A stretch of 64,000 bases of DNA from Methylohalomonas lacus (GTDB lineage Bacteria; Pseudomonadota; Gammaproteobacteria; Methylohalomonadales; Methylohalomonadaceae): NCBI RefSeq assembly GCF_024808875.1, contig NZ_JANUCT010000006.1:62001-126000 (forward strand), in the 5' to 3' direction. The notes under the pieces are model-generated. The model was not told the origin of the DNA, did not search any database, and was given only the letters and a program-made list of their open reading frames with translations. This document shows positions 1 to 64,000 of this stretch, piece after piece. Made by a program: the position numbers and the translations under genes. Position 1 is the first letter of the stretch. Each line of letters begins with the position of its first letter.

Positions 1-1562
1 TGGCGAGTATTTTCATCGGCGTGCTCGATCCGGTTGGGTTTGAACAGGCGCTTGACCGCCGCGTGATCCTGCTTGCGGCTGAAGCGGTCGAACGCGGCAC
101 GGAAATCCTGCAGGCAGCGAGCATGGCGCGCGTCGCAGTCAGCGATCAGCTGCTGTACGCGCCCGGCTGCTGCCGCACTCAGGCTGTGACGCTCGTGGAG
201 TTGCAGCAGCAGGTCGCCCTGTGTGCTGGCGTCGACGATCGCGCCCATGGTGTTCTGCAGTTTCTTCAACCGCTTGATCAGGTGATCGATCGCTGCCGCC
301 GGGTACAGCGAGCGAAACGCCTCGATGCCATAGCGCAGTTTCTTGCAGCGCTTGCGTAACTCGTGCAGGCCTTCAATATCGGTTTCCGGCTTCAGCTTGC
401 GGCCGCGTTTGCGAATGCCGCGATAACTGCGCCAGATGACACGATCGGCCGTGGCCTTGATCGGCATGGCCGCCGCCTCGCCGGCATAGCCGCCGGCGGC
501 GGCACGTTCCAGCCAGCTGCGCCAGTCACGCATGTCGCGCGCGTAACGCGCGCTGTCCAGGTAGCGCAACAGCCGCGCCCGGGCGCGTTCGCGCTCGTCC
601 CGGCAGATCGCACGCAGCTCATCGTGCACCCCGGCCGGCGCGTCGCCAGGCAAATGATCGAATTCGAGCAGAAAGACATCCCAGTCACGGCAATCGCCGG
701 TAACGCGACTGAGTTCAGCGAACAGGGTCTTGAAGCGCGCGCGTGCTTCCTCATCCGGCAGCGGCATGGCCTGCTGTAGCAGGGTACGACTGCGGCGGCA
801 GGCGACGCGGTAATCATGCAGGAACTCCGTGTCGATGTCATCGCGTATGCCGGCCTCGTTCAGCTCCATGACGCCGAGCAGGAACAGCTGCAGGCGGCCG
901 AGTGACGCATCGGTGCGTTCGTCCGGTTCGAGTGCCAAAATCAGCCGGGCGTCGTAACCGCCCGGCACGATATCGCGTTCGCGGCACAGCTGCTCGAACG
1001 GATCGGCCTGTTGCGCAGCCAGCGTCAGCTGCGGTTCCAGCTGCCGGCGCAGGGCATCGCCCTGATCGACATAACCGCGCAATGGCGCGATCGACAGCTG
1101 CACGTACAGCACCTCGGCATCGCGGCGATCATGAAAGGTCGACACGTCAATGTACGCAACAGTCTTGCCGTTGACGTCGCGAAAGTCATGACGCTGCAGG
1201 CGGTGAAACCAGTTCGCCACCGGCAGTAGCGCGCGTACGTCACAAATCTTCTCCAGCTGACGCCGCAGCCGGGACGCCGTCAGTTCCGCGGGAAAAGCCG
1301 GCATGCGCTCAACCGGCAGCAGATGCTGCGCCTGTTCGCGCTCGAAACCATGCAATCGCAGCTGGCCACGACCCGCGGCCCAGTCCAGTTCCAGTACCCG
1401 GTGCTTTCGGTAAAGCCGCCAATCAAAAGTATCGAAATAGCTGCGCCGATACACACGCCCGGCCTGTGGCACGAGACTGCCCGCCTGCGGCGCGAGCCAG
1501 CGCCGCAAACACTCCACCGTCGGCGCCTCGGGCAAGATGTACCGGTAAACTGTGTCCTGCAT
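1..1562 (-). CDS. CYTH/CHAD-domain protein, partial (3' end outside window)
   Basis: The reverse strand stays open from an ATG at 1562 (preceded by AGAAAGG) to the left edge, about 520 codons, so the C-terminus is missing. The N-terminal part carries a motif typical of CYTH triphosphate-tunnel domains (RSYFDTFDWRLYR, near residues 35-47). The remainder is rich in Arg, His and Glu/Asp in regular helices, as in CHAD domains, which bind polyphosphate. Fusions of this kind include inorganic triphosphatases (YgiF-like) and polyphosphate-associated proteins. I see the CYTH motif directly; the CHAD part is inferred from composition and position. The true reading frame is the one that continues through base 59 as AVKRLFKPNRIEH. 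Confidence 0.75.
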   Translation of the reverse strand, partial: MQDTVYRYILPEAPTVECLRRWLAPQAGSLVPQAGRVYRRSYFDTFDWRLYRKHRVLELDWAAGRGQLRLHGFEREQAQHLLPVERMPAFPAELTASRLRRQLEKICDVRALLPVANWFHRLQRHDFRDVNGKTVAYIDVSTFHDRRDAEVLYVQLSIAPLRGYVDQGDALRRQLEPQLTLAAQQADPFEQLCRERDIVPGGYDARLILALEPDERTDASLGRLQLFLLGVMELNEAGIRDDIDTEFLHDYRVACRRSRTLLQQAMPLPDEEARARFKTLFAELSRVTGDCRDWDVFLLEFDHLPGDAPAGVHDELRAICRDERERARARLLRYLDSARYARDMRDWRSWLERAAAGGYAGEAAAMPIKATADRVIWRSYRGIRKRGRKLKPETDIEGLHELRKRCKKLRYGIEAFRSLYPAAAIDHLIKRLKKLQNTMGAIVDASTQGDLLLQLHERHSLSAAAAGRVQQLIADCDARHARCLQDFRAAFDRFSRKQDHAAVKRLFKPNRIEHADENTR

Positions 1563-1723
1563 GCCTTTCTCTTTGTTAAAAAGAATAAATATTCAGCACA
1601 TGCTTTAACTATTAATCCTGCACAATAATTATTGCAGTTCTACTGATTCTTGCCCCTGAAGTACAATCGATCTATGTCATTCGATCATTTTCTTGATCAT
1701 TGCAGGTGCCCGGAATGCGGCAT

Positions 1724-4700
1724 TCAAGTTGATTGATACAAACCATTACACTCGCGCCAACCAGCCATGAGCGGGAAGTAGAGCCCGAGCTTTACAGGCC
1801 GCTGATCCAGCGCGTACATGAACTCGGCATAACGTTCGAGCTGCGGCTGGTAACGCTCCCGTTCCTGGTCGAGGAACGCTTCCGGACTGCCGCCGGTGTG
1901 ACTGCCGGTCTTGTAGTCGATGATCCAGCGCATACCGTCTTTATCAACAAACGTGCGATCGATAACAACGCTTTCCAGGCGGCCATTGTTGAAACGCGTG
2001 AGTGCCAGTTCCGAGTCGGCCTGTTCATGGCTGTTGTCGAGTATCCAGTGGCCACGCGTGTCATTCAATGTGGTCTGCAGGGCCTGCCGTACCTGATCGA
2101 CTGCAGCGGCCCGGCGTTCTTCCGGCAGGCCCTGCTGAATGAGCAATGCCTGGATGGTCGGATTCAATTGATCGATGCGCGGCTGCGGCCAGGCACCGGC
2201 GCCGTCGCGGGCAATACGTTGCAATAGCCTATGCACGACTATGCCGATAACGCGCGCGGTCTCGCCGGCCCAGGAAAACTCGATCGGCAGGGCCGCGTCG
2301 GCCGCTTCCGTCAGCGGCGTCGGCAAGGCGACGGGTGCGGCCAGTGGCGGTACGGACCAATCGGCGCGCAGGCGTGTCGGCGTATAAACGGATGCCTGTG
2401 CATCCGTATGGCCCGCATCATCCTCACCATGGTAATCCGCCAATGCATTTTCATAGCTGGCCGCCAGCTGTGGCCAGAGCAGGGACAGGGCACTGCCGGA
2501 CTGCGGCGCTCGCAGTTCATACGAACCGTCGTCCTTTTCCTTCACAGTGGTATGACCGAGCAGATGCAGTTCGCGTCGGGCACGGGTACAGGCGACGTAC
2601 AGCAGGCGGCCGCGTTCGTACTCGCCGCGTTCCCGGTCCAGTGTCTGGATGAAACGGTAGACGCGATCGCGCTCGGCGCCGGCGGCGGTCAGCGGCGCGA
2701 TCAATAAATCCGCATGTTCCTCGCGCTGGCGGATCTGCCACAGCAACAATTGCGGGTCGTCGTGGCGCGGCCTGCGGCCAAGTCCCGGTATGATCACGCG
2801 ATCGAATTCCAGGCCCTTGGCCTTGTGCACGGTCATGATCTGCAGGACATCTTCGCCCACCTCCGGGTCCGGCGGCGCGAACAGCCGTTCGAGTTCGCGG
2901 ACCAGTGCCGCGCCGTTCAGCAGATCGCCGCCGTCTTCCATGCTTTCCAGCAAGCGGAAGAAAGCGGCCGCATCGTCCAGCGCCGCGGCGGCATGCACGC
3001 AGGCCGGACCGCCGAGCGCGTACCAGGTGGACTCGACCGTATTGCGCAGCGTCTGCCGGCGACGATCGGCAATCGCGGTATTGAGCACCTCGCGCACACG
3101 CTGCAGCCGTTGCCTGCCGTCATGAATTAATAATGTGTCATCTGCATTGATCAACTCCGGACCGGTGGCTTCCGGTTGCCGGGCCGCCAGCGCGTGCAGG
3201 TCCTGGCGCGTCAGGCCGCACCACGGCGCGCGCAGTAGCGACAGCCAGCTGATGCGATCCGCCGGATGCACCAGCGCCTGGGTCAGCGCGAGCAAATCGA
3301 GCACCACCGGCTGATGGCCGAGCCGCTCGATCTCCATGGCGCGGTAGCGAATGCCCTGCTGCCTGAGCAACGGCACCAGGCCGGCGAGATGATTGCGCGT
3401 CTGCACCAGCACGGCAGTGGTTGCACCCGCCGGCATGGGTTCATTAATAATGTCGAGTACCTGCTGTGCCTCGGCAACGGTGTCGTTACTGAACTGCGGG
3501 TACACCGACACGGCCCGGCCATCGCCGGCATGCCAGACGGCCGACGGCGCGTACGGCACGGCGCCGCTGGCGATGTCCGGGCGCTGCGGCAGCACTTGCT
3601 GAAAGCATTGATTGACCCAGTCGACGATGCCGCCAGTCGAGCGGAAGTTGGTGCCGAGTTGCAGTGGCACCAGCGGAATATCACCGAGGCCGTGCGCTGC
3701 CGTTTCCAGGAACAGGCCGACTTCGGCGGCGCGGAAACGGTAGATCGACTGCATGGGATCGCCGACCAAAAACAGCGTGCGGCCATCGCCGCGCTGCCAG
3801 CCGGCGGTCAGCAGCTTGAGCAATTCATTCTGGATGACGGAGGTGTCCTGAAACTCGTCAACCAGGATGTGGCTGATACGGTAGTCCAGCCGCAGGCCGA
3901 GATCGGTGGGATTGTCGGCGTCGCCCAGGGCCTGCAGCGCGCGCGCGGCCATCTCGGCAAAATCCACCTTGCCATGGGCGCCGAACACCACTTTCAGCTG
4001 CGCCACCGCCAGCGGCAGCAGTTCGGCCAGCGCTTCCAGCAGCTGCCATTGGCGATCCCCGAAGCGTGGCTCGGGCAATTCGCGCACCGCGTGCAGGCGC
4101 CGGCGAAAATCTTCCGCTGCAGCCAGGTCCAGCAATAACTGTTCAATGCGCGCCTTTTGATCCTTCGCCTCCGGTGGCAGGCCCTGGTTCTTGTTCAGCT
4201 TCTTGCGCCAGCCGCCGTCCCGGGTGAGCAGCAGCTCGGCCAGACCGCGCCACTGTGGCAGGGCGTCGACACTGGCGGCCGGCAGCGCGGCCAGATCGCG
4301 GCAGCCGGCAATGGCACTGGCGTCGGCCTCGAGATTGTCGGCGGCAAAGCCGGCCAGCGCGACGATGTCATCAGCGGCCGTTTCGGGCACGCACAGGCGC
4401 AGCTGTTCCAGCTGATGCATGATCTCGTTTGCCAGCGCCTGTTCGGCGTAGGCGCGATCGGTGCTGGCCGTGATCTGCGTCAGCCACTGCTCGCGTTTCG
4501 GTAGCATGGCCGTGAGCAGGGCGTGCGTCTTGTGCCAGTCGTTGTCGAGGTGGTTGAGTAGCGCGGCGATGGATGCGGACCAGCGCTCGCCGGACTCGAG
4601 CATCTCCAGCGTCTGGCGCACCGCTTCCTCGTACAGCTCGACCGGGGTTTCGGTGATCTGCGGCTGGGCGCCGAAGCCGGCGAGCAGCGGCAACTGACGC

Positions 4701-5083
4701 GTCAGTTCGGCGTTGAAAGCATCGATGGTCTGGATGCGCAGCCGCGCCGGATTGTCGGTCAGCTGCCAGTTCTGCTCGCGATCGCGTTCGCATGCGGTTT
4801 GCGCGAGTTCGCGCAGACGTTTTTCATTTTCCGAGTCGGCCGGTTCATCGGCCTGGCGCAACGCATCGAGTACCCGCTGGCGCATCTCGGCGGCGGCCTT
4901 GCGGGTGAAGGTAATCGCCAGGATCGCCTCCGGCCGCTCGACAGTCGCCAGCAACCGCAGATAGCGCTTGATCAACAGGTCGGTCTTGCCGGAGCCGGCC
5001 GGCGCCTGAACGATAAAGGATCCGGCCGGGTCCAGTGCCTGCTCGCGTACGGTCTGATCGGGCGGCTGTGCTGTGTTATTCAT
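1724..5083 (-). CDS. AddA/RecB-like UvrD-family helicase-nuclease
   Basis: An ATP-dependent exonuclease/helicase subunit of about 1119 residues. Visible SF1 helicase motifs are Walker A APAGSGKT (about residues 27-34), motif II LVDEFQDT (about 405), GDPMQSIYRFRAAE (about 440) and motif VI ACTRARRE (about 831). A C-terminal PD-(D/E)XK nuclease has WIIDYKTG near residue 1055. The frame is open upstream to 5377, but the ATG at 5083 is chosen because it starts a typical AddA/RecB N-terminus and overlaps the upstream gene's stop by 8 bp. That overlap implies translational coupling with the AddB-like gene. The pair should process double-strand breaks in place of, or alongside, RecBCD. Helicase and nuclease motifs look intact. 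Confidence 0.9.
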   Translation of the reverse strand: MNNTAQPPDQTVREQALDPAGSFIVQAPAGSGKTDLLIKRYLRLLATVERPEAILAITFTRKAAAEMRQRVLDALRQADEPADSENEKRLRELAQTACERDREQNWQLTDNPARLRIQTIDAFNAELTRQLPLLAGFGAQPQITETPVELYEEAVRQTLEMLESGERWSASIAALLNHLDNDWHKTHALLTAMLPKREQWLTQITASTDRAYAEQALANEIMHQLEQLRLCVPETAADDIVALAGFAADNLEADASAIAGCRDLAALPAASVDALPQWRGLAELLLTRDGGWRKKLNKNQGLPPEAKDQKARIEQLLLDLAAAEDFRRRLHAVRELPEPRFGDRQWQLLEALAELLPLAVAQLKVVFGAHGKVDFAEMAARALQALGDADNPTDLGLRLDYRISHILVDEFQDTSVIQNELLKLLTAGWQRGDGRTLFLVGDPMQSIYRFRAAEVGLFLETAAHGLGDIPLVPLQLGTNFRSTGGIVDWVNQCFQQVLPQRPDIASGAVPYAPSAVWHAGDGRAVSVYPQFSNDTVAEAQQVLDIINEPMPAGATTAVLVQTRNHLAGLVPLLRQQGIRYRAMEIERLGHQPVVLDLLALTQALVHPADRISWLSLLRAPWCGLTRQDLHALAARQPEATGPELINADDTLLIHDGRQRLQRVREVLNTAIADRRRQTLRNTVESTWYALGGPACVHAAAALDDAAAFFRLLESMEDGGDLLNGAALVRELERLFAPPDPEVGEDVLQIMTVHKAKGLEFDRVIIPGLGRRPRHDDPQLLLWQIRQREEHADLLIAPLTAAGAERDRVYRFIQTLDRERGEYERGRLLYVACTRARRELHLLGHTTVKEKDDGSYELRAPQSGSALSLLWPQLAASYENALADYHGEDDAGHTDAQASVYTPTRLRADWSVPPLAAPVALPTPLTEAADAALPIEFSWAGETARVIGIVVHRLLQRIARDGAGAWPQPRIDQLNPTIQALLIQQGLPEERRAAAVDQVRQALQTTLNDTRGHWILDNSHEQADSELALTRFNNGRLESVVIDRTFVDKDGMRWIIDYKTGSHTGGSPEAFLDQERERYQPQLERYAEFMYALDQRPVKLGLYFPLMAGWRECNGLYQST

Positions 5084-7793
5084 CGCCCGCCTCCATGTCG
5101 TGGCTGCCGAGGCTGATCGCGTCGATACGGCAGAGTGTGTACTGCGGGCAATAGCGGCAGGTCTGGCGCGGATCCTTGGGATCGACGTCGCTGTCGCCGG
5201 CGCCGAAGGATCGCGCCAGCGCGCCCAGCTGCGTTTGCCAGTAGGCGAGCAGGTCCGGCAGCGTCGCGCAGTCCGGCGGCAGTCGCTTCCATTCGCCGAC
5301 CGCATCGATGCCGGGCGCCACGCCAGAGCGATCGGCGACACCGGCGTACTGCAGCTCACCGATGCGCAGCTGGGCAAAAGCGATGCCGGCCAGGTGATCG
5401 CGCTGGCTGAGCGCGTACAGCGGCAGCTGCGGATCGTCCGGGCGCTCGTCGACCCAGACGCGGGTGTCCACGCGGCCGGTCTTGTAGTCGATGATCAGCC
5501 GACGGTTATCCTCAAGTCGATCCAGCCGGTCGATGCGACCGGCGAATTCGAGATCCTCGATGCGGATCGCCTGCTCGCTTTCACGCGCCTCGACACTGAA
5601 CGGCGCGCGTTCACGATCGAGTTGCAACCAGTCATTCGCGAGTGACTGCAGGCGCGCAGCCTCGACCTCGCGAAAGCGTGGCGGCAGTTGGCTGGCGTGC
5701 TTAGTTTCCCAGTCATTCAATGCCGTCCTGACGCAGCGGCCGACGAGTTCGGACTGCGCATTGGCGTCCAGCGCCAGCAACGCGCTCTGATCGCGCAGTT
5801 CGTCCCAGACCACACGCATGACCTCGTGCACCAGTGCGCCGCGGCCGGCGGCGTCGAGGCCGGGCACCGGTTCCTCGAGGGCGCGCGCATGCAGGCGGTG
5901 CTCGGCAAAGGCGCGGAACGGACAGGCCGCCTGGTTGCGCAGCACCGCGGTGCCACCGCGCAGCGGTTCGTCCGCTTGTCGCGGCGGCGGCGGATCGTCG
6001 TTAAAGGTCTCCAGCGGCGGCGCACTTGCGTACAGGCCATGCGCCAGGTCCGGCGCCGGCTCGTTCTCCTCAGTAACCGTCGGCAGGTGGGCCAGCAATG
6101 GTGACACCCGCAGCACGGCGTCACCTTCCTGCTGCGGCCAACTGACGACAATTCGCGGCGCGCTGGCAAGCAGGCGTTCAGTGGTACGGCGGGCGTAGTC
6201 GAGTTCGCGCTCGGCGGTGGCATGCGGCAGTTGATAGCGGCGCTGCAGCGGGATAGGCAGCAGCGGATGCGGCCGCGGGCTGGCCGGCCAGACATCATCG
6301 TGCAGCCCCATGATCCAGAGCCGATCGAACTGCAGCCCGGCCGCCTCCAGCAGGCCCATGATCTGCACCGGCGCAGCGGCCGACTGTGGCTGGAACAGCC
6401 TGTTGTTCGCCAGCCGCTTGAGGCTCGCGACTGCCTGCGGCCAGCCGAGCGGTCCGGCGTAGGCATCGAGTTGGGCGAATTCGCCCAGCAGTTCCCACCA
6501 TGCGGTAACGGTCTGGTATTCGGCGCTGGACAGGCTGCGACCGCGCGACCAGCCGAGCGCCGCCAGCCAGTCGCCGATCCAGCCGGCGTGCGTCGCCGCC
6601 GTCGGCCGGCCGCCGAACTGTTCGGCCAGCGACTGGCACTGCGCGATCGCCCGCTGCAGCAGCGGGCAACCGGCCTCGCCGGCATGGTAGTGCAGATCAT
6701 TCAGACTGACCTGCTCGCGGCCGCGCCGGCGCAGGCGGGCGTCCAGCCGCGCGCGACCATCGGCCTCGCTGTCGGCGCCGACCAGAAACGGCGAGCGCAG
6801 TAACGCGCCGGCCGTGGTCCAGCTGACCGGTCCGGCGGCCAGTTCCAGTGCCAGCAGGGCGTCGCGCACCAGCGGCATCGTCGCCAGCGGCCGGCCCAGC
6901 GAAATATTGTACGGCCGCTCGGCGTCGGCTCCCGGCAGGCGTACCCCCGGACACAGCAGTTCGTCGAACACACGTGCGATGGTCTCGCACTGGCTGGCCA
7001 GGTCCTGGACGACGATGCCGATGTTCAACGCCGGGTCCTGTTCCAGCTGCTGCCGCGCCCATGTGGCAGCCTGGCGGATCTCGGCGGCAGCGTCGACGCA
7101 GGGCAACTGTTCGCAGATGGCCTGTTCGTGTTCGGTAGCGGGCAGCGGCGTCACCTGGCAGCCGTGCTCGGCCAGCGTATCCAGCAACGCCTGCTGCTGC
7201 GGCCGCAGCTCGTCGAAACCGGCCAGATACAGTTCGGCGGGCACGGCCAGTTCGCCGTCGGCAAATGCCTTGTTGATGACATCGGCCAGGCGCGGCGGGT
7301 CCAGCCAGCCGTCGCGCTCGCTGCGGGCGATGAAGGTTTCCAGCCAGTTAGCAAAGGCACGCGTGTCCTCGTGATCGGCGAAATCCTGGCCGGCCTGCAG
7401 GGCCGACAACGGTACCTGCCAGCCGCATAACAGATCCCGCGCCTCGGCAGCGCTGGCGGCGGTGGCACCGGACTGCAGCAGCGCCCTGCCCGCTGCCGAA
7501 TGTTCAATAATGGACTGCCAGACCGCCTCGGCCTGCTGCGCACCGAGCAGCGCCGGCGGCGCCGTCCCGGCGGTATCGAGGCCTGCAGTGTCGAGATGAT
7601 AATCGAGCCAGGCGTCGTAACAGTGCTTGAGCCACGCCTGCCAGGAATAAATCGGCGCGCGCGTCCAGACTTCATGGCCGGCTTCACGGCTGAAGTCGGC
7701 ATGCCGCAGGCGCAACTGGCGCGCGAGACGATCGTTGGCGGTGATGATCGGCGCGCCCTGCTGAAAGGCCTGCTGGAATATACTCAATGACAT
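5076..7793 (-). CDS. AddB-like PD-(D/E)XK nuclease, probable DNA repair protein
   Basis: A 905-residue partner of the downstream AddA-like helicase. It resembles the 'probable DNA repair protein' family (TIGR03623 type), which is AddB-like. There is no Walker A lysine motif near the N-terminus. The middle has an inactivated-helicase-like segment (LWIMGLHDDVWPASPRPHP). The C-terminus carries a nuclease core with LIIDYKTGRVD near residue 768. The iron-sulfur staple cysteines of AddB nucleases are present: a Cys in NQAACPF, then C-x2-C-x5-C (CRYCPQYTLC, about residues 879-889). The 8-bp overlap with the next gene argues for one operon and one complex. The start is the ATG at 7793. Confidence 0.85.
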   Translation of the reverse strand: MSLSIFQQAFQQGAPIITANDRLARQLRLRHADFSREAGHEVWTRAPIYSWQAWLKHCYDAWLDYHLDTAGLDTAGTAPPALLGAQQAEAVWQSIIEHSAAGRALLQSGATAASAAEARDLLCGWQVPLSALQAGQDFADHEDTRAFANWLETFIARSERDGWLDPPRLADVINKAFADGELAVPAELYLAGFDELRPQQQALLDTLAEHGCQVTPLPATEHEQAICEQLPCVDAAAEIRQAATWARQQLEQDPALNIGIVVQDLASQCETIARVFDELLCPGVRLPGADAERPYNISLGRPLATMPLVRDALLALELAAGPVSWTTAGALLRSPFLVGADSEADGRARLDARLRRRGREQVSLNDLHYHAGEAGCPLLQRAIAQCQSLAEQFGGRPTAATHAGWIGDWLAALGWSRGRSLSSAEYQTVTAWWELLGEFAQLDAYAGPLGWPQAVASLKRLANNRLFQPQSAAAPVQIMGLLEAAGLQFDRLWIMGLHDDVWPASPRPHPLLPIPLQRRYQLPHATAERELDYARRTTERLLASAPRIVVSWPQQEGDAVLRVSPLLAHLPTVTEENEPAPDLAHGLYASAPPLETFNDDPPPPRQADEPLRGGTAVLRNQAACPFRAFAEHRLHARALEEPVPGLDAAGRGALVHEVMRVVWDELRDQSALLALDANAQSELVGRCVRTALNDWETKHASQLPPRFREVEAARLQSLANDWLQLDRERAPFSVEARESEQAIRIEDLEFAGRIDRLDRLEDNRRLIIDYKTGRVDTRVWVDERPDDPQLPLYALSQRDHLAGIAFAQLRIGELQYAGVADRSGVAPGIDAVGEWKRLPPDCATLPDLLAYWQTQLGALARSFGAGDSDVDPKDPRQTCRYCPQYTLCRIDAISLGSHDMEAGDE

Positions 7794-8031
7794 GACTTAT
7801 AGATCGATCCCTGTCTGGCCGACGATCATCGCAAGCGCCGGCAAACGTTCCGGTCAATGTTGCGAAGCGACCAATAAAACAAACGATATCAGCTGTTTAT
7901 GATATGTCCATTGCATCAGCACCAGTACCATTAAACGCTGGCCTCGTCCGATGACCGATGCTAGTCTGCCATAAAAGCAAGTCGTCGCGACCTGTCATCA
8001 CACACTCTCTAATAACGGACATCCTTGATCA

Positions 8032-9030
8032 ATGGCGAACACTGATCCGCTCATCAAAGCCAATGCTGACGTTGTCTGCCAGGTTCTTAAACCGGCACGG
8101 CCGGTGCCCGATATTATTGAAGACGCTCGCAACGGCCTGCTCAGTCGGCCGCGCACGCTACCGCCCAAATATTTTTACGATGCCCACGGTTCGGATCTGT
8201 TCGAGCGCATTACCGAAACGCGCGAGTACTACCCCAGCCGTACCGAGAACGAGCTGCTACAGCGTCATGCGCGCGACATCATCGCGTCAAGCAATCCCGA
8301 CCAGATTCTCGAACTCGGCAGTGGCAGCTCGCGCAAGACCCAGCGGCTGTTCGACGCCTGCGTCGACCTCGGCCACGCCTGCAATTATGCACCGATGGAT
8401 GTCTGCGAGGACATGCTGCTGCAGGCCAGCCAGGAACTATCCGGCAAATATGACTGGCTGGCGATCAATCCCATCGTCGGCGATTATCACGCCGGCCTCG
8501 ACAATCTGCCTTCGTTTACCGGCCGCCGACTGTTCGTGTTTCTGGGCAGTACCATCGGCAATTTCGAACCGGCAGCGGCACAGCGCTTCATCAATGAAAT
8601 CGAAAAATGCATGCGCGCCGGCGATCGTCTGCTACTCGGTGCCGACCGGGTCAAGGACCCGGCGATACTTGAAGCCGCCTACAACGATAACGACGGCGTG
8701 ACTGCCGCATTCAACCTGAATGTGCTGCGCGTGCTCAACCGCGAACTGCATGCCAATTTCGTACCCGATCGGTTTCGGCATCGTGCCGAGTACAACCCGA
8801 CGCACCAGCGCATCGAAATGCGACTGGTCAGCGAGCATGAACAGCACGTCCATCTCGGCCGGCTGGAGGCCGACATCAAGTTACAGAGCGGCGAAACTAT
8901 TCTGACCGAGGTCAGCCACAAGTTCACACCAGAATCACTGCAGGCACTCGTTACACACAGTGGCCTGACACTGCAAGAGCATTACCAGGCCGACGACGAT
9001 TACTTTTCACTGATACTCGCCCATAAATAA
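8032..9030 (+). CDS. egtD: L-histidine N-alpha-methyltransferase (EgtD family)
   Basis: A 332-residue SAM-dependent methyltransferase of the EgtD (dimethylhistidine N-methyltransferase) family, about the usual length. The family N-terminus is clear (LPPKYFYDAHGSDLFERITE), followed by EYYPSRTENELL and the SAM-binding stretch ILELGSGSSRKT; a later segment reads FLGSTIGNFEP. EgtD makes hercynine from histidine, the first step of ergothioneine synthesis. The usual next enzyme, the sulfoxide synthase EgtB, is not adjacent: upstream is a 238-bp spacer and downstream an alpha/beta hydrolase. Whether the cell makes ergothioneine or only hercynine cannot be decided here. Confidence 0.85.
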   Translation: MANTDPLIKANADVVCQVLKPARPVPDIIEDARNGLLSRPRTLPPKYFYDAHGSDLFERITETREYYPSRTENELLQRHARDIIASSNPDQILELGSGSSRKTQRLFDACVDLGHACNYAPMDVCEDMLLQASQELSGKYDWLAINPIVGDYHAGLDNLPSFTGRRLFVFLGSTIGNFEPAAAQRFINEIEKCMRAGDRLLLGADRVKDPAILEAAYNDNDGVTAAFNLNVLRVLNRELHANFVPDRFRHRAEYNPTHQRIEMRLVSEHEQHVHLGRLEADIKLQSGETILTEVSHKFTPESLQALVTHSGLTLQEHYQADDDYFSLILAHK

Positions 9031-9046
9031 GCCGGCCACACTCACC

Positions 9047-10030
9047 ATGTATCGCAAAACAGGCATTTTCGGGATGACGGACCGTTTCATCCCGGCATTA
9101 ATTATGTCGCTGTTGTTTATGCCGGCCTCGTCTGGAGCGGTCGATGTCAGTATTGGAAAGCCTCCCGGCAAGATGTATGACGTCGGCGGTTATGACCTGC
9201 AGTTGTACTGTACCGGCAGCGGTGGACCGAAAGTGATTGTTGATACCGGACTCGGCAGTTCATCCATGGAATGGCTCGCGATCCAGGATCGTGTGCGCAA
9301 ACATGCACGGATCTGCAGCTATGATCGCGCCGGTTACGGCTGGAGCGACGAAGGTCCGGGACCGCGTACCGCCGCGTTGATGGCGAAGGAACTGCACAAA
9401 TTGCTGCAAGCGGCCCAGGAAGCGCCCCCCTATATCCTGGTTGGTCATTCCTTTGGCGGCTACATCGCCCAGCACTTTGCCGAAAGCTACGCCAATGAGG
9501 TTGTCGGCATGGTACTGGTGGATTCATCCCATCCCGAACAGACCAGGCGCCTGCAACAACTGGCCAATCTCGAGGCCGGTGATAGTCTACAACAGGCGCA
9601 TGCAAGTTCAGTCAACCCGGTGATGCTGAGCCAGCCGCGCGGCAACCCGGCCGGTAATGCCCGGGAGATCGGTGAGTTCCTGAATTCACGCCGCAAGGCG
9701 ATCTTCGCGCAAATGGATGAACTGTCGAACTTCGCCGAAAGCGGCGCGCAGGTGGCCGAGTTGCGACCGTTCCCGGAAATGCCGCTGATTGTGTTGAGCC
9801 GCGGCCAGCCGGTCTGGGGTGAAACACCGGCCGGTCGTGCGGCCGAGGCACAATGGCAAATGCTGCAAAAGGAACTTGCGCAGCTGACCAACCACAGCGA
9901 GCAGCGCATCGCCCGTCACAGCGGGCATCACGTGCATATCGATCAACCGGAACTGGTCATCGAGGCCATTACCGATATCGTGCGCGCCAGCAACCTGCAG
10001 CCGACCCGGAACACGGCCGGCATCGACTGA
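9047..10030 (+). CDS. alpha/beta hydrolase, probably exported
   Basis: A 327-residue alpha/beta-hydrolase. An N-terminal hydrophobic stretch (about residues 14-30, LIMSLLFMPASSGA) looks like a signal peptide, so the enzyme is probably periplasmic. The nucleophile elbow is GHSFGG (about residue 136). RAGYGWSDEGPGP precedes it, as in haloalkane-dehalogenase/esterase-like hydrolases, and the C-terminal HSGHHVHIDQPE supplies the likely catalytic His. Substrate unknown. The gene starts 16 bp after egtD and may be co-transcribed. An internal ATG at 9074 is an alternative start. Its TGA directly abuts the stop of the convergent endonuclease gene. Confidence 0.8.
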   Translation: MYRKTGIFGMTDRFIPALIMSLLFMPASSGAVDVSIGKPPGKMYDVGGYDLQLYCTGSGGPKVIVDTGLGSSSMEWLAIQDRVRKHARICSYDRAGYGWSDEGPGPRTAALMAKELHKLLQAAQEAPPYILVGHSFGGYIAQHFAESYANEVVGMVLVDSSHPEQTRRLQQLANLEAGDSLQQAHASSVNPVMLSQPRGNPAGNAREIGEFLNSRRKAIFAQMDELSNFAESGAQVAELRPFPEMPLIVLSRGQPVWGETPAGRAAEAQWQMLQKELAQLTNHSEQRIARHSGHHVHIDQPELVIEAITDIVRASNLQPTRNTAGID

Positions 10031-10669
10031 TCAGAGATCATCGGCCAGTTGTGGCTGATCGATAAACGGGTTGCGGTTGCCTTGCAGGCGCTCGATCCGA
10101 TCGTTGCGGTTCATTTCCTGTTCGCTGGGCGGATCCACCCGGTTCCAGGACTTGAGCAGCTCCATGTCCTCGGCCAGCGGCAACCCGTACTCGCGCTGCA
10201 TGTAGAGCAATGTCCGTGCGATATTGCCCTTGGCAATATCGCGCGGCTCCACGCGGCGACCGCGACGACGAAAATCGCACTCCTGAAAACGCGACTCGGC
10301 ACTTTCAATCCCGGCGAAATAGGAATCGGCCCGCTGGATTACCACAGCACCGGTGGCCGGATACATGTTGTGCAGATCAGCCTCGATACGCCGATATTCA
10401 TTGCCACGCTCCTGATTGCAACGCAGGCGACTGCTGCAACCCAGAGCGCGATAGACACGCGGCATCGAGTAAATATGATCGATGGTTGCCATCACACCAT
10501 CGCCGTTGCCTTCCGCCTCGAAACGCAGACCACAGTACAGCGTCCAGCCGCCACCCGGGTACAGGGTTTCCCAGAAATGACCGCGCGCGGTATCGAAATC
10601 CGTCAATTCATCCTGGGCGATGACCGGTGCAATCAGCAGGGGAAATAACAACAGCAACAGACGAGACAT
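10031..10669 (-). CDS. endonuclease I family nuclease (EndA/NucM-like)
   Basis: A 212-residue secreted or periplasmic nuclease of the endonuclease I family. The ATG at 10669 gives a clean signal peptide (MSRLLLLLFPLLIAPVIAQ). The family core is visible: DLHNMYPATG with the catalytic His region, EPRDIAKGNIARTLLYM, LKSWNRVDPP, and the terminal RIERLQGNRNPFID. Relatives are non-specific endonucleases used for DNA scavenging. The frame is open upstream to 10744, but that would place extra charged residues before the signal peptide. It is convergent with the hydrolase, and the two stop codons touch (TGA|TCA). Confidence 0.9.
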   Translation of the reverse strand: MSRLLLLLFPLLIAPVIAQDELTDFDTARGHFWETLYPGGGWTLYCGLRFEAEGNGDGVMATIDHIYSMPRVYRALGCSSRLRCNQERGNEYRRIEADLHNMYPATGAVVIQRADSYFAGIESAESRFQECDFRRRGRRVEPRDIAKGNIARTLLYMQREYGLPLAEDMELLKSWNRVDPPSEQEMNRNDRIERLQGNRNPFIDQPQLADDL

Positions 10670-10810
10670 AAGACGGACACGCAGGTTAAACCAGCGCCGA
10701 TTATGCCCCAGCTGTACGATTACAGGAATAGCGGATCCGGCCAAAAACCCTGGTCAGCAGCCATGCCGACCGTGTTTGCGCCCGGCATGGTCTGACTGGA
10801 TCCTGCTGCG

Positions 10811-13159
10811 TTACTGCTCGGCATCCGCCTCGTCGAAGTCGCCACGCGCCTGCGGATTGGCTTTCGCCGCGCCCGCCTGACCGCTTTGGTCGGCGCCCAG
10901 GCGGGCCGGCGCTTCGGTCAGGCGTATCGGCGCCACCGGCGCCGAACCGTCCTTGTCCTCGCCGAAGTACAGGGTCATGTGCGGGAACGGGATCTCGATG
11001 CCGGCGGCATCCAGGTGACGTTTGACCAGGCGGTTGTACTCGCGACCGACTGCCCACTGCACGCCCGGCAGCGTCTTGATGCGCACGCGGATATTGACCG
11101 AGTTGTCGGCCAGTGCTGTAACGCCATGCACCTCCAGATCGCCGATGACATTCTCGCGCTGTGCCGGATCGGCAACCAGTTCTGCGAAGGCTTCACGCAG
11201 TTTTACGATGACCTCGTCGGTGTCCTCGCGGTAGGCGACACCGTACTCACCCACGTGGTAGGCAAAGTCACGCATGTAGTTGGACACGCTGTCGACCGAG
11301 GAGAACGGAATCAGGTGATAGGTACCAGACAAATCGCGAATGCCGAGTGAACGAATGGTCAGTTTTTCCGCCGTACCGGTAATGCCGCCAGCGGTGACAA
11401 CATCGCCGGCATTGATGGCATTTTCCATCTGGATGAAAACGCCAGTGATGATGTCCTGAACCAGCTTCTGGGCACCGAAACCTATGGCCAGACCGAGCAC
11501 ACCGGCGCCAGCCAGCAGCGGGCCAATGTTGATACCGATCTCGGCGAGCACGATCATCAGCGTCATGATGATCATGGCAATAGCCACGGCATTGCGGAAA
11601 ATGGTCAGCAATGTCTTTTCACGCGCAGTCGGTTCACCACGACCACTATCCGGATTGAGACGATGCTCGATCCAGCTGGCCAGCCCGATCCAGATCAGCA
11701 TGGCCACCAGCAGAATTATGGCAACCGTGAGAGCTGTACCGATGACATGCGTACCGGCTTCCGAGGCCAGCCAGGCGGTCAGACTGAACAGACCCCAGGC
11801 ATCCATGACAACGGCGATGACCGCGACCAGGATGACCACACGTACAACTTTCAGGGTCGTCGGTATAAAGGCATTCAAACGCTGTTCCAGCTGTGGAAAG
11901 CGTAAGCGCGTCTGTTCGGGTACTCGTAACGGCTGACCGATGCCCTGCCCCATTAACAGAGTCAGGAAGATACCGACAGCGATCGCCAGCAGTGTCTGGG
12001 CAGTAGCCTTAAGCATTAGCGGCAGTGCGTCCTCCGGTCGCACCATCATGGCCACCACCAATGTGACGAAATAAAGTATGGCCAACACATGCCAGCTGCG
12101 TGCCAGCATGCCGAGACTGACCCGCGAGAATGTGAACGAGGCTGTCCGTGCCTGGACCTGCAGCTGTTCCTTGACCGAGACCCGGTTCTGCAGAATAACC
12201 ACCAGCGCATAGGCTAAAGCCATCAGCATGATCAGTGTACTGACCATCTGGCCCAGAGCTACCGACAACAACGCGTTGATCATCGGTACCACCAGCATGA
12301 TGCCGTAACCGATAAAGCCGCTCAGACGCGCCAGCCATGCATTCCAGTAAGCTGCAGTTTCCGCCGACATCGGTAGCAGACGCAGACCCTCATCGCGCGA
12401 CGCAAAGATAATGCGCAATAAGGCCTTGAACAGCTCGACGACGAGGAAGGCATTGAGGAACAGCGACTCACGCGTGTCCATGCTGCCGCTGTCACCAAGC
12501 ACGAACAGTGCAAACAGATAGCCGCCCACCCAGGCCAGTACGATCACCAGAAAATCGACAATCGCCGAAGCCAGAACGGCAGCACCACGACGCAGCAGTG
12601 TCTGGCGCCCGTCCGGTTGTTTCAGAGCCCAGCGATTGGCCAGGCTGAACAGTGATCGCGCCAGGCGGCGCAATATAAAGTAGAGGGCGACCGTGGCGAC
12701 GATCACCAACACCAGGTTAAGCGCGCCCGTCGCCGCCGCACTCCAGTCAACGGCATCGTCGCTGCTGGTCACGGCCACCAACGCAGCACTACCATCGCGG
12801 AATTTCGCGATCATTTCCTCGGCAAATGTCTGCGTGTTATTGGCTATTTTACGGGCAAACGATGGTTCCGCCGCAGTGACAGTTTCTATTGCCGGCGACT
12901 GACCGGCATCATTAGCAGGTTCCGTTTCAGCCGACAATTGCCGCAACTCATCGATCAGACGTTCCCGCGCCTCATCGTTCTCAAGGAGTTCGGCCAGCGT
13001 TGCGTAGGATGCCTTGTCGCCGGCACCGGCGGTTGCTTCATCGCTTTGGGCGACAACCGTGCCGGCGAATGTGACATTAAAGAATAACAGCAGTACGGCA
13101 AGCGGATTGACCATCCATTTTCCGGGCAAAAAAACCACGACCCTCTCCATCACAAGCAT
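10811..13159 (-). CDS. large MscS-family mechanosensitive channel (YbiO/MscM-like)
   Basis: A 782-residue MscS-superfamily protein. It has an N-terminal signal-like segment, an acidic periplasmic region (about residues 40-150) and roughly ten or more hydrophobic segments. The conserved MscS core follows: a pore-lining TM3 rich in Gly/Ala (LLAGAGVLGLAIGFGAQKL) and the beta domain GDVVTAGGITGTAEKL...RDLSGTYHLIPFSSVDSV. The C-terminus is charged. The size and multi-span N-terminus match YbiO/YnaI-type channels rather than short MscS. The predicted role is release of solutes on hypo-osmotic shock in the inner membrane. A second, short MscS gene lies at 33323. The start is the first ATG; a second is three codons in. 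Confidence 0.88.
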   Translation of the reverse strand: MLVMERVVVFLPGKWMVNPLAVLLLFFNVTFAGTVVAQSDEATAGAGDKASYATLAELLENDEARERLIDELRQLSAETEPANDAGQSPAIETVTAAEPSFARKIANNTQTFAEEMIAKFRDGSAALVAVTSSDDAVDWSAAATGALNLVLVIVATVALYFILRRLARSLFSLANRWALKQPDGRQTLLRRGAAVLASAIVDFLVIVLAWVGGYLFALFVLGDSGSMDTRESLFLNAFLVVELFKALLRIIFASRDEGLRLLPMSAETAAYWNAWLARLSGFIGYGIMLVVPMINALLSVALGQMVSTLIMLMALAYALVVILQNRVSVKEQLQVQARTASFTFSRVSLGMLARSWHVLAILYFVTLVVAMMVRPEDALPLMLKATAQTLLAIAVGIFLTLLMGQGIGQPLRVPEQTRLRFPQLEQRLNAFIPTTLKVVRVVILVAVIAVVMDAWGLFSLTAWLASEAGTHVIGTALTVAIILLVAMLIWIGLASWIEHRLNPDSGRGEPTAREKTLLTIFRNAVAIAMIIMTLMIVLAEIGINIGPLLAGAGVLGLAIGFGAQKLVQDIITGVFIQMENAINAGDVVTAGGITGTAEKLTIRSLGIRDLSGTYHLIPFSSVDSVSNYMRDFAYHVGEYGVAYREDTDEVIVKLREAFAELVADPAQRENVIGDLEVHGVTALADNSVNIRVRIKTLPGVQWAVGREYNRLVKRHLDAAGIEIPFPHMTLYFGEDKDGSAPVAPIRLTEAPARLGADQSGQAGAAKANPQARGDFDEADAEQ

Positions 13160-13368
13160 GAATTGATTGTCACAGGCACCGAGGTCAGCCCTGTGGCCGA
13201 ACGAGTATACAAACGATGGAGAAAATTACAAAAACAACGCGCAGATCATGAACACACTTTGCATGATTTACATGCGTTATTACCTGGCAAACGTTTTATA
13301 TAATGGACATATCCTTGTCATGTATATGAACAGAAGTATTACACAATGAAATAAACCGGACCGCATTC

Positions 13369-13387
13369 GTTCAACTCATAGTTGAAC
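13369..13387. promoter_or_regulatory. perfect inverted repeat (candidate operator or hairpin)
   Basis: GTTCAACT, a 3-bp centre, then AGTTGAAC, with 8 of 8 arm positions paired. It lies about 210 bp upstream of the MscS-family start. It has no T-tract, so it is not an obvious terminator. Function inferred only. Confidence 0.35.
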
Positions 13388-13534
13388 TGTAGCCTGCAAT
13401 CAGATCATAAAGTAAAAATGGCTAATAGAAATTGCCACATAAAGTTTATAGTCGACTCTTGCCTATAACGGACAGGTACAATATCAAGTAAGAAAGAAAC
13501 GGGCCGACCACAGGCTTTCAGGATAAAACCAGGT

Positions 13535-13568
13535 TGTCGAACCACATTACTTCGAGGGGTTCGAATCC
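13535..13568 (+). repeat. TGTCGAACC plus inverted copy of tRNA-Ser T-arm
   Basis: TGTCGAACC (13535-13543) is followed 12 bp later by GGGGTTCGAATCC (13556-13568). The latter is an exact 13-bp inverted copy of the T-arm of the neighbouring minus-strand tRNA-Ser (13635-13647). The same layout occurs at the two other tRNA loci in the window. Confidence 0.6.
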
Positions 13569-13584
13569 AGCATTCACAAGTCCA

Positions 13585-13611
13585 TAAAAAAAGGGGCGCA
13601 AGGCCCCTTCT
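13585..13611 (-). terminator. rho-independent terminator of tRNA-Ser(CGA)
   Basis: Read on the minus strand, a GGGGC/GCCCC stem with a 5-nt loop is followed by an uninterrupted T-run (A-run on the plus strand, 13585-13592). It lies about 10 bp beyond the tRNA 3' end. Confidence 0.8.
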
Positions 13612-13620
13612 TTCATGCAT

Positions 13621-13710
13621 TGGCGGAGAGGGAGGGATTCGAACCCCCGGTACCCGCAAGGGTACAACGGTTTTCGAGACCGCCCCGTTCGACCGCTCCG
13701 GCACCTCTCC
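13621..13710 (-). tRNA. tRNA-Ser(CGA)
   Basis: A 90-nt class II tRNA with encoded CCA (TGG at 13621-13623 on the plus strand). The acceptor GGAGAGG pairs with CCTCTCC. The anticodon loop reads CT-CGA-AA, decoding UCG. It has the long variable arm of tRNA-Ser and a T-loop GTTCGAATC. Confidence 0.95.
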
Positions 13711-13955
13711 AGTTTTCAATCTGCTCTAACTTCAACGCCGCTATGCGGCGTGTACAACGGTTTGGATTCGGTCGCCTATAGCGACCTTGCCCGGTACCAC
13801 GATGACCGCAAGACACCACTTGCCGTCGTCGACACTATCGCTGCAGGCAAGGGTGCGTAGCTTACGGGCAGCGTCCCGGCTTCGCAAGTCCATCCCCCGG
13901 TCCCGACCTGGTTAATTTGATGAATTATCGTCGCGGCGGCGGCCGAGGCTGTAAA

Positions 13956-15371
13956 ATGGATCTAATGGGTCGTTCGTTTATTTTACTCGCCATTTTGCTG
14001 CTCGGCAGCCACGGTTGCAGCCGGGAGCCGGCAGAGCAGCCGGATCGGCTGGAACATATCCGCGAAACCGGCGTTTTGCAGGTCATCACGCGCAGCAGCC
14101 CCACCACCTACTATACCGACGCCAATGGCCCGGCCGGCATGGAATACGAGCTGGCACGCCAGTTTGCCGATGAGCTGGGTGTCGAGCTGCAGATGATCGT
14201 GGCGCGCGGTGCCGGCGACATTGAGCCCATTCTGCAAAATGGCCGTGCCGATCTGGCCGCCGCCGGGCTGGCGGCCACCGAATTGCGTCGCCAGAAATTG
14301 CGCTTCGGCCCGACCTATCTGGAAATACGCCAGCAATTGGTCTATCGGCCCGGCACGCGCAAGCCCGACTCGCTGGCCGAGCTCGACGGCAGACTCGGCG
14401 TAGTCACGGGCAGCGCCCTCGAGGAACGGCTGCAACAACTGCAGACAGAGCATGCCGAACTGCAATGGACGAGCTACCGCAACAAATCACAGCAGGAACT
14501 ACTGGAGATGGTTGCCAACGGCGAACTCGACTACACCGTCGCCAATGCCAACGAGATTGCCCATGCACGGCGCTACTACGCCGATGTCGCCGTCGCCTTT
14601 GACCTGAGCGAAGCACTGGAGGTCGCCTGGGCGCTGGCGGCCGACGACGATCCCTCACTATACGAGGCGGTCCAGCACTTTTTCGAAGCGCAGCGCGCAT
14701 CCGGCCAGCTTGCCGAACTGCGCGAGCGCTACCAGGGCACTATCCGCGAATTCGATTATGTCGATACGCGGACATTCCTGCAGCGCATCGCCGAGCGGCT
14801 GCCGCGCTACCGGGCTGATTTCCGCGCGGCAGCCGATGCCGAGGGCTTCGACTGGCGTCTGCTGGCGGCGGTTGCCTACCAGGAATCGCACTGGGATCCG
14901 GACGCCCTGTCACCCACCGGAGTGCGCGGCATGATGATGCTGACCCGGACGACTGCCGAACGTGTTGGCGTCGACGACCGCACTGACGCGCAGCAAAGCA
15001 TTCATGGCGGCGCCCGTTACCTGCGCGAAGTCGTCGGCAAGTTCCCGGAACGCATTCCGGAACCGGACCGGTTATGGCTGGCACTGGCCGCCTACAACAT
15101 CGGCTTCGGCCACCTCGAGGATGCCCGCCGGCTTACCGAGGCCCGGGGCGGAGATCCGGATCGCTGGGCCGACGTGCGTGACCACCTGCCCTTGTTGAGC
15201 CAGAAAAAGTGGTACACACAGACCCGCTACGGTTACGCTCGCGGCCGCGAACCGGTACAGTTCGTGCGCAACGTCCGTGGCTACTACGCGGTGCTGACAT
15301 GGCTGGATGACCAGCGCAACAACAGCCTCCGGCCGTTGGCGCCACCACAGATCATTTCACCGGTACTTTAA
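13956..15371 (+). CDS. mltF: membrane-bound lytic murein transglycosylase F
   Basis: A 471-residue MltF. Starting at ATG 13956 (GAGG eight bases upstream) gives an N-terminal hydrophobic segment ending LLLGSHGCSRE, a lipobox-like site. A SBP_bac_3 substrate-binding domain follows (about residues 40-270, VITRSSPTTYYTDANGPAGMEYELARQF). The C-terminal lytic transglycosylase domain has YQESHWDPDALSPTGVRGMM, containing the catalytic Glu, then AAYNIGFGHLEDAR. It cleaves peptidoglycan glycan strands at the outer membrane. The stop overlaps the srkA start (TAATG). The frame is open to 13917, but the upstream residues lack signal-peptide character. Confidence 0.9.
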   Translation: MDLMGRSFILLAILLLGSHGCSREPAEQPDRLEHIRETGVLQVITRSSPTTYYTDANGPAGMEYELARQFADELGVELQMIVARGAGDIEPILQNGRADLAAAGLAATELRRQKLRFGPTYLEIRQQLVYRPGTRKPDSLAELDGRLGVVTGSALEERLQQLQTEHAELQWTSYRNKSQQELLEMVANGELDYTVANANEIAHARRYYADVAVAFDLSEALEVAWALAADDDPSLYEAVQHFFEAQRASGQLAELRERYQGTIREFDYVDTRTFLQRIAERLPRYRADFRAAADAEGFDWRLLAAVAYQESHWDPDALSPTGVRGMMMLTRTTAERVGVDDRTDAQQSIHGGARYLREVVGKFPERIPEPDRLWLALAAYNIGFGHLEDARRLTEARGGDPDRWADVRDHLPLLSQKKWYTQTRYGYARGREPVQFVRNVRGYYAVLTWLDDQRNNSLRPLAPPQIISPVL

Positions 15372-16366
15372 TGAACGCGCCGAGCAATCATCCGTACGAA
15401 AACCTGACCCCGGACACTATTCTCGATGCCGTCGACGCGCTCGGCTTTCGCTGCGATGGTCGGCTGCAGGCGCTGAACAGCTACGAAAACCGCGTCTTCC
15501 AGCTCGGCCAGGAAGACAACGCCCAGCTGCTGGTGGTGAAATTTTACCGGCCAGGGCGCTGGAGTGACGCTGCCATCCGCGAGGAACACGACTTCACCCT
15601 GGAACTCGCTGCACAGGAACTGCCGGTACTCGCGCCACTGGTGGTGGCCGAAGAAACGCTACATACCCATGACGGTTTTCGCTTCGCCGTCTATCCGAGC
15701 CAGGGCGGCCGCGCACCGGAACTCGATCGCAGCGACGACCTGGAACAGCTCGGCCGCAGCCTCGCCCGCCTGCACAACATCGGCGCGCTACAGGCCTTTG
15801 AACACCGGCCGCAGCTCGACATCACCAGCCACGGCTACAGCGCCCGTGACACCGTGCTGGACAGCGGCCTGCTGCCCGACGACACCCGGGCATCCTACCA
15901 GGCCATTGCCGACCAGTTGCTTGCCGGTATCGAACGCTGTTTCGAACGCGCCGGCGATGTCGGCCGAATCAGGCTGCACGGCGACTGCCACCCGGGCAAT
16001 ATCCTGCGCCGCGACGAAACCCAGTGGCTGCTGGACTTCGACGACTGCTGCATGGGGCCGGCGATGCAGGACCTGTGGCTGTTTCTGTCCGGCGACCGCG
16101 ACTACATGCAGGCGCGCCTCAATGACCTGGTCGAGGGCTATAGCGCATTCCGGCGCTTCGATCCGCGCGAGCTGCACCTGATCGAGGGGCTGCGCGGCCT
16201 GCGCATGCTCAATCACGCTGCCTGGCTGGCACGGCGCTGGGACGATCCGGCGTTCCCGCAGGCGTTTCCGTATTTCAACACGCGCCGATACTGGGACGAC
16301 TACATTCTCAACCTGCGCGAACAGGCCGGCCAGCTCGATGAGCCGCCGCTACAGTGGCTGCTGTAG
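15371..16366 (+). CDS. srkA: stress response kinase A (YihE-like Ser/Thr kinase)
   Basis: A 331-residue SrkA/YihE-family protein kinase, close to the usual 328. Visible motifs are the N-lobe SYENRVFQLG and VVKFYRPGRW (ATP-binding Lys), the catalytic loop LHGDCHPGNIL, and the metal-binding LLDFDDCCMGPAMQDLW. In E. coli SrkA protects against envelope and oxidative stress death. The ATG shares one base with the mltF stop, so the two are translationally coupled, which fits a shared envelope role. Confidence 0.92.
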   Translation: MNAPSNHPYENLTPDTILDAVDALGFRCDGRLQALNSYENRVFQLGQEDNAQLLVVKFYRPGRWSDAAIREEHDFTLELAAQELPVLAPLVVAEETLHTHDGFRFAVYPSQGGRAPELDRSDDLEQLGRSLARLHNIGALQAFEHRPQLDITSHGYSARDTVLDSGLLPDDTRASYQAIADQLLAGIERCFERAGDVGRIRLHGDCHPGNILRRDETQWLLDFDDCCMGPAMQDLWLFLSGDRDYMQARLNDLVEGYSAFRRFDPRELHLIEGLRGLRMLNHAAWLARRWDDPAFPQAFPYFNTRRYWDDYILNLREQAGQLDEPPLQWLL

Positions 16367-16390
16367 CCAGCGTCGAGCACACCAGACGCC

Positions 16391-16747
16391 ATGCTGACAT
16401 TCCAGGAGCTACTGGTATTCGCGCTGCTAATCGGCCTGCTGATTGGCTTCTGGGCCAGCAGCCTGCGGGCGCGCGAACAGGCCTTGATCAGTTGCCGCCG
16501 CATCTGCCGCGAATTCAACACCCAGCTGCTGGACCAGACCGTGAGCTTGACCCGACTGCGGCCGTCACGCGACGGGCGCGGTCGCCTGGTACTGAGCCGA
16601 CAGTATTCTTTCGAGTTCAGTCCTGACGGCCAGACCCGCTATACTGGTCGTCTGTACATGCTCGGCATGCGCGCGCAAAGCGCACAGCTGGATCTGCCCG
16701 ACGGCACTACGCTGGTATCGCCGGCCGGTCGGCGCCTGGACAGTTGA
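16391..16747 (+). CDS. DUF3301 domain-containing membrane protein
   Basis: A 118-residue protein with one N-terminal transmembrane helix (about residues 6-22, LLVFALLIGLLIGFWAS). A short cytoplasmic domain with conserved ALISCRRICREFNTQLLDQTV and RRQYSFEFSPDG-like segments follows, typical of DUF3301. Function unknown in the family. It starts 24 bp after srkA and is likely the third gene of the mltF-srkA operon. Confidence 0.8.
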   Translation: MLTFQELLVFALLIGLLIGFWASSLRAREQALISCRRICREFNTQLLDQTVSLTRLRPSRDGRGRLVLSRQYSFEFSPDGQTRYTGRLYMLGMRAQSAQLDLPDGTTLVSPAGRRLDS

Positions 16748-16797
16748 CAAGCACAGCTGAAACGCGCTGCCGAACCCAATGATTGAAGGATAACACC

Positions 16798-17280
16798 ATG
16801 CCCTCTTTTGACATCGTCTCCGAAGTAGACCTGCACGAACTCGGCAACGCCGTTGACCAGACCAACCGCGAGGTCGGCACGCGCTTTGACTTCAAGGGCA
16901 GTAAAGCGCATGTCGAGCAGAACGAACACGAATTGACCCTGGTGGCACCGTCGGAATACCAGGTCAAACAGATGGCCGAGATGCTCGACGGCAAACTCGC
17001 CAAGCGTGGTATCGACGTTGGCTGCCTGGAGCGCGGCCGCATCACCGAGACCAATAATGAAGCGCGCCAGGTCATCACGGTACGCCACGGCATTGACCAG
17101 GAACTCGGCAAGACGATCAGCAAGCGCATCAAGTCCAGCGGTCTGAAGGTCCAGGCCTCGATTCAGGGCGAACAGGTGCGCGTGACCGGCAAGAAACGCG
17201 ACGATCTGCAGGAAGTGATGTCGATGTTGCGCGAGGCCAAGCTCGGCCTGCCGTTGCAGTTCACCAATTTCCGTGACTGA
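16798..17280 (+). CDS. YajQ-family nucleotide-binding protein
   Basis: A 160-residue UPF0234/YajQ protein. The ATG at 16798, preceded by GAAGGA with 7-nt spacing, gives the family start MPSFDIVSEVD. Conserved segments include DQTNREVGTRFDFKGSKA, GLKVQASIQGEQVRVTGKKRDDLQ and the terminal LPLQFTNFRD. YajQ proteins bind cyclic di-GMP or nucleotides and have been tied to transcriptional control in Xanthomonas. Length and ends match the family. A longer frame from 16783 exists but has no better ribosome site. Confidence 0.93.
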   Translation: MPSFDIVSEVDLHELGNAVDQTNREVGTRFDFKGSKAHVEQNEHELTLVAPSEYQVKQMAEMLDGKLAKRGIDVGCLERGRITETNNEARQVITVRHGIDQELGKTISKRIKSSGLKVQASIQGEQVRVTGKKRDDLQEVMSMLREAKLGLPLQFTNFRD

Positions 17281-17293
17281 GCCGGGGATGACA

Positions 17294-17479
17294 ATGGCGG
17301 GTCTTCACGAACAACGCATCAGCTGCCCCTTTTGCGGCGAGAACATCACCCTGCTACTGGATCTGTCAGTGCCGGAACAGGACCTGATCGAGGACTGCCA
17401 GGTATGCTGTCAGCCCATGCAGTTGCACTATGGTGTCGATGCCGATGACAATATCTGGATCGATGTCCAGCAGGCCTGA
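17294..17479 (+). CDS. CPXCG motif cysteine-rich protein
   Basis: A 61-residue zinc-ribbon-like protein with two CxxC pairs, CPFCG (about residues 9-13) and CQVCCQPMQLH, typical of the CPXCG family (function unknown). Three starts are possible: GTG 17273 overlapping yajQ, ATG 17288, and ATG 17294. The last has GGGG seven bases upstream and is chosen. It follows yajQ closely and is probably co-transcribed. It is convergent with the large coiled-coil gene. Confidence 0.8.
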   Translation: MAGLHEQRISCPFCGENITLLLDLSVPEQDLIEDCQVCCQPMQLHYGVDADDNIWIDVQQA

Positions 17480-17494
17480 CGGCCGGGTACCGGA

Positions 17495-19702
17495 CTAGGC
17501 GCTGCCGTTGTTTTTGGCACGGCTCTCGGCAATCGTTTCCAGCTCGGCATTGATATCCGACAACAGCAGGTCATCGCGGGTGCGCTCCTGTTCCTCGGTG
17601 GCCGCTGCCTCCTTCTGCATGCGCTGCATGGTGGACTCGTAACGCTGGATCAGTGCTTGCTGTTTCGCCGAACGCGGTTGCTGTGCCTGCTCCTGCATCC
17701 AGTTTTCGATCTCGGCATTCATGTCTTCAAGCAGATCCGATTCGGCCTGTTCGGTCCTGGCCAGTGCTGCGGCATTTTCCTGCTGTTCGTCCAGCGCATG
17801 CTGATGCTCCTGCTCGGCTTCTTCATAACGCGCCGTCGCCGCACGCAGCGCCGTATCAGAGTCGCTATTGCGTTCATCCTTATTCGCCGTACCAGCTGCA
17901 GCTTCTTCCTGCAGCGCCTGACGCACGGACTGGGTTGCCTGCTTGTCGATCAGGGTCTGCTGAACCTTTGCCGACAGCTGCTGTGCCTGGCTCTGCAACT
18001 GCTCGCGTTCCTGACTGAGCTTTTCCTTGCTGTCCTGGTAATCGCTGAACTCTTCATTACCGGCCGCCAATTCGTCGCCGATTTGGCTGACTAGCTCGTG
18101 CGCCGCTTCGGTCTGTACCTGGCGGCGCTGTTCTTCGCTGGCCCGCAGATCTTCATTGAATCGATCGAACTCAGCCTCGAGCGCGTCCGGACTATCGCCG
18201 GCACTATCACTGATGCCATGCAGACGCTTTTCCGCCCTCTGTTTTTCCTGCTGCAGGCGTTCGATCTCGGCCTCGCGCGCCTGGTATTGCTCGGTAATGC
18301 GCTTGCGCTCCTCGGCAACACGCTGCTCGATCAGGGTGTTCAGGTTGGAAACACGGCGTTCCATCGCCTGCTCACGCTGGCGGACACCCGCATACAGGCG
18401 CTGCTTTTCCTCCACCAGACGCTTTTGCAATTGCTGGGTCTGCTCCAGCATTTCGCGAACCTGCCGGGACTGTGTATTCAGGCGTTCACGCTCGGCATGC
18501 ATTTGCACCACCGCGGCGCGCTCGGCTTCGCGGCGTGCCGCCTCGGCGTCCCGCTTCAGGCGCATGGCATTATCGACCTGGCGCAACAACCCGGTCAGTT
18601 CATTACGTAATGACTGCAACAGCGGATCGCTGTTGTTATTGATCGTGATCTCTTCGCTTTCCGGCAACGGTCCGTCATAACCGCGCGCCACCACCAGCCC
18701 GCCCTGCAGCCAGCTGACGGTATAACCCTGTACGGCGAGCACGAAAGCGGCGACCGCACTGCGCGCACCGGAATCGCAAACGACGAGGTAGTGCTTGTCC
18801 TTGTCCAGCGCATGGCGACCGTTTACCAGATCCGTAACGGCCACATGGCGGGCGTCCACCTGCGGGTCAGCCGTAACCTCGGCCGTTTCGCGGACATCGA
18901 GCCACTGCGCGCCCTGCTGCAGATGCTGCCGTGCCATTGCTTCATCCAGCCGATCGAATAGCGGCAGGTTGAGCAGTTCATCGAACGATCGCTGTGACAG
19001 ACGCAGTAATGCGCCGTCACTGTGCATGGTCACGGTCATGCTGTGCGGCACGCCGGCGAGCAGGCTCACTTCACCGAACCAGTCGCCGGGACCAAGTTGC
19101 GCGATCGTTTCCAGGACACGGCCGCGCTCGTCACAGTACGCCACGTCACAGTGCCCGGACTGAATAATGTAGAAAGCACCGTCGTGGCTGTTCTGTTCAA
19201 TAACATTCTGCCCGGCACTGAAGGCCAGCGCTTCGCATTGACTGAAAAGCTGCTGCAGGTTGGCCGCCGGCAGGCGTTTGAACAGTGGCGACTCGAGCAG
19301 GCGCTGCAGCCAGTCTGAGGTTTCACCGCTGGCCTGGTCTGTTGCCAGTAATGGCTGCAACAGCGCCGGCAACAGCAGGGCATCAAACCAGCCGCGGTCG
19401 AGACATAACACGCTGCTGTCACTGAGCGCGCGCGCCGTGGCCAGACGCGGCTGCAATGGTGCCAGGGGCAAACAGTCACCGGCTTCAACCTGCCACCGGC
19501 TGCCATTCGACCGCAGTTCCAACCGGCCCTCGATCAGATAGTGCACGGTCGAGTCGACCGCACCCGTTTCAAACAGCCGGGCGCCCTTGTGCAAGGGCCG
19601 CAACTCAGCCTGACTGAACAGCAACTGTCGCCGTGTCGCAGACAGTGCCGCCAGCGGCTGTAACTGCTGAAAAGCGGGATCAGCGGACTGTGGCGCTTTC
19701 AT
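17495..19702 (-). CDS. cNMP-binding-like / rhodanese / coiled-coil protein A
   Basis: A 735-residue cytoplasmic-looking multidomain protein with no signal or membrane segment. Domains in order: a degenerate cyclic-nucleotide-binding fold (about 25-110); a second, better one (about 140-245) with the phosphate-binding-cassette-like FGEVSLLAGVPH, where the usual Arg after Pro is His220; a rhodanese domain (about 255-345) with active-site loop C309-DSGAR; then coiled coil to about 650; and a conserved tail with IENWMQEQ. It is a paralogue of the gene at 20469, same strand and same order. Loss of the cassette Arg suggests weak or no cNMP binding, whereas the rhodanese Cys is kept. No known system matches this domain order as far as I recall. 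Confidence 0.8.
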   Translation of the reverse strand: MKAPQSADPAFQQLQPLAALSATRRQLLFSQAELRPLHKGARLFETGAVDSTVHYLIEGRLELRSNGSRWQVEAGDCLPLAPLQPRLATARALSDSSVLCLDRGWFDALLLPALLQPLLATDQASGETSDWLQRLLESPLFKRLPAANLQQLFSQCEALAFSAGQNVIEQNSHDGAFYIIQSGHCDVAYCDERGRVLETIAQLGPGDWFGEVSLLAGVPHSMTVTMHSDGALLRLSQRSFDELLNLPLFDRLDEAMARQHLQQGAQWLDVRETAEVTADPQVDARHVAVTDLVNGRHALDKDKHYLVVCDSGARSAVAAFVLAVQGYTVSWLQGGLVVARGYDGPLPESEEITINNNSDPLLQSLRNELTGLLRQVDNAMRLKRDAEAARREAERAAVVQMHAERERLNTQSRQVREMLEQTQQLQKRLVEEKQRLYAGVRQREQAMERRVSNLNTLIEQRVAEERKRITEQYQAREAEIERLQQEKQRAEKRLHGISDSAGDSPDALEAEFDRFNEDLRASEEQRRQVQTEAAHELVSQIGDELAAGNEEFSDYQDSKEKLSQEREQLQSQAQQLSAKVQQTLIDKQATQSVRQALQEEAAAGTANKDERNSDSDTALRAATARYEEAEQEHQHALDEQQENAAALARTEQAESDLLEDMNAEIENWMQEQAQQPRSAKQQALIQRYESTMQRMQKEAAATEEQERTRDDLLLSDINAELETIAESRAKNNGSA

Positions 19703-20111
19703 GGAGTCACCCTACTCTGCCGATAGGTCAATAGCCAGTAAGCAATATGTGCCTGAAAACGGGCACCGCGCGGTCGGCACCGCAACAGGCCCGGTTATCA
19801 CGTCGTCAGTAAAGCAGAACCGCCCTGGCAACGGGCAGCAAAAGCGGCGAACTGTGACTGTCATCACGGGCCCGGGCAAGGGAGTGTGAACTGCGCCTCA
19901 CCTTGTTCGGGCGGCCTGTGCCAGCGCCGATTGTCGGGATGGGGCGACAGTTTTGCGCCAATACTGCCGTAACACGGCACTCTGCATGCCGGTCCGTCAC
20001 CCGGCCAGGGTCGTGACCGTGCCTACCCGTCGTTCAATAAGCATTTGTTTTAACGTTTTTTTTAGCTTCATTCGGGAACCGCGACGGCTACTTCCAGACG
20101 CCCGGCCGTTG
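19703..20111. other. intergenic region upstream of the sigma-54 promoter
   Basis: No gene seen. It separates divergent genes: coiled-coil protein A to the left and the small unknown gene to the right. It contains a dyad TGTCG-N8-CGACA (19932-19949) that could be an activator site. Confidence 0.5.
19932..19949. promoter_or_regulatory. dyad, candidate enhancer-binding-protein site
   Basis: TGTCG, 8 bp, CGACA. It lies about 165 bp upstream of the -24 element of the sigma-54 promoter, a normal distance for a bacterial enhancer-binding protein. Inferred from symmetry and position only. Confidence 0.3.
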
Positions 20112-20126
20112 TGGCACAGCTCTTGC
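20112..20126 (+). promoter_or_regulatory. sigma-54 (RpoN) promoter
   Basis: TGGCAC-N5-TTGC: the invariant GG (20113-20114) and GC (20125-20126) are separated by exactly 10 bp. All bases of the common -24/-12 core are met. The predicted start of transcription is about 20138, giving a leader of about 47 nt before the ATG at 20185. Confidence 0.7.
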
Positions 20127-20184
20127 GATACCTCTATCAACAAGCACTGACGCAGCACGAGCTGCCCGAAGGGAGATGCAAAAC

Positions 20185-20448
20185 ATGAAATTCGAACAGA
20201 TGATGCCCGCCAGCGACCTCGAGAAGGCCTGTATCTGGGATATATTCCGGGCCGAGGATCGACTCTGGGACATCGAGGCGGAACTGCTCAACGATCTGCA
20301 CTACTACGAGCGTCGTGCCGCATCCATGGCACAGGCCGCCACACAGGCCGACCGGGCATTACTGACCATCTACAAAAGCCATATCCGGCGCATCAATGGC
20401 CTGCTGTCGCGGTTACCACAGCAACAGGCACGCGATACCGCGGACTGA
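20185..20448 (+). CDS. small protein of unknown function, sigma-54-dependent
   Basis: An 87-residue soluble protein rich in Ala, Arg, Asp and Leu, predicted to be almost wholly helical (LEKACIWDIFRAEDRLWDIE..., then a second amphipathic helix RALLTIYKSHIRRINGLLSR). No signal peptide, Cys motif or known domain that I recognise. The ATG at 20185 is chosen because GGGAG lies nine bases upstream; ATG 20176 is too close to it. It sits between the two cNMP/rhodanese/coiled-coil genes on the opposite strand, with its stop 20 bp from that of protein B. The strong sigma-54 promoter implies induction by an enhancer-binding protein. Confidence 0.75.
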   Translation: MKFEQMMPASDLEKACIWDIFRAEDRLWDIEAELLNDLHYYERRAASMAQAATQADRALLTIYKSHIRRINGLLSRLPQQQARDTAD

Positions 20449-20468
20449 GCCAGCACCGCTGAATCGTA

Positions 20469-22817
20469 CTACTTCTTGTCGCCGAGCTGATCGGCTATTT
20501 CATCCAGCAGGCTACGCGCGGCATTCTGTGATTCGCGCTTGGCAGCTTCCGAGCGTTCCTTGATTCGACGGATGTGCTCCGCCTGTTTATTCAGTACTTC
20601 CTGAGACGGGGCTTCCAGTTCATTCTCCGTCAGCCACTCTGACACCTCGTTTTCTATCTGCTCACGCAGTTTCTGCTCTTCCGCCGATTGCCGGGCCAGG
20701 CCACGAACATTGCTGTCCTGGGCGGCCTGGACCTTTTGCTGCGCTTTTTCGGCCTCGGCGAACTCGGCCCGCGCCTGTTGCGCCTCGGCTTCCGCCGCCT
20801 GCACCCGCTGCTGCAGATCGCGGTCCTTGCGCTCGCTGTCCTGTGCCATTTTGATCTTCAGTTTCGCCAGCTGCGCCTCGGCCCCCTGGCGCGCAGCCTC
20901 GGCATCCTGTTTGGCCTTGTCCGCCGCACTCATCGCTTCACGCAACTCGCGTGACTGTTTTTCCAGGCGTTCACGTTCGGCCTTGAGCTTGGCTTCCTCT
21001 TCCGCGCGTACTTTGGCATGCGCTTCCTTGAACTCGGCGATGATCTGCTGGGCCTCGTCGTTGGCCGCCTGACGCGCAGCCTCGGCCGCGGCTTTCTCAC
21101 GCTGTGCCTCCTCAAGGGCCTCGTTGCTGCGCTGGTACTGCTCCGCCAGGTTCCGGCGCTCGGCCTCGATCTTGCGCATTGCCTCATCCTGAAGCTGCTT
21201 TTCCATGCTGGCCTGTTGCTGACGTTGCTGTTCGGCCTCGCGCTCGATCGCCGCTTTTGCCTCGCTGAGCTGCTGCTTGATGCTATCGGCTTCCTGCATG
21301 CGGCGCTGCGCCTCGGTGGAATCGGAATCGGCCTTTTCCTGTGCCGCCTTGATCTGTGCCTCGGCCTGCTGCTTGAGCGTACGCAGGCGTTCCATTTCCT
21401 TGGCGTTCTGCGCGTAAACCGCCTCGAGTTTTTCCTTCTGCTGTTTGAGTTGCTGCTCGGTTTCGGCACGCAGTTTCGCGATGCGTGACTCTTCGGCTTC
21501 GCGGTGCTTGCGCGCCTCTTCGGCTGCCTGTTGCTTGGCCGCTTCCAGGCGCGCGTGTTCGGCACGCAGCTTCTCGATCATGGCCTCGTATTCGGCGCGC
21601 TTGTCCGCGTTACGCTCGGCGTTGTTGTCTTCTGCCGCCTGTTCCACCTCGTAATTCGCGACTGCCGCTTCCGCCGCATAGGCCGAGGCGCGTACGTCGG
21701 CATCAACGATCTCCTCGGCCTGATCATCAGCCGCCACGCCGCTGGTCAGATCGTCCGCCGGGCAGTTCATCAGACCGCCATCCAGATAACTGGCCGTGTA
21801 ACCCTGTTGCGTCAACAGAAAAGCTGCCACTGAGCTGCGGCCGCCGGAATCACAGTAGGCGATATAGTGCCGGTCCGATTGCAGCGTGCTGGTGTCGCCG
21901 CGCAGGCTGGCCAGTGGCAGGTTGAGGCTGTCCTCGATATGTGACTGGGCGTATTCCTCGGGCAGGCGCACATCCAGCCAACAGGCCCCGGCCGCAATAC
22001 GCTGACAGGCGTCAGCATAATTCAACCAGCTCAGTGCCGGTTTCTTGATAAGCTCGATGAAGTGTTCCTTGGTCAGCCGCATCAGCACGCCATCGCTGAG
22101 CATGCGCACACTGGCGTTGCGTTGGGCATCGGCGAGCAGAGCTTCTTCACCGAAACCATCGCCAGGACCGAGCTCCGCGAGCCTGATGGGATCGCCGCCG
22201 TCCGCAGAGCGGCATAGCACCTCGCAACGGCCCTCCTGGACAATGTAGTAATAATCGCCTGGACCACCCTGTTCAATCACCCAATCACCGTGGCTGAATT
22301 CCACCGGTTCGAGTACGGTGAACAGCTGGTGGATGTTGGCGGTAGGCAGTCGTGAAAACAGCTCCGACTGCAAAATACGGGTCATCCAGTCGATTTCCTC
22401 ACCGCCGTTGTCGAGTTCACTGATCTCGACATTGCTGTCAGTCCGCGACTGGTTCTCTTGCTGCTCAACCACCAGCAGCTTGTCGAGCGCGGGGCGTTTG
22501 ACCTGCAATACGGTCGCGCGGCTGGCGGCACGCGCCGAAAACTGGCGCGGCTGCAGCTGGGCGATGGGATAGCGGGCGGAATCACTACCGCCCTTCAGTG
22601 TGCTGTGGGTCTGACCATCGGCCTGCATTTCGAGTTCGCCGGCGAGCAGATAATACGAGAAATCATCACGATCACCCTGCTGGAACAGGTAGCGACCGCG
22701 TGGCAGATCGAGGATTTCCGAACGCTTGATGACCTCGTCCTGATAGCGCTGTGCCAGGCTGAATATTGGCACCAACTGGCGTATGGTCTCGGTAAATTGT
22801 TCCTTCACATCGGCCAT
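20469..22817 (-). CDS. cNMP-binding / rhodanese / coiled-coil protein B
   Basis: A 782-residue paralogue of protein A. The first cNMP-like fold covers about 35-115. The second (about 150-258) has FGEEALLADAQRNAS with Arg233 in the cassette position, so ligand binding is plausible. The rhodanese domain (about 270-350) has active-site C322-DSGGR and LDVRLPEEY. From about 370 to 720 it is nearly pure Ala/Glu/Gln/Lys coiled coil. The tail has SEWLTENE and ends LLDEIADQLGDKK, resembling the tail of protein A. ATG 22817 is preferred to TTG 22844. A perfect -10 box (TATAAT) lies 76 bp upstream. The predicted role is a scaffold coupling a nucleotide signal to sulfur or persulfide chemistry; this is inference. 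Confidence 0.82.
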   Translation of the reverse strand: MADVKEQFTETIRQLVPIFSLAQRYQDEVIKRSEILDLPRGRYLFQQGDRDDFSYYLLAGELEMQADGQTHSTLKGGSDSARYPIAQLQPRQFSARAASRATVLQVKRPALDKLLVVEQQENQSRTDSNVEISELDNGGEEIDWMTRILQSELFSRLPTANIHQLFTVLEPVEFSHGDWVIEQGGPGDYYYIVQEGRCEVLCRSADGGDPIRLAELGPGDGFGEEALLADAQRNASVRMLSDGVLMRLTKEHFIELIKKPALSWLNYADACQRIAAGACWLDVRLPEEYAQSHIEDSLNLPLASLRGDTSTLQSDRHYIAYCDSGGRSSVAAFLLTQQGYTASYLDGGLMNCPADDLTSGVAADDQAEEIVDADVRASAYAAEAAVANYEVEQAAEDNNAERNADKRAEYEAMIEKLRAEHARLEAAKQQAAEEARKHREAEESRIAKLRAETEQQLKQQKEKLEAVYAQNAKEMERLRTLKQQAEAQIKAAQEKADSDSTEAQRRMQEADSIKQQLSEAKAAIEREAEQQRQQQASMEKQLQDEAMRKIEAERRNLAEQYQRSNEALEEAQREKAAAEAARQAANDEAQQIIAEFKEAHAKVRAEEEAKLKAERERLEKQSRELREAMSAADKAKQDAEAARQGAEAQLAKLKIKMAQDSERKDRDLQQRVQAAEAEAQQARAEFAEAEKAQQKVQAAQDSNVRGLARQSAEEQKLREQIENEVSEWLTENELEAPSQEVLNKQAEHIRRIKERSEAAKRESQNAARSLLDEIADQLGDKK

Positions 22818-22892
22818 GACGAGTCGTCTCAACGGAACGGTCAACCCGTGACGGGCGGACCTGGCGAACCTGCGGGCTCATGCCTGAGTCTT

Positions 22893-22898
22893 ATTATA
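22893..22898 (-). promoter_or_regulatory. -10 element upstream of protein B
   Basis: Minus-strand TATAAT. No good -35 hexamer is seen at 16-18 bp. The predicted leader to ATG 22817 is about 70 nt. Confidence 0.45.
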
Positions 22899-22975
22899 GA
22901 ATGCCTGATATTGACAGACCGCTGCAATACGCAGCATCGGCATTGGCACCGGTCAAACCATTGACAACCCGTTGA

Positions 22976-23659
22976 ATGCGTATGGATATCATCACGCAAA
23001 TACCCGGCAGTATCGGCATCGGCAGCGCCGTATTGCTGTCACTCGGCCTGCTGTTTTTCATTATCGCCTGCACGCGCCTGCGCCGGCGGCGCTGGCTCGG
23101 TGCCGGCGGCCATGGCCTGTTCAGTATCACGCTCCTGGCCATAGCCCTGGCGCTGGCGGCCGTGGGCTTCAACCTGCACACCTACCAGCGGCTCACACAT
23201 GAACGCGACGTTGCCGAAATCAGCTTCCGGCAACTGGCACCGCAGCGTTTCCAGGTACGCATACACTATCCCGACGACAAGCGTTATCAGGAACTGCAAC
23301 TGTCCGGGGACGCCTGGCAGATCGATGCACGCGTACTCAAATGGCGTGGCCCGGCCCTGCTGGCCGGACTCGACAGCGGTTATCGTCTGGAACGCATCAG
23401 CGGTCGTTACGAAAACATCGAGGCCGAGCGCAACCAGACGCGCAGCGTCCATGCACTCAGCGATAACCCCGGTGTCGATCTCTGGTCGCTGACACGGCGT
23501 TTTGAGCGCTGGCTGCCGTGGCTGGATGCGGGTTACGGTAGCGCCACCTATCTGCCCATGCGCGACGACGCCCGTTACCGGATCAGCATGACGCAGACCG
23601 GACTTATTGCCCGCGCCAGTAACGCCGCCGGGCAGCAGGCCATCGATGCCTGGCATTAG
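22976..23659 (+). CDS. hypothetical membrane-anchored protein
   Basis: A 227-residue protein with two N-terminal hydrophobic helices (about residues 14-33 and 48-68). A C-terminal soluble domain of about 155 residues has no Cys (YRLERISGRYENIEAERNQ, LPWLDAGYGSATYLPMRDDARY). Related proteins are sometimes labelled 'multidrug transporter' or 'cation efflux', but there is nothing transporter-like here. No strong Shine-Dalgarno is visible; ATG 22982 is an alternative start. It reads away from protein B and precedes two small exported proteins. Function unknown. Confidence 0.7.
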   Translation: MRMDIITQIPGSIGIGSAVLLSLGLLFFIIACTRLRRRRWLGAGGHGLFSITLLAIALALAAVGFNLHTYQRLTHERDVAEISFRQLAPQRFQVRIHYPDDKRYQELQLSGDAWQIDARVLKWRGPALLAGLDSGYRLERISGRYENIEAERNQTRSVHALSDNPGVDLWSLTRRFERWLPWLDAGYGSATYLPMRDDARYRISMTQTGLIARASNAAGQQAIDAWH

Positions 23660-23737
23660 CCCCGTTTCAAGTTGACGGCACGCACCGACAGCACTACAAG
23701 GGGAACCAGGCGCAACAGGATCATTATGGAGTTCACC

Positions 23738-24061
23738 ATGCACCGACTATTCACTATCGCCCTGCTAGCGGGCCTACTGGCCGCTCCGGTCAATGCCGCC
23801 GACAATAATGGGGAAGCACAGCGCAGCTATTCACCGACCGCCACGGACATGATCGTCGACGGTCTGGTGATACGGCCCCTGTCGCTGGCTGCAACCGTGG
23901 TCGGCAGTGCCCTGTTCGTCGTTACGCTGCCGTTCAGTGCCATCGGCGGTAATGTCGACGAGGCCGGCCAGGCGCTGGTCGCGGATCCGGCACAGGCGAC
24001 CTTCGGCAACTGCCTTGGCTGCATCCCCGGCCACCAGGAACGCCGCCGGCGTCACGACTGA
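23738..24061 (+). CDS. small exported protein of unknown function
   Basis: A 107-residue protein. ATG 23738 (GGAG six bases upstream) gives a signal peptide MHRLFTIALLAGLLAAPVNAA. The mature part has a hydrophobic segment (PLSLAATVVGSALFVVTLPF) and GGNVDEAGQALVADPA, a pattern I associate with small uncharacterised envelope proteins of gammaproteobacteria. It ends with CLGCIPGHQERRRRHD; the two Cys are not a haem motif. ATG 23726 is possible. Eleven bases separate it from the next gene. Confidence 0.7.
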   Translation: MHRLFTIALLAGLLAAPVNAADNNGEAQRSYSPTATDMIVDGLVIRPLSLAATVVGSALFVVTLPFSAIGGNVDEAGQALVADPAQATFGNCLGCIPGHQERRRRHD

Positions 24062-24071
24062 GCAGCGCCGC

Positions 24072-24710
24072 ATGCACATCATCCGGCTGCTTGTGATCGC
24101 ACTCTGGGCAATGCCGCTGGCTGCCCAGGACAACACCCCCGCCAACCTCAGCGAGCAGGGTCGCGAGCGGATTCAGCAGTTCGCCGGCCGTCTGCAAGAC
24201 GAATTGCAGCAGGCCATGGCGGACGGTGGCCCGGTCAATGCCATCGATGTTTGCAAGGTCCAGGCACCGGCCATCGCCCGCGAACTGTCGACGGATGGCT
24301 GGCAGGTCAGGCGCGTCAGCCTGCAACCCCGCAACCCCGACAACGCCGCCGACGAATTCGAGCGGCGCACGCTGCGGGATTTTGAAGACAAGCAGGCACG
24401 CGGCTGGCAGGTCGAGCGTCTCGCCTACTACAAGATGCAGCAGCACCAGCAGGGCGAACGGGCATTCAGCGAATTCCGTTATCTCAAGGCGATTCCGACC
24501 CGGTCGCTGTGTCTGACCTGTCATGGCGACAACATACCCGCCGAGGTAAAAGCGAAACTCGATACGCTCTACCCCGACGACCAGGCGCGCGGCTATCAGC
24601 TCGGCGACATTCGCGGTGCCTTTTCACTGCGCAAACGTATTAACGACGTTACCGTGCCACAATCTGAAGCCAATGCCGGTACAACAGTACTGGACGACTA
24701 CCGGGACTGA
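24072..24710 (+). CDS. DUF3365 (Tll0287-like) haem-binding protein
   Basis: A 212-residue periplasmic protein. A signal peptide (MHIIRLLVIALWAMPLAAQ) is followed by a DUF3365/Tll0287-like domain. CKVQAPAI in the first third and a single c-type haem site CLTCH near residue 155 (SLCLTCHGD) are visible, with KAIPT just before it and DIRGAFSLRK after. Such domains serve as haem-based redox or gas sensors, alone or fused to signalling proteins; here it is stand-alone. It follows the small exported protein and precedes ald by 11 bp. The start at 24072 is the first ATG giving a signal peptide. Confidence 0.82.
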   Translation: MHIIRLLVIALWAMPLAAQDNTPANLSEQGRERIQQFAGRLQDELQQAMADGGPVNAIDVCKVQAPAIARELSTDGWQVRRVSLQPRNPDNAADEFERRTLRDFEDKQARGWQVERLAYYKMQQHQQGERAFSEFRYLKAIPTRSLCLTCHGDNIPAEVKAKLDTLYPDDQARGYQLGDIRGAFSLRKRINDVTVPQSEANAGTTVLDDYRD

Positions 24711-24721
24711 AGCGGTAGGCC

Positions 24722-25834
24722 ATGCAGATAGGGCTTGTCAGGGAAACCAAGGATCAGGAACGGCGCGTGGCGTTGACGCCGAGCGGGGTCGCAGAACTGG
24801 CCACCGCCGGTCACGGCATCCGCGTGGAAACCGGCGCCGGTGACGCGATCGGGTTCAGCGATGTCGACTATCAACAGGCCGGTGCGCAAATCGTCGATAC
24901 TGCAGCGGCGTGGGATAATGAACTGGTGGTCAAGGTCAAGGAACCCCTGGCGAACGAGTACGAGTATTTTGACGGCCAGATCCTGTTTGCCTTTCTGCAC
25001 CTCGCCGGCAGTCCGGTGACCCTGACCAAGGCCTTGATCAAGGGTAAGGTCAGCGCCATCGCCTATGAACTCGTCGGTGATGACAACGGCTACTATCCAT
25101 TGCTGGCACCGATGAGCGCCATCGCCGGCAACATGGCCACCACGGTCGGTGCCCATTATCTGGCACGGACCAACGGCGGCAAGGGCGTACAACTGGGCCG
25201 GCTGCTGGAGCAACGTCACGGCCGGGTACTGGTGATCGGCAATGGCGTGGTGGGTTGTCACGCCGCCCGCACGGCGGACGCACTGGGTGCGCGGGTCTGG
25301 CTGTTCGGCCGCGACGGGGAGAAATTCGCACAGCAGCGCGAGCAGTTCTCGCCCGAGCTGACGTTCGTCGAATCAACCGATGCCAGCATCCGCGAACACA
25401 TCGCTGACGCCGACCTCGTTATCGGTGCCGTATTACAGCCTGCCGATCGCGCCCCCTATGTTGTCAGCCGCGACATGATTGCCAGCATGCAGCCCGGTTC
25501 GGTGGTGGTCGACGTCAGTATCGATCAGGGCGGCTGCATTGAAACCGCGCGCGCCACCTGTCACAGCAAACCGGTCTATCGCGAGGCGGACGTGATTCAC
25601 TACGCCGTCACCAACATGCCCAGCGCCTATCCGCGGACTGCCACGCAGGCATTGACCGCGGCCAGCCTGCCGTATGTGCTGCAACTGGCCAACGCGGGTA
25701 TGGCCGCCTGCCGAAAAAACACCATGCTGGCACAGGCGATCAACACGCATCGCGGTCTCATTACCAACGCGACCATTGCCCGGGCCCTGCGGCTGGATCC
25801 GTTATACACACCCTTCAGCGAGATCGACGCCTGA
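24722..25834 (+). CDS. ald: alanine dehydrogenase, with NADP-like cofactor loop
   Basis: A 370-residue alanine dehydrogenase (L-alanine to pyruvate plus ammonia), of family length. Substrate residues are recognisable: R15 in RETKDQERRVALTP, K in VKVKEP, H in FAFLHLA, D in VDVSIDQGGCIET, and the C-terminal HYAVTNMPSAYPRTATQAL. The Rossmann loop reads GNGVVGCHAA, slightly off the usual GGGVVG. The end of beta-2 reads WLFGRDGE, where NAD enzymes have an Asp (LD). Loss of this acid and gain of Arg suggests NADP use. It is followed at one base by an LDH/MDH-fold gene, so the two are co-translated. Confidence 0.88.
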   Translation: MQIGLVRETKDQERRVALTPSGVAELATAGHGIRVETGAGDAIGFSDVDYQQAGAQIVDTAAAWDNELVVKVKEPLANEYEYFDGQILFAFLHLAGSPVTLTKALIKGKVSAIAYELVGDDNGYYPLLAPMSAIAGNMATTVGAHYLARTNGGKGVQLGRLLEQRHGRVLVIGNGVVGCHAARTADALGARVWLFGRDGEKFAQQREQFSPELTFVESTDASIREHIADADLVIGAVLQPADRAPYVVSRDMIASMQPGSVVVDVSIDQGGCIETARATCHSKPVYREADVIHYAVTNMPSAYPRTATQALTAASLPYVLQLANAGMAACRKNTMLAQAINTHRGLITNATIARALRLDPLYTPFSEIDA

Positions 25835-25835
25835 C

Positions 25836-26759
25836 ATGAAGATTTCCGTTGTCGGCATCGGCCGCGTCGGCTCGACGCTGGCCTATACGCTGGTCATGCG
25901 CGGCCTGTGCAGCCGGCTTCTGCTCATCAACCGGCGAGCCGAAATCGCGGTGGGCGATGCCCACGATCTGCGTCATGCGGTGGCCTTCGTCGATCGCCAG
26001 ATCGAGGTCGATGCCGGCAGCATCGCCGACAGCGCCGGTTCCGACATCATCGCCGTCTGCGCCTCGGTGTCGAACAGCAGCAGCGGCACCGATCGCATGG
26101 CGCTCGGTCCCGGCAATGCGGCATTGTTCGACGAACTCATTCCGCCGCTGGCGGCGGCCAGTCCGAACGCGATATTCCTGATCCTGACGAACCCGGTCGA
26201 TGTCATGACCTACCATGCGTTGCAGCTGTCCGGTTTTCCGCCCGAGCGCGTCATCGGCACCGGCACATTAATCGACTCGGCACGCTTTCGCGAAATGCTG
26301 TCCGACGAGATCGGCATACACCCGGATGACCTGCGCGCCTACATTCTCGGCGAACACGGCCCGCACCAGTTCGCCGCGCTGAGCCAGGCACAGGTCGCCG
26401 GCGAACGTATTGAGAACAACGAACACCGCCGCGAGATGTTCCGCGCCGCCGTCGAGGCCGGCCACGAGGTCCTGCGCGCGAAGGGCCACACCAACTACGC
26501 CATCGCCCTGGCCGCGAGCCTGATCATCGAGGCAATCGTTCACGACACGCGGCGTACCGTACCGGTCAGCACCCTGATCGATGGCTGGCTGGGCGTGAAC
26601 GATGTCTGCCTGAGCCTGCCGGTCGTCATCGGTCGGCCCGGCATTACCCGCATCCTGCACCCGCAACTCAATGACGAGGAAAGCGCCGCATTCCGCGACG
26701 CCGGTCGCGCCGTGCGTGATGCAATCGAATCAATCCTGAACAACTCCACTACAAAATGA
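25836..26759 (+). CDS. LDH/MDH-family 2-hydroxyacid dehydrogenase
   Basis: A 307-residue enzyme of the lactate/malate dehydrogenase fold. It has the dinucleotide loop GIGRVGST, the catalytic pair in LIDSARFR (Asp and substrate Arg) and the proton-relay His in LGEHG. Two features are odd. The residue after beta-2 is Asn followed by Arg-Arg (LLINRRAE) instead of Asp, pointing to NADP. The specificity loop reads NSSSGTDR, so the position that is Gln in LDH and Arg in MDH is Ser. The substrate is therefore uncertain, perhaps a larger or uncharged 2-oxoacid. It starts one base after ald. Confidence 0.8.
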   Translation: MKISVVGIGRVGSTLAYTLVMRGLCSRLLLINRRAEIAVGDAHDLRHAVAFVDRQIEVDAGSIADSAGSDIIAVCASVSNSSSGTDRMALGPGNAALFDELIPPLAAASPNAIFLILTNPVDVMTYHALQLSGFPPERVIGTGTLIDSARFREMLSDEIGIHPDDLRAYILGEHGPHQFAALSQAQVAGERIENNEHRREMFRAAVEAGHEVLRAKGHTNYAIALAASLIIEAIVHDTRRTVPVSTLIDGWLGVNDVCLSLPVVIGRPGITRILHPQLNDEESAAFRDAGRAVRDAIESILNNSTTK

Positions 26760-26837
26760 TCTTTTTTATCATCAACGCGAACTGGATATCGTCTGTGCTA
26801 TCAATACCTGTTGAACATTGGCAGGATAGATTGAATC

Positions 26838-27578
26838 ATGACGATGAGCCACAACAACTCAGCTGTAGTGATCTTCGGTGCGACCGGCGCGGTAGGCAGC
26901 GCACTTGCGCGGCATCTGAACCAGCAAGGTCGTGCAGTGCATTTATGGGGTCGCAATGAAGCCAAACTGAATACACTCAGCAAGGAACTCGACGCACCGT
27001 ACAGTGCATTTGATGTGCTTGATGAGACTGCGATCAAGCACGCATATACGCAAATCCAGGGAGAACAACTGGCCGGCCTGGCTTTCTGCATCGGTTCCAT
27101 CGTGCTCAAGCCCCTGCGCAAAGCAAGTGGCGACGATTTCATTTCTGCCTATCGGCTGAACGTGGTCGCCGCTGCACAGGCGATTCAACACGGCTGCCGA
27201 TTACTGCAACAGGGCCAGGGCAGCGTAGTGCTGTTTTCCAGCATCGCGGCTACGCATGGCTTTCATAATCACGCGGTCATCGGCAGTGCCAAGGCCGGCG
27301 TTATTGGCCTGACCGTGTCGCTGGCTGCCGAACTGGCGCCCCAGGTACGCGTCAATTGCATCGCACCCAGCCTGACCCACTCCGACATGGCATCAAACCT
27401 CACCGGCAATAGCCGGATTGCCGGCAACCTGGCACGCCAGCATCCCCTGCAGCGACTTGGCCAACCTGACGATCATGCCAGTCTGGCAGCCTATTTACTC
27501 TCCACGCATAGCAGCTGGGTAACCGGTCAGGTGTTCTCTGTCGACGGCGGTCGCAGCAATCTCGAACTGCCGGGCTAG
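26838..27578 (+). CDS. SDR-fold protein lacking the catalytic tyrosine
   Basis: A 246-residue short-chain dehydrogenase/reductase-fold protein. The glycine motif is GATGAVGSA, with WGRNEAK after beta-2 (NADP-like). The catalytic Ser is present (FSSIAATHGF) and the Lys is present, but the YxxxK motif reads IGSAK, so the tyrosine is Ile. The C-terminus WVTGQVFSVDGG is normal. It ends five bases before the photolyase start, and SDR genes with an HxVIxxAKAG active site do occur beside photolyases in my recollection. Either it uses altered chemistry or acts as a non-catalytic binding protein. The start is ATG 26838 (ATG 26844 possible). Confidence 0.85.
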   Translation: MTMSHNNSAVVIFGATGAVGSALARHLNQQGRAVHLWGRNEAKLNTLSKELDAPYSAFDVLDETAIKHAYTQIQGEQLAGLAFCIGSIVLKPLRKASGDDFISAYRLNVVAAAQAIQHGCRLLQQGQGSVVLFSSIAATHGFHNHAVIGSAKAGVIGLTVSLAAELAPQVRVNCIAPSLTHSDMASNLTGNSRIAGNLARQHPLQRLGQPDDHASLAAYLLSTHSSWVTGQVFSVDGGRSNLELPG

Positions 27579-27583
27579 CGATT

Positions 27584-29104
27584 TTGAAAACCCTGCGTTT
27601 CATTCTTGGCGACCAGCTGTCACGGGAGCTGGCCAGCCTGCGTGATATCGACGCCGGGACTGATGTCGTCCTCATGGCCGAGGTCATGGACGAGGCCACC
27701 TACGTCCGCCATCACAAGAAAAAAATCGCTTTTGTTTTCTCCGCCATGCGCCACTTTGCCACCGAGTTACAGGATCGCGGCTACCAGGTCGATTATCGGC
27801 GACTCGATGATAGGCAATATGGCAAATCGCTCAGGGCAACACTAGTGCAGGCGGTAAAACGCCACAGACCGGATCGTGTGGTGGTCACGGAGCCCGGCGA
27901 GTGGCGCCTGCTGACAGACATGCGGGACTGGCAAAGTGCCTGCGGTCGACCCGTGGAAATTCGTGACGATGATCGCTTCCTCTGTGCGCGCAAACAATTC
28001 AATGACTGGTTTGACGCCCAGAAACAGCCGCGCATGGAATACTTTTACCGTCAGATGCGCCGCCAGACCGGTTATCTCATGGTGGCTGACAAGCCGGCGG
28101 GTGGCCGCTGGAATTTTGATACGGAGAATCGCAATCCACTCAAGGATAACGTCGAGCTGCCAGCCATCAAACAGTTCCGACCCGATGCGATCACCGCAGA
28201 CGTTTTGACGCTGGTCGACGAACGTTTCGCCGATCATTTCGGCGAACTGACACCATTTCGTTTCGCCGTAACCCGTTCGCAGGCCCTGGCCGTATTGCGA
28301 CACTTTATTGCCAACGCGCTGCCCCGCTTCGGCGACTACCAGGATGCGATGCTGCAGGACGAACGCTTCCTGTTTCATTCCATCCTGTCGCTGTATCTCA
28401 ATATCGGTTTGCTGACGCCGCGCGAGGTCTGTGACCGTGTCGAAAACGCCTATCAGTCCGGTCATGTGCCGCTGAACTGCGCCGAGGGTTTCATCCGCCA
28501 GATTATCGGCTGGCGCGAATACGTTCGCGGCATTTACTTCCACGAGATGCCCGACTACGCCGACAACAATTATTTTTCTGCCCAGGGCAAGCTGCCGGTT
28601 TTCTACTGGACCGGTGAGACCGACATGAACTGCCTGCATCAGGTCATTAGCCAGACCCGAGACGAGGCCTATGCGCATCACATCCAGCGGCTGATGATCA
28701 CCGGCAACTTTGCCATGCTGGCCGGGGTGGCGCCGGGCGAGATCCACGACTGGTATCTGCGCGTCTACGCTGACGCCTATGAATGGGTGGAGCTGCCGAA
28801 TACGCTCGGCATGTCACAGTTCGCCGACGGTGGTCTGCTCGGCAGCAAACCCTACGCCGCCGGCGGCAATTACATCAACAAAATGTCGAACTATTGCCAG
28901 CACTGTCGCTATAAAGTCAGTGCCAAAAGCGGCCCTGATGCCTGCCCGTTCAATTATCTTTACTGGGACTTCCTGATCCGCAATCGCGATCAACTCGAGC
29001 ACAACCGCCGACTGGCCTTTCCCTACAAACACCTGGCGCGGATGAGTGAGGAACGTATCGCCCAAATCCATCGTGACAGCCGTCGTTTTCTGCAATCGCT
29101 ATAG
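27584..29104 (+). CDS. FeS-type bacterial cryptochrome/photolyase (6-4 type)
   Basis: A 506-residue protein of the 'photolyase-related' FeS-BCP family, which includes the bacterial (6-4) photolyase PhrB. The start is TTG at 27584, giving the family N-terminus KTLRFILGDQLS. Four cysteines fall at about residues 349, 437, 440 and 453 (MNCLH, NYCQHCRY, DACPFNYLYW), the spacing of the PhrB iron-sulfur cluster. The FAD region (MITGNFAMLAGVAPGEIHDWYL, WVELPN) is intact. It repairs UV lesions with light, or senses light. It sits five bases after the SDR gene, and a DUF2256 gene follows convergently, a common companion of these photolyases. Confidence 0.92.
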   Translation: MKTLRFILGDQLSRELASLRDIDAGTDVVLMAEVMDEATYVRHHKKKIAFVFSAMRHFATELQDRGYQVDYRRLDDRQYGKSLRATLVQAVKRHRPDRVVVTEPGEWRLLTDMRDWQSACGRPVEIRDDDRFLCARKQFNDWFDAQKQPRMEYFYRQMRRQTGYLMVADKPAGGRWNFDTENRNPLKDNVELPAIKQFRPDAITADVLTLVDERFADHFGELTPFRFAVTRSQALAVLRHFIANALPRFGDYQDAMLQDERFLFHSILSLYLNIGLLTPREVCDRVENAYQSGHVPLNCAEGFIRQIIGWREYVRGIYFHEMPDYADNNYFSAQGKLPVFYWTGETDMNCLHQVISQTRDEAYAHHIQRLMITGNFAMLAGVAPGEIHDWYLRVYADAYEWVELPNTLGMSQFADGGLLGSKPYAAGGNYINKMSNYCQHCRYKVSAKSGPDACPFNYLYWDFLIRNRDQLEHNRRLAFPYKHLARMSEERIAQIHRDSRRFLQSL

Positions 29105-29112
29105 GCAACACA

Positions 29113-29250
29113 TCAGCGTTGCCCCCGGCAGCGCTCGGAACAGTACCTGACCTGATCCCAGCAACGCGCCCATTTACGCCGCCAGCTGAACGGTCGCTGG
29201 CAGACCGGACAGGTTTTCTGCGGCAAGTGCGCTTTTTTCCGTCCTGCCAT
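29113..29250 (-). CDS. DUF2256 small Cys-rich protein
   Basis: A 45-residue protein too short for most gene finders. It starts [20 protein letters not shown] and continues with [11 protein letters not shown] and RYCSERC, giving two CxxC/CxxxC-like pairs plus the [10 protein letters not shown] signature of DUF2256. It is probably a small zinc-binding protein. DUF2256 genes are often found next to FeS photolyases, as here (stop 8 bp from the photolyase stop, convergent). The ATG at 29250 lies six bases beyond the stop of the sensor kinase gene, so it could be read as a leader of neither operon. Function unknown. Confidence 0.8.
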
Positions 29251-29256
29251 TGGCAA

Positions 29257-31344
29257 TCATCTGTCAGCAGGCTGCGGCAGCCACAGCTGCATGCGCACGC
29301 CGGCACCCTGCTCGAGGTTTTCGGCGCGCAACCGACCCTGGTGGAAATCAGCGATCAGCCGTGCCAGAAACAGACCGAGGCCGAGATGCGCGCCGCTTTT
29401 CTGGGTGTTGCTGCGCTGGCTGACGAGCGAGTCGAACAGTTGCCCGTCCATGCCTGCCGGTAACGGCGGCCCCTGGTTGTCGACGGCGATCGTCACCCCG
29501 TCCCCCTGTATTTCCAGCTGGATAACGATCGGCGTTGCCGGTGTGGCGAAGTCGTTGGCGTTGCTGACCAGCTTATCCAGCAGCTGCACGAGCAGATCCG
29601 GCGCCACGTCCAGCCACACCGGCGCATCCGGGCACCGGTAGACGAACTCGCGCGGCGCGTAGGCATCGCGGTAGCCCTGGATGCAGGAGTCCAGCAAGCC
29701 GTTTAGATCGACCGGCTCGGTTTCGGCCGCCTGCAGCGCCTGTTCTAGGCGGGCGGCTTCGCTCAGGCGCGTGACCAGCTGGTTCATACGCCGCAGGCCG
29801 TCACGGGCACGCTCGATGAAAACCTCGCGTTCCGCCGCGTCGCTGCCGTCGAGATTGTCCAGCGACGACTGCACCACGGTCAGTGGCGTGCGCAGCTCGT
29901 GCGCCAGACGCCCGGCCATGCCTTCGAGGTAATCGTTGTAACGCTGCAGGCGTTCGAGCATGGCAGCGTAGCCGCGCGACAGGTCGCCGATTTCGTCACC
30001 GGCGCGGCTCGGCTGCAGGCCGCCGACCACGCGACCGTGTTCGTCGATGGCGGCTTCCGCCTGGCGGTTCAGGTGACGCAGGCGCAGCGACAGGCGCGTG
30101 GCGAAGATGAACAGCAGCAGCGTCACCAGGCCGTAGGCCAGCAAAGTCTTGTTGACCAGGCTGGCCAGCGCGGCACGCTTGAGCATCTGGATCTGGTGCG
30201 TGGTTTCCTCGACGACCACCGCGCCGCGCACATCGCCGGCGACGCGGATCGGTGCCGCGGCCGAGGCGATCACCGCGCGGCCGTCCGGCGACGCGCGCCA
30301 GCGGCTGCGCGCCTGTCCGGCCAGCGCCGCCTGCACATCGGGCCCGCGCAGCCGCGACGCGCCGGCGAGATCGTCGGTGAAGTAACGCGATGGCGGCGGC
30401 AGGATCAGGTTATAGAGAAAGCGGCCGCCGGGGTTATCCAGATCGCGGCGGATGTTGCCGTGACTGGCCAGCACCTGGGCATCATTGTTCAGCACCCAGA
30501 CACGGCGACCCGGATCGTCGGCGGCAAAACCGACGAGCTGTTCAATGCGTGCCGACGAGCTTAGTAACGGATTCGGCCGGCGCGCGGTAGCGGCACCGGC
30601 GGTGGCGACATTGTGCGCCAGGCTGCGCGTGTCGGCGTCGTCCATGTCGTGCACGCTGACGCCCAGTCCCTGGTAATCGGCCGGTGGCAGCCGCACTTCC
30701 AGCGTATAGCCGTTGCCATTCGGCTGCCATTCGCCGCGGATGTGGGTCGCGTAGTGCTGCACGGTATAAGGATGGTCATAAGCGTCGCGCGCCTCGCTGA
30801 CGCGGAACGGCCGCAGCGAACCGGGTGCCGCCGGCGCGAAATACCACTGCTGCAGATCGCCGTTGGCACCTTTCAGGGTAATCTGAACATGGTCGCCGTC
30901 GCGGTTGTCGTCGCTGGCCGGACGCTGGTAGATCACCCGGTCGTCACGGACCTTGAGCAACAGATACAGGCCACCCCGATCGCGGGCCAGGATCAGGCGG
31001 TAGGCCAGCGAGTCGCTGTCGGCTGCCGAATAGGTTTCCGACCAGTCGAGAAAATCCAGCCAATCGTCGCTATAGCCGTCCAGCTCCACCGGCTGGCGCA
31101 GGCGGTGCACATACAGCGCCGCCGGCCCGTCCGCGCGTTGCGGAAACAGGTTCGCGCGTTCGTGCAGCGACCCGGCCACCGCACGGGCGCTGGCCAGCAG
31201 CGATGTTTCCAGACCGTCGCGCAGGAAGCGTTCCATCTCGCGCAGGTATTCGAGGCCGACGAATGGCAGGCTGATCACCGCGATCGACAGCAGCAGCAGT
31301 TTCCGGCGCAGGCTGAACCGCAGGCGATGTTTCTGTTTCCGCAT
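29257..31344 (-). CDS. pdsS: sensor histidine kinase of the dedicated-sortase type (PdsS)
   Basis: A 695-residue membrane sensor kinase. An N-terminal TM helix (about 13-30) is followed by a large periplasmic domain with carbohydrate-binding-like segments (RQPVELDGYSDDWLDF, LLLKVRDDRV, GDHVQITL; about 75-260). A second TM lies near residue 390-410, then HAMP, the H-box LAHELRTPLTVV, the N-box LDKLVSNANDF and the G-box AVDNQGPPLP. Overall it looks like the kinase of the 'proteobacterial dedicated sortase system' (TIGR03785). It lies 11 bp after the response regulator pdsR. The assignment rests on overall resemblance and on the neighbours pdsR and pdsO; the sensed ligand is unknown. Confidence 0.8.
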   Translation of the reverse strand: MRKQKHRLRFSLRRKLLLLSIAVISLPFVGLEYLREMERFLRDGLETSLLASARAVAGSLHERANLFPQRADGPAALYVHRLRQPVELDGYSDDWLDFLDWSETYSAADSDSLAYRLILARDRGGLYLLLKVRDDRVIYQRPASDDNRDGDHVQITLKGANGDLQQWYFAPAAPGSLRPFRVSEARDAYDHPYTVQHYATHIRGEWQPNGNGYTLEVRLPPADYQGLGVSVHDMDDADTRSLAHNVATAGAATARRPNPLLSSSARIEQLVGFAADDPGRRVWVLNNDAQVLASHGNIRRDLDNPGGRFLYNLILPPPSRYFTDDLAGASRLRGPDVQAALAGQARSRWRASPDGRAVIASAAAPIRVAGDVRGAVVVEETTHQIQMLKRAALASLVNKTLLAYGLVTLLLFIFATRLSLRLRHLNRQAEAAIDEHGRVVGGLQPSRAGDEIGDLSRGYAAMLERLQRYNDYLEGMAGRLAHELRTPLTVVQSSLDNLDGSDAAEREVFIERARDGLRRMNQLVTRLSEAARLEQALQAAETEPVDLNGLLDSCIQGYRDAYAPREFVYRCPDAPVWLDVAPDLLVQLLDKLVSNANDFATPATPIVIQLEIQGDGVTIAVDNQGPPLPAGMDGQLFDSLVSQRSNTQKSGAHLGLGLFLARLIADFHQGRLRAENLEQGAGVRMQLWLPQPADR

Positions 31345-31355
31345 CGTGCCCGCGG

Positions 31356-32048
31356 TCAGTGACTGTTCCAGCGATAACCCATGCCGTAGACCGCCTCGAT
31401 ACAGTCGAATGCCGGGTCGAGGGCGATGAACTTGCGGCGGATGCGTTTGACGTGCGACGTAATGGTCGCGTCGTCGACGAACAACTCGGCGTCCTGCATG
31501 AGCTGATCACGGCTTTTGACGTGGCCGGGTAGCCGCGCCAGCGAATAAACGATCCAGAACTCGGTCAGGGTCAGCTCGACCGGCTGACCGCGCCAGTCGG
31601 CGGTCATGCAGGAGCGATCCAGGTGCAGCTCGCCGCTGGTCACCACCTCGCGCTGTTCGGCCGCCCCGCGCAGCGCCTCGATGCGGCGAAACAGCGCCGC
31701 CACCCGCGCCAGTAACTGCGCCAGGGTGATGTCCTTGGTCAGGTAATCATCGGCGCCCAGGCGCAGACCCGATACCGTATCCAGTTCCGAGTCGCGCGCC
31801 GTCAGGAAAATGATCGGCAGCGCCGCCGAGCGCGCGCGCAGCTCGCGGCACAGGTCAAAACCGCCCTCGTGTTCATCACCGAGGCCGATATCGACGATAA
31901 CCAGGTCCGGCAGCTTCGAGGCCATGCCCTTCAGGGCCGCCGGCCGGTCGGCGTAAGCCTGAACCTCGTAGCCCTGGCGCTTGAGTGCGGTGGTGTAGTT
32001 CTCGCGGATGGCGGGCTCATCCTCGACGATAACGATACGCTTGGCCAA
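31356..32048 (-). CDS. pdsR: response regulator of the dedicated-sortase type (PdsR)
   Basis: A 230-residue OmpR-type regulator. The receiver has acidic pocket VEDEP, phospho-Asp in VIVDIGLGDE and Lys in LTKDITL. The C-terminal winged helix ends IEAVYGMGYRW. The GGFDLCRELRA and GLRLGADDYLTKDI segments match the 'proteobacterial dedicated sortase system response regulator' (TIGR03787). The start chosen is TTG 32048, because GGGAGG lies nine bases upstream and it gives the usual AKRIVIVEDE beginning. An ATG at 32093 would add 15 residues. Divergent from pdsO across a 205-bp promoter region, which it probably controls. Confidence 0.85.
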   Translation of the reverse strand: MAKRIVIVEDEPAIRENYTTALKRQGYEVQAYADRPAALKGMASKLPDLVIVDIGLGDEHEGGFDLCRELRARSAALPIIFLTARDSELDTVSGLRLGADDYLTKDITLAQLLARVAALFRRIEALRGAAEQREVVTSGELHLDRSCMTADWRGQPVELTLTEFWIVYSLARLPGHVKSRDQLMQDAELFVDDATITSHVKRIRRKFIALDPAFDCIEAVYGMGYRWNSH

Positions 32049-32253
32049 CGCTGGCTTCCCTCCCGGTGTTCGGCAATCAGATACAGACGGCATAGTGTCG
32101 CGAGCCGGCCATGGACACAAGCCGGACAATCCTTCGTGCCATCGTTTTGCCATGATTCATCGGCGCTTTGCCCGATTCATTCCCGTCCGGCGCCTCCGGC
32201 GTGCGCTTTAATCTGTATCGAAATCAACCCCGCAACGTCCGGAGGAACCGACA

Positions 32254-32955
32254 ATGTACAAACGCTACCTTATCACGCTGCTGACCATCAGCCTGCTGGC
32301 ACCGGCGGCGCATGCCGACAGCGATGTCGGCCTGGAGAAGAACAAGGACGCCGCCGGCTTCGGCCTCGGCGCCGTCATCGGCGGCCTGGCCGGTGGCCCG
32401 GTTGGTGCCATCGCCGGCGCCGCCGGCGGTGCCTGGCTCGGCGCCCGGGCGGTGGCAAAGGATCAGCAACGGAGCGAACTCAAGGGCGACCTGACGGCAC
32501 GCACCGCCGAACTGGAGCAGCTGCGCGAACAGCTGACGGCGCTGGAGGATCGCAACGACCGCCTGCAGAACGTGCGCCTGGATCGGCGCGAACAGAGTGC
32601 CGAACGCCTCAGCCGGGCGATCAACCTGGCCGTATATTTCCGCACCGACAGCAGTGAACCGGATACCGGTGCCGATCGGCGGCTGCGGGAACTGGCCGAC
32701 TACCTGGCCGAGTACCCCCAAATCCGCGTGCATATCGCTGGTCACGCCGATCGCCGCGGCAGCCCGGACTATAACCTCGACCTCAGCCGGCGGCGCGCGG
32801 AAAGCGTCGCCTACATTCTGCGCGCGGCCGGCATCGACGCGCAGCGCATTCATATCGAAGCACACGGCCAATCCGCCGCCGAGGCCGAGGATATCGAGGG
32901 GCATATCTTCGACCGGCGCGTGAACATCGCGCTCAGTGTCACGGACCCGGTCTAG
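32254..32955 (+). CDS. pdsO: sortase-associated OmpA-family protein PdsO
   Basis: A 233-residue OmpA-family outer-membrane or periplasmic protein. Signal peptide MYKRYLITLLTISLLAPAAHA, a glycine-zipper hydrophobic patch (about 38-72), a coiled coil (about 75-125) and a C-terminal peptidoglycan-binding OmpA domain (AVYFRTDSSEPD, IRVHIAGHADRRGS, NLDLSRRRAESV). This order matches PdsO (TIGR03789). A strong GGAGG lies before the ATG. Kinase, regulator and PdsO are present, but no sortase or VIT-domain target follows; the next conserved gene is mscS. It may still be regulated by PdsR. Confidence 0.85.
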   Translation: MYKRYLITLLTISLLAPAAHADSDVGLEKNKDAAGFGLGAVIGGLAGGPVGAIAGAAGGAWLGARAVAKDQQRSELKGDLTARTAELEQLREQLTALEDRNDRLQNVRLDRREQSAERLSRAINLAVYFRTDSSEPDTGADRRLRELADYLAEYPQIRVHIAGHADRRGSPDYNLDLSRRRAESVAYILRAAGIDAQRIHIEAHGQSAAEAEDIEGHIFDRRVNIALSVTDPV

Positions 32956-32958
32956 GTC

Positions 32959-33081
32959 ATGTTCGCCAACCCGCAAACACAGGCTTTCGCCGGACTGGTC
33001 TGGCGCTGCCTGCTGGCCGCAACCATAACCGGCCTCGCCTGTGCCGGCCTGCTGATACTCGGAGTCCTGCTGCTGGCCTGA
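32959..33081 (+). CDS. putative 40-residue single-TM protein
   Basis: A 40-codon ORF three bases after pdsO, starting MFANPQTQAFAGLVWRC, with one long hydrophobic helix (about residues 18-40). Its location and hydrophobicity suggest a small membrane peptide translated with pdsO. It has no clear ribosome site of its own and no family I recognise, so it could be chance. Confidence 0.35.
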   Translation: MFANPQTQAFAGLVWRCLLAATITGLACAGLLILGVLLLA

Positions 33082-33322
33082 CCTACTCCTCCGGTGTGAC
33101 GCATGGCGCCTCCCCCAACCCCGCCAACCATGCGTTCGCACTTGCCATTATGGCCGGACCGGCACACCCCCGCCGGTACCGGCCACTTTTTTTGCCCGGA
33201 ATACCTGGCGCATTGCTGTTTGGCAACGCTGCATTCGGCATCCTGCCGTGGTTGTTTTATCATGAATCCAAACCGCGCCCGGCACATCGCCGTCCGTGCC
33301 GATGAAAACCTAGGAGGCCTCC

Positions 33323-34144
33323 ATGCAGGAAACAATCATGCACTATGTCACGAGTTATGGTCCGGATCTGATTGCCGCGGCCGTTATTCTGCTGCTCGGC
33401 CTGTGGGCGGCCAGGCTGATACGCCGGCTGGTAACCAAGCTCATGGAAAGGCGCCAGATCGATCCGCTAATCGTTACGTTTGCCGGCACGGTGCTGCATG
33501 TACTGTTGGTGCTGTTCGTGTTCATCGCGACGATTTCCAAACTCGGCGTACAGACCACTTCCCTGATCGCCGTACTCGGTGCCGCCGGCCTGGCCATTGC
33601 CCTGGCACTACAGGGCTCGCTGTCGAACCTGGCCTCCGGCGTCATCATCATCACGCTGCGGCCGTTCAAGGTGGGCGACTACGTCGAGGCAGGCAATCAG
33701 GCCGGCATCGTCGAATCGATCCAGCTGTTTTATACCCGCATGCGCAGTCCGGACAACAAGGAAGTGTTGATCCCGAACTCCAACATCACCAGCAATTCGA
33801 TTATCAACTATACCGCACGCAACGAACGCCGCTGCGACATGGTATTCGGTGTGGCCTACAACACCGATCTCGACCAGGCACGCCGTATCATCAAGCAACT
33901 GCTGGCGGCGGACGAGCGCGTCCTCGATGATCCGGAACCGGTGATCGTGCTGGGTGAACTGGCTGATAGCAGCATCAACTTCTGGGTACGGCCATGGGTC
34001 AAGACCGAGGATTTATGGGGCTTCAAGTGGGACTTCACGGAAGCGGTCAAGAAGCGCTTCGATGAAGAAGGCATCGTGATTCCGTTTCCGCAGCGTGATA
34101 TCCATCATTACCAGCACGGCGAGCTGCCCGCGGCAACGGGTTGA
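33323..34144 (+). CDS. mscS: small-conductance mechanosensitive channel
   Basis: A 273-residue MscS, close to E. coli MscS (286). It has three N-terminal TM helices, the glycine/alanine-rich pore helix (AVLGAAGLAIALALQGSL), the upper beta domain RPFKVGDYVEAGNQAGIVESI and the cage domain ending FPQRDIHHYQ. AGGAGG lies seven bases before the ATG. It opens under membrane tension to release osmolytes, which fits the NAGGN osmolyte operon elsewhere in the window. Convergent with the Sel1 gene, stops nine bases apart. Confidence 0.93.
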   Translation: MQETIMHYVTSYGPDLIAAAVILLLGLWAARLIRRLVTKLMERRQIDPLIVTFAGTVLHVLLVLFVFIATISKLGVQTTSLIAVLGAAGLAIALALQGSLSNLASGVIIITLRPFKVGDYVEAGNQAGIVESIQLFYTRMRSPDNKEVLIPNSNITSNSIINYTARNERRCDMVFGVAYNTDLDQARRIIKQLLAADERVLDDPEPVIVLGELADSSINFWVRPWVKTEDLWGFKWDFTEAVKKRFDEEGIVIPFPQRDIHHYQHGELPAATG

Positions 34145-34153
34145 CGGCGGCAT

Positions 34154-34975
34154 TCAGGGCTGTGCCTCGCCGTCGGTTTCGTCGTCGACATATTTGTCGG
34201 CATAGTCCTCGGCTTTTTCCCGGGCGCGTTCGAGATCGGGCTCGTCCATCTTGGTTTCCAGGATGGCGATGTTGAGCTCGGCCAACTGTAGCCCGGCCTG
34301 CTCGGCCAGCTTGAACCAGGCGTAGGCTTCCACCCAGTCCTGCTCGACGCCCTTGCCGTCATGGTAGAGGGCGCCGAGACTGTTCTGTGCATCCGGCAGG
34401 CCCTGCTCGGCGGCCTTGCGATACCATTCGTAGGCCCTGGCGTGATCCTCATCGACACCGCGGCCGGTAAAATACATCAGGCCGAGGTTGTATTGGCCCT
34501 TCCTGCCGCCCTGCTCGGCCGCGCGGCGCCACCATTCAAGCGCCTTGCTCATTTGCGCCTGCACACCCTGGCCGCGGAAATAGATGAGGCCGAGGTTCTG
34601 CTGGGCATCGACATAATCAAGTTCGGCGGCCTTTTCATACCACTCGATAGCAGTCGCCATGTTGCGCTCGACGCCGAGGCCGTTGTGATAGAACAGGGCC
34701 ACGTTGTGCATGGCCTTGGGTTCGCCCTGTTCGGCGGCGCGCTTGTACCACTGCAGGGACTCGGCATAATCGCGTTCCACACCCTTGCCTTCGCGATACA
34801 TCGTGCCCAGGTAGAAGGCGGCTTTCATGTGATCATCGGCAGCCAGGCGCTCGAACTCCGCAAAAGCGCTGTCGTAATTACCGTCCTTGTAATCCTGGTA
34901 GGCGCTGTTGAAATCGGCCAGCACGACAGGGGCGGGCAATAACAGAAACAGCATAAGCAGTGCGGATTTGTGCAT
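34154..34975 (-). CDS. Sel1-repeat (TPR-like) exported protein
   Basis: A 273-residue protein with a signal peptide (ATG 34975: MHKSALLMLFLLLPAPVVLA). About six Sel1 repeats of roughly 36 residues follow (for example KAMHNVALFYHNGLGVERN, AQQNLGLIYFRGQGV, GQYNLGLMYFTGRGVDEDHA). It ends with a charged tail DKYVDDETDGEAQP. Sel1 proteins act as periplasmic scaffolds for protein complexes; the partner is unknown. The open frame extends to 35032 but without signal-peptide character. Confidence 0.88.
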   Translation of the reverse strand: MHKSALLMLFLLLPAPVVLADFNSAYQDYKDGNYDSAFAEFERLAADDHMKAAFYLGTMYREGKGVERDYAESLQWYKRAAEQGEPKAMHNVALFYHNGLGVERNMATAIEWYEKAAELDYVDAQQNLGLIYFRGQGVQAQMSKALEWWRRAAEQGGRKGQYNLGLMYFTGRGVDEDHARAYEWYRKAAEQGLPDAQNSLGALYHDGKGVEQDWVEAYAWFKLAEQAGLQLAELNIAILETKMDEPDLERAREKAEDYADKYVDDETDGEAQP

Positions 34976-35068
34976 GCATGCACCCGTAAAATCGGTAAGT
35001 ATTACTGAGTCAGAGACGCAAGACGGCGGCAAAGTTCCACATGGCCGCCAATCCGGAGAGGCGTGAAA

Positions 35069-35719
35069 CTAGGTCAGCAGGCGGTAGACCATCTGCTGCA
35101 CCGACATGACCGCCGGTGTCAGGACTTTGCCCAGGACACCCGTAACCAGTAGTACCAGCAGAATGATGAGCCCATAAGGTTCCAGCCGCGAATAACTGTT
35201 CGCCCAGGCACCGGGCAGCATGGACGACACCACCCGGCTGCCATCCAGCGGTGGTATCGGAATCATGTTCAGTACCATGAGCACTATATTGATGATGATA
35301 CCGGCCGCGCCCATCAAGTATAGGAACTCCACCCCCGATGACGGCAACGCACCCTCGAACAGGCCCGCCAGCTTGATAACCAGCACCCAGAACAACACCA
35401 TCGCCAGGTTGGCTGCCGGGCCGGCAATGGCCACCAGCGCCATATCACGCTTCGGGTTACGCAGGTTTTCCCAGGTCACCGGTACCGGCTTGGCCCAGCC
35501 GAATACAAACGGGCTGACCAGGAGCAACAGCAACGGCATGGCGATTGTGCCGATCGGATCGATATGCCGGACCGGATTCAGCGTCAGGCGCCCCATCATC
35601 TCGGCAGTACGATCGCCCAGGTATTTCGCGGCCCAGCCATGTGCCACCTCGTGCAGCGTGATGGCAAAGATGACCGGCAGGGCCCAGACGACGATTTTCT
35701 GTATCAGACTGAGTTCCAT
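35069..35719 (-). CDS. site-2 protease family (M50) membrane metalloprotease
   Basis: A 216-residue polytopic protease. It has HExxH in the first TM (ITLHEVAHGWAA, about residue 25) and the second metal-binding motif NMIPIPPLDGSRV. This is the compact 'YwhC/Rce1-like site-2 protease' form without a PDZ domain. ATG 35719 is preferred over TTG at 35740. The role is probably regulated intramembrane proteolysis, substrate unknown. It stands alone between Sel1 and DUF4124 genes. Confidence 0.9.
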   Translation of the reverse strand: MELSLIQKIVVWALPVIFAITLHEVAHGWAAKYLGDRTAEMMGRLTLNPVRHIDPIGTIAMPLLLLLVSPFVFGWAKPVPVTWENLRNPKRDMALVAIAGPAANLAMVLFWVLVIKLAGLFEGALPSSGVEFLYLMGAAGIIINIVLMVLNMIPIPPLDGSRVVSSMLPGAWANSYSRLEPYGLIILLVLLVTGVLGKVLTPAVMSVQQMVYRLLT

Positions 35720-35769
35720 AGGCGGCGCATTATAGCGCAATCGGTCACGGCTGGGGCTGGTGGCGTCAT

Positions 35770-36024
35770 TCAGTCGTCCCGGGTCGGTGCGAGCGGCATG
35801 GCATTACTGTCGTGATGATACTGCAGGCGTTCATAATCAATTCCCGCTGCCGGCGGCTTATCGCTGATCTGCCACTCGCCGTCGGCATCGCGCCATTTGT
35901 AAACCGTGGTTTCGGCCGGCGCCAGCGGTGTACCCGCCAGCCATCGCTGGCGGGCATCGCGATCGACGTACAGCCACGCGACGAGCGCGGCAGTGATCAG
36001 CAACAGGCCAATGAACCATTTCAT
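35770..36024 (-). CDS. DUF4124 domain-containing protein
   Basis: An 84-residue protein with an N-terminal TM anchor (MKWFIGLLLITAALVAWLYV). A short DUF4124 domain has YKWRDADGEWQISDKPPAAG, the usual 'KW.D..G....SD.PP' pattern. It is probably anchored with the domain in the periplasm. Function unknown. ATG 36024 gives the anchored form; an upstream ATG at 36042 adds six residues. It lies 33 bp downstream of lon. Confidence 0.85.
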   Translation of the reverse strand: MKWFIGLLLITAALVAWLYVDRDARQRWLAGTPLAPAETTVYKWRDADGEWQISDKPPAAGIDYERLQYHHDSNAMPLAPTRDD

Positions 36025-36057
36025 GGTTGCTCGGTGTATCACCCGGTAGCGGACGAC

Positions 36058-38553
36058 TCAGGCACTGACCTGCTGACCGGCCTCGGTGGGCGTCAGGGCA
36101 TGCTCGATTACATCGTCGACGTTTTCCATCCAGACGAATTCCAGCTGTTTGCGGGCACTTTCCGGTATGTCGTCGTAGTCGCGTTCATTGCGTTTGGGCA
36201 GCAGCACCGTCTTGATACCGGCACGTGCCGCCGCCACCATCTTTTCCTTGATGCCGCCGACCGGCAGCACCAGGCCGCGCAGGCTGATCTCGCCGGTCAT
36301 GGCCACATCGTGACGAATGGTACGCCCGGTGACCAGTGAAGCCAGTGCGGTAAACATCGCCACACCGGCGCTGGGACCATCCTTGGGAATGGCACCGGCC
36401 GGCACATGGACATGAATATCACTGTTATCGAAGTAACCGGTCTCGATGCCAAGCTGCAACGACCGTGTCTTCACCAGACTCAATGCCGCCTGGGCGCTTT
36501 CCTTCATCACTTCACCGAGCTGGCCGGTGAGAATCAGGTTGCCCTTGCCCGGAACCCGGCTTGCCTCGATGAAGAGAATGTCGCCGCCGGTCGGCGTCCA
36601 CGCCAGACCGGTCGCCACGCCCGGCATGCAGGTGCGCATGGCAACCTCGTTTTCGAATTTCGGCGCCCCCAGTATCTCCTTCAGATCGGACGTATCGATC
36701 GCCACCTGTTCGGCGTTGCCCTCGGCGATGGTCACGGCCGCGTTACGCAGCACCGCGCCGATCTCGCGCTCCAGGTTGCGACAGCCGGCTTCGCGCGTGT
36801 AATCGCTGATGAGATGCGTCAGCGCGTCATCGCTGATGCTGGCCTGTTCGGCAATCAGACCATTCTGCTTCAGTTGCCGATCGATAAGATAACGTTTGGC
36901 AATCTCGAACTTCTCCTCCGGCGTATAACCCGGCAGCTGGATGATCTCCATGCGATCGCGTAACGGCCCGGGAATGTTGTCGAGCACGTTGGCGGTACCG
37001 ACGAACATTACCTTGCTGAGATCGAAGTCCACACCCAGGTAATTATCCTCGTAGGTCGAGTTCTGTTCCGGATCCAGGACCTCGAGCAATGCCGATGACG
37101 GATCGCCCTGGAAGCTGGCACCAAGCTTGTCCATCTCGTCGAGCATGAACACCGGGTTACGGCTGCCGGCCTTGCGAATACTCTGGATGATCTTGCCGGG
37201 CATGGCGCCGATGTAGGTGCGGCGATGACCGCGAATCTCGGCCTCGTCGTGTACGCCCCCCAGCGAGGCGCGAACGAATTCCAGGCCGACGGCGCGGGCG
37301 ATGCTCTGACCGAGCGAGGTCTTGCCGACGCCGGGCGGGCCGACAAAGCACAGGATCGGGCTGCGGCCTTCCGGGTTCAGTTTGCGTACGGCCAGGTACT
37401 CGAGGATGCGTTTTTTCACCTTTTCGAGACCGTAGTGGTCCTCGTCGAGAATGCGCCGTGCCGCCTCGATATCGATGGTTTCATCACTGTACTTCGACCA
37501 TGGCAGCGCGATGAGCGTATCGAGGTATGTGCGCAGCATGGAATACTCGCCCGAGGCCTCGGGCATCTTTTCCAGCCGCTTGAGCTCCTTGCGTGCCTGC
37601 GCATCAGCCTCCTCGGGCATACCGGCGTCGTCGATGGCCTGGCGCAGTTCCTCGATCTCGGCATTGTCATCTTCCTCGCCGAGCTCTTTCTGAATCGTGC
37701 GCATCTGTTCGCGCAGCACGAACTCGCGCTGGCGCTCGTCCATCGCCTCGCGTGTCTGCTCGTCGATCTTGTTTGACAGCTTCAGTACCTCGATACGGTG
37801 ACTGAGGTAGTCGATTACCTTGTCGAGCCGTTCCTGGATATCCAGCGTTTCCAGCAGTTCCTGCTTTTCCACCGGCTTGATGTCGATAAAGCTGGCGACC
37901 ATATCCGCCAGGCCCGACGGCGAAGTCATGTTCTGGATGGCATTGCTGAATTCGGCCGGTGCCTGCGGCAACAGCTCCAGTCCCTCAAACGCCAGCGATT
38001 TCAACCGGTGTTCGCGCGCTTCAATGTCGGTGGTGATCGTGCCCTTGTCCTTGAGCAGGTCGACCCGCGACAACAGAAACGGAAAACCTTCCAGGTATTC
38101 CAGGGTGCGGAAACGTTGTTCGCCCTGACAGATAATGTGGTAGCTGCCATCGTCGGTTTTAACGTAGCGCAGAATACTGGCCAGCGTACCGTAGCGGTAC
38201 AGATCACCCGGTCCGGGGTTCTCGGTCTCCGGGTCCTTCTGCAACACGAGACCGATACGACGGCGATTACGGATCGCTTCATCGAGACCGGCCAGAGAAC
38301 GCTCGCGGCCGACCACGACTGGCAGGATAACGCCGGGGAACAGCACCGTATTACGTACCGAGACAAGGATCAGGACGTCTTCCGGGATGGCCGGCAACAG
38401 GCTCTTGCTGTCCGCCGTTTCGGCGGACTGGCTGGATTCTTCCGCTTCTACCGTGTTCGCTTCCTCGTCGTCAGCATAGCGCACGCTATCCGGCGCATCG
38501 CTATCGATGGCGAACAGCGGATCGTCGCGATTCTCGTCACGGGGATCGGTCAT
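36058..38553 (-). CDS. lon: ATP-dependent protease La (Lon)
   Basis: An 831-residue Lon protease. An acidic, variable N-terminal extension (about 45 residues) is followed by the LON substrate-binding domain ([22 protein letters not shown]). The AAA+ module has Walker [13 protein letters not shown] and Walker B VFMLDEMD. The protease domain contains the catalytic Ser in [11 protein letters not shown] and the Lys further on. ATG 38553 follows a GGAG. It degrades misfolded and regulatory proteins. A sigma-32-like promoter and a perfect dyad lie just upstream. Confidence 0.96.
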
Positions 38554-38577
38554 GCAGGTCTCCGGCCGCAGGCAGGC

Positions 38578-38603
38578 ATTGAAGTTCATTACTGGACTTC
38601 AAT
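38578..38603. promoter_or_regulatory. perfect dyad in the lon leader
   Basis: ATTGAAGT, ten bases, ACTTCAAT: 8-bp arms without mismatch, spanning the predicted transcription start of lon. It could be an operator or a leader hairpin. Confidence 0.4.
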
Positions 38604-38630
38604 ATGGGTACGCCGGCGGCTGATTACAAG
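38602..38630 (-). promoter_or_regulatory. sigma-32-like heat-shock promoter of lon
   Basis: Minus strand: CTTGTAA (38624-38630), 14 bp, ACCCATAT (38602-38609). The heat-shock consensus is CTTGAAA and CCCCATNT, so each element has one mismatch. Confidence 0.5.
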
Positions 38631-38696
38631 GCCCGTCGGCAGACACGGCGAGCGGCGATTTGTTCGCCGGCTGTGGCCGACCCCGGTAGCACGTGC

Positions 38697-39557
38697 TTAC
38701 TGAACACCCTCGGCCTGGCTCTGACGCCGGGGCTCCAGCCAGCGGGCGCCTTCATCATCGGCGTCGACGCCAAGACCGGCAAAATCGAACAGCTCACGAT
38801 CGAGCATGTGCGACGGTACGACGTTTTGCAGACTGGTCAGCAACGTCTCGATACGGCCGGGATACTGGCGCTGCCAGTCATTCAGCATTTGCTTGACCAC
38901 CTGCCGCTGCAGGTTTTCCTGTGAGCCGCACAGCGTGCACGGGATGATCGGGAATTCACGCGCCTCGGCGTAAGCCTTGATATCGTGCTCGCGGCAGTAC
39001 GCAAGCGGCCGGATGACGACATTGCGGCCATCATCGGACTGCAGTTTCGGCGGCATGGTCTTGACCTTGCCGCCGTAGAACATGTTCAGAAACAGGGTCT
39101 CCAGCATGTCATCGGCGTGGTGACCGAGCGCGATGCGGGTAAAGCCCTGCTCGGCGGCAAAACTGTACAGCGAACCACGCCGCAGGCGTGAACACAGTCC
39201 GCACATCGTCTTGCCTTCCGGGATCACGCGCTTGACCACGCTGTAGGTGTCCTGCTCGAGGATGTGGTAGGGAATAGCGCGGCTGTCCAGGTAGTCCGGC
39301 AGCACGTGTTCGGGAAACCCCGGCTGCTTCTGATCGAGATTGACGGCGGTCAGCTCAAAGTGCACCGGTGCACTGCGCTGCAGATCGAGGAGAATGTCGA
39401 GCAGCGTATGCGAATCGGCACCGCCGGACAGGCAGACCATGACGCGCTCGCCGTCGCCGATCATGTTGTAGTCCTCGATCGCGCGGCCGACCTCGCGGCG
39501 CAGGCGCTTGTGCAACTTGTTGAATTCGTGCTGGGGTTTACGGGCGGCAACGCTCAT
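38697..39557 (-). CDS. ttcA: tRNA 2-thiocytidine(32) synthetase TtcA
   Basis: A 286-residue TtcA. PP-loop SGGADSHT binds ATP, and two CxxC pairs (CGLC about residue 121 and CTLC about residue 212) hold the iron-sulfur cluster. It makes s2C32 in certain tRNAs. The start is ATG 39557 ([15 protein letters not shown]); the frame is open to 39863 but those extra residues overlap the Rap1a-like gene. The C-terminus [13 protein letters not shown] is basic and variable. Confidence 0.94.
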
Positions 39558-39567
39558 GGTGATCGAC

Positions 39568-39945
39568 TCAGGTGCTTTCGGGGATGTCGGAACAGGGGTA
39601 ATTATCGCGCAAGGCCTCGCTGACAAGCAAAAAGGCCGGTTCATCGAGGCGCTCGGGATGCGCCTGCAGCCATTCGCTAACCTGGCCGGTAACGTCCGCC
39701 AGGGCCTGCGTTTCGGGATCGACACAGAACAGCCGCTCGTCTGCCGGCGCCATCTCCTGCAGGCTGGCCAGAGTCTGCACCAGCCCGGAGACGAACTGCA
39801 TGCAGTAGGATGTCGGGGCACTTGCGCCGGCGTCCGGCTGGCAATTCGCCAGCAGTTCGGCACCAGTCAGCAACGCCTCGTCGCCGTCGGCCTGGGCCAG
39901 CACTGTCAGCGGCAACAGCAGTAGCGTAAACAGCCATCGTTTCAT
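39568..39945 (-). CDS. Rap1a/Tai-like exported protein
   Basis: A 125-residue protein with a signal peptide ([21 protein letters not shown]). The Rap1a/Tai pattern is visible: ELLANCQP near the N-terminus, [25 protein letters not shown], hPE-type [12 protein letters not shown] and the terminal NYPC. Rap1a/Tai proteins are immunity proteins to type VI amidase effectors, but many chromosomal members are orphans with no effector nearby, as here. Cysteine count (four) suits two disulfides. ATG 39948 is an alternative. Ten bases upstream of ttcA on the same strand. Confidence 0.7.
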
Positions 39946-40006
39946 CATCCAGCAACCTCGTCCGGTCATTCAGCCATGCCGCCGCGGCGACCGGGACCTC
40001 AGTACC

Positions 40007-40186
40007 TCAGGCCAGCACGATCAGCAGCAGGACGAATAATACCACCGCCGCAAGCGGCCAGATCACGGCCGGCCAGTCTTTTTCCGCTTCCCGGGAGCGC
40101 TGCAATGTCTGCTTGATGCCCGGCCAGAAGAAAAATATCAGCACCAGCGCGCCGACACCGAGTAACAACTGTTCCCATAAAGCCAT
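40007..40186 (-). CDS. small two-helix membrane protein
   Basis: A 59-residue protein starting MALWEQLLLGVGALVLIFFF, with two hydrophobic helices (about 6-22 and 42-58) joined by a charged loop (GIKQTLQRSREAEKDWP). ATG 40186 has AACGGAA upstream as a weak ribosome site. Function unknown. It lies upstream of the Rap1a-like gene on the same strand. Confidence 0.6.
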   Translation of the reverse strand: MALWEQLLLGVGALVLIFFFWPGIKQTLQRSREAEKDWPAVIWPLAAVVLFVLLLIVLA

Positions 40187-40298
40187 CGATTCCGTTTCCC
40201 GTTCAGTCGCTGTATTGAAATACCCGCCGCGGATGATCGCCTGATTGAGCGCCGGGCTCAAGCGACCGCGTCAACGCCGGCCGGGCATGCCCCTGGCA

Positions 40299-40323
40299 TA
40301 AAAAACCCCGCCGGTGGCGGGGT
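40299..40323 (-). terminator. rho-independent terminator of cspA
   Basis: Minus strand: CCCCGCC, 3-nt loop, GGCGGGG, then six T (A-run 40300-40305 on the plus strand). It lies 33 bp after the cspA stop. Confidence 0.85.
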
Positions 40324-40355
40324 CTGGAGCGTAAGCATGATTATTATTTATTGGC

Positions 40356-40562
40356 TTACTCTTTGACGACCACCTCGGTCGCATGAGCCCCCTTTGGCCC
40401 TTTTTCGAATTCATAACTCACGGCCTGACCTTCGTTCAGGGTACGGTAGCCATCCGCCTTGATCGCGGAATAGTGCACGAACACATCATCACCACCGCCT
40501 TCCGGCTCGATAAAACCAAATCCCTTGGCCGCATTAAACCACTTCACAGTACCGGTACTCAT
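40356..40562 (-). CDS. cold-shock protein (CspA family)
   Basis: A 68-residue single cold-shock domain: [16 protein letters not shown] (RNP1) and DVFVHYSAI (RNP2), then [20 protein letters not shown] precedes the ATG by eight bases. It binds single-stranded RNA/DNA and melts RNA structure. Followed by a strong terminator, so monocistronic. Which paralogue (CspA, D, E...) cannot be told. Confidence 0.95.
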
Positions 40563-40885
40563 TACATAAATCTCCCAACAAAACTTATTATTGACTCAAT
40601 CCCCAGATACAACCCGGCCACAGGGTCCCGGCCATAACTGTCGCATGCTGCCGGTAAGCGCCTGTATTCGTGGCTGTATTGTTTCCAAGCATAGACCAAT
40701 CATCTGCTCAAGGCCATACATGGCACGGCTTCTTTGGCCGGATTTTCCCGGCAAAAGCCGCTCATTTCGTGCGCACGTCCTGATTGCACTGCAACAAACA
40801 GCCACGCATGCAATGACCTCACAGGCAGTGCCAACAATTTATAATGAACAATCCGGCCACCGACACAGGGATAGATTGAACCCGT
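40563..40885. other. divergent promoter region between csp and MFS genes
   Basis: No gene seen. A -10-like TATAAT (40840-40845, plus strand) lies 41 bp before the MFS start. The csp side is A+T-rich over its last 45 bases and may hold a long structured cold-shock leader, which I could not resolve. Confidence 0.5.
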
Positions 40886-42196
40886 ATGATTCCCCGACAA
40901 CGCCTTGACGCCATCTATGCTTACCTGGCGAACGAGGAAGACGCCCGCGTTTGCCGCGACATCTCCGACCAGGCCTGCCGCGAGGTGCCGCGCAATTTCT
41001 TTCTCATCATTGCCGCCAACACACTCAGCAAACTGGGCGACACGCTCAGCAATCCCAAGACCGTACTCAGCTGGCTGCTGGAATACCTGCAGGCACCGCT
41101 GTACCTGATCGGCCTGCTGGTACCGATCCGCGAATCCGGCTCGCTGATCCCGCAGCTGGCGATCGCCAGCTACATCCGCCGTCTGGCTGTTCGCAAGTGG
41201 GCCTGGGTCGGCGGCAGCCTGGTGCAGGCACTCAGCATCGCCGCGATTGGCGTGGTGGCCATGCTGGCCGAGGGGGCAGCGGCCGGCTGGCTGATCATCG
41301 GCCTGCTGGTGATTTTCAGTTTCGGCCGCGGGCTCTGCTCGGTCGCCTTCAAGGACGTGCAGGGCAAGACCATCCCGAAAACCCGGCGCGGTCTGCTGGG
41401 CGGCTATAGCGCCAGCATCGCCGGCTACATCGGCCTGGCCGTGGGACTGGGATTCCTGCTGTTCGACCAAGACGCCGGTGCCGCTTTCTATGGCGGACTG
41501 CTGCTGCTGGTCGCACTGACCTGGCTGCTGGCAGCGGCCCTGTTCAGTGGCGTTGTCGAGGACAGTGGCGAAACCGGCGGCGGCGGCAATGCCCTGGCCG
41601 AGGCCCTGCAGCGCCTGGGACTGCTGGCCAGCGACCGTGGCTTCCGGCGCTTCGTCATCACCCGCGCGCTGCTGCTGTGCTCGGCGCTGACCGCACCGTA
41701 CTACATCGTCCTGGCGCAGCAGGAGTCGCACGCTGGCGATCTGTCCCTGCTCGGCCTGTTCATCATTGCCAACGGCCTGGCCAGTAGCCTCAGCGCACCG
41801 TTCTGGGGCCGGCTGTCGGACCGTTCCAGCAAGACGGTGATGATTGCGGCGGCGCTACTGACCGGCGCGCTCGGCATCGTAACGTTCGTCATCGCCACCG
41901 GCGTGCCGTTGCTGCATGAAAGCCGGTGGACCTACCCGCTGCTGTTCCTGCTGCTGGGTATCGCCCACAGCGGCGTGCGGCTGGGCCGCAAGACCTACAT
42001 CGTCGATCTCGCCGGCGGCAACAGGCGCACCGACTACGTCGCCGTCAGCAACACCGTGATCGGCGTCATGCTGTTACTGATGGGCGGTCTCGGCGCGCTC
42101 GCCTCGGCCACCTCGGCCGCCGGCGTGATACTGCTGTTCTCGCTGCTTGGCCTGGCCGGCGCGCTGGTCGGCCGTGGCCTGCCGGAGGTCGAGTAA
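40886..42196 (+). CDS. MFS transporter
   Basis: A 436-residue major-facilitator protein with about 12 hydrophobic helices. Segments suggest an MFS pump with an N-terminal cytoplasmic helix (RQRLDAIYAYLANEEDARVCRDI) and the loop PFWGRLSDRSSKTVM, resembling the MFS 'RxxGRxSD' loop between helices 8 and 9. The substrate is unknown. Divergent from csp; seven bases from the convergent DinB stop. Confidence 0.85.
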   Translation: MIPRQRLDAIYAYLANEEDARVCRDISDQACREVPRNFFLIIAANTLSKLGDTLSNPKTVLSWLLEYLQAPLYLIGLLVPIRESGSLIPQLAIASYIRRLAVRKWAWVGGSLVQALSIAAIGVVAMLAEGAAAGWLIIGLLVIFSFGRGLCSVAFKDVQGKTIPKTRRGLLGGYSASIAGYIGLAVGLGFLLFDQDAGAAFYGGLLLLVALTWLLAAALFSGVVEDSGETGGGGNALAEALQRLGLLASDRGFRRFVITRALLLCSALTAPYYIVLAQQESHAGDLSLLGLFIIANGLASSLSAPFWGRLSDRSSKTVMIAAALLTGALGIVTFVIATGVPLLHESRWTYPLLFLLLGIAHSGVRLGRKTYIVDLAGGNRRTDYVAVSNTVIGVMLLLMGGLGALASATSAAGVILLFSLLGLAGALVGRGLPEVE

Positions 42197-42202
42197 CGCG
42201 CC

Positions 42203-42733
42203 TCAGCCGGTCGCGGTCGGCTGCTGCAACTCGAGCCCCGGCAGCCACAGCAGATCGGTGACGCCCGGCTCAACCCCGGCCTGCTTGAGCAGCGTCGTCA
42301 CCTGGCCGCGGTGGTGCGTCTGGTGGTTGAAAAAATGCAGTAGCGCGTCACCGCGCCGGAAGCTGCGCGGGTTCGGGCTGACCAGGCTGGTGAAGGTGAA
42401 CGGCTGCGCCAGCCAGACGTCGTCCAGCGTCGCCACCCAGTCGCTGATCTCGGCATCCAGCCGCGCGCGGGCCGTGCTCAATTCAGCGAAATCCGCGTGC
42501 ACCGTCTCGTCCAGCGCACTGAAACGGCGCCGCGGCGCGACCTGATAGAAGCGATCCAGCCACAGCATATCGGCCAGCAGAATGTGGTTCAGCGTGCCGC
42601 TGATGGAACCGAAAAACGCGCCGCGGTCACGTTCGCGCTCAACCGCCGGCAGCTCGCCACAGCGCGCGTACAGCCGCTCGTTCATCCAGCGATTGTAGTC
42701 CGCCAGGGTCTGGAAAATCGCCGCCTGCTGCAT
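42203..42733 (-). CDS. DinB-family protein
   Basis: A 176-residue DinB/YfiT four-helix-bundle protein, probably a metal-dependent hydrolase or transferase. The three metal-binding His positions are visible: NHILLADMLW (about residue 49), and HFFNHQTHHRGQ near residue 132. A perfect dyad lies 41 bp upstream of the ATG. Function unknown. Confidence 0.88.
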   Translation of the reverse strand: MQQAAIFQTLADYNRWMNERLYARCGELPAVERERDRGAFFGSISGTLNHILLADMLWLDRFYQVAPRRRFSALDETVHADFAELSTARARLDAEISDWVATLDDVWLAQPFTFTSLVSPNPRSFRRGDALLHFFNHQTHHRGQVTTLLKQAGVEPGVTDLLWLPGLELQQPTATG

Positions 42734-42773
42734 GCTCTGTCCTCCTTGTTGCTCATCGCTCAGGCTATTACAA

Positions 42774-42788
42774 CCCTAAATATTAGGG
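42774..42788. promoter_or_regulatory. perfect dyad upstream of DinB gene
   Basis: CCCTAA-ATA-TTAGGG, six-base arms without mismatch, 41 bp upstream of the DinB start and 124 bp upstream of the MarR start. Candidate operator. Confidence 0.45.
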
Positions 42789-42883
42789 CGTTCCACCATG
42801 CCCATCACCACTGCGCAATCTACTGATTAAAAAGCTGATTGGCACTGAATTGGCGTGCCGGAACTGACGTCTTCTGGAATATT

Positions 42884-42901
42884 TATATAGAACCCTATAT
42901 A
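42884..42901. promoter_or_regulatory. perfect dyad, candidate MarR operator
   Basis: TATATAG-AACC-CTATATA, seven-base arms without mismatch, ending ten bases before the MarR ATG. MarR regulators often bind such palindromes in their own promoter. Confidence 0.5.
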
Positions 42902-42911
42902 ATTAGTAGCC

Positions 42912-43433
42912 ATGAAAAACAGCCAGCCCCGTGAACAATTCGGTGACGACATTCTCGTCGCCCTGCGCCGTATCATCCGTGCCGTCGACCTGCAGTCAAG
43001 ACAGCTGGTGCGCAGTCATGGCCTGACCGGCCCCCAGGCGCTGCTGTTGAAGGAAATCATCCTCGCCGGCGAACTCACCGTCGGCCAGCTGGCCGAGCGC
43101 GTCAGCCTGAGCCAGGCGACGGTCACCGATATCCTGCTGCGGCTGGAACGTCGCGGTCTAATTGAGCGGCAGCGCTCGCATGCCGACAAGCGCCGGGTGC
43201 TGGTCCATATTACCCTGGCCGGACGTCAGCTCATGAAAACCTCCCTGCCCCTGCTGCAGGAGAGTTTTCTCGATAAGGTCAACCAGCTGCAGGAGTGGGA
43301 GCAGACCCAGTTGCTCGCCTCACTACAGCGGCTTGCCAACATGATGAACGCGCAGACTTTCGAGTCTGATGACCGTTACGGCAGTGAAGCCGACAACGCT
43401 GAAGATCCGGCCCTGCGCCAGTCCGTTCAGTAG
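42912..43433 (+). CDS. MarR-family transcriptional regulator
   Basis: A 173-residue MarR-type winged-helix regulator: ELTVGQLAERVSLSQATVTDILLRLERRGLI (helix-turn-helix) followed by the wing RQRSHADKRRVLVHIT. It sits 88 bp ahead of the NAGGN operon on the same strand and has a palindrome in its own promoter. It is therefore a good candidate regulator of osmolyte synthesis. The C-terminal 25 residues are acidic and variable. Confidence 0.92.
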   Translation: MKNSQPREQFGDDILVALRRIIRAVDLQSRQLVRSHGLTGPQALLLKEIILAGELTVGQLAERVSLSQATVTDILLRLERRGLIERQRSHADKRRVLVHITLAGRQLMKTSLPLLQESFLDKVNQLQEWEQTQLLASLQRLANMMNAQTFESDDRYGSEADNAEDPALRQSVQ

Positions 43434-43521
43434 GCAGCGACGCACATCCCCCGTGGCTGGCCACCGGCCGGTCTCACGCAAGCAATATTTCTGAAAATAC
43501 AACAGGGAGTTCAGGTAACCC

Positions 43522-45291
43522 ATGTGTGGAATTGCAGGAGAAGTCCGCTTTGACCAGCGCCCGGCGTCGCTGGAGCGCGTCCAGCGCATGACCAACGCCA
43601 TGCGCGCGCGCGGCCCGGAGGGCCAAGGCGTGGTCGGCCACGGCCGTTATGCCTTCGGCCATCGGCGGCTGAAAATCATCGATCTGAGCGATCGCGGCCA
43701 GCAACCGATGGAAGATCCGCTACTCGGCCTGACGCTGGTATTCAACGGCTGCATCTACAATCATAAGGAGCTGCGCCGCGACCTGGAGTCCAAGGGCTAC
43801 CAGTTCTTCTCGACCAGCGATTCCGAGGTCATCCTCAAGTCCTATCACGCCTGGGGTGAGCATTGCGTCGAACGCTTCAACGGCATGTTTGCATTCGTCA
43901 TCTACGAGCGTGACAGCGGCCGCGTATTCATGGCCCGCGACCGGCTTGGTATCAAGCCGCTGTATTACCAGAAAGCGCCGGGCGTGCTGCGCTTCGCCTC
44001 GTCGCTGCCGGCACTGCTCAAGGGCCGCCGCAGCGGTCTGGATATCGACCCCGGCGCCCTGCACCACTACATGATGTTTCATTCCGTGGTACCGGCACCG
44101 CGAACCATCATCAAGGGCATCTGCAAGCTGGCCCCGGCAACCGCAGTGACTTTCGAGCCGCACGGCACCGCGCGTGAGCGCCGCTACTGGGATCTCGACT
44201 TTGACCGCGAGCTGCCGCTGAAAAGCGAGGCCGAGATCAAGGAAGCCCTGCTGGAACAGTTGCGCAACGCCGTGTCGCGGCGGCTGATCGCCGACGTACC
44301 GGTCGGCGTACTGCTGTCCGGCGGTGTCGACTCGAGCCTGATCACCGGTCTGCTGGCCGAGGCCGGCGCCGAGGACCTGCAGACCTTTTCGGTCGGCTTC
44401 GAGGACGTCGGCGGCGAAAAGGGCAATGAATTCGATTATTCCGATATCGTCGCCAGACACTTCGGCACCACGCATCACAAGATCGAGGTCGACTCGGACA
44501 CCCTGCTCGGCAACCTCGAGGCCTGCTTCCAGGCCATGTCGGAACCGATGGTCAGTCACGACAACATCGGTTTCTTCCTGCTCAGCAAGCACGTCTCGCA
44601 GCACGTCAAGGTCGTACAAAGCGGCCAGGGCGCCGACGAGGTATTCGGCGGCTATCACTGGTATCCGCCGCTGATGGACACCGACGATGCGCTGGAAACC
44701 TATCGCCAGGCGTTCTTCGATCGCGACCAGGATGAATATCAGCAGGCGATCGCCGAAGCTTACGCCGGCGATGACGTCAGCCTGGAGTTTGTACGCGAAC
44801 ACTTCGCGCAACCGGGCGCCAGCCATGCAGTGGACAAGGCGCTGCGCCTGGATACCACCGTCATGCTGGTTGATGACCCGGTCAAGCGGGTCGACAACAT
44901 GACGATGGCCTGGGGACTGGAGGCACGGGTGCCGTTCCTGGATCACGAACTGGTCGAATTTGCCGCGGCCATACCGGCACAATACAAGGTCGGTAACAGT
45001 GGCAAGCATATCCTCAAGGAAGCCGCGCGCGAGATAATTCCCGATGAGGTCATCGACCGGCCCAAGGGCTATTTTCCGGTGCCGGCGCTAAAATATCTTG
45101 AGGGTGGCCAGCTCGATTTCGTCCGTGACGTGCTCAGCAACCAGGCGGCGCGCAAGCGCGGCCTGTTCAAACAGGCCTACCTGGACAAGCTTCTGGCCAA
45201 CCCGGGCGAACACATTACGCCGCTGCGCGGTTCCAAGCTGTGGCAGGCGGCGACGCTGGAATACTGGCTGCAGAGCCACGGTATTGAATGA
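43522..45291 (+). CDS. N-acetylglutaminylglutamine amidotransferase
   Basis: A 589-residue class II glutamine amidotransferase/asparagine-synthase-like enzyme. MCGIAGEV puts the nucleophilic Cys at position 2. The synthase domain has the ATP loop [10 protein letters not shown] (about residue 270). With the next two genes it forms the NAGGN osmolyte set; this member amidates the dipeptide. GGGAG lies before the start. Confidence 0.9.
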   Translation: MCGIAGEVRFDQRPASLERVQRMTNAMRARGPEGQGVVGHGRYAFGHRRLKIIDLSDRGQQPMEDPLLGLTLVFNGCIYNHKELRRDLESKGYQFFSTSDSEVILKSYHAWGEHCVERFNGMFAFVIYERDSGRVFMARDRLGIKPLYYQKAPGVLRFASSLPALLKGRRSGLDIDPGALHHYMMFHSVVPAPRTIIKGICKLAPATAVTFEPHGTARERRYWDLDFDRELPLKSEAEIKEALLEQLRNAVSRRLIADVPVGVLLSGGVDSSLITGLLAEAGAEDLQTFSVGFEDVGGEKGNEFDYSDIVARHFGTTHHKIEVDSDTLLGNLEACFQAMSEPMVSHDNIGFFLLSKHVSQHVKVVQSGQGADEVFGGYHWYPPLMDTDDALETYRQAFFDRDQDEYQQAIAEAYAGDDVSLEFVREHFAQPGASHAVDKALRLDTTVMLVDDPVKRVDNMTMAWGLEARVPFLDHELVEFAAAIPAQYKVGNSGKHILKEAAREIIPDEVIDRPKGYFPVPALKYLEGGQLDFVRDVLSNQAARKRGLFKQAYLDKLLANPGEHITPLRGSKLWQAATLEYWLQSHGIE

Positions 45292-45334
45292 ACGTATGAA
45301 CTACACTCACTGAAAGTGCACCTGAAGCTGTACC

Positions 45335-47098
45335 ATGACTGACCGCCGTTATTACAAGGACCGCATGCGCCGGCACAATACGCCGTCGCTACAACTGCTC
45401 GATAGCAATGACAAGATTGCCTATCCGGAAGAAGAGCAGCAAATGCCGAGCAATGTAGTCATCGAGTGCGGCTGGGGACGGTTGATCTTCGGTCATACCT
45501 TTGCCGACGCCCACAAGCTGGTATCGACCATCCGCGCCGAGGAGGAAGATAAGCGCGACATCGCCCTATACCTGCGCGATCCGCATGTCGTGTTATCGCT
45601 GGCGCCACAGTCACTGTTCCTGGATCCTTCGCATACCTACCGCCTCTGGTTCAGCAATTACCGAAGCTCGCGGGTACTGCCACAGGGTTACGAGATCCGC
45701 AAGCTGCAGAACCAGCGCGACATCAAGGCCGTCAATCGCATTCTGCGCACGCACGGCATGGTGCCGATTGACGAGGATTTCATTTACCGGCATCGCGATT
45801 CCAGGAGTTTCACCTATTTCATAGCCGTCAACCCGACGGACAGCTCAGTTATCGGTGTGATTACCGGCGTCGACCATGTCGAGGCGTTCAACGACCCGGA
45901 AAACGGTTCCAGCATGTGGTGCCTGGCGGTCGATCTGCAGGCGCCCTATCCCGGTATCGGTCGCGCGCTGGTGGCGCATCTTGCCGATCACTACGCCGCG
46001 CGTGGCCGTGCGTTCATGGACCTTTCGGTCATGCACGATAACGAGCAGGCCATTCATCTATATGAAGACATGGGCTTCGAGCGCGTGCCGGTGTTCTGCG
46101 TCAAACGCAAGAACCCGATCAATGAAAAACTCTATATCGGCCCGAAGCCGGACGCCGACCTGAACCCCTACGCCGCCATCATCACCAACGAAGCGCGCCG
46201 ACGCGGCATTGCGGTAGATATCCTCGACGCCGAGGAAGGCTACTTCCAGCTGCGCTTTGGCGGTCGTTCGGTCACATGCCGCGAATCGCTGAGCGAATTG
46301 ACCACGGCAATCGCCATGAGCCGCTGTGCCAACAAGAAGGTGACCTGGAAAATCCTGCGCCAGGCCCGCGTGCATGTCCCGGAGCAACAGATTGCCGGCG
46401 ACAGTAATGCCAATGAAAAATTTCTCGATAATTACAAAAGTCTTGTCGTCAAGCCTCTGGAAGGGGAACAGGGCAAGGGCGTACATGTAAATATCGACAC
46501 TTATGACGATCTCCATGCCGCCGTCAGTGACGCCAAACGCTACTCTGACAAGGTATTACTGGAAGAATTCGTTCACGGGGACGACCTGCGCGTCATTGTC
46601 ATCAATTACAGGGTCGTGGCAGCCGCCGTACGCAAACCGGCCCAGATCACCGGCAATGGCCAAGACGATATCGAAACTCTGATCCACAAGCAGAGCCGCC
46701 GGCGTTCAGCAGCAACCAAGGGTGAAAGCCAGATCCCCATGGATGACATCACCGAACGCTGCGTCACTCGCCATGGCTATGGCATGAAGGATGTGCTCGC
46801 CTACGGCAAGACAATAACCGTACGCGATACAGCCAACCTGCACACCGGCGGCACTATCCACGATGTTACCGAGAAACTCAGCGAAGAATTCAAGCAGGTA
46901 TCGGAGCGTGCCGCCCGGGCCATGGATATCCCGGTGGTTGGTCTGGACTTCATCACGCCGGATGTCACCGGTAACGAGTATGTTATTATCGAGGCCAACG
47001 AACGCCCGGGGCTGGCCAACCATGAGCCGCAACCGACCGCGGAACGTTTCATCGATTTTCTGTTCCCACAGACCGCCCCGGAAACAAACAAGTCATAA
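45335..47098 (+). CDS. ngg: N-acetylglutaminylglutamine synthetase
   Basis: A 587-residue fusion. A GNAT acetyltransferase domain covers about residues 120-260 (CLAVDLQAPYPGIGRALVAH). An ATP-grasp ligase domain follows (about 300-580: SLVVKPLEGEQGKGVHVNI, VLLEEFVHGDDLRVIVI, EYVIIEANERPG). This is the NAGGN synthetase (trio_acet_GNAT type), making N-acetylglutaminylglutamine. It lies 43 bp after the amidotransferase. Confidence 0.92.
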   Translation: MTDRRYYKDRMRRHNTPSLQLLDSNDKIAYPEEEQQMPSNVVIECGWGRLIFGHTFADAHKLVSTIRAEEEDKRDIALYLRDPHVVLSLAPQSLFLDPSHTYRLWFSNYRSSRVLPQGYEIRKLQNQRDIKAVNRILRTHGMVPIDEDFIYRHRDSRSFTYFIAVNPTDSSVIGVITGVDHVEAFNDPENGSSMWCLAVDLQAPYPGIGRALVAHLADHYAARGRAFMDLSVMHDNEQAIHLYEDMGFERVPVFCVKRKNPINEKLYIGPKPDADLNPYAAIITNEARRRGIAVDILDAEEGYFQLRFGGRSVTCRESLSELTTAIAMSRCANKKVTWKILRQARVHVPEQQIAGDSNANEKFLDNYKSLVVKPLEGEQGKGVHVNIDTYDDLHAAVSDAKRYSDKVLLEEFVHGDDLRVIVINYRVVAAAVRKPAQITGNGQDDIETLIHKQSRRRSAATKGESQIPMDDITERCVTRHGYGMKDVLAYGKTITVRDTANLHTGGTIHDVTEKLSEEFKQVSERAARAMDIPVVGLDFITPDVTGNEYVIIEANERPGLANHEPQPTAERFIDFLFPQTAPETNKS

Positions 47099-47110
47099 AA
47101 TCCCACTGTT

Positions 47111-48274
47111 ATGAGCGAAGAACAAGCCAAGTCGGCAACACCTATCCGTAAAATTGACATCGATATAGAGTACGTCAAGAAGACGCTGCTCGAACTGCTG
47201 GCGATCCCCAGCCCGGCCGGTTTTACCGACGAGGCGGTGCGCTATACCTGCAAGCAGCTCGAGGATTTCGGCCTGCATTACGAAATAACCCGGCGCGGCT
47301 GTATCCGTGCCGACATGAAAGGCCGCATCTATAGCCCGGATCGGGCCATCGTCGCACACCTCGATACCATCGGCGCGATGGTCAAGGGACTGAAGGACAA
47401 CGGCCGTCTCGAGATCGTCCCGGTCGGCACATGGTCAAGCCGCTTTGCCGAGGGCGCTCGGGTCACTATTTTTTCCGACGAGACCCAGTACCGGGGCACG
47501 GTATTGCCGGTGAAGGCCTCCGGTCACACCTTCGATACCGAGGTCGACACCCTGGAAGTGACCTGGGCCAATGTCGAACTGCGTGTCGATGAACAGGCCT
47601 TTTCGAAACAGGATCTGGTCAGTCTCGGCATCAACGTCGGCGATTACATCGCCGTCGATCCGCAACCGGATATCAGTGACTCCGGTTTCATCAATTCACG
47701 CCACCTCGACGACAAAGCCGGTGTCGCCGTTCTGCTTGCCGTAGCGAAGGCGGTCAGTGAATACAAGCTGCATCTGCCGGTGGACTGCCACCTGCTGTTT
47801 ACCATCAGCGAGGAAGTCGGCTCCGGCGCCTCGGCGGTATTACATCAGGACGTTGCCGAGATGGTCTCGATCGACACCGGGCCGGTGGCTCCCGGCCAGA
47901 GCACCGACGAGTTCGGCGTGACGATCGGCATGCAGGATTCAAGCGGCCCGTTCGACTACCACCTGACGCACAAGTTGATCAATCTGTGCAAGGAACACGG
48001 CATCAATCACAAGCGCGATGTATTCAAGTACTATCGCAGCGACAGCGCCTCGGCACTGGAGGCGGGTAACGACATCCGTACTTCATTGCTGTGTTTCGGT
48101 GCCGATGCCACCCATGGCTACGAACGCTGTCACATTCGCAGTCTGCAGGCCCTGGGCCAGTTACTGTGCTGCTACATCCAGAGCGAACCGACCTCCAAGC
48201 ACGACCAGTACGAACTCGGCCCGCTGACCGGCTTCTCACACCTGCCAGTCGGAGACCTGCAAACAGAAGACTGA
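47111..48274 (+). CDS. NAGGN-system M42-family peptidase
   Basis: A 387-residue M42 aminopeptidase/glucanase-fold enzyme with metal ligands in AHLDTIG, LDDKAG, SEEVGSGA, IDTGP and ADATHGYE. It is the third member of the NAGGN operon (TIGR03106 type), 12 bp after ngg. Its role in osmolyte metabolism is unproven; turnover of NAGGN is the usual guess. A long hairpin follows the stop. Confidence 0.9.
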   Translation: MSEEQAKSATPIRKIDIDIEYVKKTLLELLAIPSPAGFTDEAVRYTCKQLEDFGLHYEITRRGCIRADMKGRIYSPDRAIVAHLDTIGAMVKGLKDNGRLEIVPVGTWSSRFAEGARVTIFSDETQYRGTVLPVKASGHTFDTEVDTLEVTWANVELRVDEQAFSKQDLVSLGINVGDYIAVDPQPDISDSGFINSRHLDDKAGVAVLLAVAKAVSEYKLHLPVDCHLLFTISEEVGSGASAVLHQDVAEMVSIDTGPVAPGQSTDEFGVTIGMQDSSGPFDYHLTHKLINLCKEHGINHKRDVFKYYRSDSASALEAGNDIRTSLLCFGADATHGYERCHIRSLQALGQLLCCYIQSEPTSKHDQYELGPLTGFSHLPVGDLQTED

Positions 48275-48291
48275 TCAGAGACAAAAGCCAG

Positions 48292-48330
48292 TACATAAAA
48301 GCCGCTTCCTCCGGGAGCAGCTTTTATGTA
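48292..48330 (+). terminator. terminator-like hairpin after the NAGGN operon
   Basis: An 11-bp outer stem (TACATAAAAGC / GCTTTTATGTA) with a nearly paired G+C-rich inner part. No run of T beyond the stem, so termination is likely but not certain. Confidence 0.6.
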
Positions 48331-48452
48331 TGTAACAATGATATTGGTGCCGAGTATATTGCTATCCTGGCGAAACAGACTGGCAACTGACAATCGTCAG
48401 TCTGCGTGTTCTGAACTATACTGCATGTACAATACCTCACGGAGCAGTACTG

Positions 48453-49529
48453 ATGGCTGAGAAAATGAAAGCGGCCCTGTTCATCGAGCCTGGCCGGATT
48501 GTTCTGGACGACAAACCGGTACCGGACATCGGCCCCAACGACGCGCTGATTCGCATCACCACGACGACCATCTGCGGCACCGACATTCATATTCTCAAGG
48601 GTGAATACCCCGTCGAACGGGGCCTGACCATTGGCCATGAACCCGTGGGCATCATTGAAAAACTCGGTTCCAACGTCGCTGGCTACGAGGAGGGACAGCG
48701 TGTCATCGCCGGCGCCATCTGCCCGAGCGGTTATTCCAATGCCTGCCTGGAGGGTCTGCACTCGCAGGACGGCCAGTCTGCCGCACACGGGCTAAAGCCG
48801 CTCGGCGGCTGGCGTTTCGGCAACACCATCGACGGCAGCCAGGCCGAGTATCTGCGCGTGCCCGATGCCATGGCAAACCTCGCTCCCGTCCCGGATGCAC
48901 TCACCGACGAACAGGTGCTGATGTGTCCGGATATCATGTCGACTGGCTTCGCTGGTGCCGAGGCAGCCAATATCAAAATCGGTGATACCGTCGCCGTCTT
49001 CGCCCAGGGGCCTATAGGACTGTGCGCCACCGCCGGTGCACGGCTACGCGGTGCCACTACCATTATTGCCGTCGACCGCGTACGCGAGCGCATGGATGTA
49101 TCGCAAAAGCTGGGCGCCGACGTAGTGATCGACTTCAGCAAGTCCGATCCCGTCGACGAGATCCTGAAGCTGACCAACGGCCGCGGCGTTGACGCCGCAA
49201 TCGAGGCACTGGGTCTGCAGTCGACCTTCGAGGCCTGCCTGCGCGTACTCAAACCCGGCGGCACCCTGTCCAGTCTCGGCGTTTACTCCAGCGATCTGAA
49301 GATCCCCCTGGATGCCTTCTGCGCCGGCCTCGGCGATCACCGTATCGTCACCTCGCTATGCCCCGGCGGCAAGGAACGCATGCGCCGTCTGATGAACGTT
49401 ATCGAGGCGGAACGGCTCGACCTCAAGCCATTGGTCACGCATCACTACAAGCTCGACCAGATCGAGGAAGCCTACGACCTGTTCGGTAACCAGCGTGACG
49501 GTGTCCTGAAAGTGGCCATAAGCACGTAA
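48453..49529 (+). CDS. zinc-type NAD(P)-dependent alcohol dehydrogenase
   Basis: A 358-residue medium-chain dehydrogenase. Catalytic zinc ligands are Cys in TTICGTDIH and His-Glu in GHEPVG. The structural zinc lobe is missing: instead of four Cys in a CxxCxxC pattern there is CPSGYSNACLEG with two Cys, as in Clostridium/Thermoanaerobacter secondary ADH. The cofactor loop AQGPIGLCATAGAR and VDRVRERM suggest NAD or NADP with Arg-containing loop. It stands alone between a hairpin and a bidirectional terminator. The substrate is unknown. Confidence 0.85.
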   Translation: MAEKMKAALFIEPGRIVLDDKPVPDIGPNDALIRITTTTICGTDIHILKGEYPVERGLTIGHEPVGIIEKLGSNVAGYEEGQRVIAGAICPSGYSNACLEGLHSQDGQSAAHGLKPLGGWRFGNTIDGSQAEYLRVPDAMANLAPVPDALTDEQVLMCPDIMSTGFAGAEAANIKIGDTVAVFAQGPIGLCATAGARLRGATTIIAVDRVRERMDVSQKLGADVVIDFSKSDPVDEILKLTNGRGVDAAIEALGLQSTFEACLRVLKPGGTLSSLGVYSSDLKIPLDAFCAGLGDHRIVTSLCPGGKERMRRLMNVIEAERLDLKPLVTHHYKLDQIEEAYDLFGNQRDGVLKVAIST

Positions 49530-49600
49530 GGTCTATAGCACATAAAATGATTCATTCCGCTTAGCCAAAGCCGCTTTAATCGATAAGATGCGTTGAAACT

Positions 49601-49628
49601 AAAAAGCCGCTCAACAGAGCGGCTTTTT
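49601..49628. terminator. bidirectional rho-independent terminator
   Basis: AAAAAGCCGCTC, AACA loop, GAGCGGCTTTTT: a 12-base perfect arm with A-run on one side and T-run on the other, between convergent genes. Confidence 0.85.
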
Positions 49629-49649
49629 AAAGCTATCCCTGGCGAAGTC

Positions 49650-49782
49650 TCAGTTGGTGTTGGCACCACCCCTGGCACCAGCACTACCGCTGCTGCCCGC
49701 ACCGACACCGCGTTCGGAAGCGCCGGCACTGCCGCTGGCTTCGGCCCCGGTTTTAGCCCGGTCGCGTGCTGAGTCCGCTTTA
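49650..49782 (-). other. displaced C-terminal tail of the Ala-rich protein
   Basis: After the stop of the Ala-rich gene, the same composition continues in another frame as DKADSARDRAKTG, then a Gly/Ser/Ala-rich stretch, to a TGA at 49650. Adding one CG to the preceding (CG)n tract would join it seamlessly to the gene upstream. Confidence 0.55.
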
Positions 49783-50193
49783 TCGCGCGCGCTCATAGGC
49801 ATCACCCGCTCTATCGCGACTATCATCGACGGCTTCTCCAGCCCGGTCGCTGGCCGCCGAACCATCGGCACGGGCGCCGCCTCCGGCGCGGGTCTCGCCG
49901 GCCGGCGTCCTGGCGGAACCTCCCGCCTCGGCCCCGGCACCAACATCCCTGCTTCGGGCGGATTCATCGGCGGCTCGCTCAATGGCACTATCGGCTCTGT
50001 TCATGGAGCGATCTGCGCCTTCCATGGCCCGATCACCGGCACGATCCAATGTGCGATCGGCGTTCGCACCTGCACCGACACCGGCTTCGGCCTCAGCACC
50101 GACGCCAACATCAGCCGCCGGCACGGTGCTGAATACCAGCAGACCGGTGGTCAATACACTTGCCTTGAGCAGACTCGTCTTATCAAGCTTCAT
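49780..50193 (-). CDS. exported Ala/Arg/Gly-rich low-complexity protein, probably frameshifted
   Basis: A 137-residue ORF starting at ATG 50193 (GAGGAG seven bases upstream) with a signal peptide (MKLDKTSLLKASVLTTGLLV...). The mature part is low-complexity, rich in Ala, Arg, Asp, Gly and Ser, with repeated DRAxDRA-type units (DRTLDRAGDRAMEGADR). It ends AYERAR-stop in a GCGCGCGCG run (49784-49792), whereas the next frame continues in the same style for 43 residues. This looks like a two-base contraction of the dinucleotide run: a real phase-variable or decayed gene, or a sequencing error. Function unknown. Confidence 0.6.
   Translation of the reverse strand: MKLDKTSLLKASVLTTGLLVFSTVPAADVGVGAEAEAGVGAGANADRTLDRAGDRAMEGADRSMNRADSAIERAADESARSRDVGAGAEAGGSARTPAGETRAGGGARADGSAASDRAGEAVDDSRDRAGDAYERAR
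49784..49792. repeat. GC dinucleotide run at the frameshift point
   Basis: Nine alternating C and G immediately before the in-frame stop of the Ala-rich gene. Slipped-strand length change by two bases would restore the longer frame. Confidence 0.5.
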
Positions 50194-50381
50194 TTCCATA
50201 CTCCTCGCGGCTGCTTGCCGCATAGCAATTTACGAATAAGGCGTCTTACCCGTTTGCCATGTTGGAAGGCTGCGACGAGGGACTATTCAGCCAGATTACG
50301 TTAATCACTTCACATAGTGTGAATTGGACATGCGTCAATTTTGCACACCAACCTGGCCTGCTACCGTTCTTTACTTATAGA

Positions 50382-50397
50382 GCGCGCCGGGGAGGAT
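50382..50397 (-). repeat. 16-bp direct copy of the tRNA-Arg 3' end
   Basis: GCGCGCCGGGGAGGAT is identical to 51402-51417 (discriminator, acceptor 3' strand and T-stem of tRNA-Arg). It is in the same orientation, about 1 kb away on the far side of the IS, and without the CCA. It resembles an attachment-site remnant. Confidence 0.5.
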
Positions 50398-50468
50398 GAC
50401 TCGGCGCTTCGCGCCTCGCCCTGCGGGCCGCCTTGCTGACGCTCGGCGTTCAGCCGTGCAGGCGCGGC

Positions 50469-50505
50469 TGTCGAACCGGATTGTTGATGCGGTCGGGGGT
50501 TCGAA
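50469..50505 (+). repeat. TGTCGAACC plus inverted copy of tRNA-Arg T-arm
   Basis: TGTCGAACC (50469-50477), then GTCGGGGGTTCGAA (50492-50505), a perfect 14-bp inverted copy of the T-arm of tRNA-Arg (51417-51430). Same layout as at the two tRNA-Ser loci. Confidence 0.6.
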
Positions 50506-50529
50506 ATATCCCGATACCACAAAATAAAA

Positions 50530-51361
50530 GGTAATACCTAACGAATCCGGACCAAAAGTGGTCGTATATCATTGTAGTTCAGGTGCTTCATAAGGCTTAA
50601 AACCGGGGGTTTCAGGTTCTCATGCCGGTGATTGAAACGGTAGCAAACTTCCCCCAGATAAAGGTGAAAGAATTTCCGGGGCACACCTCGGTAAGGATAG
50701 AGCCAGTGCTTGGCATAACTCCAGAATCCCTCGATGCCGTTGATGTGGTCCCGGCCTTTCGGCACACCGTCCTGTTTGTGGACCGTGATGTAGTCGCCAC
50801 GAACGGCCAGGGCAACGTAGGCCTGCCAGTCGTCGGTGTAGTACAGACTGCCCGGCCGGGTGTGCGCCTGGATGAATCGAAGTACCTTCTGACCACTGCG
50901 GCGGCTGATCGGAAACACCTGCACCGTACCGTTGCGCTTGAGGACACCGAAGACGATGATTTTGCCGGCGGTGCCCCAACCGCGTTTGCCCTTTTTTCGG
51001 CCGCCAAACGTCGTTTCATCGCATTCGAGGTGGCCTTCGAAAGGCTCGCGCAACAGCTCCTCATAGGCGCAACAGGCGCGTGCGAGCCGGTAGAAACGCT
51101 CCACCGCGGCGAGACTCGCGTCCGCCAGGAAGCGTTGCCGGTAAACCGGCACGCCGAGGACAAATCGTTCCAGCAGCAGTTGTTTGGTGCGCTCGGGCAG
51201 GCGGCTCGCTTGCCAGACCGTCCTGACGCGATAACGGTGACCACATTGTCGGCATTTATGGCGGCCATCAGCCAGCTTCCAGCTGCGTGTGTAAAAACAT
51301 TGAGGACACTTTTTCATCGCCAGAACAGTATAGTTCTGGTCCAGTTTGGTTAGGTATTACC
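50530..51361. mobile_element. complete IS1595-family insertion sequence
   Basis: An 832-bp element. Terminal inverted repeats of about 24 bp at 50530-50553 and 51338-51361 begin GGTAATACCTAAC and differ at a few positions. It is flanked by a perfect 8-bp target duplication AAATAAAA (50522-50529 and 51362-51369), the length typical of IS1595. It carries one transposase gene. The right flank is the T-run of the tRNA-Arg terminator. Identical duplications and an intact gene imply a fairly recent insertion. Confidence 0.95.
50538..51317 (-). CDS. IS1595-family transposase
   Basis: A 259-residue transposase. The N-terminal zinc ribbon has CPQC and CRQCG (about residues 4-26). The DDE-type catalytic core has Asp in ECDETTFGG, Asp in YYTDDWQAY and the IS1595-specific HINGIEGFWSYAK with the terminal acid. 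The family normally runs to about 220-320 residues, so it is full length. The stop codon lies inside the left terminal inverted repeat. All motifs intact; it should be active. Confidence 0.93.
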   Translation of the reverse strand: MKKCPQCFYTRSWKLADGRHKCRQCGHRYRVRTVWQASRLPERTKQLLLERFVLGVPVYRQRFLADASLAAVERFYRLARACCAYEELLREPFEGHLECDETTFGGRKKGKRGWGTAGKIIVFGVLKRNGTVQVFPISRRSGQKVLRFIQAHTRPGSLYYTDDWQAYVALAVRGDYITVHKQDGVPKGRDHINGIEGFWSYAKHWLYPYRGVPRKFFHLYLGEVCYRFNHRHENLKPPVLSLMKHLNYNDIRPLLVRIR

Positions 51362-51390
51362 AAATAAAAAGGGCCACCTGGTGGTGGCCC
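51362..51390 (-). terminator. rho-independent terminator of tRNA-Arg
   Basis: Minus strand: GGGCCACC, 4-nt loop, GGTGGCCC, then TTTTTATTT. The T-run is split off by the IS target site: the IS begins within it. Confidence 0.8.
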
Positions 51391-51399
51391 TTTGTATTT

Positions 51400-51476
51400 T
51401 GGCGCGCCGGGGAGGATTCGAACCCCCGACCTTGCGGTTCGTAGCCGCACGCTCTATCCAACTGAGCTACCGGCGC
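51400..51476 (-). tRNA. tRNA-Arg(ACG)
   Basis: A 77-nt tRNA with encoded CCA. Acceptor GCGCCGG/CCGGCGC, anticodon loop CT-ACG-AA, D-arm AGCTCAGTTGGATAGAGC, T-loop GTTCGAAT. Decodes CGU (with inosine, also CGC and CGA). Confidence 0.95.
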
Positions 51477-51563
51477 CTTTTTTTAAACCGGTACAGATAA
51501 AATCGCGAAGAGAATTATTCGGCACTGTATGCCTCACTCTCCGGAGTGCCGCGCCTAGCGCGA

Positions 51564-51601
51564 TGTCGAACCCAAATTAAATAAATCGAGGGTTCGAATC
51601 C
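51564..51601 (+). repeat. TGTCGAACC plus inverted copy of tRNA-Ser(GCT) T-arm
   Basis: TGTCGAACCC (51564-51573), then ATCGAGGGTTCGAATCC (51585-51601), a perfect 17-bp inverted copy of 51665-51681 in the tRNA. The match extends past the T-stem into the variable arm, so it is specific to this tRNA. Confidence 0.65.
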
Positions 51602-51611
51602 ATTCTCAACA

Positions 51612-51743
<132 letters not shown>

Positions 51744-51876
51744 GGTATCTCTACCCGGCCTGCCAGTAACAACCCGCCCGAATGCCGGGGCATTGTCTTC
51801 AGACCTGAGAAACGGGCGTAAGGATACCCGCAGCCGCCGCCCGGGTAAAGTCATTACCGGTAAAAAAGCTGTTGAT

Positions 51877-52092
51877 TCAGCTGGTTGAATCCTTTTCCGG
51901 GCTGTCGTCCTCGCCTTCGGGCACCTCCCCCTCGGTACGAATGCGCTCGTAGATTTCCTCACGGTGGACGGAAACGTCCTTGGGCGCATTGACGCCGATG
52001 CGAACCTGATTGCCCCTGATGCTAAGCACGGTGACGTTTATTTCATCGCCTATCATAAGGGATTCACCGACCCTGCGGGTGAGAATCAGCAT
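51877..52092 (-). CDS. csrA: carbon storage regulator CsrA
   Basis: A 71-residue Csr[19 protein letters not shown], then [30 protein letters not shown], with the RNA-binding Leu4/Arg44-type residues. The tail is acidic ([18 protein letters not shown]), longer than E. coli CsrA. It binds GGA motifs in mRNA leaders. Adjacent to lysC, 48 bp away, and upstream of tRNA-Ser, a conserved gammaproteobacterial order. Confidence 0.97.
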
Positions 52093-52140
52093 TTTACTAC
52101 CTCCTGTACCATCCTTTTCAGTACGTTGACCCGGCTGGCC

Positions 52141-53373
52141 TCATGCCTTCTCGGGCTCCGCAGCATCGAGATCGAAGGCGGAGTGTAATGTTCTGACACC
52201 GAGTTCAAGATATTTCTCCGCGATAACCACGGATATTTTGATTTCGGATGTGGAGATCATCATTATATTAATCCCTTCATCGGCCAATGCGCTAAACATT
52301 TTACTGGCTATCCCGGCATGCGAGCGCATGCCAACACCGACGACGGAGATCTTGATAATCTTGTTGTCACCATTGACGCGCTTGGCGCCCAGGTCGCTGG
52401 CCACCTGGTTGAGGATTTCCAGCGCCTTGTCATAGTCATTTCTATGGACGGTGAAGGTAAAATCGGTAGTGTTGTCCACGCCAACGTTCTGGACAATCAT
52501 GTCAACCTCGATGTTGGCGTCGGCGATCGGGCCCAGAATATGGGAGGCGATACCCGGTTTATCGGGCACACCGACAACCGTCAACTTGGCCTCGTCCTTG
52601 TTATGGGCGATACCGGAAATTACAGCCTGTTCCATATCCTCCACCTCTTCGGCAATCAGCGTGCCGCTGCCCCCCTGGAAAGAGGATAGCACCCGCAGAT
52701 TCACGTTATACTTGCTGGCAAATTCCACCGACCGGATCTGCAACACCTTGGAACCGAGGCTGGCCATCTCGAGCATTTCCTCGTAGGTAATGCGTTCCAG
52801 GCGTCGCGCCTGCGGCGCAACCCGGGGGTCGGCGGTGTAAACACCGTCGACATCGGTAAATATATGACACTCGTCGGCATTCAGCGCGGCCGCCAGCGCC
52901 ACGGCCGTGGTATCCGATCCGCCCCGGCCCAAAGTGGTAATACAGCCACTGTCGTTCACGCCCTGAAAACCGGCCACCACCACCACCCGGCCGGCCGTCA
53001 GATCCGCACGTACGCGCTGGTCGTCGATACCCAGTATACGCGCCTTGTTGTGCGCGCCATCGGTGTGAATGCAGACCTGCGCTCCGGTATAGGAGCGCGC
53101 CGGACAACCGCGCGCCTCCAGCGCCATGCTCAATAGGCCGATCGTCACCTGCTCGCCGGTGGACAACACCACATCCAGCTCGCGGCCGTGCGGGTGCGGA
53201 TTGATTTCCTTCGCCAGGCTCAGCAGCCGATCGGTCTCGCCACTCATCGCCGAGACCACAACGACGATGTCGTCGCCGGCCTCGCGACAGGCCTGCACAC
53301 GTTCGGCGACCGCATTGATGCGCTCAACGCTGCCGACCGAGGTGCCGCCGTATTTTTGGACGATGAGTGCCAT
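52141..53373 (-). CDS. lysC: aspartate kinase
   Basis: A 410-residue single-function aspartokinase: VQKYGGTSVGSVERI at the N-terminus, catalytic GRGGSDTTAVALAAALNAD and FTDVDGVYTADPR, then two ACT domains (VVGVPDKPGIASHI and VVGVGMRSHAGIASKMF). It phosphorylates aspartate for Lys/Thr/Met synthesis and is normally feedback-inhibited through the ACT domains. Length fits the Pseudomonas-type LysC (about 412). Confidence 0.96.
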   Translation of the reverse strand: MALIVQKYGGTSVGSVERINAVAERVQACREAGDDIVVVVSAMSGETDRLLSLAKEINPHPHGRELDVVLSTGEQVTIGLLSMALEARGCPARSYTGAQVCIHTDGAHNKARILGIDDQRVRADLTAGRVVVVAGFQGVNDSGCITTLGRGGSDTTAVALAAALNADECHIFTDVDGVYTADPRVAPQARRLERITYEEMLEMASLGSKVLQIRSVEFASKYNVNLRVLSSFQGGSGTLIAEEVEDMEQAVISGIAHNKDEAKLTVVGVPDKPGIASHILGPIADANIEVDMIVQNVGVDNTTDFTFTVHRNDYDKALEILNQVASDLGAKRVNGDNKIIKISVVGVGMRSHAGIASKMFSALADEGINIMMISTSEIKISVVIAEKYLELGVRTLHSAFDLDAAEPEKA

Positions 53374-53454
53374 TCACTACCATCGGGACGAGTAAAAGGC
53401 GCAGATTCTATCAAATTCTGCGTCGCGACAAAGCGAAAGTTCGGGAAAATGCGT

Positions 53455-56064
53455 CTAGACGCGGGCGCGCACCCAGTCGGGAACCTGATCCAGCGCCGCC
53501 TGCAGCTGGCTGGGATCGTTGCCGCCGGCCTGGGCCATGTCTGGCCGGCCGCCGCCCTTGCCGCCAACCTGGGCGGCGACGAAATTGACCAGCTCGCCGG
53601 CGTTGACGCGGTCGGCATGGTCCTTGGTCACGCCGGCGACCAGACTGACCTTGGATTCCTGCACGGTGGCCAGTACCAGCGCCGCCGAGCCCAGCTTGTT
53701 CTTCAGCTGGTCAACCGTCTCGCGCAGGGTTTTGGGGTCCGCGCCCTCGAGCGAGCGCGCCAGTACCTTGAGGCCATCAATGTCCACCGCCGCGGCCAGC
53801 AGGTCGTCGCCGGCCGAGCTTGCCAGCTTCGATTTCAGCTGCTCGACCTCCTTTTCCAGCTTGCGGTTGCGTTCCAGAAACTGGGCCAGCTTGTCCTCGA
53901 TGTAATCCGGTTCGGCGCGCAGCAAATCGGCCACCCGGCCCAGCCGACGTTCGCTCTGGTTGGCCCAGTGCAGGGCGCCGCGGCCGGTCACCGCCTCGAT
54001 GCGGCGCACACCGGCGGCGATGCCGGCGACGGCGACAATCTTGAACAGGCCGATGTCTCCCGTGCGGGCGACGTGCGTGCCGCCGCACAGTTCCTTGGAG
54101 AACTCGCCGCCGATCTTCAGCACCCGCACCTGGTCATCGTACTTTTCCCCGAACAGCGACATGGCGCCGTCTTCCAGCGCCTGTTCCAGTGGCATGACCT
54201 GGATGTCGGTTTCGACGTTGTTGAGAATCTGTGCGTTGACCAGCCACTCGATTTCCTGGATTTCGTCGTCGCTGAGCGCCTGCGGGTGCGAGAAGTCGAA
54301 ACGCAGCCGCTCCGGCGCCACCAGCGAGCCCTTCTGCGTCACATGGTCGCCGAGCACCTTGCGCAGCGCCGCGTGCAGCAGGTGGGTGGCCGAGTGGTTG
54401 CGCATGGTATCGGCGCGCGCCTGCGCGTCGATGGCCGCATGCACGCGTTGGCCGACCTCGAGCCGGCCGCTACCGACCTCGCCGAGATGGATGTGCGCCT
54501 TGCTCTGCTTCTGGGTGTCGGACACGGCAAACTCGCCGCCGTCGGCGCGGAGCTGGCCGCGGTCACCGACCTGGCCGCCGGACTCGGCGTAGAACGGCGT
54601 GGCCGCCAGCACCACGCCGCCGAATTCGCCGGCCTCGAGCTGGTTCACGGTCTTGCCCTCACGGTACAGCGCGATGATCTCGGTCTGCTGTTCGGTCTGA
54701 TCGTAGCCGGTGAACTCGGTCACCTTGTCGATCTTCGGGAATTTCGACATATCCATCTGGAAGCGACTGGCGGCGCGGCCGCGCGCACGCTGGGCGTCCA
54801 TGGCCGCGCGGAAGCCGTCGTTGTCGATGGTCAGGCCACGCTCGCGGGCGATGTCGGCGGTGAGATCGATCGGAAAACCGTAGGTGTCGTACAACTTGAA
54901 CACCGCCTCGCCGGGGATTTCCGTGCCGTCGAGCCTGGCGACGGTCTCTTCCAGCAGTTTCAGGCCCTGATCGAGGGTTTCGGCGAAGCGTTTTTCCTCC
55001 TGCAGGATGATCTTCTCGATCGCCTCGCGCTTTTTCAGCAGTTCCTGGTAGGCATCGCCCATCTTCTCGCCCAGCGGGCCGACGAGCTTGTGGAAGAACG
55101 GCCCGCGCAGACCGAGCTTGTGGCCATGACGGATGGCACGGCGCAGGATCCGGCGCAGGACGTAGCCGCGGTTCTCATTCGACGGCAGCACGCCGTCGGT
55201 GATCAGAAACGCGACCGAGCGAATGTGATCGGCGATCACCTGACGCGAAATCTGGTTGTCGGTATCGCCGGCGCCGAGCGCGTCGATCGCCTTGATCAGA
55301 TGCTGGAACAGGTCGATGTCGTAGTTGTTGTGCACGCCCTGCATGACGGCGGCGATGCGTTCCAGACCCATGCCGGTATCGACCGACGGTTTCGGGATCG
55401 GGTGCAGGTGTCCCTGGCTGTCGCGGTCGAACTGGGTAAACACCAGGTTCCAGATCTCGATATAACGATCGCCGTCGGCCTCGGGACTGCCGGGCGGACC
55501 GCCGGCGACCTCCGGGCCGTGATCGTAGAAAATCTCGCTGCACGGGCCGCACGGGCCGGTATCGCCCATGGACCAGAAGTTGTCCTTTTCGCCGCAGCGC
55601 GAGAAGCGTTCCGGCGAGACCTGCAGATCCTCCAGCCAGATGTTGGCCGCCTCGTCATCGTCCTCGTAGACGGTAACCCAGAGCTTGTCCTCCGGCAGAC
55701 CGAGCACGTTGGTGAGGAAATCCCAGGCATAACGAATCGTCTCGTGCTTGAAATAGTCGCCGAAACTGAAATTGCCGAGCATTTCGAAAAAGGTGTGATG
55801 GCGCGCGGTATAACCGACGTTTTCCAGGTCATTGTGCTTGCCGCCGGCACGCACACAGCGCTGCGAACTCACGGCGCGACTGTAGTTGCGTTCCTCCAGA
55901 CCGAGAAAGACTTCCTTGAACTGCACCATGCCGGCGTTGGTGAACAGCAGGGTCGGGTCGTTGGACGGTACCAGCGAGCTGGACGATACCAGGGTATGGC
56001 CATGCTCCTGGAAATACTCCAGGAACGCGCTGCGGATGGCGTTACTGCTCCATTGTTGACTCAT
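53455..56064 (-). CDS. alaS: alanyl-tRNA synthetase
   Basis: An 869-residue AlaRS with all domains. Catalytic [28 protein letters not shown] region, the editing-domain motif [13 protein letters not shown] (zinc site HxxxH) with [13 protein letters not shown], and the C-terminal C-Ala [13 protein letters not shown] 969-residue open frame on the opposite strand (53188-56097) is a shadow of it. Confidence 0.97.
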
Positions 56065-56139
56065 TGCGGCTTGTCGGTCCGGGTTCTAATAATCTAATAA
56101 TGTTTGGATTGTTCTGTTCACACACTTATCGCGGGCGGC

Positions 56140-56562
56140 TCAGTCCCAGTCATCCAGCCCCTGCAGGGCACGGCGGACTTGCTCGCCGGAAAAGCCGCGC
56201 TGCTGCAGGAATCTGACCGCCTTAGCATAAGTCTGCCGGTCACCTGACTCAATCACGCCGAAGCGCTGCTCACCAACGTGGGCAGCCAATCGCGTCCATT
56301 CGGGATCGTTCGGATCGAGGTACTGGGCAATGAGGTGATCGTCGATACCGCGGCTGCGCAGTGCCTGACGAATATACAGCGGGCCGAAACCCTTGCCACT
56401 GCGCTCATTGACGTACGCCTCGGTAAAACGGTCGTCGCTTTGCAGGTTTTCGGCGGCCAGCTGGTCGATGACCGTGTCGATCAGTGCGTCATCGAAACCG
56501 CGACTGACCAGCTTCTGCTGCAACTCCTGGCGGCTATGCTCGCGGCGCGCCAGCAGGTCCAT
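56140..56562 (-). CDS. recX: regulatory protein RecX
   Basis: A 140-residue RecX with three helical repeats (MDLLARREHSRQELQQKL, FTEAYVNERSGKGFGPLYIRQALRSRGI, AVRFLQQRGFSGEQVRRAL). It inhibits RecA filaments. The first ATG is 56562. The frame is open upstream without another ATG, and homologues usually carry about ten more residues (ERLTLRKRA is encoded), so a rare start codon is possible. It lies 32 bp after recA. Confidence 0.9.
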   Translation of the reverse strand: MDLLARREHSRQELQQKLVSRGFDDALIDTVIDQLAAENLQSDDRFTEAYVNERSGKGFGPLYIRQALRSRGIDDHLIAQYLDPNDPEWTRLAAHVGEQRFGVIESGDRQTYAKAVRFLQQRGFSGEQVRRALQGLDDWD

Positions 56563-56594
56563 GGCCCGCTTGCGTAGTGTCAGCCGTTCGTCAT

Positions 56595-57641
56595 TCAGGC
56601 TTTTTCGGCCTCTTCGTCCGCGGCCTCGGCCTCATCATTGTCAGCAAACTTGACGTCCGGCAGGGCCGCCTTGCGGATGCCCTTCTCGATTTCGGCGGCC
56701 TTGTCCGGGTTGTCCTTCAGGTACTGGCGCACGTTTTCCTTGCCCTGACCGATGCGCTCACCGTTATAGCTGTACCAAGCGCCGGTCTTTTCCACCAGCT
56801 CGTATTTGACGCCCAAGGTGATGAGCTCGGCCTCGCGCGAGATGCCTTCGCCGTAGAGGATGTCGAACACGGCTTCCTTGAATGGCGGCGCCACCTTGTT
56901 CTTGACCACCTTCACGCGCGTTTCGTTGCCGGTGACCTCGTCGCCGGACTTGATCGCGCCGATACGGCGAATATCCAGGCGCACGGAGGAATAGAACTTG
57001 AGCGCGTTGCCGCCGGTAGTGGTTTCCGGGCTGCCGAACATGACGCCGATCTTCATGCGAATCTGGTTGATGAAGATCACCAGCGTGTTCGAGCGTTTGA
57101 TGTTGGCGGTCAGCTTGCGCAGCGCCTGCGACATCAGTCGCGCCTGCAGGCCGACGTGGGTGTCGCCCATCTCGCCCTCGATTTCCGCCTTCGGCGTCAG
57201 CGCTGCGACCGAATCGACCACGACCAGGTCAACCGCGCCGGAGCGTACCAGCATGTCGGTGATTTCCAGCGCCTGCTCACCGGTGTCCGGCTGCGACACC
57301 AGCAGGTCATCGACCTGGACGCCCAGCTTGCCCGCGTATTCGGGGTCCAGCGCATGCTCGGCGTCGACAAACGCGGCGGTGCCACCGGCTTTCTGAATCT
57401 CGGCGGCGCCATGCAGTGCCAGCGTGGTCTTGCCGGACGATTCCGGGCCGTAGATTTCGACCACCCGGCCGCGCGGAAAGCCGCCGACACCCAACGCCAG
57501 GTCCAGCGTCAACGAACCGGTGGATACAGCCGGCACGTGAACGGCGGTCTGGTCACCCATGCGCATGATCGAACCTTTACCGAACTGCTTTTCAATCTGG
57601 CCGAGGGCAACGCCCAGTGCCTGTTCTTTCTTGTCGTCCAT
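56595..57641 (-). CDS. recA: recombinase RecA
   Basis: A 348-residue RecA. Walker A is GPESSGKTT and Walker [13 protein letters not shown]; loop L2 region [18 protein letters not shown] is intact. The acidic tail ([14 protein letters not shown]) is typical. ATG 57641 gives [10 protein letters not shown]; the open frame to 57800 is not used. I find no CTGT-N8-ACAG LexA box in the 90 bp upstream. Confidence 0.97.
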
Positions 57642-57730
57642 AGTCCTGTCCGTCGCTGTTGAAGGGCCGCTGTGAATGGGCGGGATTATCACACAGAATG
57701 ACGACACGAAACAGCCGCCAGACGGGCGGC

Positions 57731-58258
57731 TCAGGCGTTCAATGGCCAGCGCTGCAGAACCTCGTAACGGCCGCCCGCCGGGCCGGTTACGGACCGGCAC
57801 AGCACGAAGTCTGCCGCCGGCCAGACAAGCCGCGGCGGCGCCGGCCAGTCCGGTTGTCGGCGAACTTTGCGTAACAGCGTGAGGTGGGGCCGATAGCCGC
57901 GCTGTTCAGGTCGGCAATCGGCAGCCGTGGCCACCGCGCGCAGATCGGCGGCGAGCTGCAACAGCTCTGCGGGCGGCTCGGTTGGTGCCAGCCAGGCCAC
58001 CGCCGGCCCCGGCCAATAGCCGAACCGATCCAGCCCTAAGCGAAAGGGCTGCCTCGCGATACCGGCGGCGGCGGTTTCAAGCGTTTGCCGCTGAGACGCG
58101 TCGACATTACCGATAAATACCAGTGTGATGTGATAATGCTCGGCGGGTACGGGCCGGCCAACCCCGGACGGCAAGCCGGCGGCGATAGCGGCCAGTTGCG
58201 CGCGGAGTTGCTCGCTCGGCCACAGGGCGAAAAACACGCGCTGCTTCGAGGCATTCAT
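57731..58258 (-). CDS. thpR: RNA 2',3'-cyclic phosphodiesterase
   Basis: A 175-residue 2H phosphoesterase (ThpR/LigT) with both HxTx motifs: HITL (about residue 43) and HLTL (about residue 125). It opens 2',3'-cyclic phosphate ends of RNA. Located upstream of recA on the same strand. Confidence 0.92.
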
Positions 58259-58347
58259 GTCGGCTGATCAACCCTCATCACCACAGCCCGTGATCAGCGG
58301 AATTTGACAACCATTAACCAGTACAACATCGCGAGGACAATACTGCC

Positions 58348-58731
58348 ATGTGCCGTTACCTGACTCTGCTCGGTTTACTGTTCCTTTGCCCGCCCCTGCT
58401 TGCCGGGCCGGCGGCAGACTTCGACCTGGCCGAGGAACGGGTCACGGACGGTGACCTGCGTGCCGCGCTCGACATCTATGAACAGCTTGCAGCCGACCAT
58501 CCTGACAACGCCGATTACCTGCTGGAACTCGGCCGCACCCAGCTGGCAATGAACCGCGCCCTGCCGGCCAGTCGCACCCTGCGCGAAGTCACCGAGCTCG
58601 ATCCGGACCGCGAGGCCGCCTATCGCCTGTTGCGACAAGCCTACTACGCGTCCGGTCAGAGTGAACAGGCCTACGCCGTCATCCAGGAAGCGCGTGAACG
58701 TTTTGGGGACCGACCCTGGCTGAGTGATTGA
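58348..58731 (+). CDS. small exported TPR protein
   Basis: A 127-residue protein with a signal peptide (MCRYLTLLGLLFLCPPLLAG). About three tetratricopeptide repeats follow (DGDLRAALDIYEQLAADHPD, ADYLLELGRTQLAMNRALPA, EAAYRLLRQAYYASGQSEQA). It is on the opposite strand to, and inserted within, the conserved pncC-recA order. Function unknown. Confidence 0.8.
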   Translation: MCRYLTLLGLLFLCPPLLAGPAADFDLAEERVTDGDLRAALDIYEQLAADHPDNADYLLELGRTQLAMNRALPASRTLREVTELDPDREAAYRLLRQAYYASGQSEQAYAVIQEARERFGDRPWLSD

Positions 58732-58757
58732 AGCGCCGTGCCAGGTACGGCGACCGG

Positions 58758-59300
58758 TCATGCGGCTGACAGTCGATCCTGGACGCCGTACAGGGCCAGT
58801 GCCGCCGATTGCCGGCGGATACTGTCGCGATCGCCACTCAGTTGCACGCGGGCACTGTGCACCAGACCGTCGCGATCCGCCCAGGCCAGACACACGGTAC
58901 CCACCGGCTTGGCCTTGCTGCCACCATCCGGCCCGGCGATACCGGTCACCGCCACGGCAATATCCGCACTGCTGTTATTCAGCGCACCGATCGCCATTTC
59001 GCCGGCGGTTTCCTCGCTGACCGCACCATACTGATCCAGCGTTGTCTGATTGACGCCCAGCAGTTGTCGCTTGGCAGCGTTTGAATAGGTTACCAGTCCA
59101 CAATCGAACCAGCCGGAACTGCCGGCCACCCGTGTCAGCCACTCGGCAATCAGGCCACCGGTACAGGATTCGGCCGTCACCAGGCTCTGATCGCCGGCCA
59201 TCAGTAGGCGACCGGTACGACGGGCAATCTCCAGCGGCCGGATACGCAACGCCGCCTGTCGCTGACGACGTCCCTTATCGGTCTTGCGGGTCTGCGCCAT
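58758..59300 (-). CDS. pncC: nicotinamide-nucleotide amidase (PncC/CinA-C)
   Basis: A 180-residue stand-alone CinA C-terminal domain. ESCTGGLIAEWLTRVAG, VTYSNAAKRQLLGV and AVTGIAGPDGGSKAKPVGTV are the family motifs. It deamidates nicotinamide mononucleotide for NAD salvage. ATG 59300 has GGGAG at good spacing. The N-terminus is unusually basic (KTDKGRRQRQAALRIRP). Confidence 0.93.
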   Translation of the reverse strand: MAQTRKTDKGRRQRQAALRIRPLEIARRTGRLLMAGDQSLVTAESCTGGLIAEWLTRVAGSSGWFDCGLVTYSNAAKRQLLGVNQTTLDQYGAVSEETAGEMAIGALNNSSADIAVAVTGIAGPDGGSKAKPVGTVCLAWADRDGLVHSARVQLSGDRDSIRRQSAALALYGVQDRLSAA

Positions 59301-59376
59301 ATTCTGTCTCCCTTGCGATCCTGCCGAACTGTTCCCTTGAGCCAGCAAGCTGTTTTGCACCCACCCGGCGCGGCTG

Positions 59377-59865
<489 letters not shown>

Positions 59866-60063
59866 TCACAGCTACAGTTTAAATATATAACCTGTCGCCT
59901 GAAAAATGTTGAGAATCTTTCAACAAGCTATTTACAAATACGAGATATGCGATTCCCTGCTATTGTTAACGAGCACTTTTTACCCTTTTATAAAGTTATT
60001 CATCGTAGGTGATGCCAATGCCATGAAAAATACCATGTTAGAAAATTTCTTGAAAATACTTTT

Positions 60064-60313
60064 GACATGGGTGTAACGCTTATCATCAAACCATATTCGA
60101 CCACGGCTACGGGGGATGCACGAAACACAAGAACCGCATGGGAGGTCTTTCAGGAAAAAAGGGAGTATGCCGTGACTTTGCACACCTCGCCATCGCACTC
60201 TGCCGCTGCATGAATATACCGGCCCGTTACTGTACGGGTTACCTAGGTGATATGGGCATTCCCCCACCTATGGAGAAATGGATTTTGCGGCCTGGTTTGA
60301 AGCCTGCCGGTAA
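60064..60313 (+). pseudogene. decayed transglutaminase-like gene
   Basis: Three frames together spell a transglutaminase-like protein: [11 protein letters not shown] (frame a), then [20 protein letters not shown] and [10 protein letters not shown] (frame b, with the catalytic Cys), then MDFAAWFEA (frame c), followed by a stop. The first shift is a one-base loss in an A-run (60155-60160), and the second lies near 60275. The N-terminus and the region beyond the catalytic Asp/His are missing. Confidence 0.75.
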
Positions 60314-60357
60314 TAAGTGGCGACCATGGAGTCTAACCACAGTCGCAATGAGCAGGA

Positions 60358-60759
60358 TTAACTCCGGCCTTTGCGCCCAAGTCGCTTTGAGTTTGCCACA
60401 GCACGTCGGCGTATCGGGCCGAGGGATTTCTGCATGCTGGTCGTGGCGGCGTTACTGAATCGCTCTACCGCAGTATTCACTGAGCTCCCTTTTCGGTACA
60501 AAGGAGACCACGCTAAACGCATCACGTCGAAACTGAGACCTATGTACGCGCGCGTCATCTGCGTCGCTGTGTTGTTCCATGACTCGGTGAGCGCAGCGAC
60601 CTTCTCCGCGCTCATGCGCTTCATTTCCTTGCGGTCACTCGCTGATGGCGAGGTACCGGCTAGCGCCATACGCATCATCCGCTGAGCAACCACCACCGGC
60701 GCGGCCATTGCCAGCTGCATCATGTCATCAGTCATTTTATTTTTCTTTCGCCTTACCAT
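60358..60759 (-). CDS. small basic phasin-like protein
   Basis: A 133-residue protein without signal peptide, basic at both ends. Central helices ([24 protein letters not shown]) resemble polyhydroxyalkanoate-granule-associated phasin-like proteins. GAGGT lies before ATG 60759. The match is by pattern only; it could be another helical protein. Confidence 0.6.
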
Positions 60760-61001
60760 GGTATTACCTCTGTTTTCTCATGTTACGGGGGCATCTCGGA
60801 GCCGTTGCGGGAAGTGAGCGCATGAGTTTGCTGGGGACGGTCATGCCACGCTCGATCCTCATTTGTGGTCTCATCCATGTCGATGCTACAGAAAACGGGA
60901 CATAGAATCCGTACGTCAGCGCACGGTAACCATGGAACGGCTGCCGTAGGCTTCATCCACTGGCGCATTGTGCGTCAAGATTATCAGGAGATAGTAAAAT
61001 C

Positions 61002-61268
61002 ATGGGTATCATCATGTGGCTCGTCATTGGCGGTCTGGTCGGCTGGATAGCGAGCATGATTATGGGCACTAACGCCCAGCAGGGCATTATCCTCAACGTC
61101 GTGGTCGGCATTGTCGGAGCACTGATCGGCGGGTGGCTGATCGGGCCGTTACTCGGCGCCGGTTCCATCAACGACGGCATTACCGTCATGAGCTTCATCG
61201 TGTCGCTAATCGGGGCGGTAATATTGCTCGCCATCCTGCGCCTTTTCCAACGCAGCTCCATAGCCTGA
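61002..61268 (+). CDS. GlsB/YeaQ/YmgE-family stress membrane protein
   Basis: An 88-residue protein with three hydrophobic helices, glycine-rich (MWLVIGGLVGWIASMIMG, VVVGIVGALIGGWLIG). This is the transglycosylase-associated / GlsB-YeaQ family, induced by stress in several bacteria. CAGGAGATAG gives a good ribosome site. Confidence 0.92.
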   Translation: MGIIMWLVIGGLVGWIASMIMGTNAQQGIILNVVVGIVGALIGGWLIGPLLGAGSINDGITVMSFIVSLIGAVILLAILRLFQRSSIA

Positions 61269-61632
61269 GGGATGTCTCCGGCCGCGTAGTACGAATGCGT
61301 GGTAAGCCGTTGGGCGGACTAAATTAAAGACAGGCTCAGGATCTGGTTGCCGACTCGTGCCGGCGGGAGCGAAGGCATCCGGGAAGGCAATGGGCGACGC
61401 CACGGGCTCTGCGGACGAGATCCACGCAGGTGTAGACCGGGGACAGGCCGTCCTGGTGCCATTTTAGTGTATGCCGCCGCACCGATCATTCCGCGACATG
61501 CTGTCATCATTGAACCCAATCTCACTAGTAACTAGAGAAGGAACACCATGTATCCCATCAATACAATCTGCGTCTTTGCAGATTTCGGTGTGGATCCTGT
61601 GTTTTTCAGCAACCAACCCGGAGCGAAAAAAC
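61269..61632. other. intergenic region without clear gene
   Basis: No convincing gene. A short ORF from ATG 61548 has a good ribosome site but overlaps the lipoprotein gene in another frame and has no recognisable features. Confidence 0.4.
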
Positions 61633-61797
61633 ATGAAACTCAACAAAACCATTCCAGCCGCCCTGCTCGTGAGCGCCCTATTGATCACGTTATCTGCCTG
61701 CGAAGAGCAAGGTCCTCTTGAGGAGGCTGGTGAAGAAATTGACAATAAAATCGAGGACGCGGGCGATGCCATCGAAGATGCAACCGACGGCAACTGA
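61633..61797 (+). CDS. small lipoprotein
   Basis: A 54-residue protein. Signal peptide with lipobox LSAC (MKLNKTIPAALLVSALLITL...), mature part acidic (EEQGPLEEAGEEIDNKIED). GGAG lies before ATG 61633. It resembles small stress-associated lipoproteins found with GlsB genes, but no function can be assigned. Confidence 0.7.
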   Translation: MKLNKTIPAALLVSALLITLSACEEQGPLEEAGEEIDNKIEDAGDAIEDATDGN

Positions 61798-61993
61798 TCC
61801 GTCGCTTCATCACAATTGGATGCCCCACCAACCGCTCAAATGGTCAGCAAAGTGATTCTGATACTTCAGTTCAGTTAGTACGCATATTCCAAGGCATCAC
61901 GCACGAGCATTGTCTTGCAACCGCACAGGAACGGTGCGTAGTGACACGAGGTAACTGTATGGGCTCGCGAGGATTATTAAACGAGATACGCGA

Positions 61994-63568
61994 CTATTCC
62001 CACTCGATGGTGGCGGGCGGCTTGCTGGAGATGTCGTAAGTGACGCGCGAGATGCCGTCGATTTCATTGATGATGCGCCGGGCGACGTGATCGAGAAATT
62101 CGGCCGGCAGGCGCGCCCATTGCGCGGTCATGTAGTCGATCGTCTCGACCGCGCGCAGGGCGATGACGTAGTCGTAGCCACGGCTGTCGCCTTTCACGCC
62201 CACCGAGCGCACCGGTAGGAATACAGCGAAGGCCTGGCTGGTCCGGTCGTAGAGATCGTAATTGCGCAGTTCCTCGATGAAGATCGCGTCGGCGAGCCGC
62301 AACAGGTCGGCGTATTCCTTTTTCACTTCGCCGAGGATGCGCACACCCAGGCCCGGTCCCGGGAACGGGTGCCGGTAAACCATGTCGGCGGGCAAGCCCA
62401 GGCTGACGCCGAGTTTACGTACCTCGTCCTTGAACAGTTCGCGCAGCGGTTCCAGCAGCTTCAGCTTCATGTGCTCGGGCAGGCCGCCGACGTTGTGATG
62501 CGACTTGATCACGTGCGCCTTGCCGGTCTTGGAACTGGCCGACTCGATGACGTCGGGGTAGATCGTGCCCTGGGCCAGCCACTGGATGTTCTCGAACTTG
62601 GCGGCCTCATCATCGAACACGTCGATGAACATGCCACCGATAATCTTGCGCTTGGCTTCCGGATCGTCGGTGCCCGCAAGCGCGTCCAGGAAACGATCCT
62701 CGGCATCGACGCGGATGACACGGATGCCCATGTTGCTGGCGAAGGTGGCCATGACCTGGTCGCCCTCGTGCAACCGCAGCAGGCCGTTGTCGACGAACAC
62801 GCAGGTCAGCTGGTCGCCGATCGCCTCGTGCAATAACGCGGCAACGACGCTGGAGTCGACACCGCCGGACAGACCGAGCAACACGTTGTCACCGCCAACG
62901 GTATCGCGAATGTTCTGGATCAGATCGGCGGCGATGTTGTCGGTAGTCCAAAGCCCCTGGCAACCGGCGATGTCGTAAAGAAACCGCTGCAGGATCGCCT
63001 TGCCTTGTTTCGTGTGCGTAACCTCGGGATGAAACTGCAGGGCGTAAAAACGCCGGTCCTCGTCGGCCATGCCGGCGATCGGCGCATTGTCGGTAGTGGC
63101 AATGACCTTGAAACCGTCGGGCAAGCCGGTGACGTGGTCGCCATGACTCATCCAGACATCGAGCAACCCGTGGCCTTCGTCATTGACATGATCCTGAATG
63201 TCGCGCAGCAATACGGAATGGCCGCGGGCGCGCACGCCGGCAAAGCCGAACTCGCGTTTCGTCGACGGCTCGACCGCGCCGCCGAGCTGCACCGCCATGG
63301 TCTGCATGCCGTAACAGATACCCAGCACCGGCACGCCGAGCTCGAACACGATCTGTGGCGCGCGAATGTCGGGACAGGCGGTGACCGACTCGGGACCGCC
63401 GGACAGAATGATGGCCTGCGGCGCGAATGTCCGGATGTATTGTTCATCGACATCCCAGGCGTAGATCTCGCAGTAGACATCGGCCTCGCGCACACGCCGC
63501 GCAATCAGCTGGGTGTACTGGGATCCGAAATCCAGGATCAGAACGCGTTCGGCATGAATATCAGTCAT
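61994..63568 (-). CDS. guaA: GMP synthase (glutamine-hydrolysing)
   Basis: A 524-residue GuaA. The N-terminal class I amidotransferase has GICYGMQ with the nucleophilic Cys and a HPEVTHT His-Glu. The ATP-PPase domain has [10 protein letters not shown], followed by the dimerisation domain ending TIEWE. Next to guaB on the same strand, as usual. Confidence 0.97.
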
Positions 63569-63700
63569 TGAATATGCGTCATTGCGGGGGAGGCACCAGC
63601 CGACCGCGGCAACCTCGTTGATAAACCCGTTAAAGCCGAATTAACACTGCGACCGATGCACAGGATGGCCGTGCACCTGGCGGCGCTCGCCATGACTTAA

Positions 63701-64000
<300 letters not shown>

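Follow-up and report, generated by a model that had tools for sequence, protein, structure and literature searches.

Bacterial cAMP is usually viewed as acting through CRP. The closest functional analogue known to us of the proteins described here is CbpA (PA4704) of P. aeruginosa, reportedly characterised by Endoh and Engel in 2009 as a cAMP protein other than a transcription factor, and said to join a degenerate N-terminal to a competent C-terminal cyclic nucleotide-binding (CNB) domain; we know of no coiled coil or twin in its case.

Fusions of CNB and rhodanese domains occupy one table row, labelled 'Other_bacterial', in the survey of Kannan et al. 2007 (PMC2246266), and the passage concerned does not mention tandem CNB domains, a coil, twin genes or a function. 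Recurring cNMP domains, duplicated paralogues and rhodaneses are also found in family 2 encapsulin operons (PMC8346489), where both the family 2B encapsulins and the accessory rhodaneses of family 2A parallel the use of domains at the present locus. Beyond this survey entry and the encapsulin parallel, a literature search on CNB plus rhodanese found no functional study.

Here we analyse two paralogues, A and B, encoded in a 64-kb stretch of DNA (the window). Both are members of a large gammaproteobacterial family of uncharacterised function, with a strong relative of B in 150 of the 369 sampled genomes of the class (~40%). A preliminary description of the locus had considered that a nucleotide-gated sulfurtransferase scaffold would be new. 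Given this abundance and the survey row on CNB-rhodanese fusions (PMC2246266), the architecture as a kind is not; what is new is that domains already known occur here in a twin arrangement that is conserved and uncharacterised.

Domain composition of A and B

Both genes lie on the reverse strand, and their products have the following parts (residue limits approximate where marked):

17495..19702, reverse strand: protein A, 735 aa; CNB1 ~12-130, CNB2 ~140-245 with His220 replacing the cassette Arg, rhodanese ~252-336 (Cys309), coiled coil ~350-735
20469..22817, reverse strand: protein B, 782 aa from ATG 22817; CNB1 ~9-120, CNB2 ~143-259 with FGE at 222-224 and Arg233, rhodanese ~268-352 (Cys322), coiled coil ~365-782

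Both reading frames are intact. That of B spans 20469-22844, and the ATG at 22817, which agrees with the end of the interval given in the preliminary description, is the likely start, a TTG at 22844 being possible. In a Pfam profile search, PF00027 matched two stretches in each protein (89.4 bits in A and 102.2 bits in B, against a curated cut-off of 27.5 bits) and PF00581 matched a single rhodanese in each (24.6 and 51.6 bits, cut-off 22.2 bits). This search, proposed in the preliminary description, upholds for both proteins the order of cNMP, cNMP and rhodanese that had been read there, and every residue number given (C309, C322, R233 and His220) is correct.

The two rhodanese cysteines each lie within a CDSGxRS loop. 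A residue check likewise bears out the reported difference at the second CNB domain, where the phosphate cassette of B is complete (the FGE motif plus Arg233), whereas A has the cassette Glu and a His in place of the Arg. No helix-turn-helix as in CRP/FNR was matched in either protein by profile search, rhodanese and coil standing there instead, and the search matched neither a kinase domain within the two polypeptides nor an HK97 shell domain. A and B thus differ from family 2 encapsulins in having no HK97 match and in carrying their domains fused in a single polypeptide. A third member of the family in the same genome, G000:C19, is a short form of 354 aa without a coil, whose CNB2 gives a weak score with the encap_f2b model.

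Structure of the B head and its possible ligand

Modelled with AlphaFold from 85 relatives, the B head folds with a mean pLDDT of 93 into a tandem CNB module of PKA-R/PKG type plus a rhodanese. Foldseek gives PKA-R and PKG as its best PDB matches, both through their tandem CNB modules, and B shares with them two successive CNB domains and, in CNB2, a PKA-type spacing from FGE to Arg. B differs from these proteins in that its CNB1 is without an FGE motif, a rhodanese and a long coil follow, the A and B polypeptides have no kinase domain, and the relative placement of the domains is not the same (TM ~0.3). Sequence profiles match CNB and rhodanese structures separately, none of the best stretches listed spanning all three domains.

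Because B has the PKA-type cassette, the likeliest mechanism would be a repositioning of the rhodanese by a ligand at CNB2. Five class III cyclase domains are encoded in the genome, together with a CRP that scores above the equivalog cut-off, so that a cyclic nucleotide is probably made. That the CNB domains bind a ligand different from cAMP and cGMP, like CprK/CooA-type relatives or the nucleoside-binding PKA-R of kinetoplastids, we regard as distinctly unlikely: the ligand has been switched in other CNB families, according to a passage of the 2007 survey (PMC2246266), and the Foldseek matches of the B head include a T. cruzi PKA-R with a bound nucleoside, but the Glu and Arg that make the cyclic-phosphate contacts in PKA-R are nearly invariant in the family, and class III cyclases are at hand.

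Conservation of the cassette arginine and the rhodanese cysteine

The Gly and Glu of CNB2 are invariant in the heads of 120 relatives (120/120), and the cassette Arg is kept in 117. Three genes lack it: A, which has His; the gene in the position of A in L067, which has Cys; and one of the two tandem genes in L079. Each of them is a member of a twin pair. Two of the five genes in the position of A (A-slot genes) have lost the Arg, compared with 3/120 overall (hypergeometric P 0.004, for a comparison chosen post hoc and with kinship ignored). The preliminary description had envisaged a heterodimer with one silent sensor. The confinement of Arg loss to twin members agrees with this, but the Arg persists in three of the five A-slot genes, and silence is therefore a state of some lineages and not a property that defines the pair. 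In our preferred reading, A is the fast-evolving and probably nucleotide-blind partner of B.

The rhodanese Cys is present in 111 of the 120 relatives. The remaining nine have Ser, four of them among the ten membrane-helix forms, and catalysis may on this account be dispensable in some relatives. CDC25-like and other inactive rhodaneses are precedents for a rhodanese that serves as a binding module, and A and B could by analogy be a non-enzymatic, CbpA-like scaffold that governs localisation or polarity in dependence on cyclic nucleotide. Consistent with such a role are the Ser variants, the rod-like tails with their widely varying length, and the CbpA precedent of a degenerate CNB domain paired with a competent one. 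We nevertheless consider it rather unlikely, since the Cys is intact in 35/35 short forms, in 12/12 forms with an FGE-fold domain and in 5/5 A-slot genes.

Coiled-coil tails and their C-terminal signature

The coiled coils of A and of B each comprise roughly 400 residues, which would extend for ~60 nm if continuous. Heptad-like periodicity is pronounced in both tails (z = 9.3 in A and 7.7 in B against composition-matched shuffles), with best periods of 3.55-3.6 residues, in agreement with the coiled coils already recognised in the preliminary description. Their ends contain similar elements:

17498..17710, reverse strand: C-terminal tail of A, with IENWMQEQ (665-672) and LLSDINAEL
20472..20642, reverse strand: C-terminal tail of B, with SEWLTENE (726-733), HIRRIKERSEAAK and LLDEIADQL

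The resemblance of IENWMQEQ to SEWLTENE had been pointed out before, and the signature recurs in relatives with soluble coils: an [EDQ]-h-x-x-[WY]-x-x-[EQ] element occurs in 26 of 50 against 0.8 expected from shuffles, and an LLxDIxxQL-like end in 24 of 50 against 0.15 expected, both patterns having been composed only after the first alignments had been seen. The likeness between the tails of A and B exceeds chance.

Gene neighbourhood of the twins

The genes around the pair in the window are as follows:

16391..16747, forward strand: DUF3301 gene, conserved neighbour on the A side
16783..17280, forward strand: YajQ-like gene (named by sequence recognition, no HMM), conserved neighbour on the A side
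20176..20448, forward strand: gene of a small helical protein of 90 aa (87 aa if started at ATG 20185), conserved next to A-slot genes
22976..23659, forward strand: 227 aa protein with a hydrophobic N-terminal part, divergent conserved neighbour of B
29257..32153, reverse strand: histidine kinase and response regulator of the proteobacterial dedicated sortase system (TIGR03785 and TIGR03787, above cut-off)

The gene order in L066, L067 and L068 is c4, B, fae, c21, the small gene on the opposite strand, A, YajQ and DUF3301; fae and c21 are missing between B and the small gene in the window. Distant relatives keep the twin order, with A adjoining YajQ/DUF3301 and B on the far side. At four loci of other families (L193, L198, L199 and L080), a B-type gene stands head to head with a partner that adjoins DUF3301 and usually YajQ too, and DUF3301/YajQ neighbours are also present in L066-L068, L080, L198, L199 and L208. 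As to whether the pair and the small gene co-occur elsewhere, a check suggested in the preliminary description, they do recur together in other genomes.

A and B form separate transcription units, between which the small gene lies on the opposite strand. In L069 and L075 B has no adjoining A. G119, the genome of L081, carries its A-slot gene together with the small gene at L190, on a contig other than that of B. The pair is therefore not an obligatory unit, and the small gene, which stays with the A-slot gene away from B in G119, goes with A.

In phylogenetic trees A has the longest end branch, and its placement is unsure. The AU test does not reject one clade comprising the five A-slot genes (p-AU 0.535), and it marginally rejects placing A with the larger partners on the YajQ side in other families (p-AU 0.044). 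With so long a branch A could be decaying, and it might be a relaxed B paralogue that has no partner role, leaving B to function alone as a homodimer. The branch length, the lost cassette Arg, the weakest of the rhodanese scores and the lone B genes of L069 and L075 all speak for this reading, which we hold to be unlikely: A retains a frame of 735 aa, the rhodanese Cys with its loop, and the tail signature, and its slot is conserved along with the small gene in distant genomes.

Other neighbours recur on the B side. Relatives of the 227 aa protein, for which Pfam and NCBIfam gave no match, adjoin B at ~10 loci. A homologue of formaldehyde-activating enzyme (PF08714) lies directly downstream of B in L062, L066-L068, L075, L076 and L081, followed in most of these loci by an unknown protein of 400-430 aa; both genes are missing downstream of B in the window.

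The pdsR/pdsS genes adjoin B in L059-L061, L063, L064, L066, L068 and L075, and in the window the kinase gene of the sortase system is 6.4 kb from B. A and B might on these grounds be part of a dedicated sortase system for cell-envelope anchoring, with B as its cytosolic regulator. The adjacency is real within the B clade; yet it is missing in most genomes that have either system, and the two occur independently elsewhere, so that we consider such a role very improbable. Clustering recognised no sortase or sortase target gene within the 64-kb window.

The small gene and its sigma54 box

Upstream of the small gene is a candidate promoter element:

20112..20127, forward strand: sigma54 (-24/-12) box, TGGCACAGCTCTTGCG

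It is the sole strict TGGCAC-N5-TTGC match in the window and one of 12 genome-wide, and ~2.1 Mb of retrieved DNA contains 10 strict boxes. The small-gene homologues in L059, L066, L068 and L190 have equivalent boxes upstream, and three more (G120, G133 and G245) have looser ones; the homologue in L067 has an imperfect -12 element. RpoN is encoded in the genome.

The small protein is predicted to fold as a two-helix hairpin, and searches returned no Pfam or NCBIfam family and no significant fold match for it; weak matches to TscT fell below the cut-off and were disregarded. The gene was detected in five of the 369 genomes, three of them weakly, all five of which also hold at least two coil genes. 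In G120, G133 and G245 the homologue has a TtcA-like gene nearby and stands away from the coil pair.

Architectures of the family

Members of the family have one of four architectures: short forms without a coil (347-417 aa, n=35), soluble coils (443-1362 aa), coils with one membrane helix (790-1249 aa, n=10) and coils with an FGE-fold domain (1373-1879 aa, n=12). The form with coil and membrane helix is represented, for example, by L133 of the cultured Thiohalophilus thiocyanatoxydans DSM 16326. The architectures group on the tree yet have been switched repeatedly. In a phylum-wide sample, all matches of the short form fall within the same class, and relatives are absent from plasmids at E 1e-10.

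The giants with an FGE-fold domain (L045, L048, L087, L089 and eight other loci) run from CNB-CNB-rhodanese through a very long coil and a membrane helix to a domain of the FGE-sulfatase/SUMF1 fold, which A and B do not have. A simple hydropathy rule detects the helix in 11 of the 12, and its flanking residues mostly obey the positive-inside rule with the head inside. Head and coil fused in this way to a membrane helix and an outer domain are as expected for a rod that transmits a signal. The giants differ from FGE enzymes in having no Cys at the catalytic positions: in an alignment of the 12 domains, none follows closely behind RGGS, judged by the position of the Cys pair in human FGE.

Short CNB-CNB-rhodanese genes (L056, L057, L103, L108, L120 and L136) lie near PilZ-like and MltG-like genes, and also have DNA polymerase III delta-prime-like and thymidylate-kinase-like neighbours, all four names resting on sequence recognition and not on HMMs.

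A model for the A/B pair

We tentatively propose, as a plausible reading that falls somewhat short of probable, that A and B, as subunits or interacting homologues, make up a rhodanese scaffold in the cytosol that responds to cyclic nucleotides, with B sensing and A nucleotide-blind. We counted in its favour the domains, the B-head model, the nearly invariant cassette, the rhodanese Cys kept in 111 relatives, the cyclases and CRP, the coil and tail, the recurring twins, the A-slot clade that was not rejected, the sigma54 box and the membrane-spanning fusions of longer relatives; counted against it were the Arg kept in three of five A-slot genes, the Ser variants, the long branch of A, the non-obligatory pairing and the separate transcription units.

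According to this model, cAMP or cGMP would bind CNB2 of B, CNB1 being structural or degenerate, and, in the manner of PKA-R, the ligand-bound CNB2 would swing the rhodanese against the two CNB domains. The shift of the rhodanese would switch a persulfide relay or the binding of a partner. The coils of A and B may pair as a dimerising rod, in which B would be the sensing subunit and A, in this lineage, a nucleotide-blind, modulatory one, with the conserved C-terminal helix docking a common target. The sigma54-controlled hairpin might then bind the rod of A or its target under a condition that activates RpoN. The model in its fullest form, a cyclic-nucleotide-gated persulfide relay on a hetero-coiled-coil rod with B sensing and A blind, a target shared through the C-terminal helix, tuning by the sigma54-induced hairpin and periplasmic FGE-fold fusions elsewhere in the family, is highly doubtful as a whole.

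Sensor and sulfur-transfer heads are joined here in a large, uncharacterised family, which therefore suggests that cyclic nucleotides and sulfur chemistry are linked in a way so far unexplored. The family couples its sensor to a rhodanese and a rod instead of a CRP-type output, and the twin pair offers a natural comparison of a sensing with a blind member. If the model is true, the family would let a second messenger act directly on sulfur chemistry or on a cytoskeleton-like scaffold.
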